A stretch of 64,000 nucleotides of DNA from a bacterium (GTDB lineage Bacteria; SZUA-79; Acidulodesulfobacterales; Acidulodesulfobacteraceae): positions 1 to 64,000 of the forward strand of contig JAJYPL010000002.1 in assembly GCA_021795355.1 (NCBI GenBank). Reading direction: 5' to 3'. The notes under the pieces were generated by a model that saw nothing but the letters and a program-made list of their open reading frames with translations, was not told where the DNA came from and did no database searches. Positions 1 through 64,000 of the stretch are shown piece after piece. The translations under genes and the position numbers were made by a program. The number at the start of each line of letters is the position of its first letter. The stretch's first letter is position 1.

Positions 1-41
1 TTCTTGAAAATTCAATTATTTATCCTCCGATTTTTTTAAAT

Positions 42-78
42 AAAAATACCCCAATAAATTTAATTTATTTACTGGGGT
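42..78 (-). terminator. Probable rho-independent terminator downstream of the cold-shock gene
   Basis: On the minus strand ACCCCAGTAAAT...ATTTATTGGGGT hairpin followed by ATTTTTATTT; about 130 nt after the csp stop codon. Confidence 0.55.
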
Positions 79-210
79 AAATGATTTTAAAACGGTATGC
101 TTTTATTCGCTTGCTAACTTATATATTATAATTTTTATTATTTTTTTTAATTATATTATTTTTAATGCAAGTGGCGCGCATACTCCGCTTAAAACGATAA
201 ACTAGGGGGA

Positions 211-414
211 TTAACCCTTGGTTACGTTGACAGCCTGCGGTCCTTTTGCACCGTTGGTGATTTCGAACTCTACTTTCTGTCCTTCCGTTAAGGTTTTAAA
301 ACCGTCCTGCGAAATTGCAGAATAATGAACAAAAACATCAGGTCCGTTTTCCTGTTCGATAAAACCAAAACCTTTACTGTCGTTAAACCACTTCACTTTC
401 CCTTGGTACCTCAT
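211..414 (-). CDS. cspA: Cold-shock protein, CspA family
   Basis: 67 aa with [14 protein letters not shown] and DVFVHYSAI (RNP1/RNP2 motifs); SD AAGGAGAAG upstream. Confidence 0.95.
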
Positions 415-520
415 ACTTAACTTCTCCTTGAATCTTAAGCCGCTGCTTTAATAACGACGGCTTGTAAATTAATAATATCGGCTTTTATCTAAACAACTAG
501 ATAAAATAACCGTAATACAA

Positions 521-549
521 AGTTTAAACTACTGTATAAATAATGTCAA
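521..549 (-). promoter_or_regulatory. Sigma70-like promoter for the csp gene
   Basis: Minus strand TTGACA (544-549), 17-nt spacer, TAAACT (521-526); implies an approximately 100-nt 5' UTR. Confidence 0.5.
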
Positions 550-558
550 GCTATTTTT

Positions 559-1323
559 TTAACTGTTATTTTTAACGCCGTATTTCCTTTGGCGGACGAC
601 TTCATATGCGGCGACCGCAAAACTTACGGATGCGTTAAGGGAATTAACACCGCGTTCCATCGGAATTTTTAAAATCCTGTCGCAGTTTTCAGCAGTAAGA
701 CGCCTTAAACCGCTGCCTTCGGAACCTACGACCAATGCTAACGGCAGGTTAAAATCCATATCGTATATAGTATCCTCCGCATCTCCGGAAAGACCGGCTA
801 CCCATATGCCTCGCTTTTTTAAATCCGCTATAGTTCTGGAAATATTTACGACGCGGACTACGGCGACGTAAAATAAGGCTCCCTGGGAAACATAAGCTGC
901 CGAAGAAGTTATGCCGACGGAATTTGCCTTAGGTATTATAATCCCGGATACTCCTGCTCCGTTCGCAGTCCTGATTATTGAGCCGAGATTCTGAGGGTCG
1001 GTTATTTCGTCCAAAATTAGATAAAACGGTTTGCCGGTGTTTTGTTCGGATTTATTTAATAAATTTTCATAATCCGATTCAGGATATTCGGCAACGGCGG
1101 CTATGCCCTTTATGAAAGCTTCCTTGCCGAATTCCTGCAAGAATGAGGCATCTTTTTTTGAATAAATATTTATATTTTTATCTTTTGCGATATTAATAAA
1201 GCTTTTATCCGCTATGACGCTTTTGTACTTTTTTTCGGCTATATAAACGCTGACGCCTTTTTTAATACTGCCGGAAAGAATTGCTTCCCTGACCGTATTT
1301 ACGCCGTAAACTATTAATTTCAT
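559..1323 (-). CDS. rlmB: TrmH/SpoU-family rRNA 2'-O-methyltransferase (RlmB-like)
   Basis: SpoU motifs LDEITDPQNLGSIIRTA, VVGSEGSGL, IPMERGVNSLNASVS. Confidence 0.9.
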   Translation of the reverse strand: MKLIVYGVNTVREAILSGSIKKGVSVYIAEKKYKSVIADKSFINIAKDKNINIYSKKDASFLQEFGKEAFIKGIAAVAEYPESDYENLLNKSEQNTGKPFYLILDEITDPQNLGSIIRTANGAGVSGIIIPKANSVGITSSAAYVSQGALFYVAVVRVVNISRTIADLKKRGIWVAGLSGDAEDTIYDMDFNLPLALVVGSEGSGLRRLTAENCDRILKIPMERGVNSLNASVSFAVAAYEVVRQRKYGVKNNS

Positions 1324-2156
1324 ATTTTTTGCGTATTAACGTTGTTTTTTATATCGGCGCAAATTTTATCCAACGCATCGGCGGGATCGGCGGCTCCGGT
1401 TATTTCTCTGCCTATTACTATATAATCGGCTGCGGCGTTAAAAGCCTCGGAAGGCGTCATAACTCTTTTCTGGTCGTCTTCTGAATTATTAGCGCAGTTC
1501 GTTATTTTATTATCGCTTCCGGTTTTCGTTCTTATGCCGGGCGTTACGGTTTTAAAATCGTTCCCGAACGTTTTTTTTATATTTATCGATTCGCGGCCGG
1601 AACACACTACGCCGTCCAATTTTGAAATTTTAGCCAGCCGGGCTAAATGCAGGGCTAAACCCGAAGATATGCCTTCTTTGCAAACGCCGTATTCATTGCC
1701 TTTTCCTTGCATAACTTCTTCATAATCATTATAATCGTAAAAAATCCGATTTATATCGCCGTCCGAAAGGCTGGTCAAAACCGTAACCGCTATAATATCT
1801 ATATGCCTGCCTGCATCTTCGGATGCTTCGTCGGCCGCTTTTTTTGCGGCGGACATCATTTCCGTTCCACCTGAAGCATGCACGTTTATTATATCTGCGC
1901 CTACTCTACCCGCCGCTTTTACCGCTTTATAGACGGTATTCGGAATATCGTGGTATTTAAGGTCTAAAAAAACTTTACACCCGCGTTCCTTGATAAATTT
2001 AACGCTTTTTTCTCCGCAAGAGGTAAAGAGTTCGAATCCGACTTTATAAAAAAAAGCTCTTCCTTCAAGTTTATCTAATAAATTTTTTACCGGTTTTAAA
2101 CCGTCGTAATCTAAAGCAATTATTATTTTATCGTTGAAATTTACGGAATTCTTCAT
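1320..2156 (-). CDS. pyrF: Orotidine 5'-phosphate decarboxylase
   Basis: IALDYDG, FLDLKYHDIPNTV, TPGIR, QKRVMTPSEAFNAAADYIVIGREIT; contains extra inserted segments. Confidence 0.92.
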   Translation of the reverse strand: MKNSVNFNDKIIIALDYDGLKPVKNLLDKLEGRAFFYKVGFELFTSCGEKSVKFIKERGCKVFLDLKYHDIPNTVYKAVKAAGRVGADIINVHASGGTEMMSAAKKAADEASEDAGRHIDIIAVTVLTSLSDGDINRIFYDYNDYEEVMQGKGNEYGVCKEGISSGLALHLARLAKISKLDGVVCSGRESINIKKTFGNDFKTVTPGIRTKTGSDNKITNCANNSEDDQKRVMTPSEAFNAAADYIVIGREITGAADPADALDKICADIKNNVNTQKI

Positions 2157-3497
2157 TTAATTTAATTTAGCGCCTGTATTCTTAATCACGTTCCAGCTTT
2201 TTAACAGCTCGTATGCAAACCTGAATTGATTATCCTTTTTGAAATAAATGTTAAAGGTTTTATATTTATCCTTCTCCCTGTTTGCTATATTTTTGCTTTC
2301 GGGATTTTTAAAATGATGCATCAAGTCGACTTCCCTTAGTTTTCTTAAAGGTTTTACGAATATGAAATCTTTAGAACTGTGAACGTAAAAATTAGGTATT
2401 ACGCCGGTATCTTGAACTGATACCCCGTTCGGAAGAAAATAAAAAGCCGTGGTAAGCCCCATGCCGGCATCGTCGGGCAGCGTAAATATCGTCTGAACCG
2501 AACCTTTGCCGAAAGTTTTAGTGCCTACTATTATTGCGCGTTTATGCGCCTGTAAACTGCCCGAAGTAATCTCGGCGGCGCTTGCCGTTCCGGCATTAAC
2601 CAGCACGGCTATTGGGTAATCCGGCTGTATTTGGTTTCCCAAAGCATAATATTTTACGTCTTGAGATTTTATTCTGCCTTTTGTATAAACTATAACTCCG
2701 CTCTTTATGAAATCGCTGCATACTTTTACGGCTTGATTCAACAATCCTCCGGGATTATTCCTGAGATCCAGGATAAGCCCTTTAATGCCGTGCTCCTTAA
2801 TACTTATAATCTTCAAAGCCTTCAAAAGCTGAGAATTAGTATGCTCCTGAAAACTTGAAATTCTGACGTAACCTACATGATTTGGAAGAATCATATAGGT
2901 TACGCTTTTAAGCATTATTTTTTCTCTCGTCAATACGAATATTTTAGGTTTTTTAAATCCCTTTCTGTTTATTAAGAGCGTAACCGAAGTCCCGACTTTT
3001 CCGTGCAAAAGTTTAACGGCTTTCATGATATTCATATGATAAGTCGAAATACCGTTAATTTTTTCTATAACGTCGCCTGCTTTTATTCCTGCGTTTGCGG
3101 CAGGAGAACCGTCTATAGGCGAAATAATAACGACGTATCCTTTTCTGACAGATATTTTTACGCCTATGCCGGTAAATTCGCCGGACGTTTCAGATTTCAT
3201 CTGCCTGAATTCGCTTGGAGTAAGAAAATAGGTGTGGGGGTCAAGGGTGGATATCATGCCTTCTATCGCCCCGAACATAAGTTTTTTCGACGGCTCTTTT
3301 TTTATATAGTCGTTTTTTATCAATGCGTAAACTTTTGAAAACAACCTTAAATTTTTAACGGTATTTGAATCAAATTTTTTAACGGCTGCTTTATGTCCGG
3401 CTTTTACGGCGGCATAAACTTTTACGCAATTTACGGAAACCGATAAAATAAATAATATTGAAAACAAAAATATTATGCGGTATTTTATTTTAGCCAT
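2157..3497 (-). CDS. ctpA: S41-family carboxyl-terminal processing peptidase with PDZ domain
   Basis: Signal peptide, PDZ (GIGVKISVRKGYVVIISPIDGSPAANAGIKAGDVI), catalytic NAGTASAAEITSGSLQ...GTKTFGKGSVQ. Confidence 0.92.
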   Translation of the reverse strand: MAKIKYRIIFLFSILFILSVSVNCVKVYAAVKAGHKAAVKKFDSNTVKNLRLFSKVYALIKNDYIKKEPSKKLMFGAIEGMISTLDPHTYFLTPSEFRQMKSETSGEFTGIGVKISVRKGYVVIISPIDGSPAANAGIKAGDVIEKINGISTYHMNIMKAVKLLHGKVGTSVTLLINRKGFKKPKIFVLTREKIMLKSVTYMILPNHVGYVRISSFQEHTNSQLLKALKIISIKEHGIKGLILDLRNNPGGLLNQAVKVCSDFIKSGVIVYTKGRIKSQDVKYYALGNQIQPDYPIAVLVNAGTASAAEITSGSLQAHKRAIIVGTKTFGKGSVQTIFTLPDDAGMGLTTAFYFLPNGVSVQDTGVIPNFYVHSSKDFIFVKPLRKLREVDLMHHFKNPESKNIANREKDKYKTFNIYFKKDNQFRFAYELLKSWNVIKNTGAKLN

Positions 3498-3508
3498 GCT
3501 TCACCTCT

Positions 3509-4267
3509 TTATTTTATTACTTGGAATATTATACCGCTGCTGCGGGATTTATTTTTTAAATTCTTAATTAATTTTATAACTTTACGTTTTAAAAGTCTAT
3601 TCTTTTTATTATCCCTGCGCATATTCCCGGGTTTTTTAGACAGGTAGCCGTTATAATTTTTATCATTATTTATTTTTAACGACTTCATATACATATTTAA
3701 ACCGGTTATCAGTTGTTTTAACCTTTTTTTTGAACGTTTTATGCTGTTAATGTCGGCGACAAGACTGTTTTTTTCGTTTTTTAAATATTTTTTTAAATGT
3801 AAAAATTTATTTTTCCGTTTAACAAGATGCAAAAGTTTTCTTTCTTCTTTTTTCAGTAAAATTTTTAACTGGTAATTTATTATAAAAGCATTGCTGTCGT
3901 CTTTAAACGAAATTATTCCGTCTAATCGATACTCTTTATGGATAATAAAAATTTTTTCGGTTAAATCCTTTATTAGCAAACCGTATTTATTTATTTTCTT
4001 TTTTATTTTTTTTATATGCTTTTCGTCTTTTCTAATCTTTTTTTTCAGGCTGCTTACGGCAGAATCTCTGCGGGATATTTTAGAAGATATTAAGGATAAT
4101 TCTTTTTTATAAAATGTAAGGCGTTTAATTACGGATCGGTATTTCAAACGCGTGTTTATATTTGACTTAAATGCAGCGAAACTATTGCGGCAATAATAGG
4201 AAAGCGGTACCGATAGAAATATGACAAGAAAAAACAATAGCTTATTATTAATAATAATTTTCTTCAT
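3509..4267 (-). CDS. Secreted or membrane-anchored coiled-coil protein, EnvC-like N-terminal region only (no M23/LytM domain)
   Basis: N-terminal hydrophobic segment then Lys-rich heptad-like coiled coil; sits directly upstream of ctpA, a common position for EnvC-like genes. Confidence 0.55.
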   Translation of the reverse strand: MKKIIINNKLLFFLVIFLSVPLSYYCRNSFAAFKSNINTRLKYRSVIKRLTFYKKELSLISSKISRRDSAVSSLKKKIRKDEKHIKKIKKKINKYGLLIKDLTEKIFIIHKEYRLDGIISFKDDSNAFIINYQLKILLKKEERKLLHLVKRKNKFLHLKKYLKNEKNSLVADINSIKRSKKRLKQLITGLNMYMKSLKINNDKNYNGYLSKKPGNMRRDNKKNRLLKRKVIKLIKNLKNKSRSSGIIFQVIK

Positions 4268-4272
4268 CTATA

Positions 4273-4323
4273 AAAATAAAATCCAGCCACCATTTTCATT
4301 TAACGCATTAAAATGATAGCTGG
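4273..4323 (-). terminator. Rho-independent terminator of the first Lys/Ala-rich lipoprotein gene
   Basis: Minus strand CCAGCTATCATTTT...AAAATGGTGGCTGG hairpin followed by ATTTTATTTTTAT. Confidence 0.7.
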
Positions 4324-4343
4324 AGAAATTTAAATCTTTAGCC

Positions 4344-4568
4344 TTAGCTTTTTGCTTTTGCGGTTTTTGCAGCTGCTTTTTTAGTTGCTTTTTTGGCTGC
4401 TTTTTTGGCTGCTTTTTTGGCTGCTTTTTTAGCCGGTTTTGCAGCTTTTTTGGTTACTGCCGGTTTTGCCGCTTTTGCCGGAGCCGCTGCTTTCTTTGCG
4501 CAACCCGAAAATGCAAAAGTCGATATGACTAAAAACACTCCTAAAACTAATACTGTAAGCTTTTTCAA
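4344..4568 (-). CDS. Small Lys/Ala-rich lipoprotein (paralog 1)
   Basis: Signal peptide with lipobox FSGC, then KKAA repeats; strong SD AAAGGAGGTG and consensus promoter upstream. Confidence 0.8.
   Translation of the reverse strand: MKKLTVLVLGVFLVISTFAFSGCAKKAAAPAKAAKPAVTKKAAKPAKKAAKKAAKKAAKKATKKAAAKTAKAKS
4372..4431. repeat. Tandem repeat, 5 x 12 bp (gctgcttttttg-like)
   Basis: gctgctttttta-gttgcttttttg-gctgcttttttg-gctgcttttttg-gctgctttttta, coding for AAKK-type repeats. Confidence 0.9.
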
Positions 4569-4633
4569 ATTTTATCACCTCCTTTAACATTTTTATTCTA
4601 TTTTTAGTGAAGAATTTTGTCAAGAAAAATTTT
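4527..4633. repeat. 107-bp perfect direct repeat, copy 1
   Basis: Identical by eye to 6512-6618; spans signal-peptide codons, SD and promoter. Confidence 0.9.
4595..4623 (-). promoter_or_regulatory. Consensus sigma70 promoter, lipoprotein paralog 1
   Basis: Minus strand TTGACA-17 nt-TAGAAT. Confidence 0.75.
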
Positions 4634-4702
4634 GACTGCAATAACAATTAGTTTATTCATTTTAAAGAATGGAATTTTATATCAAGATTAAAGCGGTTCA
4701 AC

Positions 4703-4735
4703 AAAAAGGGCTCACGGCAAATAGCCTGTAAGCCC
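4703..4735 (-). terminator. Rho-independent terminator downstream of the 4876-5883 gene
   Basis: Minus strand GGGCTTACAGGC...GCCGTGAGCCC followed by TTTTT. Confidence 0.7.
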
Positions 4736-4875
4736 CAAATTGTAGGTTTAATAAGAGTTTAATAAATTAATAATATGTTTGACTTTTTCTATTATGCGCA
4801 ATGACTTTCGTAAAATATCACTATTTTTAAAAAAATTGCTGACGCACCAAAAGCATCGCCTGGCCATTATCTTTA

Positions 4876-5883
4876 TTAATATGCAAGTCCGTATAAAATC
4901 ATCTGCTTAAGAGATCCTTGAATGGAGCCGGGCATACCCATATGGGTCATAAAAGCCATCATGCCTGCATCTGCGAAATAATATTTCATTCTCCACATTT
5001 CTCCAAGTATAGAAACATCGGTATAATTTCCTGCCCTGTATATAAGTATTTCAACGGGATAAGACGGACTGTGGTCTATTCCCGGAAACTTATCCGAGGA
5101 AGTAGCTCTTGCGCCGCTGTCTATTTCTATCGAATGTCTTTCCGTTGAGCTTCTAGTGACGCCTATTTCTATAAATCCTATAGAAGGCTTTTCTATCTTG
5201 TAAACTAAATGCCATCCGCCGTTATTACGCCCTATACCCTTTAAAATTAAATCGGCTACTCCGAGCAGATTTGAATCGGTGCTTCCGGAATAGTTGGATA
5301 TCTGATCGACGCTTCCAGGGAATGAGCCTCCGCCTATTCCGCCCGGAAACCTTCCTGCCCTCATAGGTCCGTACTGGCTGTTTGACGGCGTTCCGCCTAT
5401 CGCTTCTCTTATTATGCTTTTCAAATAGTTATTGACTTCTACTGCATAAGCTACATAAGAATTACCCGAAAAAGTCCTTGCCAGCGCAGGCAAATTTACC
5501 ATACTCACGACTACTCCCTGATTCGGCGTAGTATAAACGGCTATCCTTAAAGGCAGTCCAAAAGCTCCAAGAGGATAGTTCCCGTTATCCGCCATATATT
5601 TATCGTAAACACCGTTGGCTGCAACTATAACCGTTGAATGATAAGAGTCTCCCGACGGAAGCGAAGTGTTAAATCTGCCTATAACCGTCCAATTATGAGC
5701 GTTCAAAGCGTTTTCTACTTTTTGCGTTACGGATGAAATGCTTCCGGGAACATTGACGGCAACCTTAGTAAACACCCCGTAATCAGCAGCAAACACGCTG
5801 TCGGCAATTAAAAAAACCGATAGAAACGCAAAAACTAAAAAAAACAAAAATTTTAACTCAAACAATTTCATAGCTTTTTTCAT
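4876..5883 (-). CDS. Secreted protein of unknown function with possible DUF302-like repeats
   Basis: Clear signal peptide (FLIADSVFAADY); segments such as VTQKVENALNAHNWTVIGRF are reminiscent of DUF302 but assignment is weak. Confidence 0.6.
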   Translation of the reverse strand: MKKAMKLFELKFLFFLVFAFLSVFLIADSVFAADYGVFTKVAVNVPGSISSVTQKVENALNAHNWTVIGRFNTSLPSGDSYHSTVIVAANGVYDKYMADNGNYPLGAFGLPLRIAVYTTPNQGVVVSMVNLPALARTFSGNSYVAYAVEVNNYLKSIIREAIGGTPSNSQYGPMRAGRFPGGIGGGSFPGSVDQISNYSGSTDSNLLGVADLILKGIGRNNGGWHLVYKIEKPSIGFIEIGVTRSSTERHSIEIDSGARATSSDKFPGIDHSPSYPVEILIYRAGNYTDVSILGEMWRMKYYFADAGMMAFMTHMGMPGSIQGSLKQMILYGLAY

Positions 5884-5929
5884 TACTTTTCCTCCATTTT
5901 TTTAAAATGTTAATAAAATGATAAATTAA

Positions 5930-5958
5930 TATTTATCATAAAATGTTTACTCTGTCAA
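5930..5958 (-). promoter_or_regulatory. Sigma70-like promoter for the secreted protein gene
   Basis: Minus strand TTGACA-17 nt-TAAATA; GATAAAT...ATTTATC inverted repeat overlaps the -10. Confidence 0.6.
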
Positions 5959-6244
5959 TTGATTATTTTAGGTATGAATTATTTTGGGTATTATTGCTTT
6001 TTAATAATTTTTAAATTTAAAAATTTATTTCTTAGCTTGGTAAGTTTATAAATTTAGTTTCTTTCTCCCGTAAAAGCATCTCAAAGCTGTATGATAATTT
6101 ACAAGGAAGTTTTTTAATCGAATAATGAAAAAATAATAAATTAACGCAAAGGTATTATTTATGTATTATAAAAATTTTTTAGATTTTAAAAAGTAAGCGG
6201 ATAGACAAAACATCTGCGGCTGTATTAAAAATAAGGATTAAATC

Positions 6245-6282
6245 CCGCTTCCTATGCCGGTTTGTATTTGCATAGAAAGCGG
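6245..6282. terminator. Strong hairpin downstream of lipoprotein paralog 2, possible terminator
   Basis: CCGCTTCCTATGC...GCATAGAAAGCGG stem; U-tract is not immediately adjacent. Confidence 0.45.
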
Positions 6283-6307
6283 TCTAAAAATTTTAAATTT
6301 CAAAACA

Positions 6308-6553
6308 TTAGCTGTTTGCTTTGGGAGCTGCCGGAGCTTTAGGGGCTGCAGGAGCTTTGGGAGCTTTGGCTGCCGCTTTTTTAGCAGTAGCTTTAGCAGC
6401 TTTAGCTTTGGTTGCCGCTTTTTTAGCAGTAGCAACAGGAGCTGCCGGAGCTTTAGGAGCCGGTTTAGCAGTCTGTTTTTTTGCGCAACCAGAAAATGCA
6501 AGCGCCGATACGACTAAAAACACTCCTAAAACTAATACTGTAAGCTTTTTCAA
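6308..6553 (-). CDS. Small Lys/Ala/Pro-rich lipoprotein (paralog 2)
   Basis: Signal peptide MKKLTVLVLGVFLV and lipobox FSGC as in paralog 1; KAPAAPKAPAAPK tail. Confidence 0.8.
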   Translation of the reverse strand: MKKLTVLVLGVFLVVSALAFSGCAKKQTAKPAPKAPAAPVATAKKAATKAKAAKATAKKAAAKAPKAPAAPKAPAAPKANS

Positions 6554-6618
6554 ATTTTATCACCTCCTTTAACATTTTTATTCTATTTTTAGTGAAGAAT
6601 TTTGTCAAGAAAAATTTT
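6512..6618. repeat. 107-bp perfect direct repeat, copy 2
   Basis: Identical by eye to 4527-4633. Confidence 0.9.
6580..6608 (-). promoter_or_regulatory. Consensus sigma70 promoter, lipoprotein paralog 2
   Basis: Minus strand TTGACA-17 nt-TAGAAT, identical to paralog 1. Confidence 0.75.
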
Positions 6619-6640
6619 TATTGAAAAAAATGTATAATAT

Positions 6641-6660
6641 ATTATCATATATATGATAAT
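6641..6660. promoter_or_regulatory. Perfect 20-bp palindrome immediately upstream of the thiE ATG
   Basis: ATTATCATATATATGATAAT, downstream of a TATAAT at 6633-6638. Confidence 0.6.
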
Positions 6661-7320
6661 ATGAAAACTCTTAATTTTCAAATAATAACGAAAGATTTCG
6701 CTTTTGAAGAACGCTTTGAATATCTTAGCGAAATAGCCTGGGCGGCGGCCGGAAGTTCGGCGGACGTATTGCAGTTAAGAAATAAAAATATTTCATCGCG
6801 CAACCTTTACGATTGCGCAGTTTTTTTAAAAAAAAAGCTGGATAACTTAAATAACGGGAGCAAAACACTGCTCATTATAAACGACAGACCGGATATCGCA
6901 TACATTGCAGGAGCAGACGGAGTACACGTCGGACAGGAAGATTTCCCTGCGGATAGAATTAAGAAATTTTTTCCGAATTTAATAGTAGGCGTCAGCGCTG
7001 AAAACGTAAAACAGGCGGAAGCGGCGCAAAAAGGCGGAGCCGATTATATAGGCGCCGGACCGGTGTATCAGACCTCTTCCAAAAAGGACGCTGGAGACGC
7101 AATGGATAAAGAAATTTTTAAAGCAGTCTGTTCCTCCGTCGATATACCCGTTATCGCAATAGGCGGCATTACGGAAGACAATATAGAAGAACTTGCGGAA
7201 TTGGGAGCAGACGGAGCAGCCGTAATCGGCGCGGTTTCAAATGCAGACGATCCGCTGTCGGCGGCAATAAATTTTAGAAAACATATCGACAAATTTTTAA
7301 AATATAGAATAAGAAAATAG
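6661..7320 (+). CDS. thiE: Thiamine-phosphate synthase
   Basis: LLIINDRPDIAYIAGADGVHVGQED, VGVSAENVKQAEAAQKGGADYIGAGPVYQTSSK, VIAIGGI. Confidence 0.93.
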   Translation: MKTLNFQIITKDFAFEERFEYLSEIAWAAAGSSADVLQLRNKNISSRNLYDCAVFLKKKLDNLNNGSKTLLIINDRPDIAYIAGADGVHVGQEDFPADRIKKFFPNLIVGVSAENVKQAEAAQKGGADYIGAGPVYQTSSKKDAGDAMDKEIFKAVCSSVDIPVIAIGGITEDNIEELAELGADGAAVIGAVSNADDPLSAAINFRKHIDKFLKYRIRK

Positions 7321-7331
7321 AGGATTTATAT

Positions 7332-7973
7332 TTGATAGAATTCAGCCACGTTTATAAAAATTACGATAAAAATTATATTTTAAGAGACTTAAATTTTACC
7401 GTAAATAAAGGGGAATTCATTTTTATTACCGGACCTTCCGGAGCAGGTAAAACTACTACGCTAAAAATGCTTATAGCAATGGAAAACCCTACACACGGCG
7501 CGGTAAAATTTATGGGAACGGAGCTCAACGATATCAAAAAAAGCGAGATACCGTTTTTAAGAAGAAAAATAGGATTTGTTTTTCAAGACTTTAAGCTGCT
7601 TCCGAAAAGAACGGTATTCCAGAACGTAGCGCTCGGGCTTGAGGTTTCCGGCGTCTTCGGAGACGTTATAACAAAAAACGTTTCGGAACTGCTTAAAGCC
7701 GTCGAACTTTATACAAAAAAAGACGAGTATCCGCTAAGCCTTTCAGGCGGCGAACAGCAAAGGGTCGCCATTGCAAGAGCGCTTGTACAGAATCCGCAGG
7801 TCCTGCTTGCGGACGAACCTACCGGAAACTTAGACGAGGAAACTTCTAAAATCATAATCGATATAATAAAATCTTTCAACAATAAAGGCACTACGGTAAT
7901 GCTGGCTACTCACGATAAACATCTAATAGCTGATACGGGCAGGGCAAGGGTAATTGATATCACAAAAGCTTAA
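7332..7973 (+). CDS. ftsE: Cell division ATP-binding protein FtsE
   Basis: Walker [25 protein letters not shown], followed by an FtsX-like gene. Confidence 0.93.
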
Positions 7974-8853
7974 ATATTTAATAAATTATTTTAAAATTGC
8001 GTTCTTAAATATTAAATCTAATATTTCCGGGAACGTTTTCGCTTTTTTAATAATGTCCTTTTCGTTTTTCATAATGCTTTTTTTTCTTCTGTGTTATGTA
8101 AATATTTATAACTACATGAATATTTTTCAAAAAAACAGCGTTATGATCGTTTTTTTGAAAAGCGGGGCAGGCAAAAAAAACAGGCAGAATATAATTAATT
8201 TTATAAATAAAATCAATGGAATTAAAAAAATTAAATACTACGGAAATAAATCTTCAATGGAATTTTTATCTAAAAGATTAAAAAATCTTAAATCTGTTTT
8301 AAAAAACATAAATCCAAAGGTCATGCCTTCATTTATTAAAATTCATTTTAAAAAAAGCGCGGTAAGCGCTATTTTTCTAAGCAATATTTATCTGAGACTG
8401 ACTTCCCTTAAAGGAATTAAATTAGTTTACTACAACAAAATGCTGGAAAATAAAATAATGCAGTTTATGTTTTTTACTAAAGTTATAGGTTTTATTCTAT
8501 TTTTATTCCTCTTAATTCTGTCTGTTTTTATATCATACAGCGCAATAAAGCTTATTATATTGCGGAAACAAAACGAAATAGAAATACTAAAGCTTATAGG
8601 AGCTACCGACGGCTATATAAGAATACCTATGTTTATAGAAGGCGAAATAGGCACCGTTTTAGCTTTTTTAGTTTCTATCTCGCTGCTTTACTCAATTTAT
8701 AAAATATTTATATTTTACGGGTTCGACGGCTTCTTAAATTTTTTCCATATAAAAATAATTTTTTTAAACTCTGTGCAGATTGCCGCCGTCTTTTTAATAG
8801 CCTTAATATCAGGCATTGCAGGAACTTATTTGTCTTCTCGGAAATTCTTTTAA
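7954..8853 (+). CDS. ftsX: Cell division permease FtsX
   Basis: 4-TM-like profile, LRKQNEIEILKLIGATDGYIRIPMFIEGEIG; overlaps ftsE; TTG start. Confidence 0.88.
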   Translation: MISQKLKYLINYFKIAFLNIKSNISGNVFAFLIMSFSFFIMLFFLLCYVNIYNYMNIFQKNSVMIVFLKSGAGKKNRQNIINFINKINGIKKIKYYGNKSSMEFLSKRLKNLKSVLKNINPKVMPSFIKIHFKKSAVSAIFLSNIYLRLTSLKGIKLVYYNKMLENKIMQFMFFTKVIGFILFLFLLILSVFISYSAIKLIILRKQNEIEILKLIGATDGYIRIPMFIEGEIGTVLAFLVSISLLYSIYKIFIFYGFDGFLNFFHIKIIFLNSVQIAAVFLIALISGIAGTYLSSRKFF

Positions 8854-8871
8854 TATATAAACCTGAACGGA

Positions 8872-10488
8872 TTAAATGCGCGTTATTTCTTTAAACAGCT
8901 TCATATCGACGTATTTTTCTATATTACCGGCGAGAATGTTAAAGCTTTCGTTTTTAACGTCTGCATAACCGCGATTATTATTCGGCAAGACGTATTTATT
9001 GTTTTTATTTTTATTGTTTTTATTCATAACGTCTTCTAAAAAATCCCTAAATACTTTATCGGCAAACAATCCATGGACGTAAGTCCCTATTTTTCTTCCA
9101 TCTTCGGATATAAGGGACAAAACTTCGTTTTTCGGCGAAAATTCTAAAGCGCATTTACCGCCGGAATTATCGTTTACGTGTTTAAACAAAAAAGACGAAA
9201 GGCCTTTGACGCCTTGACGACGGTTAAATTCAACATTTTCTGCGTCTTTTAAAAAACTCCTTCCGTTATGAATCTCATAGCCGTTAAGGAAACTGCCGTT
9301 AAAATCATACTTTCGGCTGACGGTTATTTTTTTGTCCGACAATATCGTTTCAAGGCCAAAAAAACCAAAACCGCCGACGGCTTCTAAATTCTCCGAATTT
9401 TTACATGATTCAAGTTTATAAGGGTCCTTTATTATGTCTCCCATCATCTGAAAACCGCCGCAAATTCCCAATATGATACCTTTATTAAGTTTTTCGAATC
9501 TTTTTATATAATCAAAAATTCCAGACTTTTTTATTCGGTTTAAATCCGAAGCGGTAGATTTAGTTCCGGGAATTATTATAATATCAAATTTATCGGCTTC
9601 GCCAATCGGAACAGCGTCGAAAAAAACGGTATGAAACCTTTCGTCAAAAAAAAGAGGATCGAATTCGTTAAAATTTGAAATATGCTCTAAGCGGACTATT
9701 CCAATTTTAATCTTTCCGCCGTTTTCGGCGTATATATCCGACAGGCTTGCATAATTTTTCAGATTTAAACTGTCTTCGGCCTCTATATGTATATTTTTAA
9801 TATAAGGAATTACGCCTGCGCACGGTATCTTTAAACGTTTTTCTATCTCGTCGATACCGGGCTTCAGTATGGAAATATTACCCCTGAACTTATTTATTAT
9901 AAATCCTTTGACCAATTTTTTCCATTTAGGTTTCAGCAGTTTTACGGTTCCGTATAAAGACGCAAAAACTCCTCCTCTTTCAATATCGGCGATTAAAATT
10001 ACCGGAATATTATAAATTTCGGCGAAACCCATATTGGCGATATCATACTTATAGAGATTTATTTCAGCCGGACTTCCTGCGCCTTCCGCTATAACGAGTT
10101 CGTTGCGTTCCGTTAAAAAATCGAAAGATTGGGAAGCTTTTTTTAAAAAAAACCTTTTCTTGCCGTTATATTCTTCAAAATTCATATTGCCGAAATGTTT
10201 TCCGTCCAAAATCAGATGCATTTCGGTATCGGAAGAAGGCTTTATTAAAATAGGATTAATCTGCCTCAGCGGTTTTTTAAAAGCGGCTTCGGACTGTACC
10301 GCTTGAGAAACTGCAATTTCGGAACCGTCTTCCGTAACAAAACTGTTAAGCGACATATTCTGGGATTTAAAAGGCGAGCAGTTTACCCCTCTGTTTGCAA
10401 AATACCTTAAAAATCCGGCGGTCAAAACGCTCTTGCCGACGGAACTCGACGTCCCCTGTATCATTATAGATTTAGATTTCATACCCAT
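8872..10488 (-). CDS. cobQ: Cobyric acid synthase
   Basis: MIQGTSSSVGKSVLTAGFLRYFANRG...PFKSQNMSLNSFVTEDGSEI; GATase domain GICGGFQMMG, GTYVHGLF. Confidence 0.95.
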   Translation of the reverse strand: MGMKSKSIMIQGTSSSVGKSVLTAGFLRYFANRGVNCSPFKSQNMSLNSFVTEDGSEIAVSQAVQSEAAFKKPLRQINPILIKPSSDTEMHLILDGKHFGNMNFEEYNGKKRFFLKKASQSFDFLTERNELVIAEGAGSPAEINLYKYDIANMGFAEIYNIPVILIADIERGGVFASLYGTVKLLKPKWKKLVKGFIINKFRGNISILKPGIDEIEKRLKIPCAGVIPYIKNIHIEAEDSLNLKNYASLSDIYAENGGKIKIGIVRLEHISNFNEFDPLFFDERFHTVFFDAVPIGEADKFDIIIIPGTKSTASDLNRIKKSGIFDYIKRFEKLNKGIILGICGGFQMMGDIIKDPYKLESCKNSENLEAVGGFGFFGLETILSDKKITVSRKYDFNGSFLNGYEIHNGRSFLKDAENVEFNRRQGVKGLSSFLFKHVNDNSGGKCALEFSPKNEVLSLISEDGRKIGTYVHGLFADKVFRDFLEDVMNKNNKNKNNKYVLPNNNRGYADVKNESFNILAGNIEKYVDMKLFKEITRI

Positions 10489-10562
10489 ATTAGCTGCCTT
10501 TTTAAACTTTTTTTAATGCACGCGTTTAACTTTACCAATCATTTTAATGCGCAGGATAGTAT

Positions 10563-10692
10563 GAAGAAAAAGGTGCCTGCCGGGGCGGTTTGCCCGCAAA
10601 CGCGGACGATATGTTTTTTCGCGTTTTAAAAAGCATGTCTTTTTTGCGGAAAAACATGAAGAAAATAAATAAATCTGACACCTTTATTTTTT
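10563..10692. repeat. REP/MITE-like structured intergenic element (family 1, divergent copy)
   Basis: Arms AAAAAGGTGCCTG.../...AAATAAATAAATCTGACACCTTTATT; internal hairpins GGGC-GGTTT-GCCC and ATGTTTTTTCGC...GCGGAAAAACAT. Confidence 0.5.
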
Positions 10693-10703
10693 TATTTTGT
10701 TAT

Positions 10704-12494
10704 TTAGTAATGGTACCCCCCCCCCCCCGACTTTACGGCTTTTAAAAATGCTTCGACTACTTTAGGATCGAACTGGGTTCCGGAATTTTTCTTAATCTCT
10801 TCCAGCGCCGTTTCAACCGGAAGAGCTTTTCTGTAAGGCCTGTCGGTCGTCATTGCGTCGAAAGTATCGACTACCGCTATAATTCTTGAGGCTATAGGTA
10901 TATCTTCGCCGGAAAGGCCGAAGGGATAGCCTTTGCCGTCGTATCTTTCCTGATGGTGAAGAACGTCGTTAGCTATATGGCTTAAAAACTTTATTTTTTT
11001 TAGCATGTTATAGCCTATTTCCGGATGTTTTTTAATTTCTTCGTATTCTTCGTCCGTAAGTTTGCCCTGCTTATTTAATATTGAATCTTTTATGCCGATT
11101 TTTCCGACGTCGTGCATTGCCGCCGCATATCTTATATTTTTAATTTCGTTATGGCTTAGTCCAAGCTCTTTGGCTACCATAACGCCGTAGTCTATAAGCC
11201 TGTCGCCGTGGGTTCTTGTATATGTGTCCCTTGCTTCTATAGCTTCGGAAATAGAGCTTATAGTTTCAAAATGTTCTTCTTCGATATAGTTAAGCGTTTG
11301 GGCGTTATAAACCGCAACGGAAATTATGCTTGAAATGTTTGCTATAAAATCGATAGTTTCCATTGAATATTCCGTTTTTGTTTTTCCTAAAAGAAAAATA
11401 AGACCGAGGAAATCTTTATCGGTTTTAAGGGGAATAGCAATAAAAGTCTTTTTAGAAATATCTTTCAAAAAACAGTCGCAAGGCGGATTTTTATCGCTTC
11501 CGGAAACCGAATCTTCTTCATAATAATTTATGGTCGGATAATCCGAACTTACGGTTTTCAAACATTTGCAATCGTTTAACTTCAATGTATCGCGGCCGGA
11601 AAACGAAGCATCCATACCGTAAGCGTTAAACAATTTTAATGAAATGTTTTTAAAGAAATCGCAATCGTTGCATTTTTGAAGTATTTTATTTTCCGGAGGA
11701 CATTTAACGAAAGGACAGCTGAATTCCGTGATATTATAACAGTTGATACTCCCGCCGTAAATAGAACATCCCGTCATATTGCAGTTAAAAAATTCGTAAC
11801 AGAATTTATTTGCATCTTTATTATTGTCTTTAAGATATACGAGGGCGGAATCCGTTTTTGTATAATTCATAAGCCTTTTTATAGAGTAATCGATAATACT
11901 GGTAAGATCTAAAGATGAAGAGACTAATTTTGAAATTTCCAACAAATCGGATATTTTGCGGCTTTCTTCTTTTTGCCTTAAGTATAAAAGATTTGCGTTT
12001 TCGTAAAGCGTCAGGCTGTATATGAAAATACCGCCCAGCATTGCGATAAACTTGGCTATTTTTACTTCTTCTTCCGAAAATTCATATATTTCCTTGCCGT
12101 ATATATTTAAAGCGCCTAAAACTAACGATCCTGCATAAATAGGAACGCTGAGCATAGACAACATTCCGGTAAACTGTTTTTCAAGTTCATAATATATATC
12201 CGATAAATCCGTTTTTAAATTCGAACTGACCAAAGATTCGCCGTTCTCTATAACCGAACCTATCAATCCTTCGCCGAGCAATATTTCTAAATCTTTCTTT
12301 ATAAATTTTCCGTCATGGTAGTAATTTACGCAGTTTATTTTTTCGGTATCCTCGTTGAGCATAAAAATAGTGACGATATCGCTCTTTATGAATTTAGAGG
12401 CTGTTATCGAAATTTTTTCATATATCTCTTCTCTGGAATTTTTAGAAATAAGGTCTTTTGAAAGAAAATAAGCAATATCCGGATATTCTACCAT
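10704..12494 (-). CDS. GAF-domain HD-GYP signalling protein with Cys-rich insert
   Basis: HD-GYP motifs YAAAMHDVGKIGI, HHQERYDGKGYPFGLSGEDIPIASRIIAVVDTFDAMTTDRPYRKAL; GAF-like N-terminal region; Cys-rich CYEFFNCNMTGC...C..C segment. Confidence 0.9.
   Translation of the reverse strand: MVEYPDIAYFLSKDLISKNSREEIYEKISITASKFIKSDIVTIFMLNEDTEKINCVNYYHDGKFIKKDLEILLGEGLIGSVIENGESLVSSNLKTDLSDIYYELEKQFTGMLSMLSVPIYAGSLVLGALNIYGKEIYEFSEEEVKIAKFIAMLGGIFIYSLTLYENANLLYLRQKEESRKISDLLEISKLVSSSLDLTSIIDYSIKRLMNYTKTDSALVYLKDNNKDANKFCYEFFNCNMTGCSIYGGSINCYNITEFSCPFVKCPPENKILQKCNDCDFFKNISLKLFNAYGMDASFSGRDTLKLNDCKCLKTVSSDYPTINYYEEDSVSGSDKNPPCDCFLKDISKKTFIAIPLKTDKDFLGLIFLLGKTKTEYSMETIDFIANISSIISVAVYNAQTLNYIEEEHFETISSISEAIEARDTYTRTHGDRLIDYGVMVAKELGLSHNEIKNIRYAAAMHDVGKIGIKDSILNKQGKLTDEEYEEIKKHPEIGYNMLKKIKFLSHIANDVLHHQERYDGKGYPFGLSGEDIPIASRIIAVVDTFDAMTTDRPYRKALPVETALEEIKKNSGTQFDPKVVEAFLKAVKSGGGGYHY
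10716..10728. repeat. Poly-C(13) homopolymer tract (G13 on the coding strand)
   Basis: ggtaccccccccccccgact, encoding SGGGG near the C-terminus of the HD-GYP protein. Confidence 0.9.
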
Positions 12495-12530
12495 AAAGTA
12501 ATAAAACGTTATTATTGAATATTAATGAAT

Positions 12531-13475
12531 TTAAAATTTAGAAAACTTTTCGATTCTTTGGTTTCTTAAATCTTCCCCTTTGTATTTTTTCAGTTCGGTT
12601 ATATTTTCCAAGACGGCTTTTTTTAAATTTTCGGCGGCAAGTTTAGGGTCTCTGTGCGCGCCGCCGAGAGGTTCCGCTATAATGCCGTCTATGACCTTGG
12701 AATCGTTAAGCAGGTCTTTTGCGGTTAACTTCAAAGAATTCGCCGCTTCTTCCGTTTTAGAGGTATCTTTGTATAAAATAGAAGCGCATCCTTCAGGCGA
12801 TATAACCGAATAAACGGAATATTCCATCATTAAAACGCGGTTGCCTGTTCCAAAAGCAAGAGCGCCTCCGCTTCCGCCTTCTCCTATAATTACCGATACC
12901 ACCGGAACGTTAACGTTTAATAATTCATATATCGTTTCCGCTATAGCCTCCGACTGCCCTCTTTCCTCCGCGCCTAAGCCGGGATATGCCCCCGGAGTAT
13001 CTATGAGAGTGACTATGGGAATTTTATACTTGTCGGCAAGCTTAAAAAGTCTTTGGGCTTTTCTATAACCTTCCGGATGCGGCATGCCGAAATTTCTGCA
13101 CATTTTATCTTTAGTGTTCCGCCCCTTTTGATGTCCGACTATAAGCACCCTCTCATTATTAATGAAGCAGAATCCCCCGACTACCGCTTTGTCGTCCATA
13201 AACCGTCTGTCGCCGTGAAGTTCTATAAAGTTTTCCGCCGCCGTTTCTATATAATCCATAGCGTAAGGCCTCAACGGATGCCTCGATAGCTGGGTGATCT
13301 GCCAGTTGTTGATATTTTTAAAAATATCTTTTATAAGTTTTTCTTTTTTAGCTTCAAGATTTTTAATCTCGTCTTCGACGTCGGCAAATCCTCCAAGATT
13401 AAAAGTCTTAAGTTCTTCTATCTTCTGTTCCAGTTCTATGACCGGTTTTTCAAAATCTAAATACTGTAAAGCCAT
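12531..13475 (-). CDS. accA: Acetyl-CoA carboxylase carboxyltransferase subunit alpha
   Basis: LSRHPLRPYAMDYI, ELHGDRRFMDD, IVTLIDTPGAYPGLGAEERGQSEAIA, VIGEGGSGGALA. Confidence 0.97.
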   Translation of the reverse strand: MALQYLDFEKPVIELEQKIEELKTFNLGGFADVEDEIKNLEAKKEKLIKDIFKNINNWQITQLSRHPLRPYAMDYIETAAENFIELHGDRRFMDDKAVVGGFCFINNERVLIVGHQKGRNTKDKMCRNFGMPHPEGYRKAQRLFKLADKYKIPIVTLIDTPGAYPGLGAEERGQSEAIAETIYELLNVNVPVVSVIIGEGGSGGALAFGTGNRVLMMEYSVYSVISPEGCASILYKDTSKTEEAANSLKLTAKDLLNDSKVIDGIIAEPLGGAHRDPKLAAENLKKAVLENITELKKYKGEDLRNQRIEKFSKF

Positions 13476-13568
13476 GATAATATTTTATATTTTTTTACTT
13501 ATTATTATTATTTTATTTGCTTGTTAAATGTAACTCTTTATATTTTTGTTTTTTTATTATATCATCTA

Positions 13569-16500
13569 TTAAATAATATTCAAGTAATTAGACAACGGAT
13601 TGGATTTCAATAAAGATTTGTCCACGGCAATATTTTCTCCAAGGGTAATACTGTATCCCGAAATTCTGAATATTACCTTATCGTTTCCTTTTGCTTCGGA
13701 AAAACTTTTTTTAATTTCAAAAAGCATTTTTTTAAATTCGTCGCCGTCAAGCATAGCAGCATTGTCTTTGATTTCTATAATACAGGCATCTCCTGCTGGT
13801 TTTACCGTCGGCTTAACTTTTACGGCGTCAAGCAGTTCTATGCTTTCGCCGACAATTTTAATGCCCAGATCGGCGTCTCCGTTAATTAAAGCAGCGTCTT
13901 GCCCCGCATTTTCCGTTAATGCATTATCTTCCAGTTTGTATATATCGTTTTCTGAGGCTTCGATTTCGGATAAATTTTCGCCGTCTGCCGTCTGTGTTCC
14001 TTTGCCGCTTAAGACTGACAGGTCTAATCCCGAAAAATCTATTCTGCCCGTAATAATTACCGGCTGATTAGTAGATAAAACATCTTCGTATTTTAAAAAA
14101 CTTTTTGGAAAAAACACGGTTTCTATATTCGAATTATTGTCGTTTAATATAAAAGAAGCCATTTTATCGTTGCTTTTAGTCTTACGGACTTTAAGCTGAT
14201 TTATTACTCCGACGACTTTATATGAAGCATCCAGAGGAATTTTTCCTTTTGCTTCTATGTATTCCTTCACTATATCGGCTACGGATTTTATTTTAAGAAG
14301 TTTTAGTTTTTCTTCATAACCGTCTAAAGGATGTCCCGACAGATAGAAACCGAGCGACTCTTTTTCAAAAGCAAGGATGGATTTTATATCGTCTTTTTCT
14401 CCTGCCGCCGTTAAATAGGAATCGTTTTTTCCTGCTTCGAAATCTATACTTTCCGATGGCGAACCGAATAAATCGGCCTGTCCCGAATCTTCTTTTTCTC
14501 TTTTGCGGATAGATTCTTCCATGACCGCTTCAAGATTATCGAGCATCCATTTCCTCGATTCCCCACCTATATCTAAAGCGCCGCTTTTAATCAAATTTTC
14601 TATCGTCCTTTTATTAACCTTTCTCGTATCGACTCTTGAGCAAAAATCCAACAAGTCTTTAAACGGCTTATCGGAACGTGCCTGCAAAATAGAATCAATT
14701 GCGGCTTTGCCGACGTTTTTTACGGCTCCCAAGCCTGTCCTTATAGCTAACTTAACCGTGCCGCCGGCAGATTCTTTGCTTTTGTCTTCGCAATTATCCG
14801 CAAAAATTCTTTTTTCGACTATAGCAAACCTTTCGGACGATTCGTTCACGGACGGAGGCAATATTTCGCATGCGTTCATTCCCGATTTTGCTTCGTTTAT
14901 TATTTTCGTCAATTTATCGGCGTTTGTCATTTCGCTGGATAAAAGAGCGGCGGTAAAATGCTCTTTATAATTAGCTTTTAAATATGCCGTCATATATGCA
15001 ATATATGCATAGGCGGTGGAATGTGATTTATTGAAACCGTATTCGCCGAATTTTACTATAAGGGAAAAAATCTTTTCGGATTTTGACTCTTCTATGCCGT
15101 TTGCTTTGCATCCGCTTATAAACTTATCTTTCATCTGATTAATAAGTTCAGTCTGCTTCTTTCCTACTCCCTTTCTTAAAACGTCGGCTTCGCCCATCGA
15201 AAATCCCGCAAGATTTGTAGCTACCCTCATTATCTGCTCCTGATAGAGCATTACTCCGTAAGTTTCATGCAGAATATCCTTAAGCGACGGATGAATGTAA
15301 TGTATTTTAGCTTTGCCGTGCTTAGCCTTAATAAAATCGTCCACCATGCCGCTTCCGAGAGGTCCCGGCCTATAAAGGGCTACGAGAGGAATTAAGTCGT
15401 CGAAAGAATTTGGAATCAATTTCTTTATCAATTCTTTCATACCCGAACTTTCCAACTGAAAAACCCCGGTCGTGTCTCCCGCCGCCAGCAGTTTAAACGC
15501 GGCCTTATCGTTTAAGTCTATATCGTATATATTAAAATCTTTATCTTCGTTAAATCCGCCGTTTTCCCCTTCACGTTCCCTTTGAAGTCTTTGAAGCGAT
15601 TTTGTTTCGTTAATAAGCTTTATAGCCTCATTCATTACGGTAAGCGTTTTTAATCCCAAAAAGTCGAACTTTATAAATCCAAGTTTCTCTAAATCGGTTC
15701 CGGTATATTGGGTAGTAATAACGTCCGTTTCTTTGGTGCCTTTATATAAAGGCATATAACTGTTTATAGGTTCGTTCGATATGACGACTCCGGCGGCATG
15801 CGTGCTTGCATGTCGAGCAAGACCTTCCAATCTTTTTGCTATTTCTATTAATTTCTTTACCTTAGGATTAGATTCTATTAAATTGCGGAGCTTAGGTTCT
15901 TCTTTTATTGCGTTTTCTAAAGTAATGCCGAGAGTATTCGGAACTAATTTTGCGATCTTATCAACCTCTGCATACGGCATATTCAAAGCTCTGCCGGTAT
16001 CCCTGATAACGGCTTTTGCAAGCATGGTGCCGAAAGTTATTATCTGCGATACCTTTTCTTCGCCGTATTTATGCGCCACGTATTTAATAACTTCGTCTCT
16101 TCCGTTTATGCAGAAATCGGAGTCTATATCAGGCATGCTTATTCTTTCGGGATTAAGAAATCTTTCAAACATCAAATCGTATTTTATGGGGTCTATTTCC
16201 GTAATTTTAAGACAGTAGGCGGCTAAGCTTCCGGCGGCGGAACCTCTGCCCGGGCCGACCGGTATGCCGTGTTCTTTAGCATATTTTATAAAGTCGGAAA
16301 CTATCAAAAAATATCCCGCAAAATTAGATTTTTTAATAACTTCTATTTCCATGTCTAATCTTGCTTTGTATTCGTCTTTTCTATTTAAATAAGATTCTGC
16401 CGCTGCCTTTGTGGGGGTTTTTATAAAAATTTCCTCGAAACCTTCTCTTGTTTTTTTCTCGAAGTAATCGGCGGCGTCGAAATCGGCGGCGTCGGCTGTT

Positions 16501-17474
16501 TCCGTCTCCTGAATCGATTGATTAGTTTGATTATTAGTATTAGATTGATTCGCTCCGACGGTTGCGTCTAAGGCTGCTTTTGCGTTTTTTAGTTTTTCGG
16601 CTTCGTTTCCGGGTTTAAATTGGGGAAAATAGTGTCCGCCTTTTAATTTAAAAGAAAAATTGCATTTATCGGCAACCAAAAGGGTATTAGATATAGCTTC
16701 CGAAGGGTAGCGTCCGAAAATTTCTTTCATCTCGTCCTGCGACCTAAAATATAGGTCTTTAGTCGAAAATTTTAATCTGTCTTTGTCTTCGACGGTTTTT
16801 CCGGTCTGTATGCAAAGAAGTACGTCGTGGGCTTCATAGTCTTCTTTAAGAAGATAATGGCAGTCGTTGGTGGCGACCAGAGGTATCCCGTATTTTTTAG
16901 AAAGCTCTATTAATCCGTCGTTGGCCGCAAGCTGTTCTTCCATGCCTTGAACCTGCATTTCTAAATAAAAATCGTCTTTAAAAATATCTAAATAAAACTT
17001 AAGGCTTTCTTCCGCGGAATCGAATCTTCCTTTTACTATTTCATAAGGTATTTCGCCTTTAATACAGGCGGACATAGCTACTAAGCCTTCGCCGTGGTCT
17101 TTTAGCGTATTTTTGTCGATTCTCGGCTTGTAATAAAACCCGTCTATATAAGACATAGAAACTAGTTTCGAAAGATTTTGATAACCGGCATCGTTTTTTG
17201 CAAGAAGAATAAGGTGATTATAAAATTTCTCGTTTGCATTTTTAAGTTTCATATCGGATTTAGAAATATACATTTCACACCCGATTATAGGTTTTACTCC
17301 TTTTTTAACCGCTTTTTCGTAAAATTCTATCGCTCCGAACATATTTCCGTGATCGGTTACCGCAACGGCAGGCATATTAAATTCTATGGCTTTACTTACT
17401 ATATCGTCTATTTTAATTGCGCCGTCTAAAAGACTGTAATGCGAATGAAGATGCAGATGAACAAAATCGCTCAT
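13569..17474 (-). CDS. dnaE: DNA polymerase III subunit alpha
   Basis: PHP domain [73 protein letters not shown]. Confidence 0.97.
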
Positions 17475-17492
17475 TATAAGTTTACTCCGTTT

Positions 17493-17507
17493 TTATTCCC
17501 ATTCTAT
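17493..17507. repeat. 15-bp direct repeat, att-like copy of the guaA 3' end
   Basis: ttattcccattctat, identical to 17625-17639. Confidence 0.85.
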
Positions 17508-17508
17508 C

Positions 17509-17598
17509 GGAAAAGGTATCAGATTAATTTTTTTGCAAATATTTTTTTGTTAATTGACGTTATTTGTATGCAAAAAAATAAAATCTGATACCTTTTCC
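17509..17598. repeat. 90-bp inverted-repeat intergenic element (family 1)
   Basis: GGAAAAGGTATCAGATTAATTTTTTT...AAAAAAATAAAATCTGATACCTTTTCC; same length and arms as 22133-22222. Confidence 0.75.
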
Positions 17599-17624
17599 TT
17601 ATATTATTTTTTGTTTCCTTTACA

Positions 17625-17639
17625 TTATTCCCATTCTAT
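17625..17639. repeat. 15-bp direct repeat inside the guaA 3' end
   Basis: ttattcccattctat = guaA codons for I-E-W-E-stop; identical to 17493-17507. Confidence 0.85.
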
Positions 17640-19166
17640 AGTCGAAGGCGGTTTCGAAGTGATATCGTAAACCACTCTGTTAACGCCTTTAATTTCGGAA
17701 ATTATTCTTGAAGAACACGCTCTTAATATATCGTAATCTAATTTTGCGAAATCTGCCGTCATTCCGTCCACGGAAGTCACCGCGCGAAGAGCAACTACCG
17801 ATTCATAGCTTCTTTTATCCCCCATTACGCCTACAGTTTTCACCGGCACAAGCACCGGAAAAGACTGCCATATTTTATCGTATAATCCCGCCGCTTTTAT
17901 TTCCTGAGCAACTATCGCATCGGCTTTCTTTAAAATATCGAGATTTTTTTTGTCCACCGCCCCTATTATTCTGATGGCTAATCCGGGACCAGGGAAAGGC
18001 TGCCTGTTTATTATTTCTTCCGGAATTCCTAATTTTTTGCCGATTACACGGACTTCGTCTTTAAATAATTCCCTTAAAGGTTCTATTAATTTTAAATTTA
18101 ATTTTTTCGGAAGACCGCCGACGTTATGATGGCTTTTTATTACGCTTGAAGCTCCGAACACTTTAACGGATTCTATTACGTCCGGATAAAGCGTTCCCTG
18201 CACTAAAAAATTTACGCCTTTAATCTTTTTTGCTTCTTTTTCGAATATTTCTATAAAAAGCCTGCCTATAATTTTACGTTTTCTTTCGGGATCGGTTACC
18301 CCTTTAAGTTCTTTTAAAAATAAAGCCGAAGCGTTGACTAATTTTACGTTAAGGTTAAGATTTTCCTTATAATACTTCATAACCGATTCCGCTTCCGATT
18401 CCCTTAAAAGTCCGTTATCGACAAATATGCATTTAAGATTGCCGCCGATAGCCCTGTCGGTAATAGCCGCCGCTACAGTAGAATCGACTCCTCCCGAAAG
18501 AGCGCATACAGCTTTTGCTCCGCCCGTTTTTTCCTTAATTTCCGCAACTTTGTCGGATATAAAATCTTCAAGTTTCCAGTCGCCTTTAACGCCTGCTATT
18601 TCAAATAAAAAATTATTTAATATATTAGTCCCGCATTCGGTGTGGACTACTTCAGGATGAAACTGCAGTCCGTAAAATTTTTTTTCCGGATATTCAAATG
18701 CCGCCGTATCGCAAGTTTCCGTCTGCGCCGTTATTTTAAAGCCTTTGGGAATTTTCACTATGACGTCGCCGTGGCTCATCCATACTAAGCTCGATTTGCC
18801 GCATCCTTTTAAAAGGCTGCTCTTGTGAAGTATCTCAAGTTTTGAATGGCCGTATTCGCGGTTTTTAGCAGGCTTTACTTCTCCGCCGAGAAGATGCGCC
18901 ATAATCTGCATACCGTAACATATGCCTAAAAAAGGAATGTTTAATTTAAATAAATCTTTAGAAATTACGGGAGCGCTTTTATCGTAAACCGAAGACGGCC
19001 CCCCTGAAAGTATGATTGCATTTGCATTGTATTCTTTAATTTTGCTTAACGGAGTATTAAAAGGATATATCTCGCAATAAACCTTGCTTTCCCTGATTTT
19101 CCTCGCAATAAGCTGGGTATATTGCGATCCGAAATCTATAATAAGTATTTTAGAATGTATTCCCAT
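17625..19166 (-). CDS. guaA: GMP synthase (glutamine-hydrolysing)
   Basis: [43 protein letters not shown]-terminal [10 protein letters not shown]. Confidence 0.97.
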
Positions 19167-19169
19167 TAA

Positions 19170-20648
<1,479 letters not shown>

Positions 20649-20655
20649 TTATTAT

Positions 20656-21600
20656 TTAACTTATAAGTCCTTCCAGCAGTCCGCATTCCGAAACGGTAAA
20701 ACCCGAAACTTCAAAAAAATCCATGCTCTTTAACATTATGGCCGCTCCGGCGAGCACGAGATCTTCCCTTCCGGCTTCTACGCCGTCAATTTTCAGCCTG
20801 TCGGATATTTTCGCCGCGGCAAATCTTTTATAAATTCCGGCGGTTTTTTCCCTGCTTACGAAATATCCGTGCACTTTAAGCCTGTCATAGCTTTTCATAT
20901 TTAAATCGACCATAGCAAGAGTAGTCGATGTTCCTGCAGTTCCGAAAAGTTTTGCCGGTTTAAAAACAAAACCGGTTTCTTTTATTTTAGTTTTCAGCGT
21001 ATTTAATTTTTCATCTATTCGGCTTTCCAATTCTTTTAAATTTTCTTCTGACACAGGGTCGGTTTTAATAATTTCTTCCGTAAGATGCACAACTCCCATG
21101 TTTAAGCTGTATTTCCACAAAGGCGACCCGTTTTTAACGCAGGCGTATTCGGTAGAGCCGCCCCCTATGTCTATGGAATAAAATTCGTTAATACCGTTAA
21201 AACAATTAGAAATTCCTTTTAAAGTTATTAAAGCCTCTTTTTCTCCGCTTATAATTTCCAGCTTTAATCCGAATTCGTTAAAAATTATATATTCTACGTC
21301 TTTAGCATTTGGAGCATCTCTTAATACGCTTGTGCCGGTTATAGCGACATTCTCCGGATTTATGCCGTAATTTTTAATTTTTTCTAAATACACCTTTAAA
21401 GCGTCTTTGAGCCTGTTTATTGAACTTTGGGTAATTACTCCTTCTTTTTTAAAATTTTCGCCCAGTCTGATAATTTTCATATCAACGTAATCGGGACTTA
21501 AAAAATCGCTTTTCGGTCCAATTACAAGACATCTTATAGTATTCGTGCCAATGTCTATTGAAGCTTTAAATTTGTCGTCTGAGACGGAGTTTAAAAGCAA
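20656..21600 (-). CDS. Ppx/GppA family exopolyphosphatase/phosphatase
   Basis: IDIGTNTIRCLV, GTSVLRDAPNA, SIDIGGGSTEYA, GTAGTSTTLA. Confidence 0.88.
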   Translation of the reverse strand: MLLNSVSDDKFKASIDIGTNTIRCLVIGPKSDFLSPDYVDMKIIRLGENFKKEGVITQSSINRLKDALKVYLEKIKNYGINPENVAITGTSVLRDAPNAKDVEYIIFNEFGLKLEIISGEKEALITLKGISNCFNGINEFYSIDIGGGSTEYACVKNGSPLWKYSLNMGVVHLTEEIIKTDPVSEENLKELESRIDEKLNTLKTKIKETGFVFKPAKLFGTAGTSTTLAMVDLNMKSYDRLKVHGYFVSREKTAGIYKRFAAAKISDRLKIDGVEAGREDLVLAGAAIMLKSMDFFEVSGFTVSECGLLEGLIS

Positions 21601-21604
21601 TATA

Positions 21605-22117
21605 CTATTCTCCCCTGTAATTTTTAACGTATTTAACGTAATTATTCGCGGACTCCCTTATCGAATCTATCTCTTTTTCGCTCAGATTTTTTTTGATTAC
21701 TCCGGGAAGTCCGGCTACCAAAGAACCTTCGGGTATAACTGTATTTTCTTTGACTAAAGCCCCGGCGGCAATTATGCAGTTTTTGCCTATTTTTGCTCCG
21801 GTTAAAACTATGGCTCCTATTCCTATAAGACAGTTATCCCCTATCTCGCACCCGTGAAGATTAACGTTGTGCCCTATCGTAACGCCTCTGCCTATTATCA
21901 AAGGACCGGTATCGTGCTGTACGTGAAGAACACTGTTGTCCTGAACGTTTGTATTTTCGCCTATTTTAATGTAATGTACGTCGCCCCTGATAACCGAACC
22001 GTACCAGACGCTGCATCCTTTTCCTATTTCTACGTCTCCTACGATAACTACGTTTTGCGACATATACGCCGTTTCGTCTATCTTCGGATATTTACCCATA
22101 TAAGATTCTATTATCAT
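21605..22117 (-). CDS. Gamma-carbonic anhydrase family protein (left-handed beta-helix)
   Basis: VIRGDVHYIKIGENTNVQDNSVLHV, TIGHNVNLHGCEIGDNCLIGIGAIV. Confidence 0.9.
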   Translation of the reverse strand: MIIESYMGKYPKIDETAYMSQNVVIVGDVEIGKGCSVWYGSVIRGDVHYIKIGENTNVQDNSVLHVQHDTGPLIIGRGVTIGHNVNLHGCEIGDNCLIGIGAIVLTGAKIGKNCIIAAGALVKENTVIPEGSLVAGLPGVIKKNLSEKEIDSIRESANNYVKYVKNYRGE

Positions 22118-22132
22118 AAATCCTCCGTTTAC

Positions 22133-22222
22133 GGAAATGGCGTCAGATTAATTTTCCTTAATAAATTTTTATATGTTAATTAACCTAACCGTTTGCGGAA
22201 AATAAAATCCGGCACCGTTTCC
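22133..22222. repeat. 90-bp inverted-repeat intergenic element (family 1)
   Basis: GGAAATGGCGTCAGATTAATTTTCC...GGAAAATAAAATCCGGCACCGTTTCC. Confidence 0.75.
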
Positions 22223-22349
22223 TCTTTATTTCTTTATTAGTTATTTTCTTAATTATTTTTCGTTTGATTGTTTAGTAGTATATTATATAACAATTTTGAG
22301 GAAAAGTCGGGATTTTTTTTCCGATTCTGCCCCCGCCGCAACTTAGACG

Positions 22350-23513
22350 CTAAATACCGGAAATGAGCTTTTTTGAAAGAGATTCGGCCTGCTTTTTCGC
22401 TTCTATGACGTCTTCTATGGTTTTTAATTCGAAAGGTTTGTGCTTTTGCATTACCGACTCCACGTTTTGGGCGATTTTATTAAAAGATATTTTTCGGTTT
22501 AAAAAAGAATTAACGAAAATCTCGTTTGCTTCGCAAAAAACCGCCGGCATGCTCCTGCCTTCCCGTAAAGAACTTCTTGCAATATTTAAAAAAGGGAACT
22601 TCTCGTCGTCAGGCGCAAAAAACTCCAGCTTTGCAACTTCGGTCAAATCTATCGGTTTCATGAGATTATGAAAACGATGCGGATAAGACATGGCATAACC
22701 TATGGGTCCTTTCATATCGGCATCTCCCATCTGGGCTATTAACGTACCGTCCATAAATTCAACCATCGAATGAACTACCGCCTGCGGATGTATAACGACG
22801 TCGATTTTATCTTCTTTAAAACCGAATAAAAACGAAGCTTCTATTATTTCAAGCCCTTTATTGGCGAGCGTGGAAGAATCTACGGTTATTTTCTTTCCCA
22901 TCTTCCATTTAGGATGATTCAATGCCATATCGACGGTTATATTCTTGAAATAGTTTTTGTCCTTGTCGTAAAAAGGTCCTCCCGATGCCGTAAGGATTAA
23001 TTTTTTAACGTCCTGCTTAACTCCGCTTTTAAGGCACTGAAACAGAGCAGAATGTTCGGAATCTACAGGAATTATTTTAGCTTTATGCTTTTTCGCCGTT
23101 TTATTCAGAATATTGCCGGCCATAACCATGGATTCTTTATTCGCAAGCGCAAGGTCTTTGCCCGCCGCAAGGCTCCTGTAAGAAAGCAAAAGCCCCGCGG
23201 AACCGCTTATAGCGTTCAATACCACGTCGAATAAGCCGTCGGAAACCGCTTCATGCAGTCCTTCTTCGCCGAAAATCAATTTCGTCTTAACGCCTTTGAC
23301 GTTTTTTAAGCCTTCTTTAGCCTTAGCGCATTCCGTTTTTGAAGAAAGAACGCAGTATGCAGGTTTGAGCTTTATGACCTGTTCTTTTAACTCCTGCGTA
23401 AAATGCCCCGCCGCAATGCCTTTTACGGCAAGGAAATCCGGATATGATACTGCTACGTTTACCGCATTTCTGCCTATAGAACCGGTAGAACCGGCAAGAA
23501 ATATATTTCGCAT
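22350..23513 (-). CDS. dxr: 1-deoxy-D-xylulose 5-phosphate reductoisomerase
   Basis: LAGSTGSIGRNAVNV, ALANKESMVMAG, PVDSEHSALFQCL, TASGGPF, MGKKITVDSSTLANKGLEIIEA. Confidence 0.97.
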   Translation of the reverse strand: MRNIFLAGSTGSIGRNAVNVAVSYPDFLAVKGIAAGHFTQELKEQVIKLKPAYCVLSSKTECAKAKEGLKNVKGVKTKLIFGEEGLHEAVSDGLFDVVLNAISGSAGLLLSYRSLAAGKDLALANKESMVMAGNILNKTAKKHKAKIIPVDSEHSALFQCLKSGVKQDVKKLILTASGGPFYDKDKNYFKNITVDMALNHPKWKMGKKITVDSSTLANKGLEIIEASFLFGFKEDKIDVVIHPQAVVHSMVEFMDGTLIAQMGDADMKGPIGYAMSYPHRFHNLMKPIDLTEVAKLEFFAPDDEKFPFLNIARSSLREGRSMPAVFCEANEIFVNSFLNRKISFNKIAQNVESVMQKHKPFELKTIEDVIEAKKQAESLSKKLISGI

Positions 23514-23556
23514 AATATATATAATATATATTTATTTAAAGTATGTCGGCCATTTT

Positions 23557-24369
23557 TTATTTTAAGCAAAAAACCGAAATATAGTAAAAAAACGGAGCGG
23601 CAAGTATCAGGCTGTCTATTCTGTCCAAAATACCGCCGTGACCCGGAATTAAATATCCCGAATCCTTTTTTCCGCCCATCCTTTTAATTAGAGATTCCGT
23701 TAAATCTCCAAACATTCCGGCTAAAACAGTAACGGAAGATAAAATGATAAATGAAACAAGGGTAAATTCTTTATATTCGTTTATAAATATTCTAAATATA
23801 AGAGCCGTAAGGACGGCAGCTAAAAAACCTGTTACGGCTCCCTCTACCGTCTTTTTGGGACTTAAAGAGACGATAAGCTTATGCCTGCCGAAATGTCTGC
23901 CGCCGTAATAAGCGAAAATATCGGATGCCCATACGAGTATAAATAAAAGCAGAATAAGCATTCTGCCTCCGGAAATTTCAAAAATTTTAACGAGGAAAGA
24001 TATAAGAAAGCCCGTATAAATTATGGAAAACAGATCTATGAATAAGGTTTTCCCGAAATCGTTCTTAAAAGAAAGCACGTTTTTTAAAAAAATTAAAAAA
24101 ACGGAAAAAAATAAAATAAATATAAAAGCGCCGCTTTTTAAAAAAGCGAAAGAAAATGAGGTTAAAATAGCAAGCAGTTCGGGAAGAATAAAGTATTTAT
24201 ATTCCGGCAAATCGAAAATGGAATATATTTCATAAACCGAAAGCGCCGTCATAACGGCGGATACTATGAAAAATTCATATATATTCAGCAGAAAGATAGA
24301 TAAAATTATAATTACGCCGAATATAATGCCGAATATAAATCTTTTAGGGTCGAAATTAGGTTTTTCCAA
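23557..24369 (-). CDS. cdsA: Phosphatidate cytidylyltransferase
   Basis: Polytopic; SPKKTVEGAVTG, RMGGKKDSGYLIPGHGGILDRIDSL. Confidence 0.93.
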   Translation of the reverse strand: MEKPNFDPKRFIFGIIFGVIIILSIFLLNIYEFFIVSAVMTALSVYEIYSIFDLPEYKYFILPELLAILTSFSFAFLKSGAFIFILFFSVFLIFLKNVLSFKNDFGKTLFIDLFSIIYTGFLISFLVKIFEISGGRMLILLLFILVWASDIFAYYGGRHFGRHKLIVSLSPKKTVEGAVTGFLAAVLTALIFRIFINEYKEFTLVSFIILSSVTVLAGMFGDLTESLIKRMGGKKDSGYLIPGHGGILDRIDSLILAAPFFYYISVFCLK

Positions 24370-25063
24370 AACGCCTTGACCTTTTTTCGTAATTTTTTAA
24401 TGCAGCCGTTAAATTTTTCTTTCTAAAATCAGGCCACAAAGTTTTAGTAAAATAAAGTTCGGCATATGCAGCCTGGTAAAGCATAAAATTAGACAGCCTT
24501 TCTTCTCCGCTCGTCCTGATTATAAGGTCAGGGTCCGGAATTCCTGCCGTATAAAGATAATTAGAAAAAAGTTCGCCGTCTATATCGGTTAACTCTATTG
24601 ATTTTTTTTTAACGTTTTCCGATATTTTTCTAACTGCATTTAATATTTCTTCCTTGGAGCCGTAACTTATCGCAAGCGTTAAAGTCAATTCGGAGCCGTT
24701 TTTTGTTTTATCTACGGCACTTGACACCGCCGTTTTTGATTTTTCCGGCAGTTTTTCTAAATTTCCGATAAAATTAAGCCTGATTTTATTTTTTATAAGA
24801 TAAGGAAGTTCTATTTCTATATACTGCTCAAGAAGATCCATTAAATAATCTACTTCTTCTTCAGGTCTCTGCCAGTTTTCCGACGAAAAAGCGTAAGCGG
24901 TAAGATATTTAATTTTATAATCTATGACGCCTTTTACGACAGATTTTAAAGATTTTATTCCTTCGGCATGCCCGTAAATTCTGTCTAAATTTCTTTTTTT
25001 CGCCCATCTGCCGTTTCCGTCCATAATAATAGCGATATGTCCGGGAAGATTTTTAAAAATCAT
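24356..25063 (-). CDS. uppS: Isoprenyl transferase (undecaprenyl diphosphate synthase)
   Basis: HIAIIMDGNGRWAKKRN, YAFSSENWQRP, PDLIIRTSGEERLSNFMLYQAAYAELYF. Confidence 0.96.
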   Translation of the reverse strand: MIFKNLPGHIAIIMDGNGRWAKKRNLDRIYGHAEGIKSLKSVVKGVIDYKIKYLTAYAFSSENWQRPEEEVDYLMDLLEQYIEIELPYLIKNKIRLNFIGNLEKLPEKSKTAVSSAVDKTKNGSELTLTLAISYGSKEEILNAVRKISENVKKKSIELTDIDGELFSNYLYTAGIPDPDLIIRTSGEERLSNFMLYQAAYAELYFTKTLWPDFRKKNLTAALKNYEKRSRRFGKT

Positions 25064-25620
25064 ACCTCTGATATTTCTTTTTCTTTACGCTTTGTAATTT
25101 CGTCTATTTCTTTAATAAAATTATCCGTCAAATCCTGTACTTTTTTTTGAATTTTAAAAGACTGGTCTTCAGATATTTCCTTAGATTTTTCGGAAGATTT
25201 TATCTTTTCGTTCGCAAGTCTCCTGAAATTTCTGATTTCCTGTTTTATAGATTCGGATAGCTTTCCGACCTGTTTTGTTATTTCTTTCCTTCTTTCCTGA
25301 GTTAAAGCCGGTATTATTATGTTTATGCTTTTCCCGTCGTTGGACGGATTTAAAGAAGGGTCGTATTTTTGTATAGCTTTTTCAATAGCGGGAAGAGAAC
25401 CTGCGTCCCACGGATTTATAGTTATTGTCCTGCTGTCGGGAATAGATATCGAAGCAAGCCTTATTATAGGGGAAACCGAACCGTAATATTCGACGTTGAC
25501 CGCTTCTATTAATCCCGTAGAAGCCCTTCCCGTCCTGATTTTTGCAAGTTCAGCTTTATAAGCCTCTATAGCATGGCTCATCTTTGTTTTTGTTTCATTG
25601 ACAAATGCAGTTTCGTCCAT
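25060..25620 (-). CDS. frr: Ribosome recycling factor
   Basis: KIRTGRAS, RNFRRLANEKIKSSEK, genomic context pyrH-frr-uppS. Confidence 0.96.
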   Translation of the reverse strand: MDETAFVNETKTKMSHAIEAYKAELAKIRTGRASTGLIEAVNVEYYGSVSPIIRLASISIPDSRTITINPWDAGSLPAIEKAIQKYDPSLNPSNDGKSINIIIPALTQERRKEITKQVGKLSESIKQEIRNFRRLANEKIKSSEKSKEISEDQSFKIQKKVQDLTDNFIKEIDEITKRKEKEISEV

Positions 25621-25636
25621 GGCATAAGCTCCTAAA

Positions 25637-26368
25637 TTAAATATTTGCCTTTGATATTATCGTTCCTATGGATTCCCCTTTGACCACTTTTAAAAGATTT
25701 CCTTTACCGAGCAGATTAAAAACGACTATAGGCAGAGCATTGTCCATGCATAAAGATATAGAAGTAGAATCCATAACTTTTAAATTTTTATTCAAAACGT
25801 CTATATATGAAAGCCTCTCGAATTTAACCGCCTCTCTGTTAATTAAAGGGTCTTCGGTATATACGCCGTCTATCTTCGTGGCTTTCAATATAACGTCCGC
25901 ATGAATTTCCATTGCCCTCAACGATGCCGCTGTATCGGTAGTAAAGTATGGATTGCCGGTTCCCGCCGCAAAAATAACCACTCTTTTTTTTTCTAGATGG
26001 CGCAATGCCCTTCGGCGTATATAAGGTTCGGCAACCTGCTGCATAGCGATAGCCGTCTGAACTCTGGAAATTACGCCGTTATCTTCAAGGCTCGCCTGAA
26101 GGGCTAAGGCGTTTATGACAGTGGCAAGCATGCCCATATAATCGCCTTGCGTCCGTTCTATTCCTAAATCTTTGGAGGAGCTTCCGAATCCCCTGAAAAT
26201 ATTGCCGCCGCCTATAACTACGGCAATCTCGGCGCCTTCGGAAACGACGGATTTTATTTCCTGCGATACGAAATTGATTATCCCGGGATCTATCCCGCAC
26301 TTGCTTTCTCCGGCAAGAGCTTCGCCGCTGACTTTTAAAAGTATCCTTTTATAGTTAAGACCCATCAT
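25637..26368 (-). CDS. pyrH: UMP kinase
   Basis: [50 protein letters not shown]. Confidence 0.97.
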
Positions 26369-26970
26369 TCACCAAGCTGATAACGAACAAACCTTTTTAA
26401 AATGATATTTTCGCCTAATTTAGCTATCTCGTTGTCTATAATAACTGCTATATTTTTAGACGGATCTTTTATAAAAGCCTGCTCTGCCAGACAAACTTCC
26501 TGAAAGTATTTTTCAAGTTTGCCTTCTATTATTTTTTCTTTTACAGCCTGAGGTTTATCCATATTAGCAAGCTGTTCTCTGTATATCTCTTTTTCCTTAG
26601 CTATAACTTCGGGCTGAACGGCATCTCTTTTTATATAAAGAGGGTTTGAAGCCGCAATATGCATGGCGATGTTTTTGGCAAGCTCCTGAAATTCGTTAGT
26701 TCTTGCCACAAAATCGGTTTCGCAGTTTATTTCTAAAAGAACGCCTATTCTTCCGCCCGCATGTATATAAGAATATATTAAACCTTCTTTAGCTTCTCTG
26801 CCGGCTTTTTTCTGCGCTTTTGCAAGCCCTTTTTTTCTAAGAATTTCCACCGCTTTTTCAAGATCGCCTCCGGTTTCTACAAGGACGTTTTTACAATCTA
26901 CGAAACCTGCTCCGGTCATCTGGCGCAGACTTTTAACAAGTTCGGCGCTTATATTCTGTGCATTATCCAA
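26365..26970 (-). CDS. tsf: Elongation factor Ts (short form, 201 aa)
   Basis: [48 protein letters not shown]. Confidence 0.96.
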
Positions 26971-27070
26971 TTAATTTTTCCTCCCTGATATATAATATAT
27001 ATACTAAATAATATAATTTTGAATTTTGGCCTATTAATTATTCGGCTTAATATTACGCTTTTATTTAATT

Positions 27071-27889
27071 TTATATAGAAATATCTTCTTCCACGGTCGT
27101 TTCGGTATTTTCCGCCTGGGTCGAAACAGCTGCGGCAAAGGTTTCTTCGGTTATAACTCCTTCCGGCAGCGGCCGGCCTTTCCCTTTCCCCGTTTTTTCT
27201 TCATAAACTTTCCTGCCTTCGATAATGGCTTCGGACATAGCATTGAGAATAAGCTTTATTGCCCTGATAGCATCGTCGTTTCCCGGTATCATCCAATCCA
27301 CTAATTCAGGATCGGCATTGGTATCCGCAATTCCTATGACCGGTATTTCAAGTCTTTTTGCTTCTTTTGCCGCTATTATTTCATGGTGTACATCGACTAT
27401 AAAAACGGCATCCGGTATTTTATGCATATCCCTGAGACCGTTAAGAACTTTCTGGAGTTTAATTATTTCTTTTTCCATTCTGGCCATTTCTTTTTTTGTA
27501 AACCTGGAAAATTCTTCCGATTCTTTAAGGGATTCAAGCTCTTTCAATCTTTGTACGGAAAGTTTTATAGTGGAAAAGTTGGTGAGCATACCGCCGAGCC
27601 ATCTTTCGTTGACATACGGCATACCGCATCTTTTGGCTTCTTCCACGACAATAGGATTTGCCTGTTTTTTAGTCCCTACTATAAGAATAGTTCCGCCTTC
27701 TTTTGCGATATCGAAAAGTTTTTCGTAGGCTGCAGCGATATACGGCAGGGCTTTTTGGAGGTCAACTATATGAACTCCGTTTCTTGCCCCGTAAATATAA
27801 GGCTTCATCTTGGGATTCCATCTTTTTGTCTGGTGTCCGAAATGGACGCCGGCTTCCAACAACTGCTTAATCGATAAATTGAACGGCAT
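27071..27889 (-). CDS. rpsB: 30S ribosomal protein S2
   Basis: IKQLLEAGVHFGHQTKRWNPKMKPYIYGARNGVHIVDLQKAL, IGIADTNADPELVDWMIPGNDDAIRA. Confidence 0.98.
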   Translation of the reverse strand: MPFNLSIKQLLEAGVHFGHQTKRWNPKMKPYIYGARNGVHIVDLQKALPYIAAAYEKLFDIAKEGGTILIVGTKKQANPIVVEEAKRCGMPYVNERWLGGMLTNFSTIKLSVQRLKELESLKESEEFSRFTKKEMARMEKEIIKLQKVLNGLRDMHKIPDAVFIVDVHHEIIAAKEAKRLEIPVIGIADTNADPELVDWMIPGNDDAIRAIKLILNAMSEAIIEGRKVYEEKTGKGKGRPLPEGVITEETFAAAVSTQAENTETTVEEDISI

Positions 27890-27900
27890 TTTTAGTCTCC

Positions 27901-27962
27901 TTTTGCGCTTTTTTCTCTCCGGCTACGCAAAACGCTTCAAGCGCAAATCAATAACCGGATAC
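27901..27962 (-). promoter_or_regulatory. Structured rpsB 5' leader, candidate r-protein autoregulatory element
   Basis: Minus strand CCGGTTA...TAGCCGG stem enclosing a CGCT-TGA-AGCG hairpin just upstream of the rpsB SD. Confidence 0.4.
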
Positions 27963-28059
27963 GATTTTGGTTAAAGTTAAATTAATTTTAAATCAACATA
28001 TTCTTTTATCATTTTTAGGCTTTTTTTGCAAGAAGAAATTTTGCATAATCAAATTTGTG

Positions 28060-28088
28060 ACGGGGACAGAATTCAATTCTGTCACCGT
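28060..28088. repeat. 29-bp palindromic intergenic element (family 2)
   Basis: ACGGGGACAGAATTcAATTCTGTCACCGT, one arm mismatch; flank AAATTTGTG shared with other copies. Confidence 0.75.
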
Positions 28089-28089
28089 A

Positions 28090-28791
28090 TTATATCAGCA
28101 GCTTAAATATAAAATTAAAGATGCTATTGTAGCCGTTAACCGAGATGCGTTTTAGTTCGAAAGAGTTGTCTCCTGCTTCTATTTTGCCGTTTACCGTAGT
28201 AAAGGCGGCCGCATAACCGGCATTTTTAACGGCTCTCATGACGTTAGCGTTATAAGCGCCGAAAGGATATGAGAAAAATTCCACTGCAGAGCCTGTAATA
28301 TTTTCCAGATAGGCTTTAGAAGCTATAAGTTCGCCTATCATAACACCTTCTTCGAGCATGTCTAAATAATAATGGTTTATGCCGTGCGAACCTATAAAAA
28401 AACCGTTCTTAAACATTTCTTTTATTTCATTTTTATTTAAAAAATTTTCCTTAACTCTTTCTCTTTCGTCGGAAACCGCGTTTTTTTTTCCTATAAAACC
28501 GCTGCTTATAAATATCATAGAAGTAAAACCGGCGGATTTTAATATCGGATAAGCGTTAAGATAATTATTTTCGTATCCGTCGTCGAAAGTTATAAGAATC
28601 GGTTTTTTTACGGAAAGTTTATGCCCTTTTATAAAAGATAGGATTTCTTTTGGATTTATAGTTTCATAACCTAAAAATTTAAGGAGGGTTACCTGTCTTT
28701 TAAACTGCCCCGGCGTTACGTACAAACCTTTAAATACCGCGTCTTTTTTTGGATAGTCTATTTTATGGTAGTATAAAACGGGAATTTTCAT
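28090..28791 (-). CDS. Polysaccharide deacetylase family protein (CE4-like)
   Basis: ITFDDGYENNYLNAYPIL, GSHGINHYYLD, FSYPFGAYN. Confidence 0.88.
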   Translation of the reverse strand: MKIPVLYYHKIDYPKKDAVFKGLYVTPGQFKRQVTLLKFLGYETINPKEILSFIKGHKLSVKKPILITFDDGYENNYLNAYPILKSAGFTSMIFISSGFIGKKNAVSDERERVKENFLNKNEIKEMFKNGFFIGSHGINHYYLDMLEEGVMIGELIASKAYLENITGSAVEFFSYPFGAYNANVMRAVKNAGYAAAFTTVNGKIEAGDNSFELKRISVNGYNSIFNFIFKLLI

Positions 28792-28803
28792 GATATAAAC
28801 CCG

Positions 28804-30009
28804 CTAACTTCTGTATGACGCGTTTATATCTATATATTCATGGGTAAGATTGCAAGTCAAAACTGAATGCTTTTTATTTCCGGATTTTAAGTCTATTTCT
28901 ACGTCTATTTCTCTGGGAGACAGTATGGTTTTCTCAATATCTTTCGTCAATTTTTTAGAAGCCGTAGAATTTTCTACTATAATTTTTCCGTTTATATAAA
29001 TATCTATATTTTCAGCTTTGATAGGAACTCCGGCTCTTCCTACCGCCGCCATTATTCTGCCCCAGTTTAAATCTTCGCCCGTTATCATCGTTTTAAAAAG
29101 CGGCGAGTTTGCCACGGTTAACGCGGTTTTCTTTGCGCCTGCTTCAGCAGAGGCATTGACGACGGTTACTTTAATAAACTTAGTCGCCCCTTCTCCGTCG
29201 ATAACTATCATCTTGGCAAGTTCGTAACATACTTCAAACAGAGAGTCTTTCACTATTTGATAGTTATTGCGGCATTGCTTGGATTCAGCTTTGTCTTCGG
29301 TTAAATCAATTAGCGGACTATCCGAAGCAGGATAAAAAAACGCTGCAGTATCGTTAGTCGAGGTATCACCGTCAACGGTAATAGAATTAAAAGATGCGCC
29401 GACGCATTCTTTAAACATTTTATCGGCGGTTTCTTTTTTTATCGGAACATCGGTAAATATAAAAGCCAGCATGGTAGCCATATCCGGCATAATCATACCC
29501 GACCCTTTAGCTGCGCCATTAATTCGATATCTCCTGCCGTCTATCGAAAAACTCTTAACGGCCGTCTTTGGAAACGTATCAGTAGTCATAATAGCTTTGG
29601 TAAAATTATCGAAGCCTTCTTCATCGGCAGAATTTACCAAGTCCGGAATTGCCCGCTCGATAAGAGAAACGTTAAGCCTTTCGCCGATTACGCCGGTAGA
29701 ACACGTAAAAACAGAATTTTCATCAATGCCTGCTTCTTTTGCCAGCGATTTAACTACCTTCAGAGCGTCTTCCATGCCTTGCTTGCCGTTGCATGCATTG
29801 GCATTTCCGGAATTCACTATTAACGCTTTTATAATATTTTTGGAATTTTTTTTAGATATTACTACCGGCGCCGCCTTAACTTTATTTTTAGTAAAAACGG
29901 CGCTGACCCTGAGCGGAAATTTAGAAATCATTAATCCCAAATCTAAATCTTTATTTTTTTTAAGTCCGCAGGCTTTGCCGGCAAATAAAAAATTATTCAT
30001 TTTTTCCAT
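28804..30009 (-). CDS. argJ: Glutamate N-acetyltransferase/amino-acid acetyltransferase
   Basis: VNSGNANACNGKQGMEDA, CSTGVIGERL, GSGMIMPDMATMLAFIFTD, VDGDTSTNDT. Confidence 0.96.
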   Translation of the reverse strand: MEKMNNFLFAGKACGLKKNKDLDLGLMISKFPLRVSAVFTKNKVKAAPVVISKKNSKNIIKALIVNSGNANACNGKQGMEDALKVVKSLAKEAGIDENSVFTCSTGVIGERLNVSLIERAIPDLVNSADEEGFDNFTKAIMTTDTFPKTAVKSFSIDGRRYRINGAAKGSGMIMPDMATMLAFIFTDVPIKKETADKMFKECVGASFNSITVDGDTSTNDTAAFFYPASDSPLIDLTEDKAESKQCRNNYQIVKDSLFEVCYELAKMIVIDGEGATKFIKVTVVNASAEAGAKKTALTVANSPLFKTMITGEDLNWGRIMAAVGRAGVPIKAENIDIYINGKIIVENSTASKKLTKDIEKTILSPREIDVEIDLKSGNKKHSVLTCNLTHEYIDINASYRS

Positions 30010-32644
30010 GGCAATTTTTATATTTTTTACCGCTGCCGCAGGGGCAGGGTTCGTTTCTTCCTATTTTTTTCGGTTTGACTATCGGTTTTTGTTTTTCTTC
30101 CGACCCTTGATTCATTTCGTTATGCGTCAATACTATGTTGTCGGAAAGCAGTCCTGCACCTTCTATAATATCTTCGGCGTTAATACCGTCTTCAAACTGA
30201 ACCGCGATTATCGAGTTCAGAGCTTCTTCTTTCATTCTAAACTGCATATTTATAAACAAAGAGTATGCTTCTTTTTGATACTCGATAAGAGGATTCACCT
30301 GAGCGTAGCCTCTCAGCCCTATGCCTTCTTTGAGCGCGTCTAAAGAAGTCAAGGCGTCTTTCCATAAACTGTCGACCGCCTGAAGATAAAGAGCTTTCAG
30401 TATATCTAATTTTTGGTCTTCCGGAAAAGACTCAATCTTTGCATCTATATTTTTTTTAATTAAATCCGTAATCGAATTAAAAAACCCGATTCTCGGCATT
30501 TTCTTAAATAAATTTATAAGCGCGGTTTTCTTATCTTCCCCGGATGCGTATCCGGAACTTTCGCCGATAATTCCGGTATTTAAACTCAAATTATTAACGG
30601 CTGCCGCATCGATAGACAGGCTGGCTTTTAATATTTCCAGAAGCCCTTCTATATCCCAATTTTCGCTATGCGTTTTTTCCGGAACGTAGGTTTCAAAATA
30701 GGATTCGAGCAGAGATTCGACGTCAAACGCTATATCTTCTTTTATTTCGGATATATCGCATATCTGGAGTATTCTTTTTCTATACGAATATATAAGCTCC
30801 CTCTGTTTATTCATAACGTTGTCGTAATCTATAAGATTTTTTCTGATATCGAAATTATGGCCTTCGACTTTTTTCTGCGCATTTTCTATCGCCTTGGAAA
30901 TCATGCCGTGTTCAATAGCCTGCCCGTCTCTAAGACCGAGTTTTTCTAAGAACGGCGCAAGTCTTTCGGAACCGAATATTCTCATGAGATCGTCTTCCAA
31001 GGATACGTAAAACCTTGAAGATCCTACATCGCCCTGTCTGCCCGACCTTCCCCTTAGCTGGTTGTCTATACGCCTGGATTCATGTCTTTCCGTTCCTATA
31101 ACGTGAAGACCGCCGAGGTCTTTAACTCCCTCCCCGAGAACTATATCGGTTCCTCTTCCCGCCATATTCGTAGAAATAGTAACGGATTTTTTCTGCCCCG
31201 CATTTGCGATAATCTGCGCTTCTTTAGCATTATTTTTTGCGTTGAGGACGGAATGGGGTATTCCTTTTTTCTTTAAAATGCCGCTAAGCCTTTCCGATTT
31301 TTCTACCGAAACAGTTCCTACGAGAACGGGCTGGCCGGTTTTATATTTTTCCGCAATCTCGTCTGCTACGGCATTAAATTTTTCCGCTTCCGTTGCATAG
31401 ACCAAATCGGCATGGTCTTTTCTCGCCATAGGTTTATTGGTAGGAATAACGACGACGTCTAAGTTGTATATTTTTTTAAACTCTTCGGCTTCGGTATCGG
31501 CGGTTCCCGTCATACCGGCTAATTTATTATACATCCTGAAAAAATTCTGAAAAGTAACGGTAGCAAGCGTCTGATTTTCGCCTTCTACTTTAAGATGCTC
31601 TTTTGCCTCTAACGCCTGATGCAGTCCTTCTCCGTAACGTCTTCCGTTCATAACGCGCCCGGTAAATTCATCGACTATGACCACCTGATTATCCTGAATT
31701 AAATAATCCACGTCGTTGAAATAGCAGGCATGCGCCCTGAGGGACTGATTTACGGCATGCAGTAAATCTAAGTGCCTCGGGTCGTAAATGTTTTTTATTT
31801 TTAAAGCATTTTCTACTTTTTCTATGCCTTCTTCCGTCATTATAGCCGTTTTTAATTTCTCGTCGACGGTAAAATCTTCATCCTTAACGAGTTTGCGTAC
31901 GGCGTTATCGGCTTTATAATATAATTCGGTCGTTTCTTCGGATTCGCCGGAAATAATGAGCGGCGTTCTCGCTTCGTCTATAAGAACGGAATCGACTTCG
32001 TCTATTATGGCGTAATTAAGCTCTCTCTGAACGTAATCTTCTAAGGAGTATTTCATATTATCCCTGAGGTAATCGAAACCGAATTCGTTGTTGGTGCCGT
32101 ATGTTACGTCGCAATTATAAGCTTTTTTCCTTGCTTCGTCGTCCATATCGTTGGTGATAACCCCGACCGAAAGACCCAGCAGATTATATGCCTTGCCCAT
32201 CCACTCGGCGTCTCTTTTGGCAAGATAGTCGTTAACGGTTATAATATGCACGCCTCTTCCGGTCAAGCTGTTTAAATATGCGGGCATAACCGCGACGAGG
32301 GTTTTTCCTTCGCCCGTCGCCATTTCGGCTATTTTTCCGGAATGCAAAACCGCGGCGCCTATCAGCTGAACGTCGAATGCTCTAAGTCCGAGAGCGCGCC
32401 TTATTCCTTCTCTTGCGACCGCAAAAGCTAACGGCATAATTTCTTCGAGCTTCTTATCCTGTTCCGAAGGAGCGAGGTCTTTTAATTCATCTTTTAACTT
32501 AAGCGTAATACCCTTTATTTCATCATCGCCTATACCTGAATATTGAGATTCTAAAGAGTTAATCTTTTCTACTAAAGGCTTTAATCTGGCAATCTCCCTC
32601 TGGTTGCTTGTTCCAAAAATGCTTTTTAATATTTTCATTACCAA
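29993..32644 (-). CDS. secA: Preprotein translocase subunit SecA
   Basis: MATGEGKTLVAVMPAYLN, DEVDSVLIDEARTPLIISG, TNMAGRGTDI, C-terminal Zn motif GRNEPCPCGSGKKYKNCHG. Confidence 0.98.
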   Translation of the reverse strand: MVMKILKSIFGTSNQREIARLKPLVEKINSLESQYSGIGDDEIKGITLKLKDELKDLAPSEQDKKLEEIMPLAFAVAREGIRRALGLRAFDVQLIGAAVLHSGKIAEMATGEGKTLVAVMPAYLNSLTGRGVHIITVNDYLAKRDAEWMGKAYNLLGLSVGVITNDMDDEARKKAYNCDVTYGTNNEFGFDYLRDNMKYSLEDYVQRELNYAIIDEVDSVLIDEARTPLIISGESEETTELYYKADNAVRKLVKDEDFTVDEKLKTAIMTEEGIEKVENALKIKNIYDPRHLDLLHAVNQSLRAHACYFNDVDYLIQDNQVVIVDEFTGRVMNGRRYGEGLHQALEAKEHLKVEGENQTLATVTFQNFFRMYNKLAGMTGTADTEAEEFKKIYNLDVVVIPTNKPMARKDHADLVYATEAEKFNAVADEIAEKYKTGQPVLVGTVSVEKSERLSGILKKKGIPHSVLNAKNNAKEAQIIANAGQKKSVTISTNMAGRGTDIVLGEGVKDLGGLHVIGTERHESRRIDNQLRGRSGRQGDVGSSRFYVSLEDDLMRIFGSERLAPFLEKLGLRDGQAIEHGMISKAIENAQKKVEGHNFDIRKNLIDYDNVMNKQRELIYSYRKRILQICDISEIKEDIAFDVESLLESYFETYVPEKTHSENWDIEGLLEILKASLSIDAAAVNNLSLNTGIIGESSGYASGEDKKTALINLFKKMPRIGFFNSITDLIKKNIDAKIESFPEDQKLDILKALYLQAVDSLWKDALTSLDALKEGIGLRGYAQVNPLIEYQKEAYSLFINMQFRMKEEALNSIIAVQFEDGINAEDIIEGAGLLSDNIVLTHNEMNQGSEEKQKPIVKPKKIGRNEPCPCGSGKKYKNCHGKNE

Positions 32645-32664
32645 AGTAAATGTTCCCCCGTTTT

Positions 32665-34089
32665 TTATTTTCCAGAAACCTGAATATTTTCAAACAATAT
32701 AGAAGGCGAGCCGGCCGAACCGAAAAAACGCAGGTCGTTCGCTATTTTAGATATGCCGTTAAATAACTGCATAATATTTCCGCTTACCGCTATTCCTTTT
32801 ACCGGAAAATCTATTTTCCCGTTTTTAACGAAAAATCCTGCGGCTCCCAGCGAAAACTCCCCTGTATAAGGTTTTGCCATATGAAGACCCATAAGTTCGG
32901 TTATATAAAGTCCTTCTTTTATAGAGCTTATTATATCTAAAATATTAGTTTCGCCGTTTTTTATAAAAAAATTAGTAGAGCCTACGTCCGGCGGAAGGGT
33001 AAACGAACGCCCGGCTGAATTTCCGGAAGACTTTACTCCGTATATTTTTCCGTATCTAACATCGTAAAGATAGGAATTTATAGTGCCGGAGGAGCATAAA
33101 ACTTTTGTTTTCATCTTTACGCCTTCTCTGTCGAACATGTCGGTTAGCGCGCCGCCGTACAAAAGACCGTCGTCTATAATGTCTAATTTGTCGGAAAATA
33201 TTTTCTTGCCTATTTTACCTTCCAATAATGATTTCTTTTTATAAACGCTGTCCGCGTAAAATGACTGTTTCAGTATTCCGAGAATTTCGGAAGACGTATA
33301 GTTGTCAAAAACAACCGGGTAATTTCCGCTTGATACCGTTCTTGCTCCAAGCTGATCAACGCCTTTTTTAGCGGCATTCATAGCGGCTTTTTTAAACTTC
33401 AGGGTGCTGAAACCGTGGGAAAAATCAAAATCAAAGCCGGAACCGGTATCTTCGCCGTTCCGCGATGCAACGGACAAAAATATCTCGTAAAAAGTTTTTA
33501 CGGAAGAAACGTCTATTCCTTTTGAATTACAAAATCTTTTATTGATTAGCGTCTCGGAATAAGACGGCTTATCTACTTTATATATTTTTTTGTCGTATGA
33601 ATAAGCCGTTTCTTCCATCTCAAGCAGTAAAGACTTTTTTTTATCGATATCTATATCTTTGCCGTCTTCGGAATAAACGCCTAATTTTTCCGGAGTATAT
33701 ATATCTTTGCCGCCGTTATAATAGTCTTCTTTTTCCGCAAATTCGGCAAATTCGTCCGCCTCCATATATTTTAAAAGCGAGTAAGCTCCGTCTAAAGCAT
33801 TTAAAATTTTATCGCTCTCTAATCCAAGGCAATAGGAAAAACTCATCTTCTTTTTGTCTAAAAGCCTTATATTTAAGCCGTCGGTTTCCGCATTTACGTA
33901 GTTAGAAATACCGCCGTCCTCCGATTCCATTTTGAGGACTTTTGAATTAAACATATAAAGCTCGAACTCTATGCCTTTATTTTTACAATAATCGCCGGTA
34001 ATTGAAACGGCGGAATCAAAAAGCGGACTTCCGCCTTCGGCGCCGCTCTGCAATTCTCCGTCCGTGATTTTTTTATTTACGTCAGCCAT
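32665..34089 (-). CDS. TldD/PmbA family metallopeptidase
   Basis: C-terminal MGLHMAKPYTGEFSLGAAGFFVKNGK and FPVKGIAVSGN motifs. Confidence 0.85.
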   Translation of the reverse strand: MADVNKKITDGELQSGAEGGSPLFDSAVSITGDYCKNKGIEFELYMFNSKVLKMESEDGGISNYVNAETDGLNIRLLDKKKMSFSYCLGLESDKILNALDGAYSLLKYMEADEFAEFAEKEDYYNGGKDIYTPEKLGVYSEDGKDIDIDKKKSLLLEMEETAYSYDKKIYKVDKPSYSETLINKRFCNSKGIDVSSVKTFYEIFLSVASRNGEDTGSGFDFDFSHGFSTLKFKKAAMNAAKKGVDQLGARTVSSGNYPVVFDNYTSSEILGILKQSFYADSVYKKKSLLEGKIGKKIFSDKLDIIDDGLLYGGALTDMFDREGVKMKTKVLCSSGTINSYLYDVRYGKIYGVKSSGNSAGRSFTLPPDVGSTNFFIKNGETNILDIISSIKEGLYITELMGLHMAKPYTGEFSLGAAGFFVKNGKIDFPVKGIAVSGNIMQLFNGISKIANDLRFFGSAGSPSILFENIQVSGK

Positions 34090-34199
34090 ATATTTATTAT
34101 TTCCCTTATTTTTTTTAACGGTTAATTTGAAATTATGTTTTACCCGACCGTCTTCCGTTAGTTTAATTTTAATATGCGCGGTTATTATTTCACCGGATG

Positions 34200-35009
34200 C
34201 TATTTGTTGTTTATGCGGGATATTATATCCGCGGCGACTTCTTCTATAGATTTATCGGTAATATCTATAATATATGCGTTTAATTTAGCGTATATAGACA
34301 TTGAATGGGCAAGTTCTTTTTCTATAGATTCTTTCGATACGTAATCCTGTGAAAGACCCAGTCCCATCCTTTTCAACCTTTCTTTTCTTAAATTTGAAAT
34401 TCTTCCGGCGTCGGAAATCAAACCGAATATTTTGCTCCTTGGAACTTTAAATACCGTATCGTCTATAATCTGAGAATCTATTATGGGAATATTAGCCGCT
34501 TTAAATCCTCTTTGGGCAAGAAAAAGACAAAGCGGGGTCTTGGACGTTCTAGATATACCCAGTATAAGGGCATCCGCTTCCAAAACTTCGTCTATCCTCT
34601 GTCCGTCGTCGTGTTTAACGGCATATTCCAAGGCATCTATTCTTTTAAAATACTCGTCGTTAACCCTGTGAATTAAACCGGGCTTTCTTTCGGGAGAAAG
34701 ATTAAGGATATTCGCTATAGAATTAAGTACCGGGCCTATTATATCGATACTAACGATGCCTTTTTCCGCAGATTCCTGAAGCATAATATTTCTCAACCCG
34801 TCTTTAACTAAAGTGAAAATAACCAATGCTTTTTTTTCTGCGGCTTCCGTTATTATTTCCCTTAACTTCAATTCCGAATCTATCAATAAGAAACGTTTAA
34901 GGCGAACCTCAGGAATAGAAAACTGCGATATAGCCGCCCTTGCAACTTTTTCCGCGGTTTCGCCGGTAGAATCGGATACTACGAAGACATGAAAATTTTT
35001 ATCGTTCAT
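34200..35009 (-). CDS. Bifunctional kinase/pyrophosphorylase, PPSR/DUF299 family
   Basis: HVFVVSDSTGETAEKVARAAISQF, LGISRTSKTPLCLFLAQRGFKAANIPI. Confidence 0.92.
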   Translation of the reverse strand: MNDKNFHVFVVSDSTGETAEKVARAAISQFSIPEVRLKRFLLIDSELKLREIITEAAEKKALVIFTLVKDGLRNIMLQESAEKGIVSIDIIGPVLNSIANILNLSPERKPGLIHRVNDEYFKRIDALEYAVKHDDGQRIDEVLEADALILGISRTSKTPLCLFLAQRGFKAANIPIIDSQIIDDTVFKVPRSKIFGLISDAGRISNLRKERLKRMGLGLSQDYVSKESIEKELAHSMSIYAKLNAYIIDITDKSIEEVAADIISRINNK

Positions 35010-35043
35010 TGTTCCGCCTAATAAAAAAATATTATAATTTAAT

Positions 35044-35415
35044 TTATATATGGGTTTTTAATCCCATTTTTTTCCATAAAAGCATTCCGCCTTTAAGGTT
35101 GTGAACCTTATTAAACCCGTGCCTTTTGAGCATAGTGCATGCGGAATAGCTCCTGGCGCCGCTGTGGCATACCGCAATTATATCTTTATCTTTATGATTC
35201 TCTAGTTCTTGAATTTTGAGCGGCAAAAGCCTTATGGGAATCAAGCGAGAATTTTCTATATGCCCCAAATTTCCGTTATATTCATTCGGTTCTCTTACGT
35301 CTATTACCAGCGTATTTTTACTTTCTTTATCTTCCGATAATTTTTTAAATGCCTCATCGGGAGTTATCTGGCTGACATCGCCAAACAATCCTTCTCTTTT
35401 AAAAATATTAAACAT
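35044..35415 (-). CDS. Rhodanese-like domain protein
   Basis: VIDVREPNEYNGNLGHIENSRLIPI, IIAVCHSGARSYSACTMLKRHGF. Confidence 0.92.
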   Translation of the reverse strand: MFNIFKREGLFGDVSQITPDEAFKKLSEDKESKNTLVIDVREPNEYNGNLGHIENSRLIPIRLLPLKIQELENHKDKDIIAVCHSGARSYSACTMLKRHGFNKVHNLKGGMLLWKKMGLKTHI

Positions 35416-35482
35416 CTCTTTTTTTATTCCCCCCTTTTATAATTTACGTCCTCATTATTATAATATATAGTTTACGGTTTGT

Positions 35483-36190
35483 CTATATTTTCAACATTAC
35501 GGCTGTTTCGTCGCAATCCGGAAATTTTACGCAGTTTATACAGTCGCTCCATATCTTATGGGGCAGTTCCGACTTGTCTATAACGTTAAAACCGGATTTT
35601 TGAAAAAATTGCGGTTTGTAAGTTAAGGCAAATATATTGGTTATTTTAAAAAATTTAGCCTCTTCTATGCATTTTTTTATAAGTTCCGTCCCGATAAGTT
35701 TCCTTGTATAAGGCCTTTTTACGGCTAACGATCTGATTTCCGCCAGATTTTCCCATACGATGGCAAGCGCGCATGCCCCTATAACTTCAGGTTCGCAGCC
35801 AGAAGAGCCTTTTTCGCTATAATTTCCGTTTAAATTTTCATTGCCGGTTTCGGTTTCGCATTCTATCTCGGCAATATAAAAATCTCTAAGATGAGTATAT
35901 ATATCGCTCATTGAACGCGGAAGCATCTCGCCGGCTTTTGAATATTCCGAAAAAAGTTTATAAAGCGATTTAACGTCGCACATAAGCGCTTTTCTCAGGA
36001 CTACTTTTACGGTTTTAACGCCTTTGCCGGCAACGCCTTCTTTATCTATTTTTTTGTTTTTACCGCGCCCGCCTTTGCTTTTAACGGTTAGGACTTCTTC
36101 CGCTTCGGTCTCCATCTCTATTTCTATTTCGGTAGGATAAAAAATAGCCCCTCCGCCTTTTTCATATCTTTGTCTGCCTGTTTTATACAT
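35483..36190 (-). CDS. GNAT N-acetyltransferase, short N-acetylglutamate-synthase-like
   Basis: LRKALMCDVKSLYKLF, AEIRSLAVKRPYTRKLIGTELIKKCIEEA, C-terminal KIWSDCINCVKFPDCDETAVML; upstream start probably over-extended. Confidence 0.75.
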   Translation of the reverse strand: MYKTGRQRYEKGGGAIFYPTEIEIEMETEAEEVLTVKSKGGRGKNKKIDKEGVAGKGVKTVKVVLRKALMCDVKSLYKLFSEYSKAGEMLPRSMSDIYTHLRDFYIAEIECETETGNENLNGNYSEKGSSGCEPEVIGACALAIVWENLAEIRSLAVKRPYTRKLIGTELIKKCIEEAKFFKITNIFALTYKPQFFQKSGFNVIDKSELPHKIWSDCINCVKFPDCDETAVMLKI

Positions 36191-36200
36191 ATCTTTTTAT

Positions 36201-37907
36201 TTAGAACCGCCCCCTGTTTTTTAAAATTTCCTCGGCATGCATTAAAGCCGCTTCTCCTTTTGAATCGCCCGACAGCATTCTTGCCGTTTCGGTTATTCTC
36301 TCTCTTGCGTTAAGCTCTTTTATTCTCGTATATGTTTTTCCGCTTATTACTTCTTTATAAACAAAAAAATGCCTGTCGGCGAACGAAGATACCTGAGCGA
36401 GGTGCGTTATAAGTATTATCTGATTTGCTTCAGATATAGATTTAAGCGCCGAACCTACAAAATTAGCTACGCCGCCGCCGATTCCGGCATCGATTTCGTC
36501 GAAAATAAAGGTTGCCGTATCTTTTCTTTTATTTAAAATTTTTAAAATACATAAACTTATGCGTGAAAGTTCGCCTCCCGAAGCAACTTTGGAGAGCGCC
36601 CTAGGTTCTTCTCCCGGATTTGCGGAAAACATAAAAATGCAGTCGTCCAATCCGGTTTCCGAAAAACTTTTCTCAGAATCGGTTTTAACTATATTTATTT
36701 TAAAAACAGGTTTAATTTTCAAAAACAACAGTTCTTTTTCTATTTGTTTTTCCAGAATAGATGCGGATTTTATTCTTCTTTCATGCAATTCTTCGGACAC
36801 CCTCAAAAAATTTTCTTTAAGCTTTTCATATTCGCCGTCTATTTCGGAAATTCTTCTTTCAAGCTCCTCAATCCCGCCTAATTCCTGTTTTGCTTCATCG
36901 TATAGATTGAGAAGTTCTTCTAAACCGGAAACGTTATATTTATTTTCTATACCTATAACGGCATCTATTTTAAAGCGTATTTCGTTAAGTTTTTCTTCGT
37001 CGAATTCTAAAGCGGAATACTTTTCTAAAAATAAAAGAATATCTTCCACCTCTATTTTTGCCGTTTCGGCGTTTTTTAAGCCTTCCGTTTTTTTAAAAGC
37101 TGAATCTAATTCCGACAGTTTTGAAAGGTTGGAAATTAATAAAGCCAGATGCTTTAAAATCCCGTATTCATCGCCGTCTATTAAATCTATGGAGTTTAAA
37201 ATAAGTTCTTTTATAACGTTGGCGTTTTCTAACTTTTTCAGTTCTTGTTTTAAAATTTCTTCTTCGTCTGCGGATTTAATATTTAAATTTTCGACGTCGT
37301 TTACTATGTAAGAATTTAAGGTTTTTATGCGCGATATGCCGTCTATTTTTTTTGTTATTTCTTCTTTTTCCGATAATATTTTTTTGATTTCGTTATAAAT
37401 CTTCTTAGTTTCTTTCAGCAAAGTTTCGCTGCCGGAGAAATCGTCCAAAAAAGCAAGCTGGCTTGCAGGGTCTATTAAAAATCTCCTGTCGTTCTGCCCG
37501 AATATTTTTAACAAATTTTCGCCGAATTTTTCTATCAAGTTTTTATTTATCGGCTCGCCGTTTATAAAATATCTGCTTTTACCGCTTTCCGTAAGCGCCC
37601 TTTTAAGGTTCAAATCGTCGGAACTTTCTAAGTCTATTAATCCTTCAACGTCTGATTCCGCAAATATCCCCTTTAAACCGTCCTTTACGGACGCGTTTAA
37701 ACCGAATACCGCCGTAACGTAACCTTCTTTTTCTCCAGTCCTTATAACGTCCAATCCTTTAGTTTTACCGAACAAAAAATTCAGGGATTCGATTATTATG
37801 CTTTTTCCGGCTCCGGTTTCTCCGCTCAGCACGTTAAGGCCGCTGCAAAAATCTATTTCTAAAAAATCTATAGTGGCAAAATTTTTTATTTTTATAGTTT
37901 TTAACAA
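36201..37907 (-). CDS. recN: DNA repair protein RecN
   Basis: LSGETGAGKSIIIESLNFLFG, SGKSRYFINGEPI, ASGGELSRISLCILKIL, FDEIDAGIGGGVA. Confidence 0.96.
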   Translation of the reverse strand: MLKTIKIKNFATIDFLEIDFCSGLNVLSGETGAGKSIIIESLNFLFGKTKGLDVIRTGEKEGYVTAVFGLNASVKDGLKGIFAESDVEGLIDLESSDDLNLKRALTESGKSRYFINGEPINKNLIEKFGENLLKIFGQNDRRFLIDPASQLAFLDDFSGSETLLKETKKIYNEIKKILSEKEEITKKIDGISRIKTLNSYIVNDVENLNIKSADEEEILKQELKKLENANVIKELILNSIDLIDGDEYGILKHLALLISNLSKLSELDSAFKKTEGLKNAETAKIEVEDILLFLEKYSALEFDEEKLNEIRFKIDAVIGIENKYNVSGLEELLNLYDEAKQELGGIEELERRISEIDGEYEKLKENFLRVSEELHERRIKSASILEKQIEKELLFLKIKPVFKINIVKTDSEKSFSETGLDDCIFMFSANPGEEPRALSKVASGGELSRISLCILKILNKRKDTATFIFDEIDAGIGGGVANFVGSALKSISEANQIILITHLAQVSSFADRHFFVYKEVISGKTYTRIKELNARERITETARMLSGDSKGEAALMHAEEILKNRGRF

Positions 37908-37933
37908 TTTTTTAAACCCTATTCAAATTTGTA

Positions 37934-37962
37934 ACGGCGTCAGAATTGAATTCTGACGCCGT
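37934..37962. repeat. 29-bp perfect palindromic intergenic element (family 2)
   Basis: ACGGCGTCAGAATTgAATTCTGACGCCGT; flanks TCAAATTTGTA.../...AT. Confidence 0.85.
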
Positions 37963-37971
37963 ATCTATAGA

Positions 37972-38826
37972 TCACCAGTTTAATTTTGTCCTTAATATAT
38001 TCCAGTAATCGTTATCTAATGCCGAAGAAAGGTAAACCTTAGAAGGATGTTTTTTAATTATTATCTCGTCGTCGTTATTAAGTTTTAAACCGTCTCTTCC
38101 GTCGGCGGAAATAAAAATATTTCTTTCCTGCGGCATAATTATTATTTTAAGTTCACAAGGATTTATTATTATAGGCCTGTTAGAGAGCGTATGGGGACAT
38201 ATAGGGGTTATAATAAAAGCGTTCATGTCCGGCTGTACTATAGGTCCTCCTGCAGACAAAGAATACGCGGTAGAACCTGTAGGAGTGGCGATAATAAGTC
38301 CGTCTGCCCTGTAATCGTTTAATCTTAAACCGTTTACTAAAACGGTTAAATTAATAACCCTGGCATGAATACTTTTTTCTCTTGCGATAGCCGCTTCGTT
38401 TAACGCGACTAATTTTTCGATAGATTTGCCTTTCCTGAATACTTCGATGTCGATAGCCATTCTCGGTATAAATTCTAAAGTTCCGTCTAAAAATCTTTCT
38501 ATAGCGTCTTTCTTTTTTCTCTCAGGAACTTCTACCAAGAAACCAAGCGTGCCGAAATCTATTCCTATAACCGGTACTTCGGAAAGTTTAGGAAAAATCT
38601 TTCCAAGCGTAATTAAAAGAGTTCCGTCTCCTCCGCAGACTACTACAAGTCCGACATTTTTAGTGTCGGAACTTTTAATATCCATACTGGGCTTAACTGT
38701 CGCTTCTATGCCGTTCTTTTTAAAAAGTCCGCATACATATTCTGCGGACTTTAACGCGGCTTCGGCGTCTTTTTTGTAAGAGACCAGAACCCTCTTAATA
38801 TTTTTATTGAAATCGGATGAAAACAT
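37972..38826 (-). CDS. nadK: NAD kinase
   Basis: VVVCGGDGTLLITLGKI, GIDFGTLGFLVEV, DGLIIATPTGSTAYSLSAGGPIV. Confidence 0.96.
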   Translation of the reverse strand: MFSSDFNKNIKRVLVSYKKDAEAALKSAEYVCGLFKKNGIEATVKPSMDIKSSDTKNVGLVVVCGGDGTLLITLGKIFPKLSEVPVIGIDFGTLGFLVEVPERKKKDAIERFLDGTLEFIPRMAIDIEVFRKGKSIEKLVALNEAAIAREKSIHARVINLTVLVNGLRLNDYRADGLIIATPTGSTAYSLSAGGPIVQPDMNAFIITPICPHTLSNRPIIINPCELKIIIMPQERNIFISADGRDGLKLNNDDEIIIKKHPSKVYLSSALDNDYWNILRTKLNW

Positions 38827-38841
38827 TAAATTATCGTGATA

Positions 38842-40776
38842 CTAATGCTTATGAAGAGCTTTCGTTTCATTGAGCAATCCGCCTTCTTTTATTATTTTAA
38901 CCTGCCTGTCGGTTAAATTATACTTAAACTTATATTCGGCGTTTTCCCGGCTTTTATTTATAAAAGTAACCGGTTTACGCTCGTTTAATTCTTTTAAAAT
39001 ATTCGGAGCGATAAGTTCGTCTCCCTGTTTTATTTTATCATAATCGGCAGGGTTTTCAAATATAAGGGGCAATATCCCGAAATTTATCAGATTTGCAAAA
39101 TGTATTCTGGCAAAAGATTTGGCTATTACGGATTTAACTCCAAGATACATAGGCGCAAGCGCCGCATGCTCCCTGCTCGAACCCTGTCCGTAATTTTCGC
39201 CGCCTATTACGAAACCGCCTTTCTCCTTTAAGGCTCTTTCCGAAAAAGCCGGGTCCACCGTTTCAAATACATATTTAGATATCGCCGGTATATTTGAGCG
39301 AAGCGGAAGAATTTTAGAACCTGCCGGCATTATATGGTCGGTGGTTATATTATCTCCCACCTTGAGAAGAACCTTTCCCGACATGGATTCCGCAAGTTTC
39401 TGCTGAACGGGAAGGGGCTGAATATTCGGTCCCCTGTAAACTTCGACCTCTTCCGGCTTAGTCGAAGGCTGAAGTATCATTGAATCGTCTATATCGAATT
39501 TTTCCGGCATTTTAATTTCAGGAGCCTTTCCAAGAGTTCTCGGGTCGGTAATATAGCCGGTAAGAGCCGAAGCAGCCGCAGTCTGCGGCGAAACAAGATA
39601 AATTTTTGCATCCTTAGTTCCGCTTCTGCCTTCGAAATTACGGTTAAAAGTCCTTAAAGAAACTGCGCCGGAACGCGGAGCCTGCCCCATGCCTATGCAT
39701 GGTCCGCAAGTCGATTCCAGTATCCTCGCTCCTGAAGCTATCAAATCCGCAAGAGCTCCGTTTTTTGCAATCATCTCAAAGACCTGCTTGGAGCCGGGTG
39801 AAATAACAAGACTGACGTCCGGATGCACTTTTTTGCCTTTCAGTATGCCGGCTACGGTCATTAAGTCGGCATAAGACGAATTAGTGCAGCTTCCTATGGC
39901 GGATTGATCCGCCTTTACGTCTTTTAATTCGCTTACTTTTACTACCTGGTCCGGCATGTGCGGTTTTGCCGCAAGCGGTTCAAGAGAATTTAAATCAATT
40001 TCTATAACCTCGTCGTAAACGGCATCTTCGTCTGCGGAAAGAGGCGTATAATCCTGAATTCTTCCTTCGGCTTTTAAAAATTCCATAGTCTTTTCGTCGC
40101 TTGGAAAAACGGATGTAGTCGCTCCGAGTTCGGCGCCCATATTAGTAATAACGGCTCTTTCCGGAACGCTCAGCGTTTTTACGCCTTCGCCTCCGTATTC
40201 AAAAATTCTGCCTACGCCGCCTTTAACGGTCAGCCTTCTTAAAAGCTCTAAAATAACGTCTTTTGCCGAAACCCAATCCTGCAGTTTTCCGGAAAGCTTA
40301 ACTAGAACGACTTTGGGAACGTTCATATAAAACGCTCCGCCGCCCATTGCAACGGCAACGTCGAGTCCGCCTGCGCCTATAGCTATCATTCCTACTCCTC
40401 CGGCAGTCGGCGTATGGCTGTCGGAACCTAGAAGCGTCTTTCCCGGAATACCGAATCTTTCCAAATTAACCTGATGACATATTCCGTTTCCGGCTTTAGA
40501 ATAAAATATTCCGTATTTTGCCGCTATCGTCTGCAAAAACCTGTGATCGTCGGCATTTTCAAAACCGGTTTGAAGAGTGTTATGGTCTATATAGCTGACC
40601 GACAAATCGGTTTTTACCCTAGGCACGCCTATTGCTTCAAACTGCAGATATGCCATAGTTCCGGTAGCGTCCTGCGTAAGCGTCCTGTCGATTTTTAACG
40701 CAATTTCTTCTCCCTGTTTCAAATTTCCGCCGGCAAGATGCGAGCCTAAAATTTTGTAAGTTAAACTCTGTCCCAT
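38842..40776 (-). CDS. Aconitate hydratase (about 640-aa type)
   Basis: LLGSDSHTPTAGGVGMIAIGAGGLDVA, IGSCTNSSYADL, ESTCGPCIGMGQAP, GENYGQGSSREHAALAP. Confidence 0.93.
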   Translation of the reverse strand: MGQSLTYKILGSHLAGGNLKQGEEIALKIDRTLTQDATGTMAYLQFEAIGVPRVKTDLSVSYIDHNTLQTGFENADDHRFLQTIAAKYGIFYSKAGNGICHQVNLERFGIPGKTLLGSDSHTPTAGGVGMIAIGAGGLDVAVAMGGGAFYMNVPKVVLVKLSGKLQDWVSAKDVILELLRRLTVKGGVGRIFEYGGEGVKTLSVPERAVITNMGAELGATTSVFPSDEKTMEFLKAEGRIQDYTPLSADEDAVYDEVIEIDLNSLEPLAAKPHMPDQVVKVSELKDVKADQSAIGSCTNSSYADLMTVAGILKGKKVHPDVSLVISPGSKQVFEMIAKNGALADLIASGARILESTCGPCIGMGQAPRSGAVSLRTFNRNFEGRSGTKDAKIYLVSPQTAAASALTGYITDPRTLGKAPEIKMPEKFDIDDSMILQPSTKPEEVEVYRGPNIQPLPVQQKLAESMSGKVLLKVGDNITTDHIMPAGSKILPLRSNIPAISKYVFETVDPAFSERALKEKGGFVIGGENYGQGSSREHAALAPMYLGVKSVIAKSFARIHFANLINFGILPLIFENPADYDKIKQGDELIAPNILKELNERKPVTFINKSRENAEYKFKYNLTDRQVKIIKEGGLLNETKALHKH

Positions 40777-40905
40777 AAATTAAATTTCTCCCGATTTATA
40801 TTATTTATATTAATTTTTAATTGAATAATTTTAATATATTTTTTTAATAAAGTAAAATGATAATAAAGCCTTATAATCCGGCAGATATTAAATGCGTTTA
40901 CTATT

Positions 40906-40926
40906 TAAAAAAACGGCGAAGCCGTC
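40906..40926 (-). terminator. Rho-independent terminator downstream of glgA
   Basis: Minus strand GACGGCTTCGCCGTTTTTTT. Confidence 0.8.
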
Positions 40927-40961
40927 TTTATCGGAGGGGGATAAACAGCGTAAATAAAATA

Positions 40962-42608
40962 TTATTTAATAATGTCATAATAAAGATCTTCATAAACTTT
41001 TGCGGAATCTTCCCATCCAAAATGTTTATTGGCGGAATTAATAACGATATCGCTCCATTCACGGTCCCCGCCTTTTTTTTTGCCGGCGGCTCTGCGACTT
41101 TCTTCGCCGCCTATTCCCGATGCATAAATATTATACAGCGACTTAAGAGCCCATGCAATTCCGTTAGAATCGGTATATTTAACAAGTATTCCGGATGGAT
41201 TCTTCGCATTCGGATTTGCAATATCGGAAACGGTATCATGAAGGCCGCCGGTATCGCCCGCCGCTATAACACAACCGTATCTCATGGCTATCATCTGCGA
41301 TAATCCGCAAGGCTCGAACTTTGAAGGCATCACAAAAATATCGGATGCGGCATATATTTTATGGGAAAGAGCTTCGTCATATTTACCGGTCTGCGCAAAA
41401 ACCTTGTCTTTGAAAACTTCCGCAAGGTAATTTGCCTTGCCTTCTATATAATCTTTGCCGCTTCCAAGTATAACGACTTGAAACGGAAAATCGTTCCAGT
41501 TAAAAAGTGCGTCTAAAAATTCGTTTATGCCTTTTTCCTCGGTAAGCCTGCTTACTACCCCTATAAGAGGAAGTGTTTTACCGTCTTTATCCTTTTTTAA
41601 GGGCAAAGAAATTTCCGAAAAAAGAACCTTTTTATTGTTTAATTTAAATTTTTCCCATTCGCCGTAATCTTTAATTCCGTATCCGTCGTTTTTAATATTT
41701 AAATTATAACTTATAAATCTGTCGGTTTTCGGATTCCAGTAATCTAAATCTATACCGTTAAGTATCCCTCTTAGCCGTCCCGCATTGCGAAGATTTTTCA
41801 GCTCGCCGTCAAGCCCGAAGCCGAATCTGCTGTCCGTTATTTCTTGCGCATAAGTCGGGCTTACCGTAGTAACTATATCGGAAAGTTTAATCCCGCCTTT
41901 TAGGCTGTTTATAGTTCCGAAGTGTTCGTAAGCATCGGAGGAATTATATTTAAAATCGAGGCCTATATCGTAAAAATCGTCCATGCCGTAAACCCCTTGA
42001 TAACCCAGGTTATGTATCGTAAACGCTATAGCCGGCCTTAATCCGTTTGCGCTTATGCGCCTGCTCAATTTAGCGCTTAAAATACCTTCGGCGGAACTGT
42101 TTAAGTTTACCGAAACTTTTTTATCTCCGAGCGTCTGCCTTATGACGGCGGGAACAAATCCTCCCGACCAGTCGTGAGCATGAACGACCAACGGTATTCC
42201 AAGAATTTTCATTGCGTATGCCGTTCCGTGAGCAAGCATTGCATAACGCCACAGGTTGTCTTTATATGCGCAAACCCCTCCGTGCGTACCGTAAACTTCC
42301 TCCCTGTTAAAAAAATGATTCTGCTCTATAAGAACGACGGGAATATCTCCCATGGCAAAACCGGTTTTAATTCCAAACTCAAAAGGAATTTCCCCGAAAT
42401 TTACTCTGCCTGCGGGATAAGTTTCCCTTATATCTAATAAATTTTTGGGAATTATATTTTTGTAATACGGAATTACCACCCGCACGTTAATGCCCGCCCT
42501 CGACAAAAATTTAGGAAGGCTGCCCATTACGTCGCCGAGACCTCCCGCTTTTACCAAAGGAGACATTTCCGCTCCGACAAACCATATTTCGTTATTAAAT
42601 TCGCTCAT
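40962..42608 (-). CDS. glgA: Glycogen/starch synthase (GT5)
   Basis: GAEMSPLVKAGGLGDVMGSLPK, VVHAHDWSGGFVP, HNLGYQGVYG, MPSKFEPCGLSQMIAMRYGCV. Confidence 0.95.
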   Translation of the reverse strand: MSEFNNEIWFVGAEMSPLVKAGGLGDVMGSLPKFLSRAGINVRVVIPYYKNIIPKNLLDIRETYPAGRVNFGEIPFEFGIKTGFAMGDIPVVLIEQNHFFNREEVYGTHGGVCAYKDNLWRYAMLAHGTAYAMKILGIPLVVHAHDWSGGFVPAVIRQTLGDKKVSVNLNSSAEGILSAKLSRRISANGLRPAIAFTIHNLGYQGVYGMDDFYDIGLDFKYNSSDAYEHFGTINSLKGGIKLSDIVTTVSPTYAQEITDSRFGFGLDGELKNLRNAGRLRGILNGIDLDYWNPKTDRFISYNLNIKNDGYGIKDYGEWEKFKLNNKKVLFSEISLPLKKDKDGKTLPLIGVVSRLTEEKGINEFLDALFNWNDFPFQVVILGSGKDYIEGKANYLAEVFKDKVFAQTGKYDEALSHKIYAASDIFVMPSKFEPCGLSQMIAMRYGCVIAAGDTGGLHDTVSDIANPNAKNPSGILVKYTDSNGIAWALKSLYNIYASGIGGEESRRAAGKKKGGDREWSDIVINSANKHFGWEDSAKVYEDLYYDIIK

Positions 42609-42640
42609 TTTTTAACCCGCTTTATTTGCATGCTTTTTTA

Positions 42641-42678
42641 ATACGGTGACAGAATTCAATTCTGTCACCGTCACAAAT
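42641..42678. repeat. Palindromic intergenic element (family 2, inverted orientation)
   Basis: ATACGGTGACAGAATTcAATTCTGTCACCGTCACAAAT; reverse complement aligns with the 28060 and 37934 copies. Confidence 0.8.
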
Positions 42679-42726
42679 CGATATAACAAAAGAAACATCT
42701 AAATATTTTCTATTACAGGATTAAGG

Positions 42727-44895
42727 TTAATTTATTTTTTCTGCGCCTATAGATATTATACTACGAAAATCTTCTTCCGCATTTAAATTAAAATTATATC
42801 TTAACTCTATACCCTGAAAAATCCTTTCGTATCCGCTTTCGGAAAGCGACATAGTAGTCAAAGGTTTAAATACGGCATCGTAATTTTTTAAAAAATTAGA
42901 GTCCGTCCGCTCTTTCAGCGTTATTTTTCCGCCCCAAAAAGAATCTTTTAAATATATAAAATTATCGCATCCTGCCGCATTGGTTTTTCTAATGTTATCA
43001 TTAATTCCTCTTACGTCCCCTTCAATATCTGCGCTGACTGCAGGACCGCCGCCCCCCGGGAATGCAAACCTGAAAACGGCTTCTAAATTTCCGGAAATCT
43101 TTAGCCTTGATTTTATAAAAAAAGATACAGACTCGTCTATCTTTATGTTTAGTTCTAAAATTTCATCGGCTATGCCTTCCGCTTTTATATCCGTTAAATT
43201 ATTTAAATTATTATTGCGTCCGGCTTCGCCGCCGCCGTTAATAACGGGATATGCTTTGGTTTCTATGAGTATATAATTTTTACCGTTATTTTCGCATATA
43301 TTTTTTATGTCCGTACCGGAAAAGCAAAGAGGCTTATTTTCAAATAAAATTTCAAAAGGAGGAAGAATGCCTTTACGCATTAAAAGATCTTTTTCCGATA
43401 AATCGGAGGGGTATTTAGTTTCGTCATGTATCGTTTTAGGCGGCTCGTCCTCTGAACCGCTTTTATCTTTTATATCGTTAACCGCGCTTTCTTCTTTTGC
43501 GCTTTTTTCTTTTATTTTTAAAATGTCGTATTCTTCATGCAGGCAGAATACGTCGCCGAGAGAATGAATCAAGCCTTTCCCTATATAATCTAACGCAGAA
43601 AAAGAAGCCGACGAAGGCTTATAAATTATGCACCATAAATCGTTTGAAAGCAAAAACTCTTTTTCTCCGTCAGAATCAAAATCAAAGCATTCTATCTCTA
43701 TTTTTTCGTTAACGGCATCTTTATAAAAAACGTAGGAGGATAACAGCGCATTATGTACCGCCCTTCTTAAATGAGGCAGATAAATGCCGCCGAATACTCC
43801 GTGCCAGTAAGCATCGTTAGCCTGAGATTTAAGAAGTTCTGCGGCGGCTTCGTTAAGATTTTTACCGTAAGTTTCTTGAATATAATCTATTTTTAGGCTT
43901 AAATTAAGCATTCTTTTATGCTGGAGATTAGATTCCGGATATCTGGTTAAAAAATTATGCCATATGCCGGAACTTAAAGGAGCGGAAGGATCCAGCGATT
44001 TTATTTTTTCGCAGGCATCTCTCGTTTCCGGAGGCAGAGTCCATTCTCCCATTTCCCTGTAACTTGAAATAGGCAGATATACCTGATTTCTTTTTTCGGC
44101 ATTACGCAATAAATTCGAAGGAAGTTCGAAAATTATGTCCGAATAAGGACTGTTTTCGTCTTTTGAACAGGCTTTATCGATAAAATTTTCCAACCAGCCT
44201 TTGTTCCCTTCTTTTCCGTAAACCCAGTCGAAAGTATCCGGCCAGCCGCCCATTTTTTCGCCGTCGTCGAACATAACGGACAAATTGGAACGTCTTCCGT
44301 TCATGTATAATATCTCGTTTAAAGACTCGGACGGTTCCGCAAAAGGTATCTTATATCTTAATCTTTCATGTATAGGAAAAATATCGAAATATTCGCCGCC
44401 GTATTCGGTTCTAAAAACTGAGTCTATGCGGTCAGGAGAAATACCGGCCTGGAAAAATTGAAAGTCGTCCAAAAAAGCATAATTTAATCCTGCCGATTTT
44501 AAGTCTTTAATTATATCGGGCTGCCAAATCCTTTCCGTTATCCATGCGCCTGAAGGATATACCCCGAAAAGCCTTTTTATAGCCGCATTAAGCATTTCAA
44601 GCTGTTTCAATCTGTCTTTCGGCGGAATCATGGCAAGAATCGGTTCGTAATATCCGCCGCCTATAAACTCTATTAATCCGGCATTTACGCCTTCGGCTAT
44701 TATTTTGATTAACCCGGGATCGTTTTCTTCCCACCATTCTAAAAGTACGCCTGAAGCATGCAGGCAAAATTTTACGTTAAGCCCGAAAAGAGTTCTGATA
44801 AGGGGCGAGTAAGATTTTTGATGGACTTCTTTAAAAACGAAATCAAAATTGCCTACCGGTTGATGACAATGAAATCCTAAGATAAATTTAGTCAT
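42727..44895 (-). CDS. GH57 glycoside hydrolase, alpha-amylase/4-alpha-glucanotransferase-like
   Basis: FILGFHCHQPVGNFDFVF, EFIGGGYYEPILAMIPPKDRLKQ, GAWITERIWQPDII, FLDDFQF. Confidence 0.9.
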   Translation of the reverse strand: MTKFILGFHCHQPVGNFDFVFKEVHQKSYSPLIRTLFGLNVKFCLHASGVLLEWWEENDPGLIKIIAEGVNAGLIEFIGGGYYEPILAMIPPKDRLKQLEMLNAAIKRLFGVYPSGAWITERIWQPDIIKDLKSAGLNYAFLDDFQFFQAGISPDRIDSVFRTEYGGEYFDIFPIHERLRYKIPFAEPSESLNEILYMNGRRSNLSVMFDDGEKMGGWPDTFDWVYGKEGNKGWLENFIDKACSKDENSPYSDIIFELPSNLLRNAEKRNQVYLPISSYREMGEWTLPPETRDACEKIKSLDPSAPLSSGIWHNFLTRYPESNLQHKRMLNLSLKIDYIQETYGKNLNEAAAELLKSQANDAYWHGVFGGIYLPHLRRAVHNALLSSYVFYKDAVNEKIEIECFDFDSDGEKEFLLSNDLWCIIYKPSSASFSALDYIGKGLIHSLGDVFCLHEEYDILKIKEKSAKEESAVNDIKDKSGSEDEPPKTIHDETKYPSDLSEKDLLMRKGILPPFEILFENKPLCFSGTDIKNICENNGKNYILIETKAYPVINGGGEAGRNNNLNNLTDIKAEGIADEILELNIKIDESVSFFIKSRLKISGNLEAVFRFAFPGGGGPAVSADIEGDVRGINDNIRKTNAAGCDNFIYLKDSFWGGKITLKERTDSNFLKNYDAVFKPLTTMSLSESGYERIFQGIELRYNFNLNAEEDFRSIISIGAEKIN

Positions 44896-44906
44896 ATAGT
44901 TAAAAT

Positions 44907-46718
44907 TTACAGATCTCCGCCTCTTTTCATTATTCCGCCCTTTTCGGCAATAAGATTTTTTGTGGAAGACAGAGATTCATACAGTAAATCAGGCACTTTT
45001 TTGCCGGCTTTTACGTAAATATTTTTTAAAAAATCCCTGAAAATTTTTTCCATAGAAGACTGCGAAAATAAAGGGCTGTCGGGACCAAGCCACCAGAACC
45101 AGTCTGAGCCTTCTGCGGACATAAGATTCTTTAAAGCCTCTTCTAAATCCGTTTTGTTAATCTTTCCCTCTTGAATAGAATCTATCAGGACGTTTTTTGC
45201 GTCGTTAAGCATAGACCAAGCTTTATTTTTCTGTTCTTCGCCGACCCACATTCTTAAATTTCCGTTTACCCACGAACCAGGCACGATATAGTCGAGCTTC
45301 ATACAGGCGCCGTCGTTTTCATTGCATAAGCCGGCGGCTTCGCTTAACAGAAGAGGCGTAATTTTAACGGACGAAGATATCAAAGAATAAAGGTCGTTTA
45401 AAAAATAAAAACCGTTTTCGTAATAGTATTCCCAAGGATTTTCGCCGTCCAATATAATAGAAACCACGGCGCCTTTATCAAAATCGTCTATAGAGTTAAG
45501 TTTATCGACAAGATTATTTGCCGCATCGTCTCCTCTCCATTTAGAATATGTAAAGCCTATCAAGTCGGAAAGCCCCGAATCCCTAAATAGCATCTTGACG
45601 CCGGTATCTTTCCATCTGTATACCCTGTATAAAGGTATAATATTTTTCCCTTGCGAAAAAACAGGTTTATGGGCATCGATACCCAGCGAGGAAGATAAAA
45701 GCTCTTCGCCGCTTGCGCATATGTCTATGCCGTATTCGTTAAAGAGTTGAAGCGTTTCTTGCGAAAGCGCTCCTTCGGAAGGCCACATAGCTTTTACGCT
45801 ATTTTTTTTTGCCGTATATTTATAATATCCGCTTAAAGAATCCATATGTCTTTTTGCGCTTTCCAACCCTTCGCCGTATCTTTCGAATCCGACCGGCTCG
45901 TAATATATGCCTGTCATCTGGGCGGAAATTCCTCCGCAGTGAACGTCTAACATTAAAGGTATTATGGGGTGATAATGGGGCGATAAACTGATTTCGTATT
46001 CGCCTTTTTTTTTGGCTTTTAATTGTTCAAGCTTACTTTTTTCTATCATACGAGGATATTCCGGAAACGTTTCCGGGGGCTCTCCGCCTTTTACCGCAGG
46101 AAATCCATATAAAGTAATACCGTATTTCATCCATTCTAAAAGTCTTTCAAGCAGTATTCTCCTGTCTCCTTCCGAATAACCGGAACCTTTTCTTATTAAA
46201 TAATTTATTACGGGATCATATCTTTTCATGCACTCGCCGCACCACGACAGGTGAAACCATACGCACAAATCGAAATAAAAATCGTCGTTTAAGTACCTTT
46301 GGCGGGAACCTGACAAAGCAAGGTCGTATAAAACCTTATAATCGTCAAATCTGCATACCATCTGTTCATAATTCGACCATATATAGTGATCGCACATCCA
46401 TTTTCTTATATCTTCTCCGCCGTCGTCAACGTTTTTAAATAAAAGCGGTTTTAAAAATTTATCAGGTAAAATATCGAGCGCCTTTCTTGTTTTCTTTTCT
46501 GCGAGCGCTTTTTCTATGCGGCAGTTATAATCCTGCCACTGGTCTATTAATACGGGAGTAATGTTTATGTTGGCTTTCATGCCTGAATTAGAAAGTACGT
46601 TAAGCGGCATGTCGATGTAATCTTTTACGGCGTGCAGATAAACCCACGGCAACGCAAATTCGCCGCCGGAATTTCTGTATTCCGGCTGATGCATATGCCA
46701 CCATAGTATAAGATTCAT
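44907..46718 (-). CDS. GH57 glycoside hydrolase (alpha-amylase/alpha-mannosidase-like)
   Basis: LILWWHMHQPEYRNSGGEFALPWVYLHAVKDY, MWPSEGALSQETLQL, SIILDGENPWEYY. Confidence 0.9.
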   Translation of the reverse strand: MNLILWWHMHQPEYRNSGGEFALPWVYLHAVKDYIDMPLNVLSNSGMKANINITPVLIDQWQDYNCRIEKALAEKKTRKALDILPDKFLKPLLFKNVDDGGEDIRKWMCDHYIWSNYEQMVCRFDDYKVLYDLALSGSRQRYLNDDFYFDLCVWFHLSWCGECMKRYDPVINYLIRKGSGYSEGDRRILLERLLEWMKYGITLYGFPAVKGGEPPETFPEYPRMIEKSKLEQLKAKKKGEYEISLSPHYHPIIPLMLDVHCGGISAQMTGIYYEPVGFERYGEGLESAKRHMDSLSGYYKYTAKKNSVKAMWPSEGALSQETLQLFNEYGIDICASGEELLSSSLGIDAHKPVFSQGKNIIPLYRVYRWKDTGVKMLFRDSGLSDLIGFTYSKWRGDDAANNLVDKLNSIDDFDKGAVVSIILDGENPWEYYYENGFYFLNDLYSLISSSVKITPLLLSEAAGLCNENDGACMKLDYIVPGSWVNGNLRMWVGEEQKNKAWSMLNDAKNVLIDSIQEGKINKTDLEEALKNLMSAEGSDWFWWLGPDSPLFSQSSMEKIFRDFLKNIYVKAGKKVPDLLYESLSSTKNLIAEKGGIMKRGGDL

Positions 46719-46754
46719 ATTTCGCGTAAAATTAATTAAGATTTGATTTGCGTC

Positions 46755-48449
46755 TCAGCATATATCCTTTCCGTATAAACTTAAGGCGTCAAGTTTAGGA
46801 AAGATATTATCTTTACCTGAAATATCGTCAAACCAGCCGCTATCCATAGGCTCTTCGCCCACTGCCATCAAAATGCATCGTTTTGCCCTGACTAAATGGG
46901 CTCTAACTCTCCTTTCCGCATAACTGACCGCCTGTCCGGTAGTCAGCATAAACGGCCAGTCGCTGGATTGCGCAAGTATCAGTTCCCTTGCGCCCTGGTT
47001 TAATACTTCGGGATATTTTACACGATTAATACCGTTTTTGCAAATATCTATAAGAACGGAGGCTATGTCGGACAAAAAAGGCTGTATTACGTCGTTTTTT
47101 CCGTTAAGCCAAACCTCCGCATAACCGCCGCCTCCCCAAGACGAAGTTGCAGGCTGTGCGATAAAAACTCCGTTTTTTGCATTATTTCTGTTGATATTTT
47201 CGACTAATTCAAGATAGGACTTTTCGTCGTCGTATTTTTTTAAAAGACCGTTAAGTTTTGAAATAGTTTCATCGGCTATATCTATTGCTTTTGCCGATTT
47301 TACGAAACCGTTTTCGTTAATTCTTCTAAAAACGGCTTCAAACCACCACGGGCCTTCAAACCACCAGTGTCCGAAAAGTTCCGCATCGTACATAGAAGTC
47401 ACCACGGGTTCGTCTATATAATTTTTTAAATACTGAGTCTGCAGTTCCCTGTGATAGACGAACTGTGCGCCGTGTTCGTATGCTTTGCGCTTAGCCGCGG
47501 AAGGCTTGTAAGCTTCTTTATAATTACCCTGTCCCGTAATTGCGTAATATTTAAGACCTGTAAAAGTTTTAAGGCTTCCGTGCCTTAGCGGCGTCAAATG
47601 CGGCAAGTCCAAATCAAAACCTACGTCTCTATAAAACTCCCTGTAAACCGGGGTTCCAGGATATCCTTCCTTAGACGACCAGACCTGTCTGGAACTTTCC
47701 GGGTCCCTGCCGAACATTACTACGTTAAAAGGAGTTACTATAGGGGAAAAACATCCGTTGACAGGATTAGGTTTGGCAAAATCTATGCCGTGCCTGTCCA
47801 AAAAAGTATAATAAAGTCCGTATTTATTAAGAATACCGTCAAAACCTTCCGTATAACCGCATTCCGGCAGCCATATACCTTTAGGAGTAACGCCGAGTAT
47901 ATTTTTATGCGTTTCTATGCCGACTTCTATTTGAGCGGCGATAGCTTCGGGTTCGCCGACCATGGAAATTAAAAAAGCATGGGTAGCGGAAGAAGTTATA
48001 ATGTCTAAATGTCCGTTTCTAAAATGCTTCAAGAAACCGTTTATAAGATACTTTCCTCCATTATCTTTAATTTTTTCATACCAGTTTCTGTATCTTTTTC
48101 TGTAAAACAGGGTTACGGGATGGAAATCGGGATCGCCTTCCGTTCTGAAAGCCTCTTCATCGAGAACTTTAAGTCTCACGGCTATATAATCTTTAAGCCG
48201 TTCGGAAAGCAGGCCGTCGTTCATCATGCTTAAAAGCGTAGGCGTTAACGACATAGTCAAATTAAAATCCACGCCGTCGTTTTCAAGGTCGTCGAAACAT
48301 TCGAGCAAAGGCAGATATGTTTCCGTAACGGCTTCGAAATACCACTCTTCTTCTAAATATTTAGAACTTTCGGGATGCCTGACGTAAGGAAGATGAAAAT
48401 GCAATACGGGCAGCCACTTGCCCGTATTTATTTTATTTGCATCAAACAT
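46755..48449 (-). CDS. GH57 family 1,4-alpha-glucan branching-enzyme-like protein
   Basis: LPVLHFHLPYVRHPE, GIWLPECGYTEGFDGIL, SMYDAELFGHWWFEGPWW, C-terminal SSDWPFMLTTGQAVSYAERR. Confidence 0.92.
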   Translation of the reverse strand: MFDANKINTGKWLPVLHFHLPYVRHPESSKYLEEEWYFEAVTETYLPLLECFDDLENDGVDFNLTMSLTPTLLSMMNDGLLSERLKDYIAVRLKVLDEEAFRTEGDPDFHPVTLFYRKRYRNWYEKIKDNGGKYLINGFLKHFRNGHLDIITSSATHAFLISMVGEPEAIAAQIEVGIETHKNILGVTPKGIWLPECGYTEGFDGILNKYGLYYTFLDRHGIDFAKPNPVNGCFSPIVTPFNVVMFGRDPESSRQVWSSKEGYPGTPVYREFYRDVGFDLDLPHLTPLRHGSLKTFTGLKYYAITGQGNYKEAYKPSAAKRKAYEHGAQFVYHRELQTQYLKNYIDEPVVTSMYDAELFGHWWFEGPWWFEAVFRRINENGFVKSAKAIDIADETISKLNGLLKKYDDEKSYLELVENINRNNAKNGVFIAQPATSSWGGGGYAEVWLNGKNDVIQPFLSDIASVLIDICKNGINRVKYPEVLNQGARELILAQSSDWPFMLTTGQAVSYAERRVRAHLVRAKRCILMAVGEEPMDSGWFDDISGKDNIFPKLDALSLYGKDIC

Positions 48450-48499
48450 AATATTATCTCCGATTTATTTTATAATTTATTAATTTAACCAAATAATAT

Positions 48500-49891
48500 T
48501 CACCTTGCACCTTCTCCGGACGGCGTAAATCCTTCTCCGGAGGCTGAAAAACCTGCTCCTGAGGTTGTAATATTAATATTAACGGGCAGATTCTTGCCGC
48601 CGGGGATACTTTCGGTAGCGCCTATGAATATTCTGCCGCCGTTAATTTTTCTTTCGAGTTTTAATTTCGGGAGCTTTTTATAAAAACAGGATGGAGGCCA
48701 AACAGGGCTTCTCGCTATAAAAATAAAATTCCCTTCATCCGTTAAATATCCAATCTCCACCCATGTCTGAGAAAGTTCGAGGTCTTCCGGAAAGATAACG
48801 TATCTGCTGCCGTAATATCCGTCTAAAACTTCATACCACAGCATATCGTCGTCTTTATAAACCCTGAGTATAGGTTTATACGCCGAGACTTCGGGTTTTT
48901 GCCTAAATCTCCATACTACCTGCCTGACGTTCGGTTTCTGGAAATATATCCTCACCATGTTTTCGCCGGAAATTTCAACGGGCTGTCCATGTTCCAGAAC
49001 GGGAATGTTTTCCACAGGACTTAAACGGCTCCAGCTTAAAGAGATAAGCCCTATCTGCTCGCCTATATTTTTTTCGCTTTCGACGTATTCCACTTCGCAA
49101 ATTTCGGGAATTATATCGGTTAAACTACTTTCAATTTCGACTGTTTTTTTAGAAGGCGGTTTTTTAGATATCCGGTTTTTTGAGAGTTCGGAAACCGGCT
49201 TCTTAATCGGCTGTTTTTTTAATTCCTGCTTTTTTTCGAGAATTTTAGGCTCTTTTATTTTTTCTGCGGATTGAACTCTGCCCTTAACGCCTATTTTTGA
49301 TTTCTCAATAGTTTTCGGTTGTGCTTCGGCTTCTTCTTTAACCTTTGCAGGTTTTTGCTTAGCGGCAGAAACAGGTTTCTTTTCGCCTATTACATGCATG
49401 GCTATTTCATTAATTTTTTTAATATTTGCCGATTTAACGAAATCTGTTTTTACGGCTTTATGGGTCGCAAAACTGTAATTAAAAATTTCGAAATCGAATA
49501 CGTGCGGCGCATATTCTTTAAGTATTGATTTACTGCTTAAAGTTATTGCGGAATAATCTATAACGTCTATACCGTAATGATTTTTTAGCCGTTCAAAAAA
49601 CCCGCCGGCAAAATTAATAAATTCATCCGCATCGTTAAATTCCGGTAAAATATTTGATTTATTATTATAAAACAGTATTCTGCCTTCAAAAACAGGTTTA
49701 AATATGCTCGATAAGCGTCTTTGATTGAATTTTATAGAATCTTCGGCGGCTTTTTTTTCTAATTTTTCTATAATTTTAATTTTCTGCTTAATATCGTCAT
49801 TTTTATAATAAATAACTTTATCTTTTTTAGAAGTTGTCTTTGCTATAGCTTCAGGGTCAAATATAACGGTGAGAAATATATCATCTTTCAT
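48500..49891 (-). CDS. DUF4912-domain protein with Lys-rich linker
   Basis: C-terminal LRVYKDDDMLWYEVLDGYYGSRYVIFPEDLELSQTWVEIGYLTDEGNFIFIARSPVWPP; adjacent to GH57 genes. Confidence 0.75.
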   Translation of the reverse strand: MKDDIFLTVIFDPEAIAKTTSKKDKVIYYKNDDIKQKIKIIEKLEKKAAEDSIKFNQRRLSSIFKPVFEGRILFYNNKSNILPEFNDADEFINFAGGFFERLKNHYGIDVIDYSAITLSSKSILKEYAPHVFDFEIFNYSFATHKAVKTDFVKSANIKKINEIAMHVIGEKKPVSAAKQKPAKVKEEAEAQPKTIEKSKIGVKGRVQSAEKIKEPKILEKKQELKKQPIKKPVSELSKNRISKKPPSKKTVEIESSLTDIIPEICEVEYVESEKNIGEQIGLISLSWSRLSPVENIPVLEHGQPVEISGENMVRIYFQKPNVRQVVWRFRQKPEVSAYKPILRVYKDDDMLWYEVLDGYYGSRYVIFPEDLELSQTWVEIGYLTDEGNFIFIARSPVWPPSCFYKKLPKLKLERKINGGRIFIGATESIPGGKNLPVNINITTSGAGFSASGEGFTPSGEGAR

Positions 49892-49993
49892 ATGCGCCTC
49901 TTAGAATTTTTATGTTTGGTATTTATTTACGTTATTAAATTAATGTCTTACGGGTTTAACTACATTTAAATAATATCATAAAAATTTCATTTT

Positions 49994-50824
49994 TCAACTC
50001 AGAAAAATATTGTCGATAAGCCTGACTCCTTTATATCTGATTGCGGCAAGAAGAATATCGCCATTCTCCGCATCGCTATATTTTCTATTAAGAGCTGAAT
50101 CCGTTATTTCGACGTAGTCCACTTTAAATCCTTTTTTTATAAGCTCTTTTATGACAAATCCGGTTAATTTTTCCGCCGACTTCTCTCCTTTTTTAAATAA
50201 ATCTGACGTAGTCAACAGTATTTTATAAAAAGCGCTTGCCGTTTCTTTTCCGGCGCCGTCTAAATATGTATTTCTCGAACTCATTGCAATGCCGGATTCT
50301 TCCCGCACGGTTTCCACAGGAATAATTTTTACGTTTAGAAAAAAATCTTCCGCCATTTTCTTTATTAACGCGAACTGCTGATAATCTTTTAAGCCGAAAA
50401 AAGCAAAATCGGGTTCGACTATGCAGAAAAGTTTCATGACTATAGTAAGTACGCCCTGAAAATGAGAAGGCCTGAAAAGCCCCTCTAATTTTTTTGAATA
50501 TTCGGGATTAACGATAAAAGTATCGGTGTTTTCTACTATATCCGATGCGGGATAAAAAAGAACCGGAACGGCTAAGTCCGATAAAATTTTTTCATCGATT
50601 TTGATATCTCTCGGATATTTATCGAAATCTTCGCCTTGCCCGAACTGCAGAGGGTTTACGAATATAGAAACTACGGTTTCTCCGTAACGTTTAGCCGACT
50701 CTATAAGTTTTACGTGACCGTCGTGGAGTTTGCCCATAGTAGGCACGAAAGAAATTTTTTTTTCGGCTTTTTTTAAATTATGCGAGAATTCTTTCATCTC
50801 GGCTATTTCGGTAATAATTTTCAT
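49994..50824 (-). CDS. panC: Pantothenate synthetase
   Basis: FVPTMGKLHDGHVKLIESAK, SIFVNPLQFGQGEDFDKYPR, FGLKDYQQFALIKKMAEDF, MSSRNTYLD. Confidence 0.96.
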   Translation of the reverse strand: MKIITEIAEMKEFSHNLKKAEKKISFVPTMGKLHDGHVKLIESAKRYGETVVSIFVNPLQFGQGEDFDKYPRDIKIDEKILSDLAVPVLFYPASDIVENTDTFIVNPEYSKKLEGLFRPSHFQGVLTIVMKLFCIVEPDFAFFGLKDYQQFALIKKMAEDFFLNVKIIPVETVREESGIAMSSRNTYLDGAGKETASAFYKILLTTSDLFKKGEKSAEKLTGFVIKELIKKGFKVDYVEITDSALNRKYSDAENGDILLAAIRYKGVRLIDNIFLS

Positions 50825-50861
50825 GGTTTCCCTTTATTATAATTTTATAAGTAATTATATA

Positions 50862-52130
50862 TTAATTATATAAATTATTTTTATAAACTATATTACCTCT
50901 TACAGCTACCATGGATATATCGTCCTGTTTAAAAGAAATTAACGAATCGTAAACATTTTCTTCATTCAGAACGATATTTTCGCCTAAGTTGAATACTGCG
51001 AAATCTGCGGATGAATCCGGTTCAAGCGTTCCGGTAACGCCGTTTACGGCTAACGCCCTTGCTCCGCCGGCAGTTGCGGCGTCAATTAAATCTTTAGCCG
51101 GTACTTCGGGATGAATTTCCCTTGCGTATTTCAATTCATCTAAAATATTAAGCGATTCGTTTGAATAAAGACCGTCGGTTCCGATGGAAACGGAAATCCC
51201 TTTTTCCAATATTTTTTTTAAAGGAAGTTTTTTGGAATTAAAAAAAGCATTGCTTCTTGGACAGTGAATAATATCGGCGCCGGATTTTTTGATTAAATCT
51301 ATATCTTCGCCGTCTATTTCGTTAGCATGTATTAAAGAAACATCTGCACTTAATATTTGCAAATAGTCAAGATAAAAAACGGGCGATCTGAAACGCTTCT
51401 GCGGCAAGGAATATTTTGAAAGCATAAGAGCAGGCAATAGGTTTTCCGCTATATCCCCGCCTTTACCGTTTATAAAATCTTTTTCCGAAGCATGTTCCGA
51501 AGCATGGACTGCTATTTTAAGCTTTAATTCTTTATTTAATTTTAATATTTCTTCAAATAATTCCCCGGATACGGAATATACGGCATGAGGCGACATGCCT
51601 ATAGATTCGAAACCGTTTTTTTTAAACAAATATTTAAATTCTTCTATTTTTTGTGAAGCCGCTTCAGGAATAAGACCTCTCAGCTCAATTAATGCTTTAA
51701 CCCGCGGAACTAAACCGGTACGCTCCTTTATATCTTTTATATCGTAAAAAGATGCCGGGTCTATAATGTCCGACACCAAAGTAGTGCCGCTTTTAATAAA
51801 ATCGGCAAAGGCTTTAATCCTTAAGTTTATTTTTTCTTCCGGCGTAAAATTTTTGCGTTTTTCTATAAGTGATAAAACCCATTTTGAAAAGATTCGGGGG
51901 GTTAAAATATCCGGCTTAAAAGTAAGGTCTGTGTGAACGTGGGCGTTAATAAACCCTGGTGCGATAAGAGTTTTATTTTTTTGTTTATTTTTATAATTTT
52001 TTATGCTCTTTATGCCGATAACCCTGCCGGATGTTTCATCAGCGGTCAATTCCCCGTTCTTTAAAAAAACAGGATAAGAACGCAGCGGATGAGCCGAAAT
52101 TAATATATAATCGGCATAATATTTTATCAT
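50862..52130 (-). CDS. Amidohydrolase family protein (SAH/MTA/aminofutalosine deaminase-like)
   Basis: APGFINAHVHTDLTF, IAVHASEHASEKDF, VSIGTDGLYSNESLNILDELK. Confidence 0.8.
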   Translation of the reverse strand: MIKYYADYILISAHPLRSYPVFLKNGELTADETSGRVIGIKSIKNYKNKQKNKTLIAPGFINAHVHTDLTFKPDILTPRIFSKWVLSLIEKRKNFTPEEKINLRIKAFADFIKSGTTLVSDIIDPASFYDIKDIKERTGLVPRVKALIELRGLIPEAASQKIEEFKYLFKKNGFESIGMSPHAVYSVSGELFEEILKLNKELKLKIAVHASEHASEKDFINGKGGDIAENLLPALMLSKYSLPQKRFRSPVFYLDYLQILSADVSLIHANEIDGEDIDLIKKSGADIIHCPRSNAFFNSKKLPLKKILEKGISVSIGTDGLYSNESLNILDELKYAREIHPEVPAKDLIDAATAGGARALAVNGVTGTLEPDSSADFAVFNLGENIVLNEENVYDSLISFKQDDISMVAVRGNIVYKNNLYN

Positions 52131-52149
52131 TGCGGCATATTTCTTTGTT

Positions 52150-52509
52150 TTATTTTACTATATTGACTGCGCGGTTCTTTTCGTCAACGTAAACCAAAAC
52201 CGGTTTGAAATTTTTAAGTTCGTCTTCGTCGTAAATCCCGAACGTGGCTATAATTATCGTATCGCCTATCTGAACTAAACGCGAAGCGGCGCCGTTCACG
52301 ATTATATCTCCGGAATTCCTGCCGGCTTTAATTGCATACGTTTCAAACCTTCCGCCGTTATTTATATTCCAGACGTTAACCTTTTCGTACGGTAAAATAC
52401 CGGCTTTTTCCATAAGATCTTCGTCTATGGAAATGGAACCTTCGTATTCAAGGTTCGCATCCGTTATTTTAACCCTGTGTATTTTAGATTTAAGTAAAAT
52501 TTTCTGCAT
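52150..52509 (-). CDS. panD: Aspartate 1-decarboxylase
   Basis: LLKSKIHRVKITDANLEYEGSISID (GS self-processing site), VNVWNINNGGRFETYAI, NGAASRLVQIGDTIII. Confidence 0.95.
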   Translation of the reverse strand: MQKILLKSKIHRVKITDANLEYEGSISIDEDLMEKAGILPYEKVNVWNINNGGRFETYAIKAGRNSGDIIVNGAASRLVQIGDTIIIATFGIYDEDELKNFKPVLVYVDEKNRAVNIVK

Positions 52510-52527
52510 ATTTATATTATAAGATAT

Positions 52528-53370
52528 TTAAAAGGTTTTTTCAATTTCAAAACAGGCTTCGGTCTTACATATATTCATAATATCGTTTTCTATTTCTTTT
52601 TTAGCGGCGGCCGATTGCGATTTTACGGATTCATCTTTATAAATTAATATTTGCCGTAAATCTTCCAAATCTTTAATCTTTTTATTTATTATTTCTAAAT
52701 AATGTTTTTTCGATATATTACCGGCATTAATTTCGTTCATGTAATTTTCAAACTCTTCGTAAACGGGATTTCGTTTTACTATAAAAGAAAACTCTCCCGT
52801 TTTTATATAATTTTCCAATAAATATGACAGTCTTAGGGAATTAATCGCCTCTTTAATGTCGTAGCCGTATGAATCCTTATATTTTAAGGTATTAGAAGTG
52901 TACTGTTCTTTTTCTATGTTTATTTTTTTATTTTTTATTATTCCGGAAGCGGCATCGAAATTTTTTTTAAAATTAATTAAAATAAAAATTTTTATTTTCT
53001 CCGTCAATTTTAATGCTTCCGAAAATCTTTCGGAATCTTTTATGCCGGATTTAAAAGTGCCGCAAATTAAGGGTTCGATGAATTTTATATTTCCGTTCAT
53101 TGCATGGCGGAAGTATTCATGAAAAGGCGTTATGAAATAATCGTAATCTTTTTCTATAACGGAAAAACGCGTAAAATTATGCGTAAAAAAATTTTCGAAA
53201 ACCGGATAATAGACTATAAAAAAATCGTAATCGCTTTTGTCCGTTTCAAGATTATAGTTTCTCGAACCATAAAAACAGACAAAAGCGATATTTAATTTTA
53301 AGGCTTCTTTTTTTATAATATTCTTAAAAACGGGCGATTCCGCAAATGCGTCAAAACCGTCAAAACTCAT
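52528..53370 (-). CDS. Predicted nucleotidyltransferase, DNA polymerase beta superfamily
   Basis: Motif GSRNYNLETDKSDYDFFIVY; resembles the COG3541/YcgL-type family. Confidence 0.7.
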   Translation of the reverse strand: MSFDGFDAFAESPVFKNIIKKEALKLNIAFVCFYGSRNYNLETDKSDYDFFIVYYPVFENFFTHNFTRFSVIEKDYDYFITPFHEYFRHAMNGNIKFIEPLICGTFKSGIKDSERFSEALKLTEKIKIFILINFKKNFDAASGIIKNKKINIEKEQYTSNTLKYKDSYGYDIKEAINSLRLSYLLENYIKTGEFSFIVKRNPVYEEFENYMNEINAGNISKKHYLEIINKKIKDLEDLRQILIYKDESVKSQSAAAKKEIENDIMNICKTEACFEIEKTF

Positions 53371-53379
53371 CTATTTTAT

Positions 53380-53748
53380 TTACCTTCTCGGGCTTGCAAT
53401 ATATTTTTTTAATTTAATTTTTGCCCATTTGATATTCGGATTGTATTTTAACGCTTTCTGAAGACTGACTATGCCGAGCGAAGGAAAACCGAGCCTGTGT
53501 AATGCCACCCCCATATGCGCCCATGCGAGAGCAAAATGCGGTTTAATGAGAATTGCTTTTTGAAAATGCTGTATCGCATCAATATAGTATTTACCTTTCA
53601 TAGCTCCTAAGCCTTTATTATACTGAAACTTAGCGCTGTGGACGTTCACCGCCGTTTTTTTGGCCGCAAAAGAGTTTTTTGAAAATGCTATCAAAGACAG
53701 CATTAAAATTAAACAAATAACGATGCTTTTTTTCATTTTTACCTCCAT
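53380..53748 (-). CDS. Exported TPR-repeat protein
   Basis: Signal peptide MKKSIVICLILMLSLIAFSKNSFAAK and TPR-like units; true start may be the second Met. Confidence 0.75.
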   Translation of the reverse strand: MEVKMKKSIVICLILMLSLIAFSKNSFAAKKTAVNVHSAKFQYNKGLGAMKGKYYIDAIQHFQKAILIKPHFALAWAHMGVALHRLGFPSLGIVSLQKALKYNPNIKWAKIKLKKYIASPRR

Positions 53749-53824
53749 TTTTTTTGTTTTCCTATTTATTATGCACTATAAATAAGCGTAAGTCAATTCG
53801 ACTATACGCGTTTTATGCGGCAAA

Positions 53825-55312
53825 TCAGGCTTGCGACCACTTCAAAGATTTTAAAACGGCTTCGCGCCATTTAGCGTATAAAGCATTTCTTAAATCGTCG
53901 TCTATTCGAGGGTTATATATTTTTTCGGTTTTTTTAAATCCGCGGAACATATCGTCCGTCCAAAAACCGGCACTGACGGCGCTTAAACCCGCTATTCCGA
54001 AAGCGGTCATTTCCGTAAAAGCGGCTTTTTCAACGGTCATATTTAAAATATCGGACTGAAACTGCATTAAAAAATCGTTTTCGCTTGCCTTGCCGTCAAC
54101 TCTTAATTTAAATTCAGACGAGTCGAATTTTATTTTTAAAATATTTTCAAATTCGGATGCTACGTCTTTTGTCTGATATGCCAAAGATTCCAATGCCGCC
54201 CTTACTATATGACTTTTGCCGGACGCTCCCGTTAATCCTATTATAAGCCCTCTTGCATCCGGATCCCAGTATGGCGCGCCGAGTCCGGATAAGGCCGGAA
54301 TGAAATATACGCCTTCATTGGAAATAAGGCTTTTTGCCGCATCGGACGATTCATCCGCAGATTTTAAGATGTTAAGGTTATCTCTGATAAACCTTATGAC
54401 TTCGCCTCCCGTAAAAATACTGCCTTCTAAAGCATAATAAGCATCTTTGCCTAATTTCCATGCTACGGTAGCGACTAACTTATCGGAAGCGTAAATCCCG
54501 CTTCCCGTTTCCATCATTACAAAAAGTCCGGTTCCGTATGTATTTTTTATTATTCCTTTTTCAAAACCGGAATGCCCAAAAAGAGATGCCTGCTGATCGC
54601 CCAGAATTCCTATTACCGGTATAGATTTACCGGTAATTTTTTTTTGCGTAGAGCCGAAAGTATAATCGCTTGCAAAAACTAAAGGAAGCATACGCTCGTT
54701 TACTCCGAATATTTCAAGAAGTTCTTCGTCGTATTTTAACGTGTTTATGTTATACAAAAGCGTCCTTGAAGCATTAGAAGCGTCGGTTGCATGAACGGAG
54801 CCGCCTGTTAAATTCCACAAAACCCAGCTGTCCACCGTCCCGAAAGCCAGCTCTCCTTTTTCCTCAAGTTTTTTTGCTCCGCCGACGTTGTCGAGTATCC
54901 ATTTAATCTTGGTAGCGGAGAAATAGGGGTCTAAAAATAAGCCGGTTTTTTCTTTTATCGCTTTGCGGTACTCCGACAAATTTTCGCAAATCGGCGCGGT
55001 TCTTCTGCACTGCCATACGATTGCGTTATAAACGGGTTTTCCCGTTTTTTTATTCCAAACAACCGAAGTTTCTCTCTGGTTTGTAATGCCTATGGAAGTT
55101 ATATTATAAGAACCGCAAAATTCAAGGGTTTCGTTTAATACTTTAACCGCGGTATTTAATATGTCGTAGGGATTCTGTTCAACCCATGCCGGTTTTGGAT
55201 GCAGCTGCGGAAATTCCTTATAAGCGGAATATATAATTTCTCCGTTTTTATCGAAAGCTATCGCCCTGTTGCCGGTCGTTCCCAAATCCAGCGCAATAAC
55301 CGCTTTTTCCAA
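53825..55312 (-). CDS. glpK: Glycerol kinase
   Basis: ALDLGTTGNRAIAFDKNG, WVEQNPYDI, GITNQRETSVVWNKKTGKPVYNAIVWQCRRT, GILGDQQASLFG. Confidence 0.96.
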   Translation of the reverse strand: MEKAVIALDLGTTGNRAIAFDKNGEIIYSAYKEFPQLHPKPAWVEQNPYDILNTAVKVLNETLEFCGSYNITSIGITNQRETSVVWNKKTGKPVYNAIVWQCRRTAPICENLSEYRKAIKEKTGLFLDPYFSATKIKWILDNVGGAKKLEEKGELAFGTVDSWVLWNLTGGSVHATDASNASRTLLYNINTLKYDEELLEIFGVNERMLPLVFASDYTFGSTQKKITGKSIPVIGILGDQQASLFGHSGFEKGIIKNTYGTGLFVMMETGSGIYASDKLVATVAWKLGKDAYYALEGSIFTGGEVIRFIRDNLNILKSADESSDAAKSLISNEGVYFIPALSGLGAPYWDPDARGLIIGLTGASGKSHIVRAALESLAYQTKDVASEFENILKIKFDSSEFKLRVDGKASENDFLMQFQSDILNMTVEKAAFTEMTAFGIAGLSAVSAGFWTDDMFRGFKKTEKIYNPRIDDDLRNALYAKWREAVLKSLKWSQA

Positions 55313-55326
55313 AATAAAACTCCTTC

Positions 55327-56211
55327 TTATTTATTTTCAGCCTCTTTTAAATATAAGTCATAAGATTTTCCTGTTTTTACAAGCTCTTCCGTCGTTAATT
55401 CCTGCGGTCTTTTATTTAAATCTATATTTAAGCCGGAAAAAATTTTTTCTTTCACGTCCGGCGGAATCCCGAAAAATGAAGCATATATCGAATTTTTTAA
55501 TTTTTTTCTTCTAAGCTTAAATATCTGATGAACAAAATAGTTAAAAAATTGAGAGCTTGCCGCCCAGCTATAGTCTTCGTTCTCGAAATATCGCGGAATC
55601 AGCCTTAAAACCGTCGAATCTACCTTTGGAACGGGATTAAAATTTGCCTTGCCGACTTCAAAAAGCCTTGTTATATCAAAATTTAATCCGGCAATAACGC
55701 TCAATGCCCCTCTTTGCGAATCGTTTTCCCGCGCATAAAGCCTTTCGGCAAATTCTTTCTGAAACATTAACGTCAAATCGCAAAAAACGTCTTTATATTT
55801 TATGAATTTATCTATTATCGGACTTGAAATTTCATATGGAAGATTCGATATCACCCTTAATTTAGAATTAAGTGTTTTGCTTAAAGAATTATAATCGAAT
55901 TTTAATGCATCCTCATTGACTATTCTAAAAAAACGGCCGTCTTCATTGACTGCGCTGCCGTCTTTAATCTTATCGAAACCGGCAGACTTCCCTTTAATAA
56001 AATTATAATAAAAAGAATCTATTTCTATAACGGTAAAACTTTTAACCCTGCCGGCGATTAATTCCGTCAAAATACCCTCGCCGGGACCTATTTCGACGAC
56101 GTCGTCGGACTCCGAAAAATTGCATGAATCGATAATATTCTTAGCAATTTCTTTATCGGTCAAAAAATTTTGTCCGAAAACCACCTTATTTTTTTTTGGT
56201 TCTTTGCCCAT
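55327..56211 (-). CDS. rsmA: 16S rRNA (adenine1518-N6/adenine1519-N6)-dimethyltransferase
   Basis: FGQNFLTDKEIAKNIID, VVEIGPGEGILTELI, VISNLPYEISSPII. Confidence 0.96.
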   Translation of the reverse strand: MGKEPKKNKVVFGQNFLTDKEIAKNIIDSCNFSESDDVVEIGPGEGILTELIAGRVKSFTVIEIDSFYYNFIKGKSAGFDKIKDGSAVNEDGRFFRIVNEDALKFDYNSLSKTLNSKLRVISNLPYEISSPIIDKFIKYKDVFCDLTLMFQKEFAERLYARENDSQRGALSVIAGLNFDITRLFEVGKANFNPVPKVDSTVLRLIPRYFENEDYSWAASSQFFNYFVHQIFKLRRKKLKNSIYASFFGIPPDVKEKIFSGLNIDLNKRPQELTTEELVKTGKSYDLYLKEAENK

Positions 56212-56220
56212 AACCGCAGT

Positions 56221-57270
56221 TCACAACTCCCAGGACGGATCCGCATTAATATCTAAAAATTCGCTTCGCCGAACAGAGGGGTCTATCGCATTTTTAAAAA
56301 ATCCGGCATAGCCTATCATGGCCGCATTATCCGTCGTATATTTAACAGAGGGGAAAAATATTTTCAAACCGGATTCCTCTCCTCTTTCTTTAAACATGCT
56401 TCTTATTCTGGAATTTGCAGAAACTCCGCCGGAAACTGCGACATTTTTAACTCTAAAAGCCTCGCATGCCGCAGAAGTTTTTTTAAAAAGAATTTCGGAA
56501 ACCGATTCCCTTAGCGAAGCTAAAATATCGTACACGACATTTTTTTTTATATTTTTTGGGCCGCCGTTCTCGTCTATCGTATTTATTACCGCAGTTTTAA
56601 GCCCGCTGAAACTCATATTAAGGTCGTTGCTGCGTATCATAGGCAGAGGGAATTTAAATGCCCGTTTATCGCCTTTTTCCGCAAGTTCGTCTACCGTCTT
56701 GCCGCCGGGGTATCCAAATCCAAGATAGTTGGAAACCTTGTCGAAAAGTTCGCCGCATGCATCATCCCTTGTTTTGCCTATAAGTTTTATATCGCTATGA
56801 GAATTAACCAAATAAAGATGCGTATGCCCTCCGGAAATAACGAGAGCCGCAAAAGGAAATATTTCTTTATTTTCTTTAATATCTAAAAAAGGGCTGAAAA
56901 TATGTCCCTCTATGTGGTTGACAGGCACTATAGGTATATTTAAAGCATAAGATATAGTTTTTGCGCACATAAGACCTATCAGAAGAGAGCCTACGAGTCC
57001 CGGTCCGGCGGTAGCCGACACGAGGCCGACGTCCTCCATAGATATTTCAGCTTCCGACAGAGCGATTCTAAAAGCAGGAAGAAAAGCTTTTATATGGTTT
57101 CTGGACGCAAGCTCCGGAACTACGCCGCCGTATATTCCGTGAACGTAATCCTGAGAATAGATAATATTCGATAAAATTTTTATTTTTACGCTATCATTTT
57201 CGGAATTTTCCTTTAAAAGAACGGCGCAGGAAAAATCGTCGCAGCTTGATTCAAATGCTAAATTAATCAT
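56221..57270 (-). CDS. tsaD: tRNA threonylcarbamoyladenosine biosynthesis protein TsaD
   Basis: AFESSCDDFSCAVL, VPVNHIEGHIFSPF, LVISGGHTHLYLV, AVSGGVSANSRIR. Confidence 0.97.
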   Translation of the reverse strand: MINLAFESSCDDFSCAVLLKENSENDSVKIKILSNIIYSQDYVHGIYGGVVPELASRNHIKAFLPAFRIALSEAEISMEDVGLVSATAGPGLVGSLLIGLMCAKTISYALNIPIVPVNHIEGHIFSPFLDIKENKEIFPFAALVISGGHTHLYLVNSHSDIKLIGKTRDDACGELFDKVSNYLGFGYPGGKTVDELAEKGDKRAFKFPLPMIRSNDLNMSFSGLKTAVINTIDENGGPKNIKKNVVYDILASLRESVSEILFKKTSAACEAFRVKNVAVSGGVSANSRIRSMFKERGEESGLKIFFPSVKYTTDNAAMIGYAGFFKNAIDPSVRRSEFLDINADPSWEL

Positions 57271-57279
57271 CCGGCATTT

Positions 57280-58134
57280 TTATTTTGAAAGTCCGTTTAT
57301 AGCCTTTTGCGATAGTTCTGCCGCTTTAGTGCCCGGATATTTTGCCATTACCTGCCTGAAAAGAATAGAAGCATCCGACGGATCGGAAACTTTCATGAAA
57401 CCCATGCCCTGCAAATATATAGACATCGGCACCTCGGGACTTTTAGGATATAATTGGGAAAATTTATGAAATTCAAGTATGGAAACAGGATATTTTTTTA
57501 GTTTAAAATTGGCATAAGCCTTATAGAACATAGCATCGGCTGAATATTTAGACTGAGGATATTTATTTAAAAAGCTGCGCAAAGAAGTTAAGGCGGAATT
57601 GTATTTCTTTTTTTTGAACTGCAGCATAGCTTCATTAAAGCCGTATTCCATAGAACTTTCTTTTTTGACTAACGACGATCTTACGCTTTGTTTTTTAACC
57701 GAGCTTGCGGAAGAGGCCGCCGCGCCGGTTTTTGCTAGTTTTAATAATTTAATAAGCTGCTTATTTACCATTAAACGATATTCCCTGAATTGCTTATTTA
57801 AAACGTTCAGTTTATGGTGTTCTACTTCGTATTTACCGTAAATATTCCTAATCTTAGCGTTTAGCGAAGAAATAGCCACTCCGTTATTTGCCGTGTTCAA
57901 CTGCATTTGTCCGAGTTTCTTTTCCGTGTATTGTTGATTTTGAGATAATTCGGCCGTTTTTTTGTTCAGTTTTCTAACCTGAACTTTTAAACGGTGAAAG
58001 GAAGCGGGTTCCATAGGAGCGCATCCGGCAAAAGCCGACATTACGAAAATCAATGAGAGAGAAATAAGAATAAAAACTTTCAATTTACTTTTATTTTTTA
58101 AATATACCGTATTTTTATCTTCATGTTTATTCAT
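57280..58134 (-). CDS. cpoB: Tol-Pal cluster protein CpoB/YbgF-like, predicted lipoprotein
   Basis: Lipobox FAGC, coiled-coil segment, C-terminal TPR repeats YGFNEAMLQFKKKKYNSALTSLRSFLNKYPQS; adjacent to tolB. Confidence 0.85.
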   Translation of the reverse strand: MNKHEDKNTVYLKNKSKLKVFILISLSLIFVMSAFAGCAPMEPASFHRLKVQVRKLNKKTAELSQNQQYTEKKLGQMQLNTANNGVAISSLNAKIRNIYGKYEVEHHKLNVLNKQFREYRLMVNKQLIKLLKLAKTGAAASSASSVKKQSVRSSLVKKESSMEYGFNEAMLQFKKKKYNSALTSLRSFLNKYPQSKYSADAMFYKAYANFKLKKYPVSILEFHKFSQLYPKSPEVPMSIYLQGMGFMKVSDPSDASILFRQVMAKYPGTKAAELSQKAINGLSK

Positions 58135-58180
58135 AATTTTTCTCCCGTTTATTTAATTTAATCACAAAAAAGATTTTTTT

Positions 58181-59524
58181 TCAATAAGACGATTTCATAG
58201 TCCACTGCGCATCGTAATAATTGTTCATTTCAGGAAACAGCTTAGGCGTCAGTCTCATCATTCCGCTTTCATTTACGTCTATCATATAAAGTTCCTGCCT
58301 TCCGGCAATTTCGGTATCAAAGGTAATAATCCTGGAATCTCTTGTCCATGCGGCATGCTGTGCGCTGTAAGGGGTATTAGTAACCTGTCTTTCGTCGGAA
58401 CCGTCGGCATTCATAATGCATATTTCAAGAGCGCCGTTAACAAAAGTGGAAAAGGCTATTTTTTTTCCGTTAGGCGACCATGCAGGGCTTGTATTGTAGC
58501 TTCCCTCGTCGTAGGTCAATCTTCGGACGCCGCTGCCGTTTGCGTTCATTACGTAAATTTGCGGACTTCCTCCCCTGTCCGATACAAAGGCAATTCTATG
58601 TCCGTGCGGAGAAAACGACGGCGAAGTATTGATGCCGTCGGTATAAGTCAACTGTTTTAAACCGCCGCCGTTAACGTTAACCGTATATATTTCGGTATTA
58701 ATATGGTCGGCGGTTAAAGAAACCGCTAATTTATTTCCGTCGGGCGACCATGCTACGTAGTCGGCGGGGCCTGGAAGATTAAGTTTCACGGTTACTCCGG
58801 TTTTTAAGTTTTTTATAAAAACTGCGGGGTCCCCGTCCTTAAAAGAAACGTAAGCAACTTTGCTGCCGTGCGGAGAAGGATACGGAAAGATATTTATGGA
58901 GTCGTTATTTGTAACTCTTTTAACTCTGTGTCCTCCAAAATCCATAACGAAAATATTTTTAGAGCCGCCGTGTTCTCCTACGAAAAACACCCTCGTCGTA
59001 AATGGTCCTTTAATTCCGGTTAAAAATTTAAGCACGTCGTCGGCAAATTTGTTTGCCAGAAATCTGTACTGGCCGTCCATTCCTTCGAGCTTTTCCGAAA
59101 AAAGCAGTTTTTTGGTAAATATGCTTATAAGATTGATTTTCATCTTGATAATGCCGTTTGACGTCGCATACTCTCCGGTAATAAGATACTGGGCATTAAG
59201 AACGCCCCAGTTCGAATAGTCTATACGTTCGGGGTTTATAGGAGCATACTGCGGATTTTCGAGATATGAAAGCGGGTTTACTATATGAAAATACCCTATT
59301 ACCGAAAGATCGTGCCTTATAACCCTTGCGGCGTTTTTTTCTATTTTTTTATGCTGTCCATATGCGGAAATATTTTTGAAATCCGGAACTGCGACCCTTA
59401 TCTTTTCTATTCTTGCGGCGTTGATGTTTATATAAACTTTTGCATACGAACTAACGGGAAATAACGTAAAAGCGCCCAGAAAAAATAAAACGACCAAGGG
59501 TAAATAAATTATTGTTTTTTTCAT
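58181..59524 (-). CDS. tolB: Tol-Pal system beta-propeller protein TolB
   Basis: VAWSPDGNKLAVSLT, PSFSPHGHRIAFVSDRGGSPQIYVMNANGSGVRRLTYDEGSYNTSPAWSPNGKKIAFS. Confidence 0.96.
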   Translation of the reverse strand: MKKTIIYLPLVVLFFLGAFTLFPVSSYAKVYININAARIEKIRVAVPDFKNISAYGQHKKIEKNAARVIRHDLSVIGYFHIVNPLSYLENPQYAPINPERIDYSNWGVLNAQYLITGEYATSNGIIKMKINLISIFTKKLLFSEKLEGMDGQYRFLANKFADDVLKFLTGIKGPFTTRVFFVGEHGGSKNIFVMDFGGHRVKRVTNNDSINIFPYPSPHGSKVAYVSFKDGDPAVFIKNLKTGVTVKLNLPGPADYVAWSPDGNKLAVSLTADHINTEIYTVNVNGGGLKQLTYTDGINTSPSFSPHGHRIAFVSDRGGSPQIYVMNANGSGVRRLTYDEGSYNTSPAWSPNGKKIAFSTFVNGALEICIMNADGSDERQVTNTPYSAQHAAWTRDSRIITFDTEIAGRQELYMIDVNESGMMRLTPKLFPEMNNYYDAQWTMKSSY

Positions 59525-59629
59525 TCAGCTATCCTTTAATAAGTTAATAAGTCAAATTTAATAAAATTACACAAAATTAAAATATACAGAAATATCGTAT
59601 AAATATCAAGCACTAATCGCCGCAGCTAA

Positions 59630-60406
59630 TTATCTGTCTTTTAATATCTGCCTTGGGTTAAAAATCATAAGGACTCCTTCGCCGTCGTTTTCGCCGTTTT
59701 CGAAACTCATAAAACCCGAAGGCGGCGGCGGAAGCGGACTGGACAGTTTTACCGCCGCTACGGACTGCGAATCGTAATAACCGTTACCGGAAGATTTAAC
59801 TAATCTTACGTCATAAATTCTGCCGGATTTGGAAATCTGAAAAGCCACTATGGATTTATAATTCAGGTAATGATTAAGCGATATGCCGAAATTAGGAATT
59901 ATAGCGGAAATAATTTTATTTACGTAGCCCTGAAATCTGTGGACGTTCCCCTTTATGAGCGACTGATTAAGTTTTCCGTATGCATTATTAAGGCTTACCC
60001 TGTTTTGCAGATTAGCGTAAACGCTGGACGACAAAGCCGGAACATAAGGATGGGGCGGCGTATATCTTCTTGCCGGCGTCTTTTGCCGCACGGTTTTTTT
60101 AGGATAAACCATAGAAGAAGGCGTCTTAACAAGCGGAATCGAAACCGGCTTAGCCGTTTTTGCCGGAGAATGTCTGCTCGGAGCATGTTCGGCTAATTTT
60201 GGCTTCGGCGGATAAAGTATGGATTTTACCGAAGCAAGAGGCCCCGGAACCCTGCTTACTACGCTTACGACGACTTTTGAACCTATAGATTGAATCTGCG
60301 GCCTATATTTTATAGAAAGATATAATATCAGACCTATCAGTAATATATGAAAAATTGCCGAATAAAAAAAATATAAGCCTATACCTTTATTATTTTCATT
60401 AAACAT
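59630..60406 (-). CDS. TonB/TolA C-terminal domain energy-transducing protein
   Basis: N-terminal TM, Pro/Lys-rich linker, C-terminal VAFQISKSGRIYDVRLVKSSGNGYYDSQSVAAVKLSSPLPPPP. Confidence 0.88.
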   Translation of the reverse strand: MFNENNKGIGLYFFYSAIFHILLIGLILYLSIKYRPQIQSIGSKVVVSVVSRVPGPLASVKSILYPPKPKLAEHAPSRHSPAKTAKPVSIPLVKTPSSMVYPKKTVRQKTPARRYTPPHPYVPALSSSVYANLQNRVSLNNAYGKLNQSLIKGNVHRFQGYVNKIISAIIPNFGISLNHYLNYKSIVAFQISKSGRIYDVRLVKSSGNGYYDSQSVAAVKLSSPLPPPPSGFMSFENGENDGEGVLMIFNPRQILKDR

Positions 60407-60414
60407 AATACTTC

Positions 60415-60870
60415 TTATCTGCCTGCCGCGCCCGTCAATTTGGGGTTTGCGGTTACCATTCCGATTTTAGTAATTCCCGCTTCTTTTATAGCCGCCATAA
60501 CTTTTATAACGTATCCGTAAGGCAGTGAAGAACTTGCCTTAAGAAATATCTGCTTATCCGTCCTGTGCCTGTAAATAGCCGAAAGTTTCTGCGTTAAAAC
60601 GGGCAGTTCGACCCTGAATTTATTAATATAAACGGCCCTGTTAGAAGTCACAGCAACTACTATCGTTTTTTCCGGAGCCTTTAATGCATGCGCGGCGGCG
60701 GTCGGCAGATGAACTCTTATGCCGTGCACCAATATAGGAGCCGTAACCATGAAAATAACCAGCAATACAAGCATTACATCCACGAAAGGAGTTATGTTTA
60801 TTTCCGACATAAGCCTGTAATTAGACATTCCGCTTTTTTTATCGTCTTTATCGTCAAAAGGAGTAAACAT
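60415..60870 (-). CDS. tolR: TolR/ExbD family biopolymer transport protein
   Basis: MSEINITPFVDVMLVLLVIFMVTAPIL. Confidence 0.94.
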   Translation of the reverse strand: MFTPFDDKDDKKSGMSNYRLMSEINITPFVDVMLVLLVIFMVTAPILVHGIRVHLPTAAAHALKAPEKTIVVAVTSNRAVYINKFRVELPVLTQKLSAIYRHRTDKQIFLKASSSLPYGYVIKVMAAIKEAGITKIGMVTANPKLTGAAGR

Positions 60871-60883
60871 AAATTAGAGTTTC

Positions 60884-61621
60884 CTATAAAATCTGCCTTT
60901 CGATAATTGTCATAAATTCATAAGCAAAATCTACCATTTCGTTGACTATGACTCTTACTTTATTGGAATAATAATTATAAGCTATAACCGCAGGTATAGC
61001 GGCAAAAAGTCCGGCGGCGGTAGCTATTAGAGAGTCGGCTATTCCCGGCGCTACTACCGCAAGCCCGGCTGTTCCTGCCCTCTGAATGCTTTCAAACGAG
61101 GTCATTATGCCCCATACCGTTCCGAAAAGTCCGATAAAAGGCGCAGTAGAGCCGACAGTAGCAAGAAAAGGCAGGGAAACTTCAAGTTTTGCTATAGATG
61201 AAAGCTGAGATTTTTTTAATGCCCTTTCCACATAGGCTAAATTTTCTTCATTTCTTTCCTTGTCGCTTTTCTGCTGGTCGTCTGCCGTTTTTTTCTTAAT
61301 ATTCAGCAGTTCTTTATAAGTTATATTAAACATAAAGGCTATGGGACTGTAATCCAAATTTCTTGCGGCGGTATAAACATAATCGAGCCTTTTAGATTCC
61401 CAGAAAAGATCGAGAAATTCTTTGTCCTCTTTTCTTGCTTTTCCAAGATAACGAAGCTTGTAAAATATAATGGCCCATGATATTAACGAAAAAACAAAAA
61501 GTAACAGCAAAACTAATTTTACTACGATATTCGTCGTAAGAATATGGGACAATATATTCATAGTACCCGCACTTCCGGCCGCGATACCTCCGACGGTTCC
61601 CCCTGCAATTTTATCCAGCAT
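60884..61621 (-). CDS. tolQ: TolQ/ExbB family proton channel protein
   Basis: LPFLATVGSTAPFIGLFGTVWGIMTSFESI, GIADSLIATAAGLFAAIPAVIAYNYY. Confidence 0.94.
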   Translation of the reverse strand: MLDKIAGGTVGGIAAGSAGTMNILSHILTTNIVVKLVLLLLFVFSLISWAIIFYKLRYLGKARKEDKEFLDLFWESKRLDYVYTAARNLDYSPIAFMFNITYKELLNIKKKTADDQQKSDKERNEENLAYVERALKKSQLSSIAKLEVSLPFLATVGSTAPFIGLFGTVWGIMTSFESIQRAGTAGLAVVAPGIADSLIATAAGLFAAIPAVIAYNYYSNKVRVIVNEMVDFAYEFMTIIERQIL

Positions 61622-61741
61622 TATAAGCCTAAGCTCCTCCGATTTTATTTTTTCAGCTTTTCCCGGTTTATCAAAATTTTAGTTTATTTATATGAATTTT
61701 ATATGTTTTTAGATTATAAATCTTTTTTTTAAAAAAATCTA

Positions 61742-61770
61742 TTGACAAAAAAATAATTACAATATATTGT
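61742..61770 (+). promoter_or_regulatory. Sigma70-like promoter for nrdJ
   Basis: TTGACA (61742-61747), 17-nt spacer, TATTGT (61765-61770). Confidence 0.6.
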
Positions 61771-61803
61771 ATAGAAATAAAAAATATTATCTATATATTG
61801 AGG
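61757..61803 (+). promoter_or_regulatory. Tandem NrdR-box-like sites
   Basis: CAATATATTG (61760-61769) and CTATATATTG (61791-61800), both fitting the CWATATATWG core, 31 bp apart. Confidence 0.7.
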
Positions 61804-61810
61804 AGCGATT

Positions 61811-64000
61811 ATGAAAAAACAAAATTCGGACATTTTAAGCAACGACCCGCTTGCGGAAAAATTTTCGGAAAATGCGGTTACCGTCCTGAAAAAAAGATAC
61901 CTCGCTAAAGACGAGAAAGGCGAAATTATCGAAACCATAACCGGACTGTTTAAGAGAGTCGCCGAAAACATATCGTCGGCAGATTTAAATTACGGCAAAT
62001 CCGAAAAGGATGCGAAAACTGCGGCAAACATTTTTTTTGAAGAAATGTCTTCGCTGCGTTTTCTTCCCAATTCGCCTACTTTAATGAATGCCGGCAGGCC
62101 TCTGCAGCAGCTTTCGGCTTGTTTCGTACTGCCTATAGAAGATTCTATGGAATCGATATTCGAAACTATAAAAAATACGGCGCTTATACATCAGAGCGGC
62201 GGCGGAACCGGTTTTTCTTTTTCGTCCTTAAGGCCGAAAAACGATACGGTGCACTCTACTAAGGGCGTTTCAAGCGGTCCGGTTTCTTTTATGCAGGTAT
62301 TCAACAGCGCCACCGAAGCTATTAAACAGGGGGGAACTAGACGCGGCGCCAATATGGGCATTTTAAGGATAGACCATCCCGATATAATAGACTTTATTAC
62401 CTCTAAGAAAGATACGTCAAAATTAAACAATTTTAATATTTCCGTAGCAATAACGGAAGATTTTATGAACCATGCCTTAAAAAATGAAGACTATCCTTTA
62501 ATAAACCCAAGAAACAACGAAATAGTAAAATATTTAAACGCGAAAGAGGTCTTCGATTTAATCGTAGAAACCGCATGGTCGAGCGGCGAACCGGGAATCG
62601 TCTTTATCGACAGAATAAACAAACTAAATCCTGTGCCGAAAGCAGGAAAGATAGAAGCTACCAATCCCTGCGGAGAACAGCCTTTGGTTGCTTACGAATC
62701 CTGCAACTTAGGGTCCATTAACATAGGAAAATTCGTAAAAGAAAATAAAATTAAAAAAGATACGGCTGATCTTGCCGAATATCTGAAAAAGCTTAAAAGT
62801 AATCCCGACGATATAATTGACGGCTATCTTAGCTATATAGACTTCGATAAACTTAAACAAACCGTTCATACAGCCGTTCATTTTTTAGATAACGTAATAG
62901 AAAAAAACCGCTATCCTCTAGAAAAAATTAAAAAAATGACGCTTTCAAACAGAAAAATAGGGCTTGGAATAATGGGTTATGCCGATACGCTGATAAAATT
63001 GGGCGTACCTTACGACAGCGGACTTGCGCTTAAAATAGCCGAAAATATCATGGGTTTCATAGATAAGGAGTCGAAAGTAAAATCCGAAGAGCTTGGAATC
63101 GTACGCGGCAGTTTTCCGAATTTTAAAGGCTCTTTATGGGAAGAAAAAGGATATAAAGCCATGAGAAACGGCACGACCACGACGATAGCGCCTACCGGCA
63201 CCATAAGTATGATAGGCGGGGCTTCGAGCGGCATAGAACCCCTGTTTGCGCTGGCTTACGAAAGACGCGTGCTCGACAAGCAGACGTTAATAGAAACGGA
63301 TAAAAATCTTAAAGCCGTTTTGGAAGCTATGGGCGTATATTCCGATAAATTAATAGATTATATAGCAAAAAACGGGAGTCTCGGAAAAACATTTAAAAAA
63401 GATATAGCGGATTTATTAACTGAAAAAGAATACGAATACTTAAGCAGAATATTTATAACGTCGCATGATATTACGCCAAAATGGCACGTTATGACGCAGG
63501 CTGCTTTTCAAAAATTTACCGATAACGCCGTTAGTAAAACCGTTAATTTTCCTAATTCCGCAAAAAAAGAGGATATAGAAGAGGTTTATACCCTTGCTTT
63601 TAATCTTAATTTAAAAGGCATAACCGTATATAGGGACGGTTCAAGGGAGCAGGTATTGACCGCAGGTTCTTCAGGAAGTTCTAAAGATAAAGAAACAAAA
63701 GAAACATCGAACCAAAAAAGCGGCGGGCAGATAGAACCCAGAAAACGCCCCGATATAATAAAGGGCGTAACCGTTAAAACCGTTACCGGATGCGGCCCGC
63801 TGTACGTTACCATAAACTACGACGAAAACGGAAATCCTTTCGAAATATTTAACTCTATCGGCAAATCAGGCGGATGCGCGCAGTCGCAAACCGAATCCAC
63901 CGGAAGAATGGTAAGCCTGGCGTTAAGGTCCGGAATCGGAGCGGAAGAGATTATAAATCAGTTAAAGGGCATAAGATGCAATATTCCCTACGGTTTCGGC
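61811..64000 (+). CDS. nrdJ: Vitamin B12-dependent (class II) ribonucleoside-diphosphate reductase, partial (runs off window)
   Basis: My translation from ATG 61811 after AGGAG: MKKQNSDILSNDPLAEKFSENAVTVLKKRYL...LPNSPTLMNAGRPLQQLSACFVLPI...ATNPCGEQPL..NLGSINIGKFV...GTTTTIAPTGTISMIGGASSGIEPLF; open to the window end. Missing from the supplied ORF track. Confidence 0.95.
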   Translation, partial: MKKQNSDILSNDPLAEKFSENAVTVLKKRYLAKDEKGEIIETITGLFKRVAENISSADLNYGKSEKDAKTAANIFFEEMSSLRFLPNSPTLMNAGRPLQQLSACFVLPIEDSMESIFETIKNTALIHQSGGGTGFSFSSLRPKNDTVHSTKGVSSGPVSFMQVFNSATEAIKQGGTRRGANMGILRIDHPDIIDFITSKKDTSKLNNFNISVAITEDFMNHALKNEDYPLINPRNNEIVKYLNAKEVFDLIVETAWSSGEPGIVFIDRINKLNPVPKAGKIEATNPCGEQPLVAYESCNLGSINIGKFVKENKIKKDTADLAEYLKKLKSNPDDIIDGYLSYIDFDKLKQTVHTAVHFLDNVIEKNRYPLEKIKKMTLSNRKIGLGIMGYADTLIKLGVPYDSGLALKIAENIMGFIDKESKVKSEELGIVRGSFPNFKGSLWEEKGYKAMRNGTTTTIAPTGTISMIGGASSGIEPLFALAYERRVLDKQTLIETDKNLKAVLEAMGVYSDKLIDYIAKNGSLGKTFKKDIADLLTEKEYEYLSRIFITSHDITPKWHVMTQAAFQKFTDNAVSKTVNFPNSAKKEDIEEVYTLAFNLNLKGITVYRDGSREQVLTAGSSGSSKDKETKETSNQKSGGQIEPRKRPDIIKGVTVKTVTGCGPLYVTINYDENGNPFEIFNSIGKSGGCAQSQTESTGRMVSLALRSGIGAEEIINQLKGIRCNIPYGFG

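Follow-up and report, generated by a model that had tools for sequence, protein, structure and literature searches.

The repeated module is the front of a phylum-wide gene

We find that the promoter, ribosome site and TTG start shared by two lipoprotein genes of the window (the whole stretch of 64,000 nucleotides that was analysed) form the front of a normally single-copy, phylum-wide gene and are not peculiar to the pair. A search with the signal peptide recovers the same lipoprotein gene in 28/30 genomes of the phylum, covering all six genera, and most of these genomes hold a single copy. The ctpA gene of the locus is likewise missing from the two genomes without a match, and because of this the absence is most simply put down to missing sequence. 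The phylum consists of uncultured, mostly mine-water bacteria. The signal-peptide search gave no match in 31 genomes from other families, and a scan of an 84,980-species collection returned 22 loci, two of them outside the phylum; these two (Planctomycetota L051 and Clostridia L054) encode other lipoproteins that share the signal-peptide and lipobox residues alone, and no genuine relative outside the phylum was found in either the scan or the 31 genomes. One match of the scan is Ca. Acididesulfobacter diazotrophicus, the group having been described as Ca. Acidulodesulfobacterales (PMC6776010). The main paper on this group makes no mention of any lipoprotein, literature searches on lysine-rich lipoproteins returned nothing, and the phylum-wide family is undescribed in the literature searched.

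In the window the two copies of the gene, A and B, start within a direct repeat which, as the original prediction had stated, is identical over 107 bp (Table 1); around it lies a larger repeat pair of 154 nt at 94% identity, 1,985 bp apart, and a chance origin of the exact repeat is far too improbable. Each repeat copy comprises TTGACA-17-TAGAAT, an SD, a TTG start and 14 signal-peptide codons. The consensus promoter and the ideal SD that had been claimed are found in both copies: the two TTGACA-17-TAGAAT sites have 11/12 consensus matches and are the two best promoter-like sites within 3000-9000, and AAAGGAGGTGATAAAAT stands immediately upstream of both start codons, which are TTG, a feature left unmentioned in the prediction. 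Within its own genome (G000, a MAG 66% complete, in 54 contigs) the module occurs at two sites only, both in the window. A search of 4000-7000 against Rfam gave no match, and the predicted folds of the leader RNA are weak and differ between genera.

Table 1. Features of the lipoprotein locus, with positions in the window
Feature	Position	Strand	Remarks
CtpA-type S41 peptidase with PDZ domain	2157..3497	-	conserved neighbour
Coiled-coil secreted protein	3509..4267	-	EnvC-like by position and coil only; conserved 3'-side neighbour
Terminator-like hairpin 3' of A	4283..4323	-	type otherwise only at other A copies and in G005
Copy A, lipoprotein, 74 aa	4344..4568	-	TTG start; lipobox AFSG-C; mature 52 aa, 20 Lys; AAKK-type tail
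Repeat copy 1, 107 bp	4527..4633	-	promoter, SD, start, 14 codons
Ribosome site of A, AAAGGAGGTGATAAAAT	4569..4585	-	directly 5' of TTG
Promoter of A	4595..4623	-	-35 TTGACA 4623-4618, 17 nt, -10 TAGAAT 4600-4595
Secreted protein, 335 aa	4876..5883	-	phylum-conserved family between A and B
Terminator-like hairpin 3' of B	6245..6282	-	resembles hairpin 3' of the single copy in other species of the genus
Copy B, lipoprotein, 81 aa	6308..6553	-	TTG start; mature 59 aa, 15 Lys; KAPAAPK tail, C-terminus KANS
Repeat copy 2, 107 bp	6512..6618	-	identical to repeat copy 1
Ribosome site of B	6554..6570	-	upstream of TTG
Promoter of B	6580..6608	-	-35 TTGACA 6608-6603, 17 nt, -10 TAGAAT 6585-6580
thiE, ftsE, ftsX	6661..8853	+	divergent conserved neighbours

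Across the phylum the -35 element is TTGACA in 30/30 readable promoters, the -10 element is TAGAAT in 29 and TAAAAT in one, the spacer is 17 or 18, and all 32 entries (31 distinct genes) have a TTG start with an SD. A similarity limited to the signal peptide had been named as one outcome that would speak against the prediction; in relatives the shared module is conserved well past it, through TTG, SD and promoter. In codons 2-10 synonymous identity amounts to 0.956 within genus and 0.735 between genera, the neighbouring genes having 0.62-0.65 and 0.47-0.50, respectively; in codons 11-26 it is 0.64 within genus, like ordinary sequence, and among control windows 2/2012 reach 0.95. Given that the starts of ftsE (0.82), thiE (0.81) and ftsX (0.97; ftsX overlaps ftsE) also show raised synonymous conservation, the conservation of the first codons is partly a general start-region effect, and only its extreme degree is specific. 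Nearly invariant in the phylum, the promoter-SD-TTG module could serve as a part for strong expression in these uncultured organisms.

Duplication and probable conversion

The duplication had been described as recent, which the relatives do not support. Both copies are present and intact, with the secreted-protein gene in between, in G000 and in two other species (G002 and G012), and the assembly of a third species, G014, shows A alone; there, the thiE contig stops exactly at the start of the repeat and another contig stops past the secreted-protein gene, before B would be reached, breaks that match the expectation for an assembly broken by an identical repeat. On its 5' side B has kept the ancestral neighbour, and its terminator is of ancestral type, whereas A has a new terminator type, both hairpins being strong (z about -5.6). 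B is evidently the ancestral gene and A an older duplicate, common to at least four species. The secreted 335-aa protein occurs in 23/30 phylum genomes, has no match in Pfam, NCBIfam, PHROGs or PDB, and gives an AlphaFold2 model (three sequences) with a pLDDT of 40. In species without the duplication its gene is found some 60 kb away, close to a ribonucleotide-reductase-like gene, and from that distance it evidently moved between the lipoprotein copies, in one clade.

Beyond residue 26 A and B share 55% identity, in agreement with the claim that their tails have diverged into AAKK and KAPAAPK types. Over the 107 bp they differ by 0 events in G000, 5 in G002 and 6 in G012. The front of A in G000 is 3 events away from B of G002 and of G012, and 4 and 5 events away from A of G002 and G012; in G000 and G014 alike it is nearer the B copies than the A copies of G002 and G012, while the sites just downstream are A-type. 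This pattern fits a conversion tract with B as donor and A as recipient whose boundary falls between codons 14 and 15, and the event counts in the three genomes support the earlier suggestion that gene conversion keeps the 5' modules alike while the tails diverge. The perfect identity is best read as local homogenisation on top of strong purifying selection. The absence of any difference could partly reflect assembly; G014, a separate MAG, has the same B-like 5' end. The genome is a fragmented MAG, which would suit a repeat without special biology, either a recent duplication retained by chance or an assembly artefact; with both copies resolved between different flanks in G000, G002 and G012, and a single-copy gene with the same module throughout the phylum, such an origin is very improbable.

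The 1,985-bp deletion predicted to arise between the repeats is not observed in the window's own genome. G005 has a single copy in which a front of ancestral type is followed by a tail and terminator of A type, and the secreted-protein gene is missing; this would match the product of recombination between the repeats, and an early split before the A-type changes would explain it equally well. In G018 (starts of L072 and L073) and G013 (start of L062) contigs end inside or at the lipoprotein tail, which suggests within-population variation of tail length or repeat-broken assembly.

Genomic neighbourhood

At the loci examined the lipoprotein gene is divergent from thiE-ftsE-ftsX and/or is followed by the envC-like gene, ctpA, pyrF and rlmB; on the other side lie cobQ, an HD-GYP gene, accA and dnaE. 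In two genera the block lipoprotein-thiE-ftsE-ftsX is inverted, with the lipoprotein gene still adjoining thiE (a four-gene inversion in L063, L066, L067 and L069 as compared with L058-L065 and L068). G005 is the exception, the lipoprotein gene and the envC-like side being separated from thiE; upstream of thiE, in the lipoprotein's place, are two tandem small cytochrome-c-like genes (L093:1-1010). In the window FtsE-FtsX (7332-8853) are found near a secreted coiled-coil protein without a detectable LytM domain (3509-4267), beside a CtpA protease, and FtsEX, the coiled-coil protein and CtpA make up an EnvC-like set of division partners that is unusual.

Since adjacency to ftsEX and/or to the envC-like gene and ctpA is kept across the phylum, the product could be a minor lipoprotein, or a regulator or partner of the FtsEX-EnvC-CtpA division machinery, whose position is conserved for that reason. 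We consider this rather improbable. The gene has a promoter and a terminator to itself and points away from thiE-ftsEX; accA, dnaE and pyrF have kept their place in its neighbourhood just as well; and the lipoprotein gene of G005 is located away from ftsEX. The small size and the lipid anchor would also fit a toxic or lysis lipoprotein (entericidin, colicin lysis or Rz1-like), and PHROGs yields a very weak match to an Rz-like spanin (E 0.03); this is scarcely credible for a core, syntenic chromosomal gene that has no phage or toxin genes among its neighbours and a strong promoter of constitutive type.

A drifting tail of fixed composition

The signal peptide, MKKLTVLVLG...AFSG-C, is that of a bacterial lipoprotein, the lipobox Cys being kept in all copies, and from this Cys on the proteins read CAKK, or CAKS/CAKA in two of them. 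The mature part is 47-78 residues long, and between its CAK(K) front and its C-terminus the sequence drifts, with indels. Its composition stays fixed: in 30 proteins, the 1653 tail residues include 634 Ala, 442 Lys, 255 Pro and 5 Glu, with 0 Arg, 0 Asp and no F, Y or W. At the Lys:Arg ratio of the neighbours, zero Arg among 442 basic residues has a probability of ~1e-54 if sites are assumed to be independent, which related proteins are not. Serine, rare elsewhere in the tails, is the C-terminal residue of 22/30 proteins, and KxxS ends 21/30; a C-terminal Lys occurs in 6/30, that is, in only part of the phylum. A drifting tail of this polylysine type would be a natural case of selection on composition instead of sequence. 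G023 encodes a second lipoprotein (L074:2303-2680) with a similar signal peptide; its mature part, also lysine-rich, is different and contains aromatics.

Discussion

What might such a protein do? We propose, giving the idea not quite an even chance, that it is abundant, sits in the outer membrane by its lipid anchor and has an extended cationic tail that touches peptidoglycan or is joined to it; it would do the work of Lpp while being unrelated to it. Its abundance, its outer-membrane location, the periplasmic position of the tail and the contact with peptidoglycan are all inferred from sequence, and so are the very high expression and the envelope role suggested in the prediction. A promoter close to consensus, an ideal SD and the constraint on the first codons are signals that would give strong constitutive synthesis, and the signal peptide and AFSG-C lipobox would lead to lipidation. 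By the E. coli rule, the CAKK start of the mature part would allow the Lol system to carry the protein to the outer membrane; LolA is found in 28/30 phylum genomes, and Asp, on which that sorting rule turns, never follows the lipobox Cys. The mature part is probably a disordered Lys/Ala/Pro chain, selected for composition, length and C-terminal end and not for sequence. It most likely extends into the periplasm and holds peptidoglycan there, either by charge or by way of a lysine that an L,D-transpeptidase uses; YkuD is found in 26/30 phylum genomes, the others being G000, G013, G017 (95% complete) and G024. Copy A would then be a duplicate confined to one clade, its tail richer in lysine and its 5' module presumably kept identical to that of B by gene conversion in this lineage. 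An OmpA/Pal domain is present in 30/30 phylum genomes; with OmpA-domain tethers in every genome there is therefore no need for a further one, which counts against the proposal, as do the four genomes in which YkuD was not found and the confinement of an Lpp-like C-terminal Lys to part of the phylum.

The chief rival of an Lpp-like tether is a cationic coat, on the cell surface or on the inner face of the outer membrane, that would bind LPS phosphates, metals or extracellular polyanions as an adaptation to acid and metal-rich water. Charge carried by Lys only would remain protonated at low pH, acidic residues are nearly absent from the tails, and named members of the phylum come from acid mine drainage, yet the locus adjoins division and peptidoglycan-related genes, not LPS genes, and we regard a coat as unlikely.

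For Gram-negative phyla that lack Lpp, the means of fastening the outer membrane to the wall are understood only in part, and a core, probably abundant lipoprotein would be a clear candidate for outer-membrane attachment in such a phylum. A more far-reaching form of the tether proposal, possible but doubtful, is that in this phylum an unrelated, intrinsically disordered polylysine-type lipoprotein would be the dominant tether between outer membrane and peptidoglycan, selected for charge, length and C-terminus, its module maintained by gene conversion where duplicated.

Comparison with known systems

The well-known Braun lipoprotein (Lpp) fastens outer membrane and cell wall together. A search with PF04728 (Lpp) found nothing above cut-off in the 30 phylum genomes while matching the E. 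coli control, copies A and B have no Pfam match, and B scores 21.2 bits, half of the 43-bit cut-off, against NF040598 (the NCBIfam Lpp/OprI Ala-zipper lipoprotein), a weak similarity that may reflect composition. On these results membership of the Lpp family is rejected. Like Lpp and OprI, our protein is a small lipoprotein with strong-looking expression signals, no globular domain, a lysine at or near the C-terminus and L,D-transpeptidases in most genomes; unlike them, it has a Lys/Ala/Pro-rich tail with almost no acidic residues and a C-terminus that is mostly KxxS.

AlgP, Hc1 and BpH1 are histone-H1-like bacterial proteins, cytoplasmic and of AAKK/KPAA-type composition. Our tails share this composition, and the description of them as histone-H1-like but lipid-anchored holds for the composition and for the signal peptide and lipobox; the resemblance goes no further than composition. 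A nucleoid protein of the histone H1-like kind would be cytoplasmic and have no signal peptide, and with signal peptide and lipobox present this identity is rejected. TonB is anchored in the inner membrane and has an extended Pro/Lys periplasmic linker and a folded C-terminal domain. Our tail, predicted to be an extended Pro/Lys/Ala chain in the periplasm, would resemble such linkers, whereas the lipoprotein has neither the inner-membrane anchor nor the folded domain.

The L,D-transpeptidase-tethered tails of Legionella and Coxiella (Lpg1810, KTPAPPEKDIT, and LimB) are short periplasmic tails containing K/P/A, which our predicted periplasmic tail would resemble as a possible attachment site (PMC11841132). 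Lpg1810, unlike our lipoprotein, is a beta-barrel with a C-terminal tail, and no sequence relationship is expected; in Legionella a lysine of this K/P/A-containing tail (KTPAPPEKDIT) is linked to peptidoglycan (PMC11841132). Given that no Lpp is detectable in the phylum, that YkuD, OmpA/Pal and LolA are present, and that the lysine-linked tail of Legionella is known, it is plausible that the lipoprotein works like Lpp.
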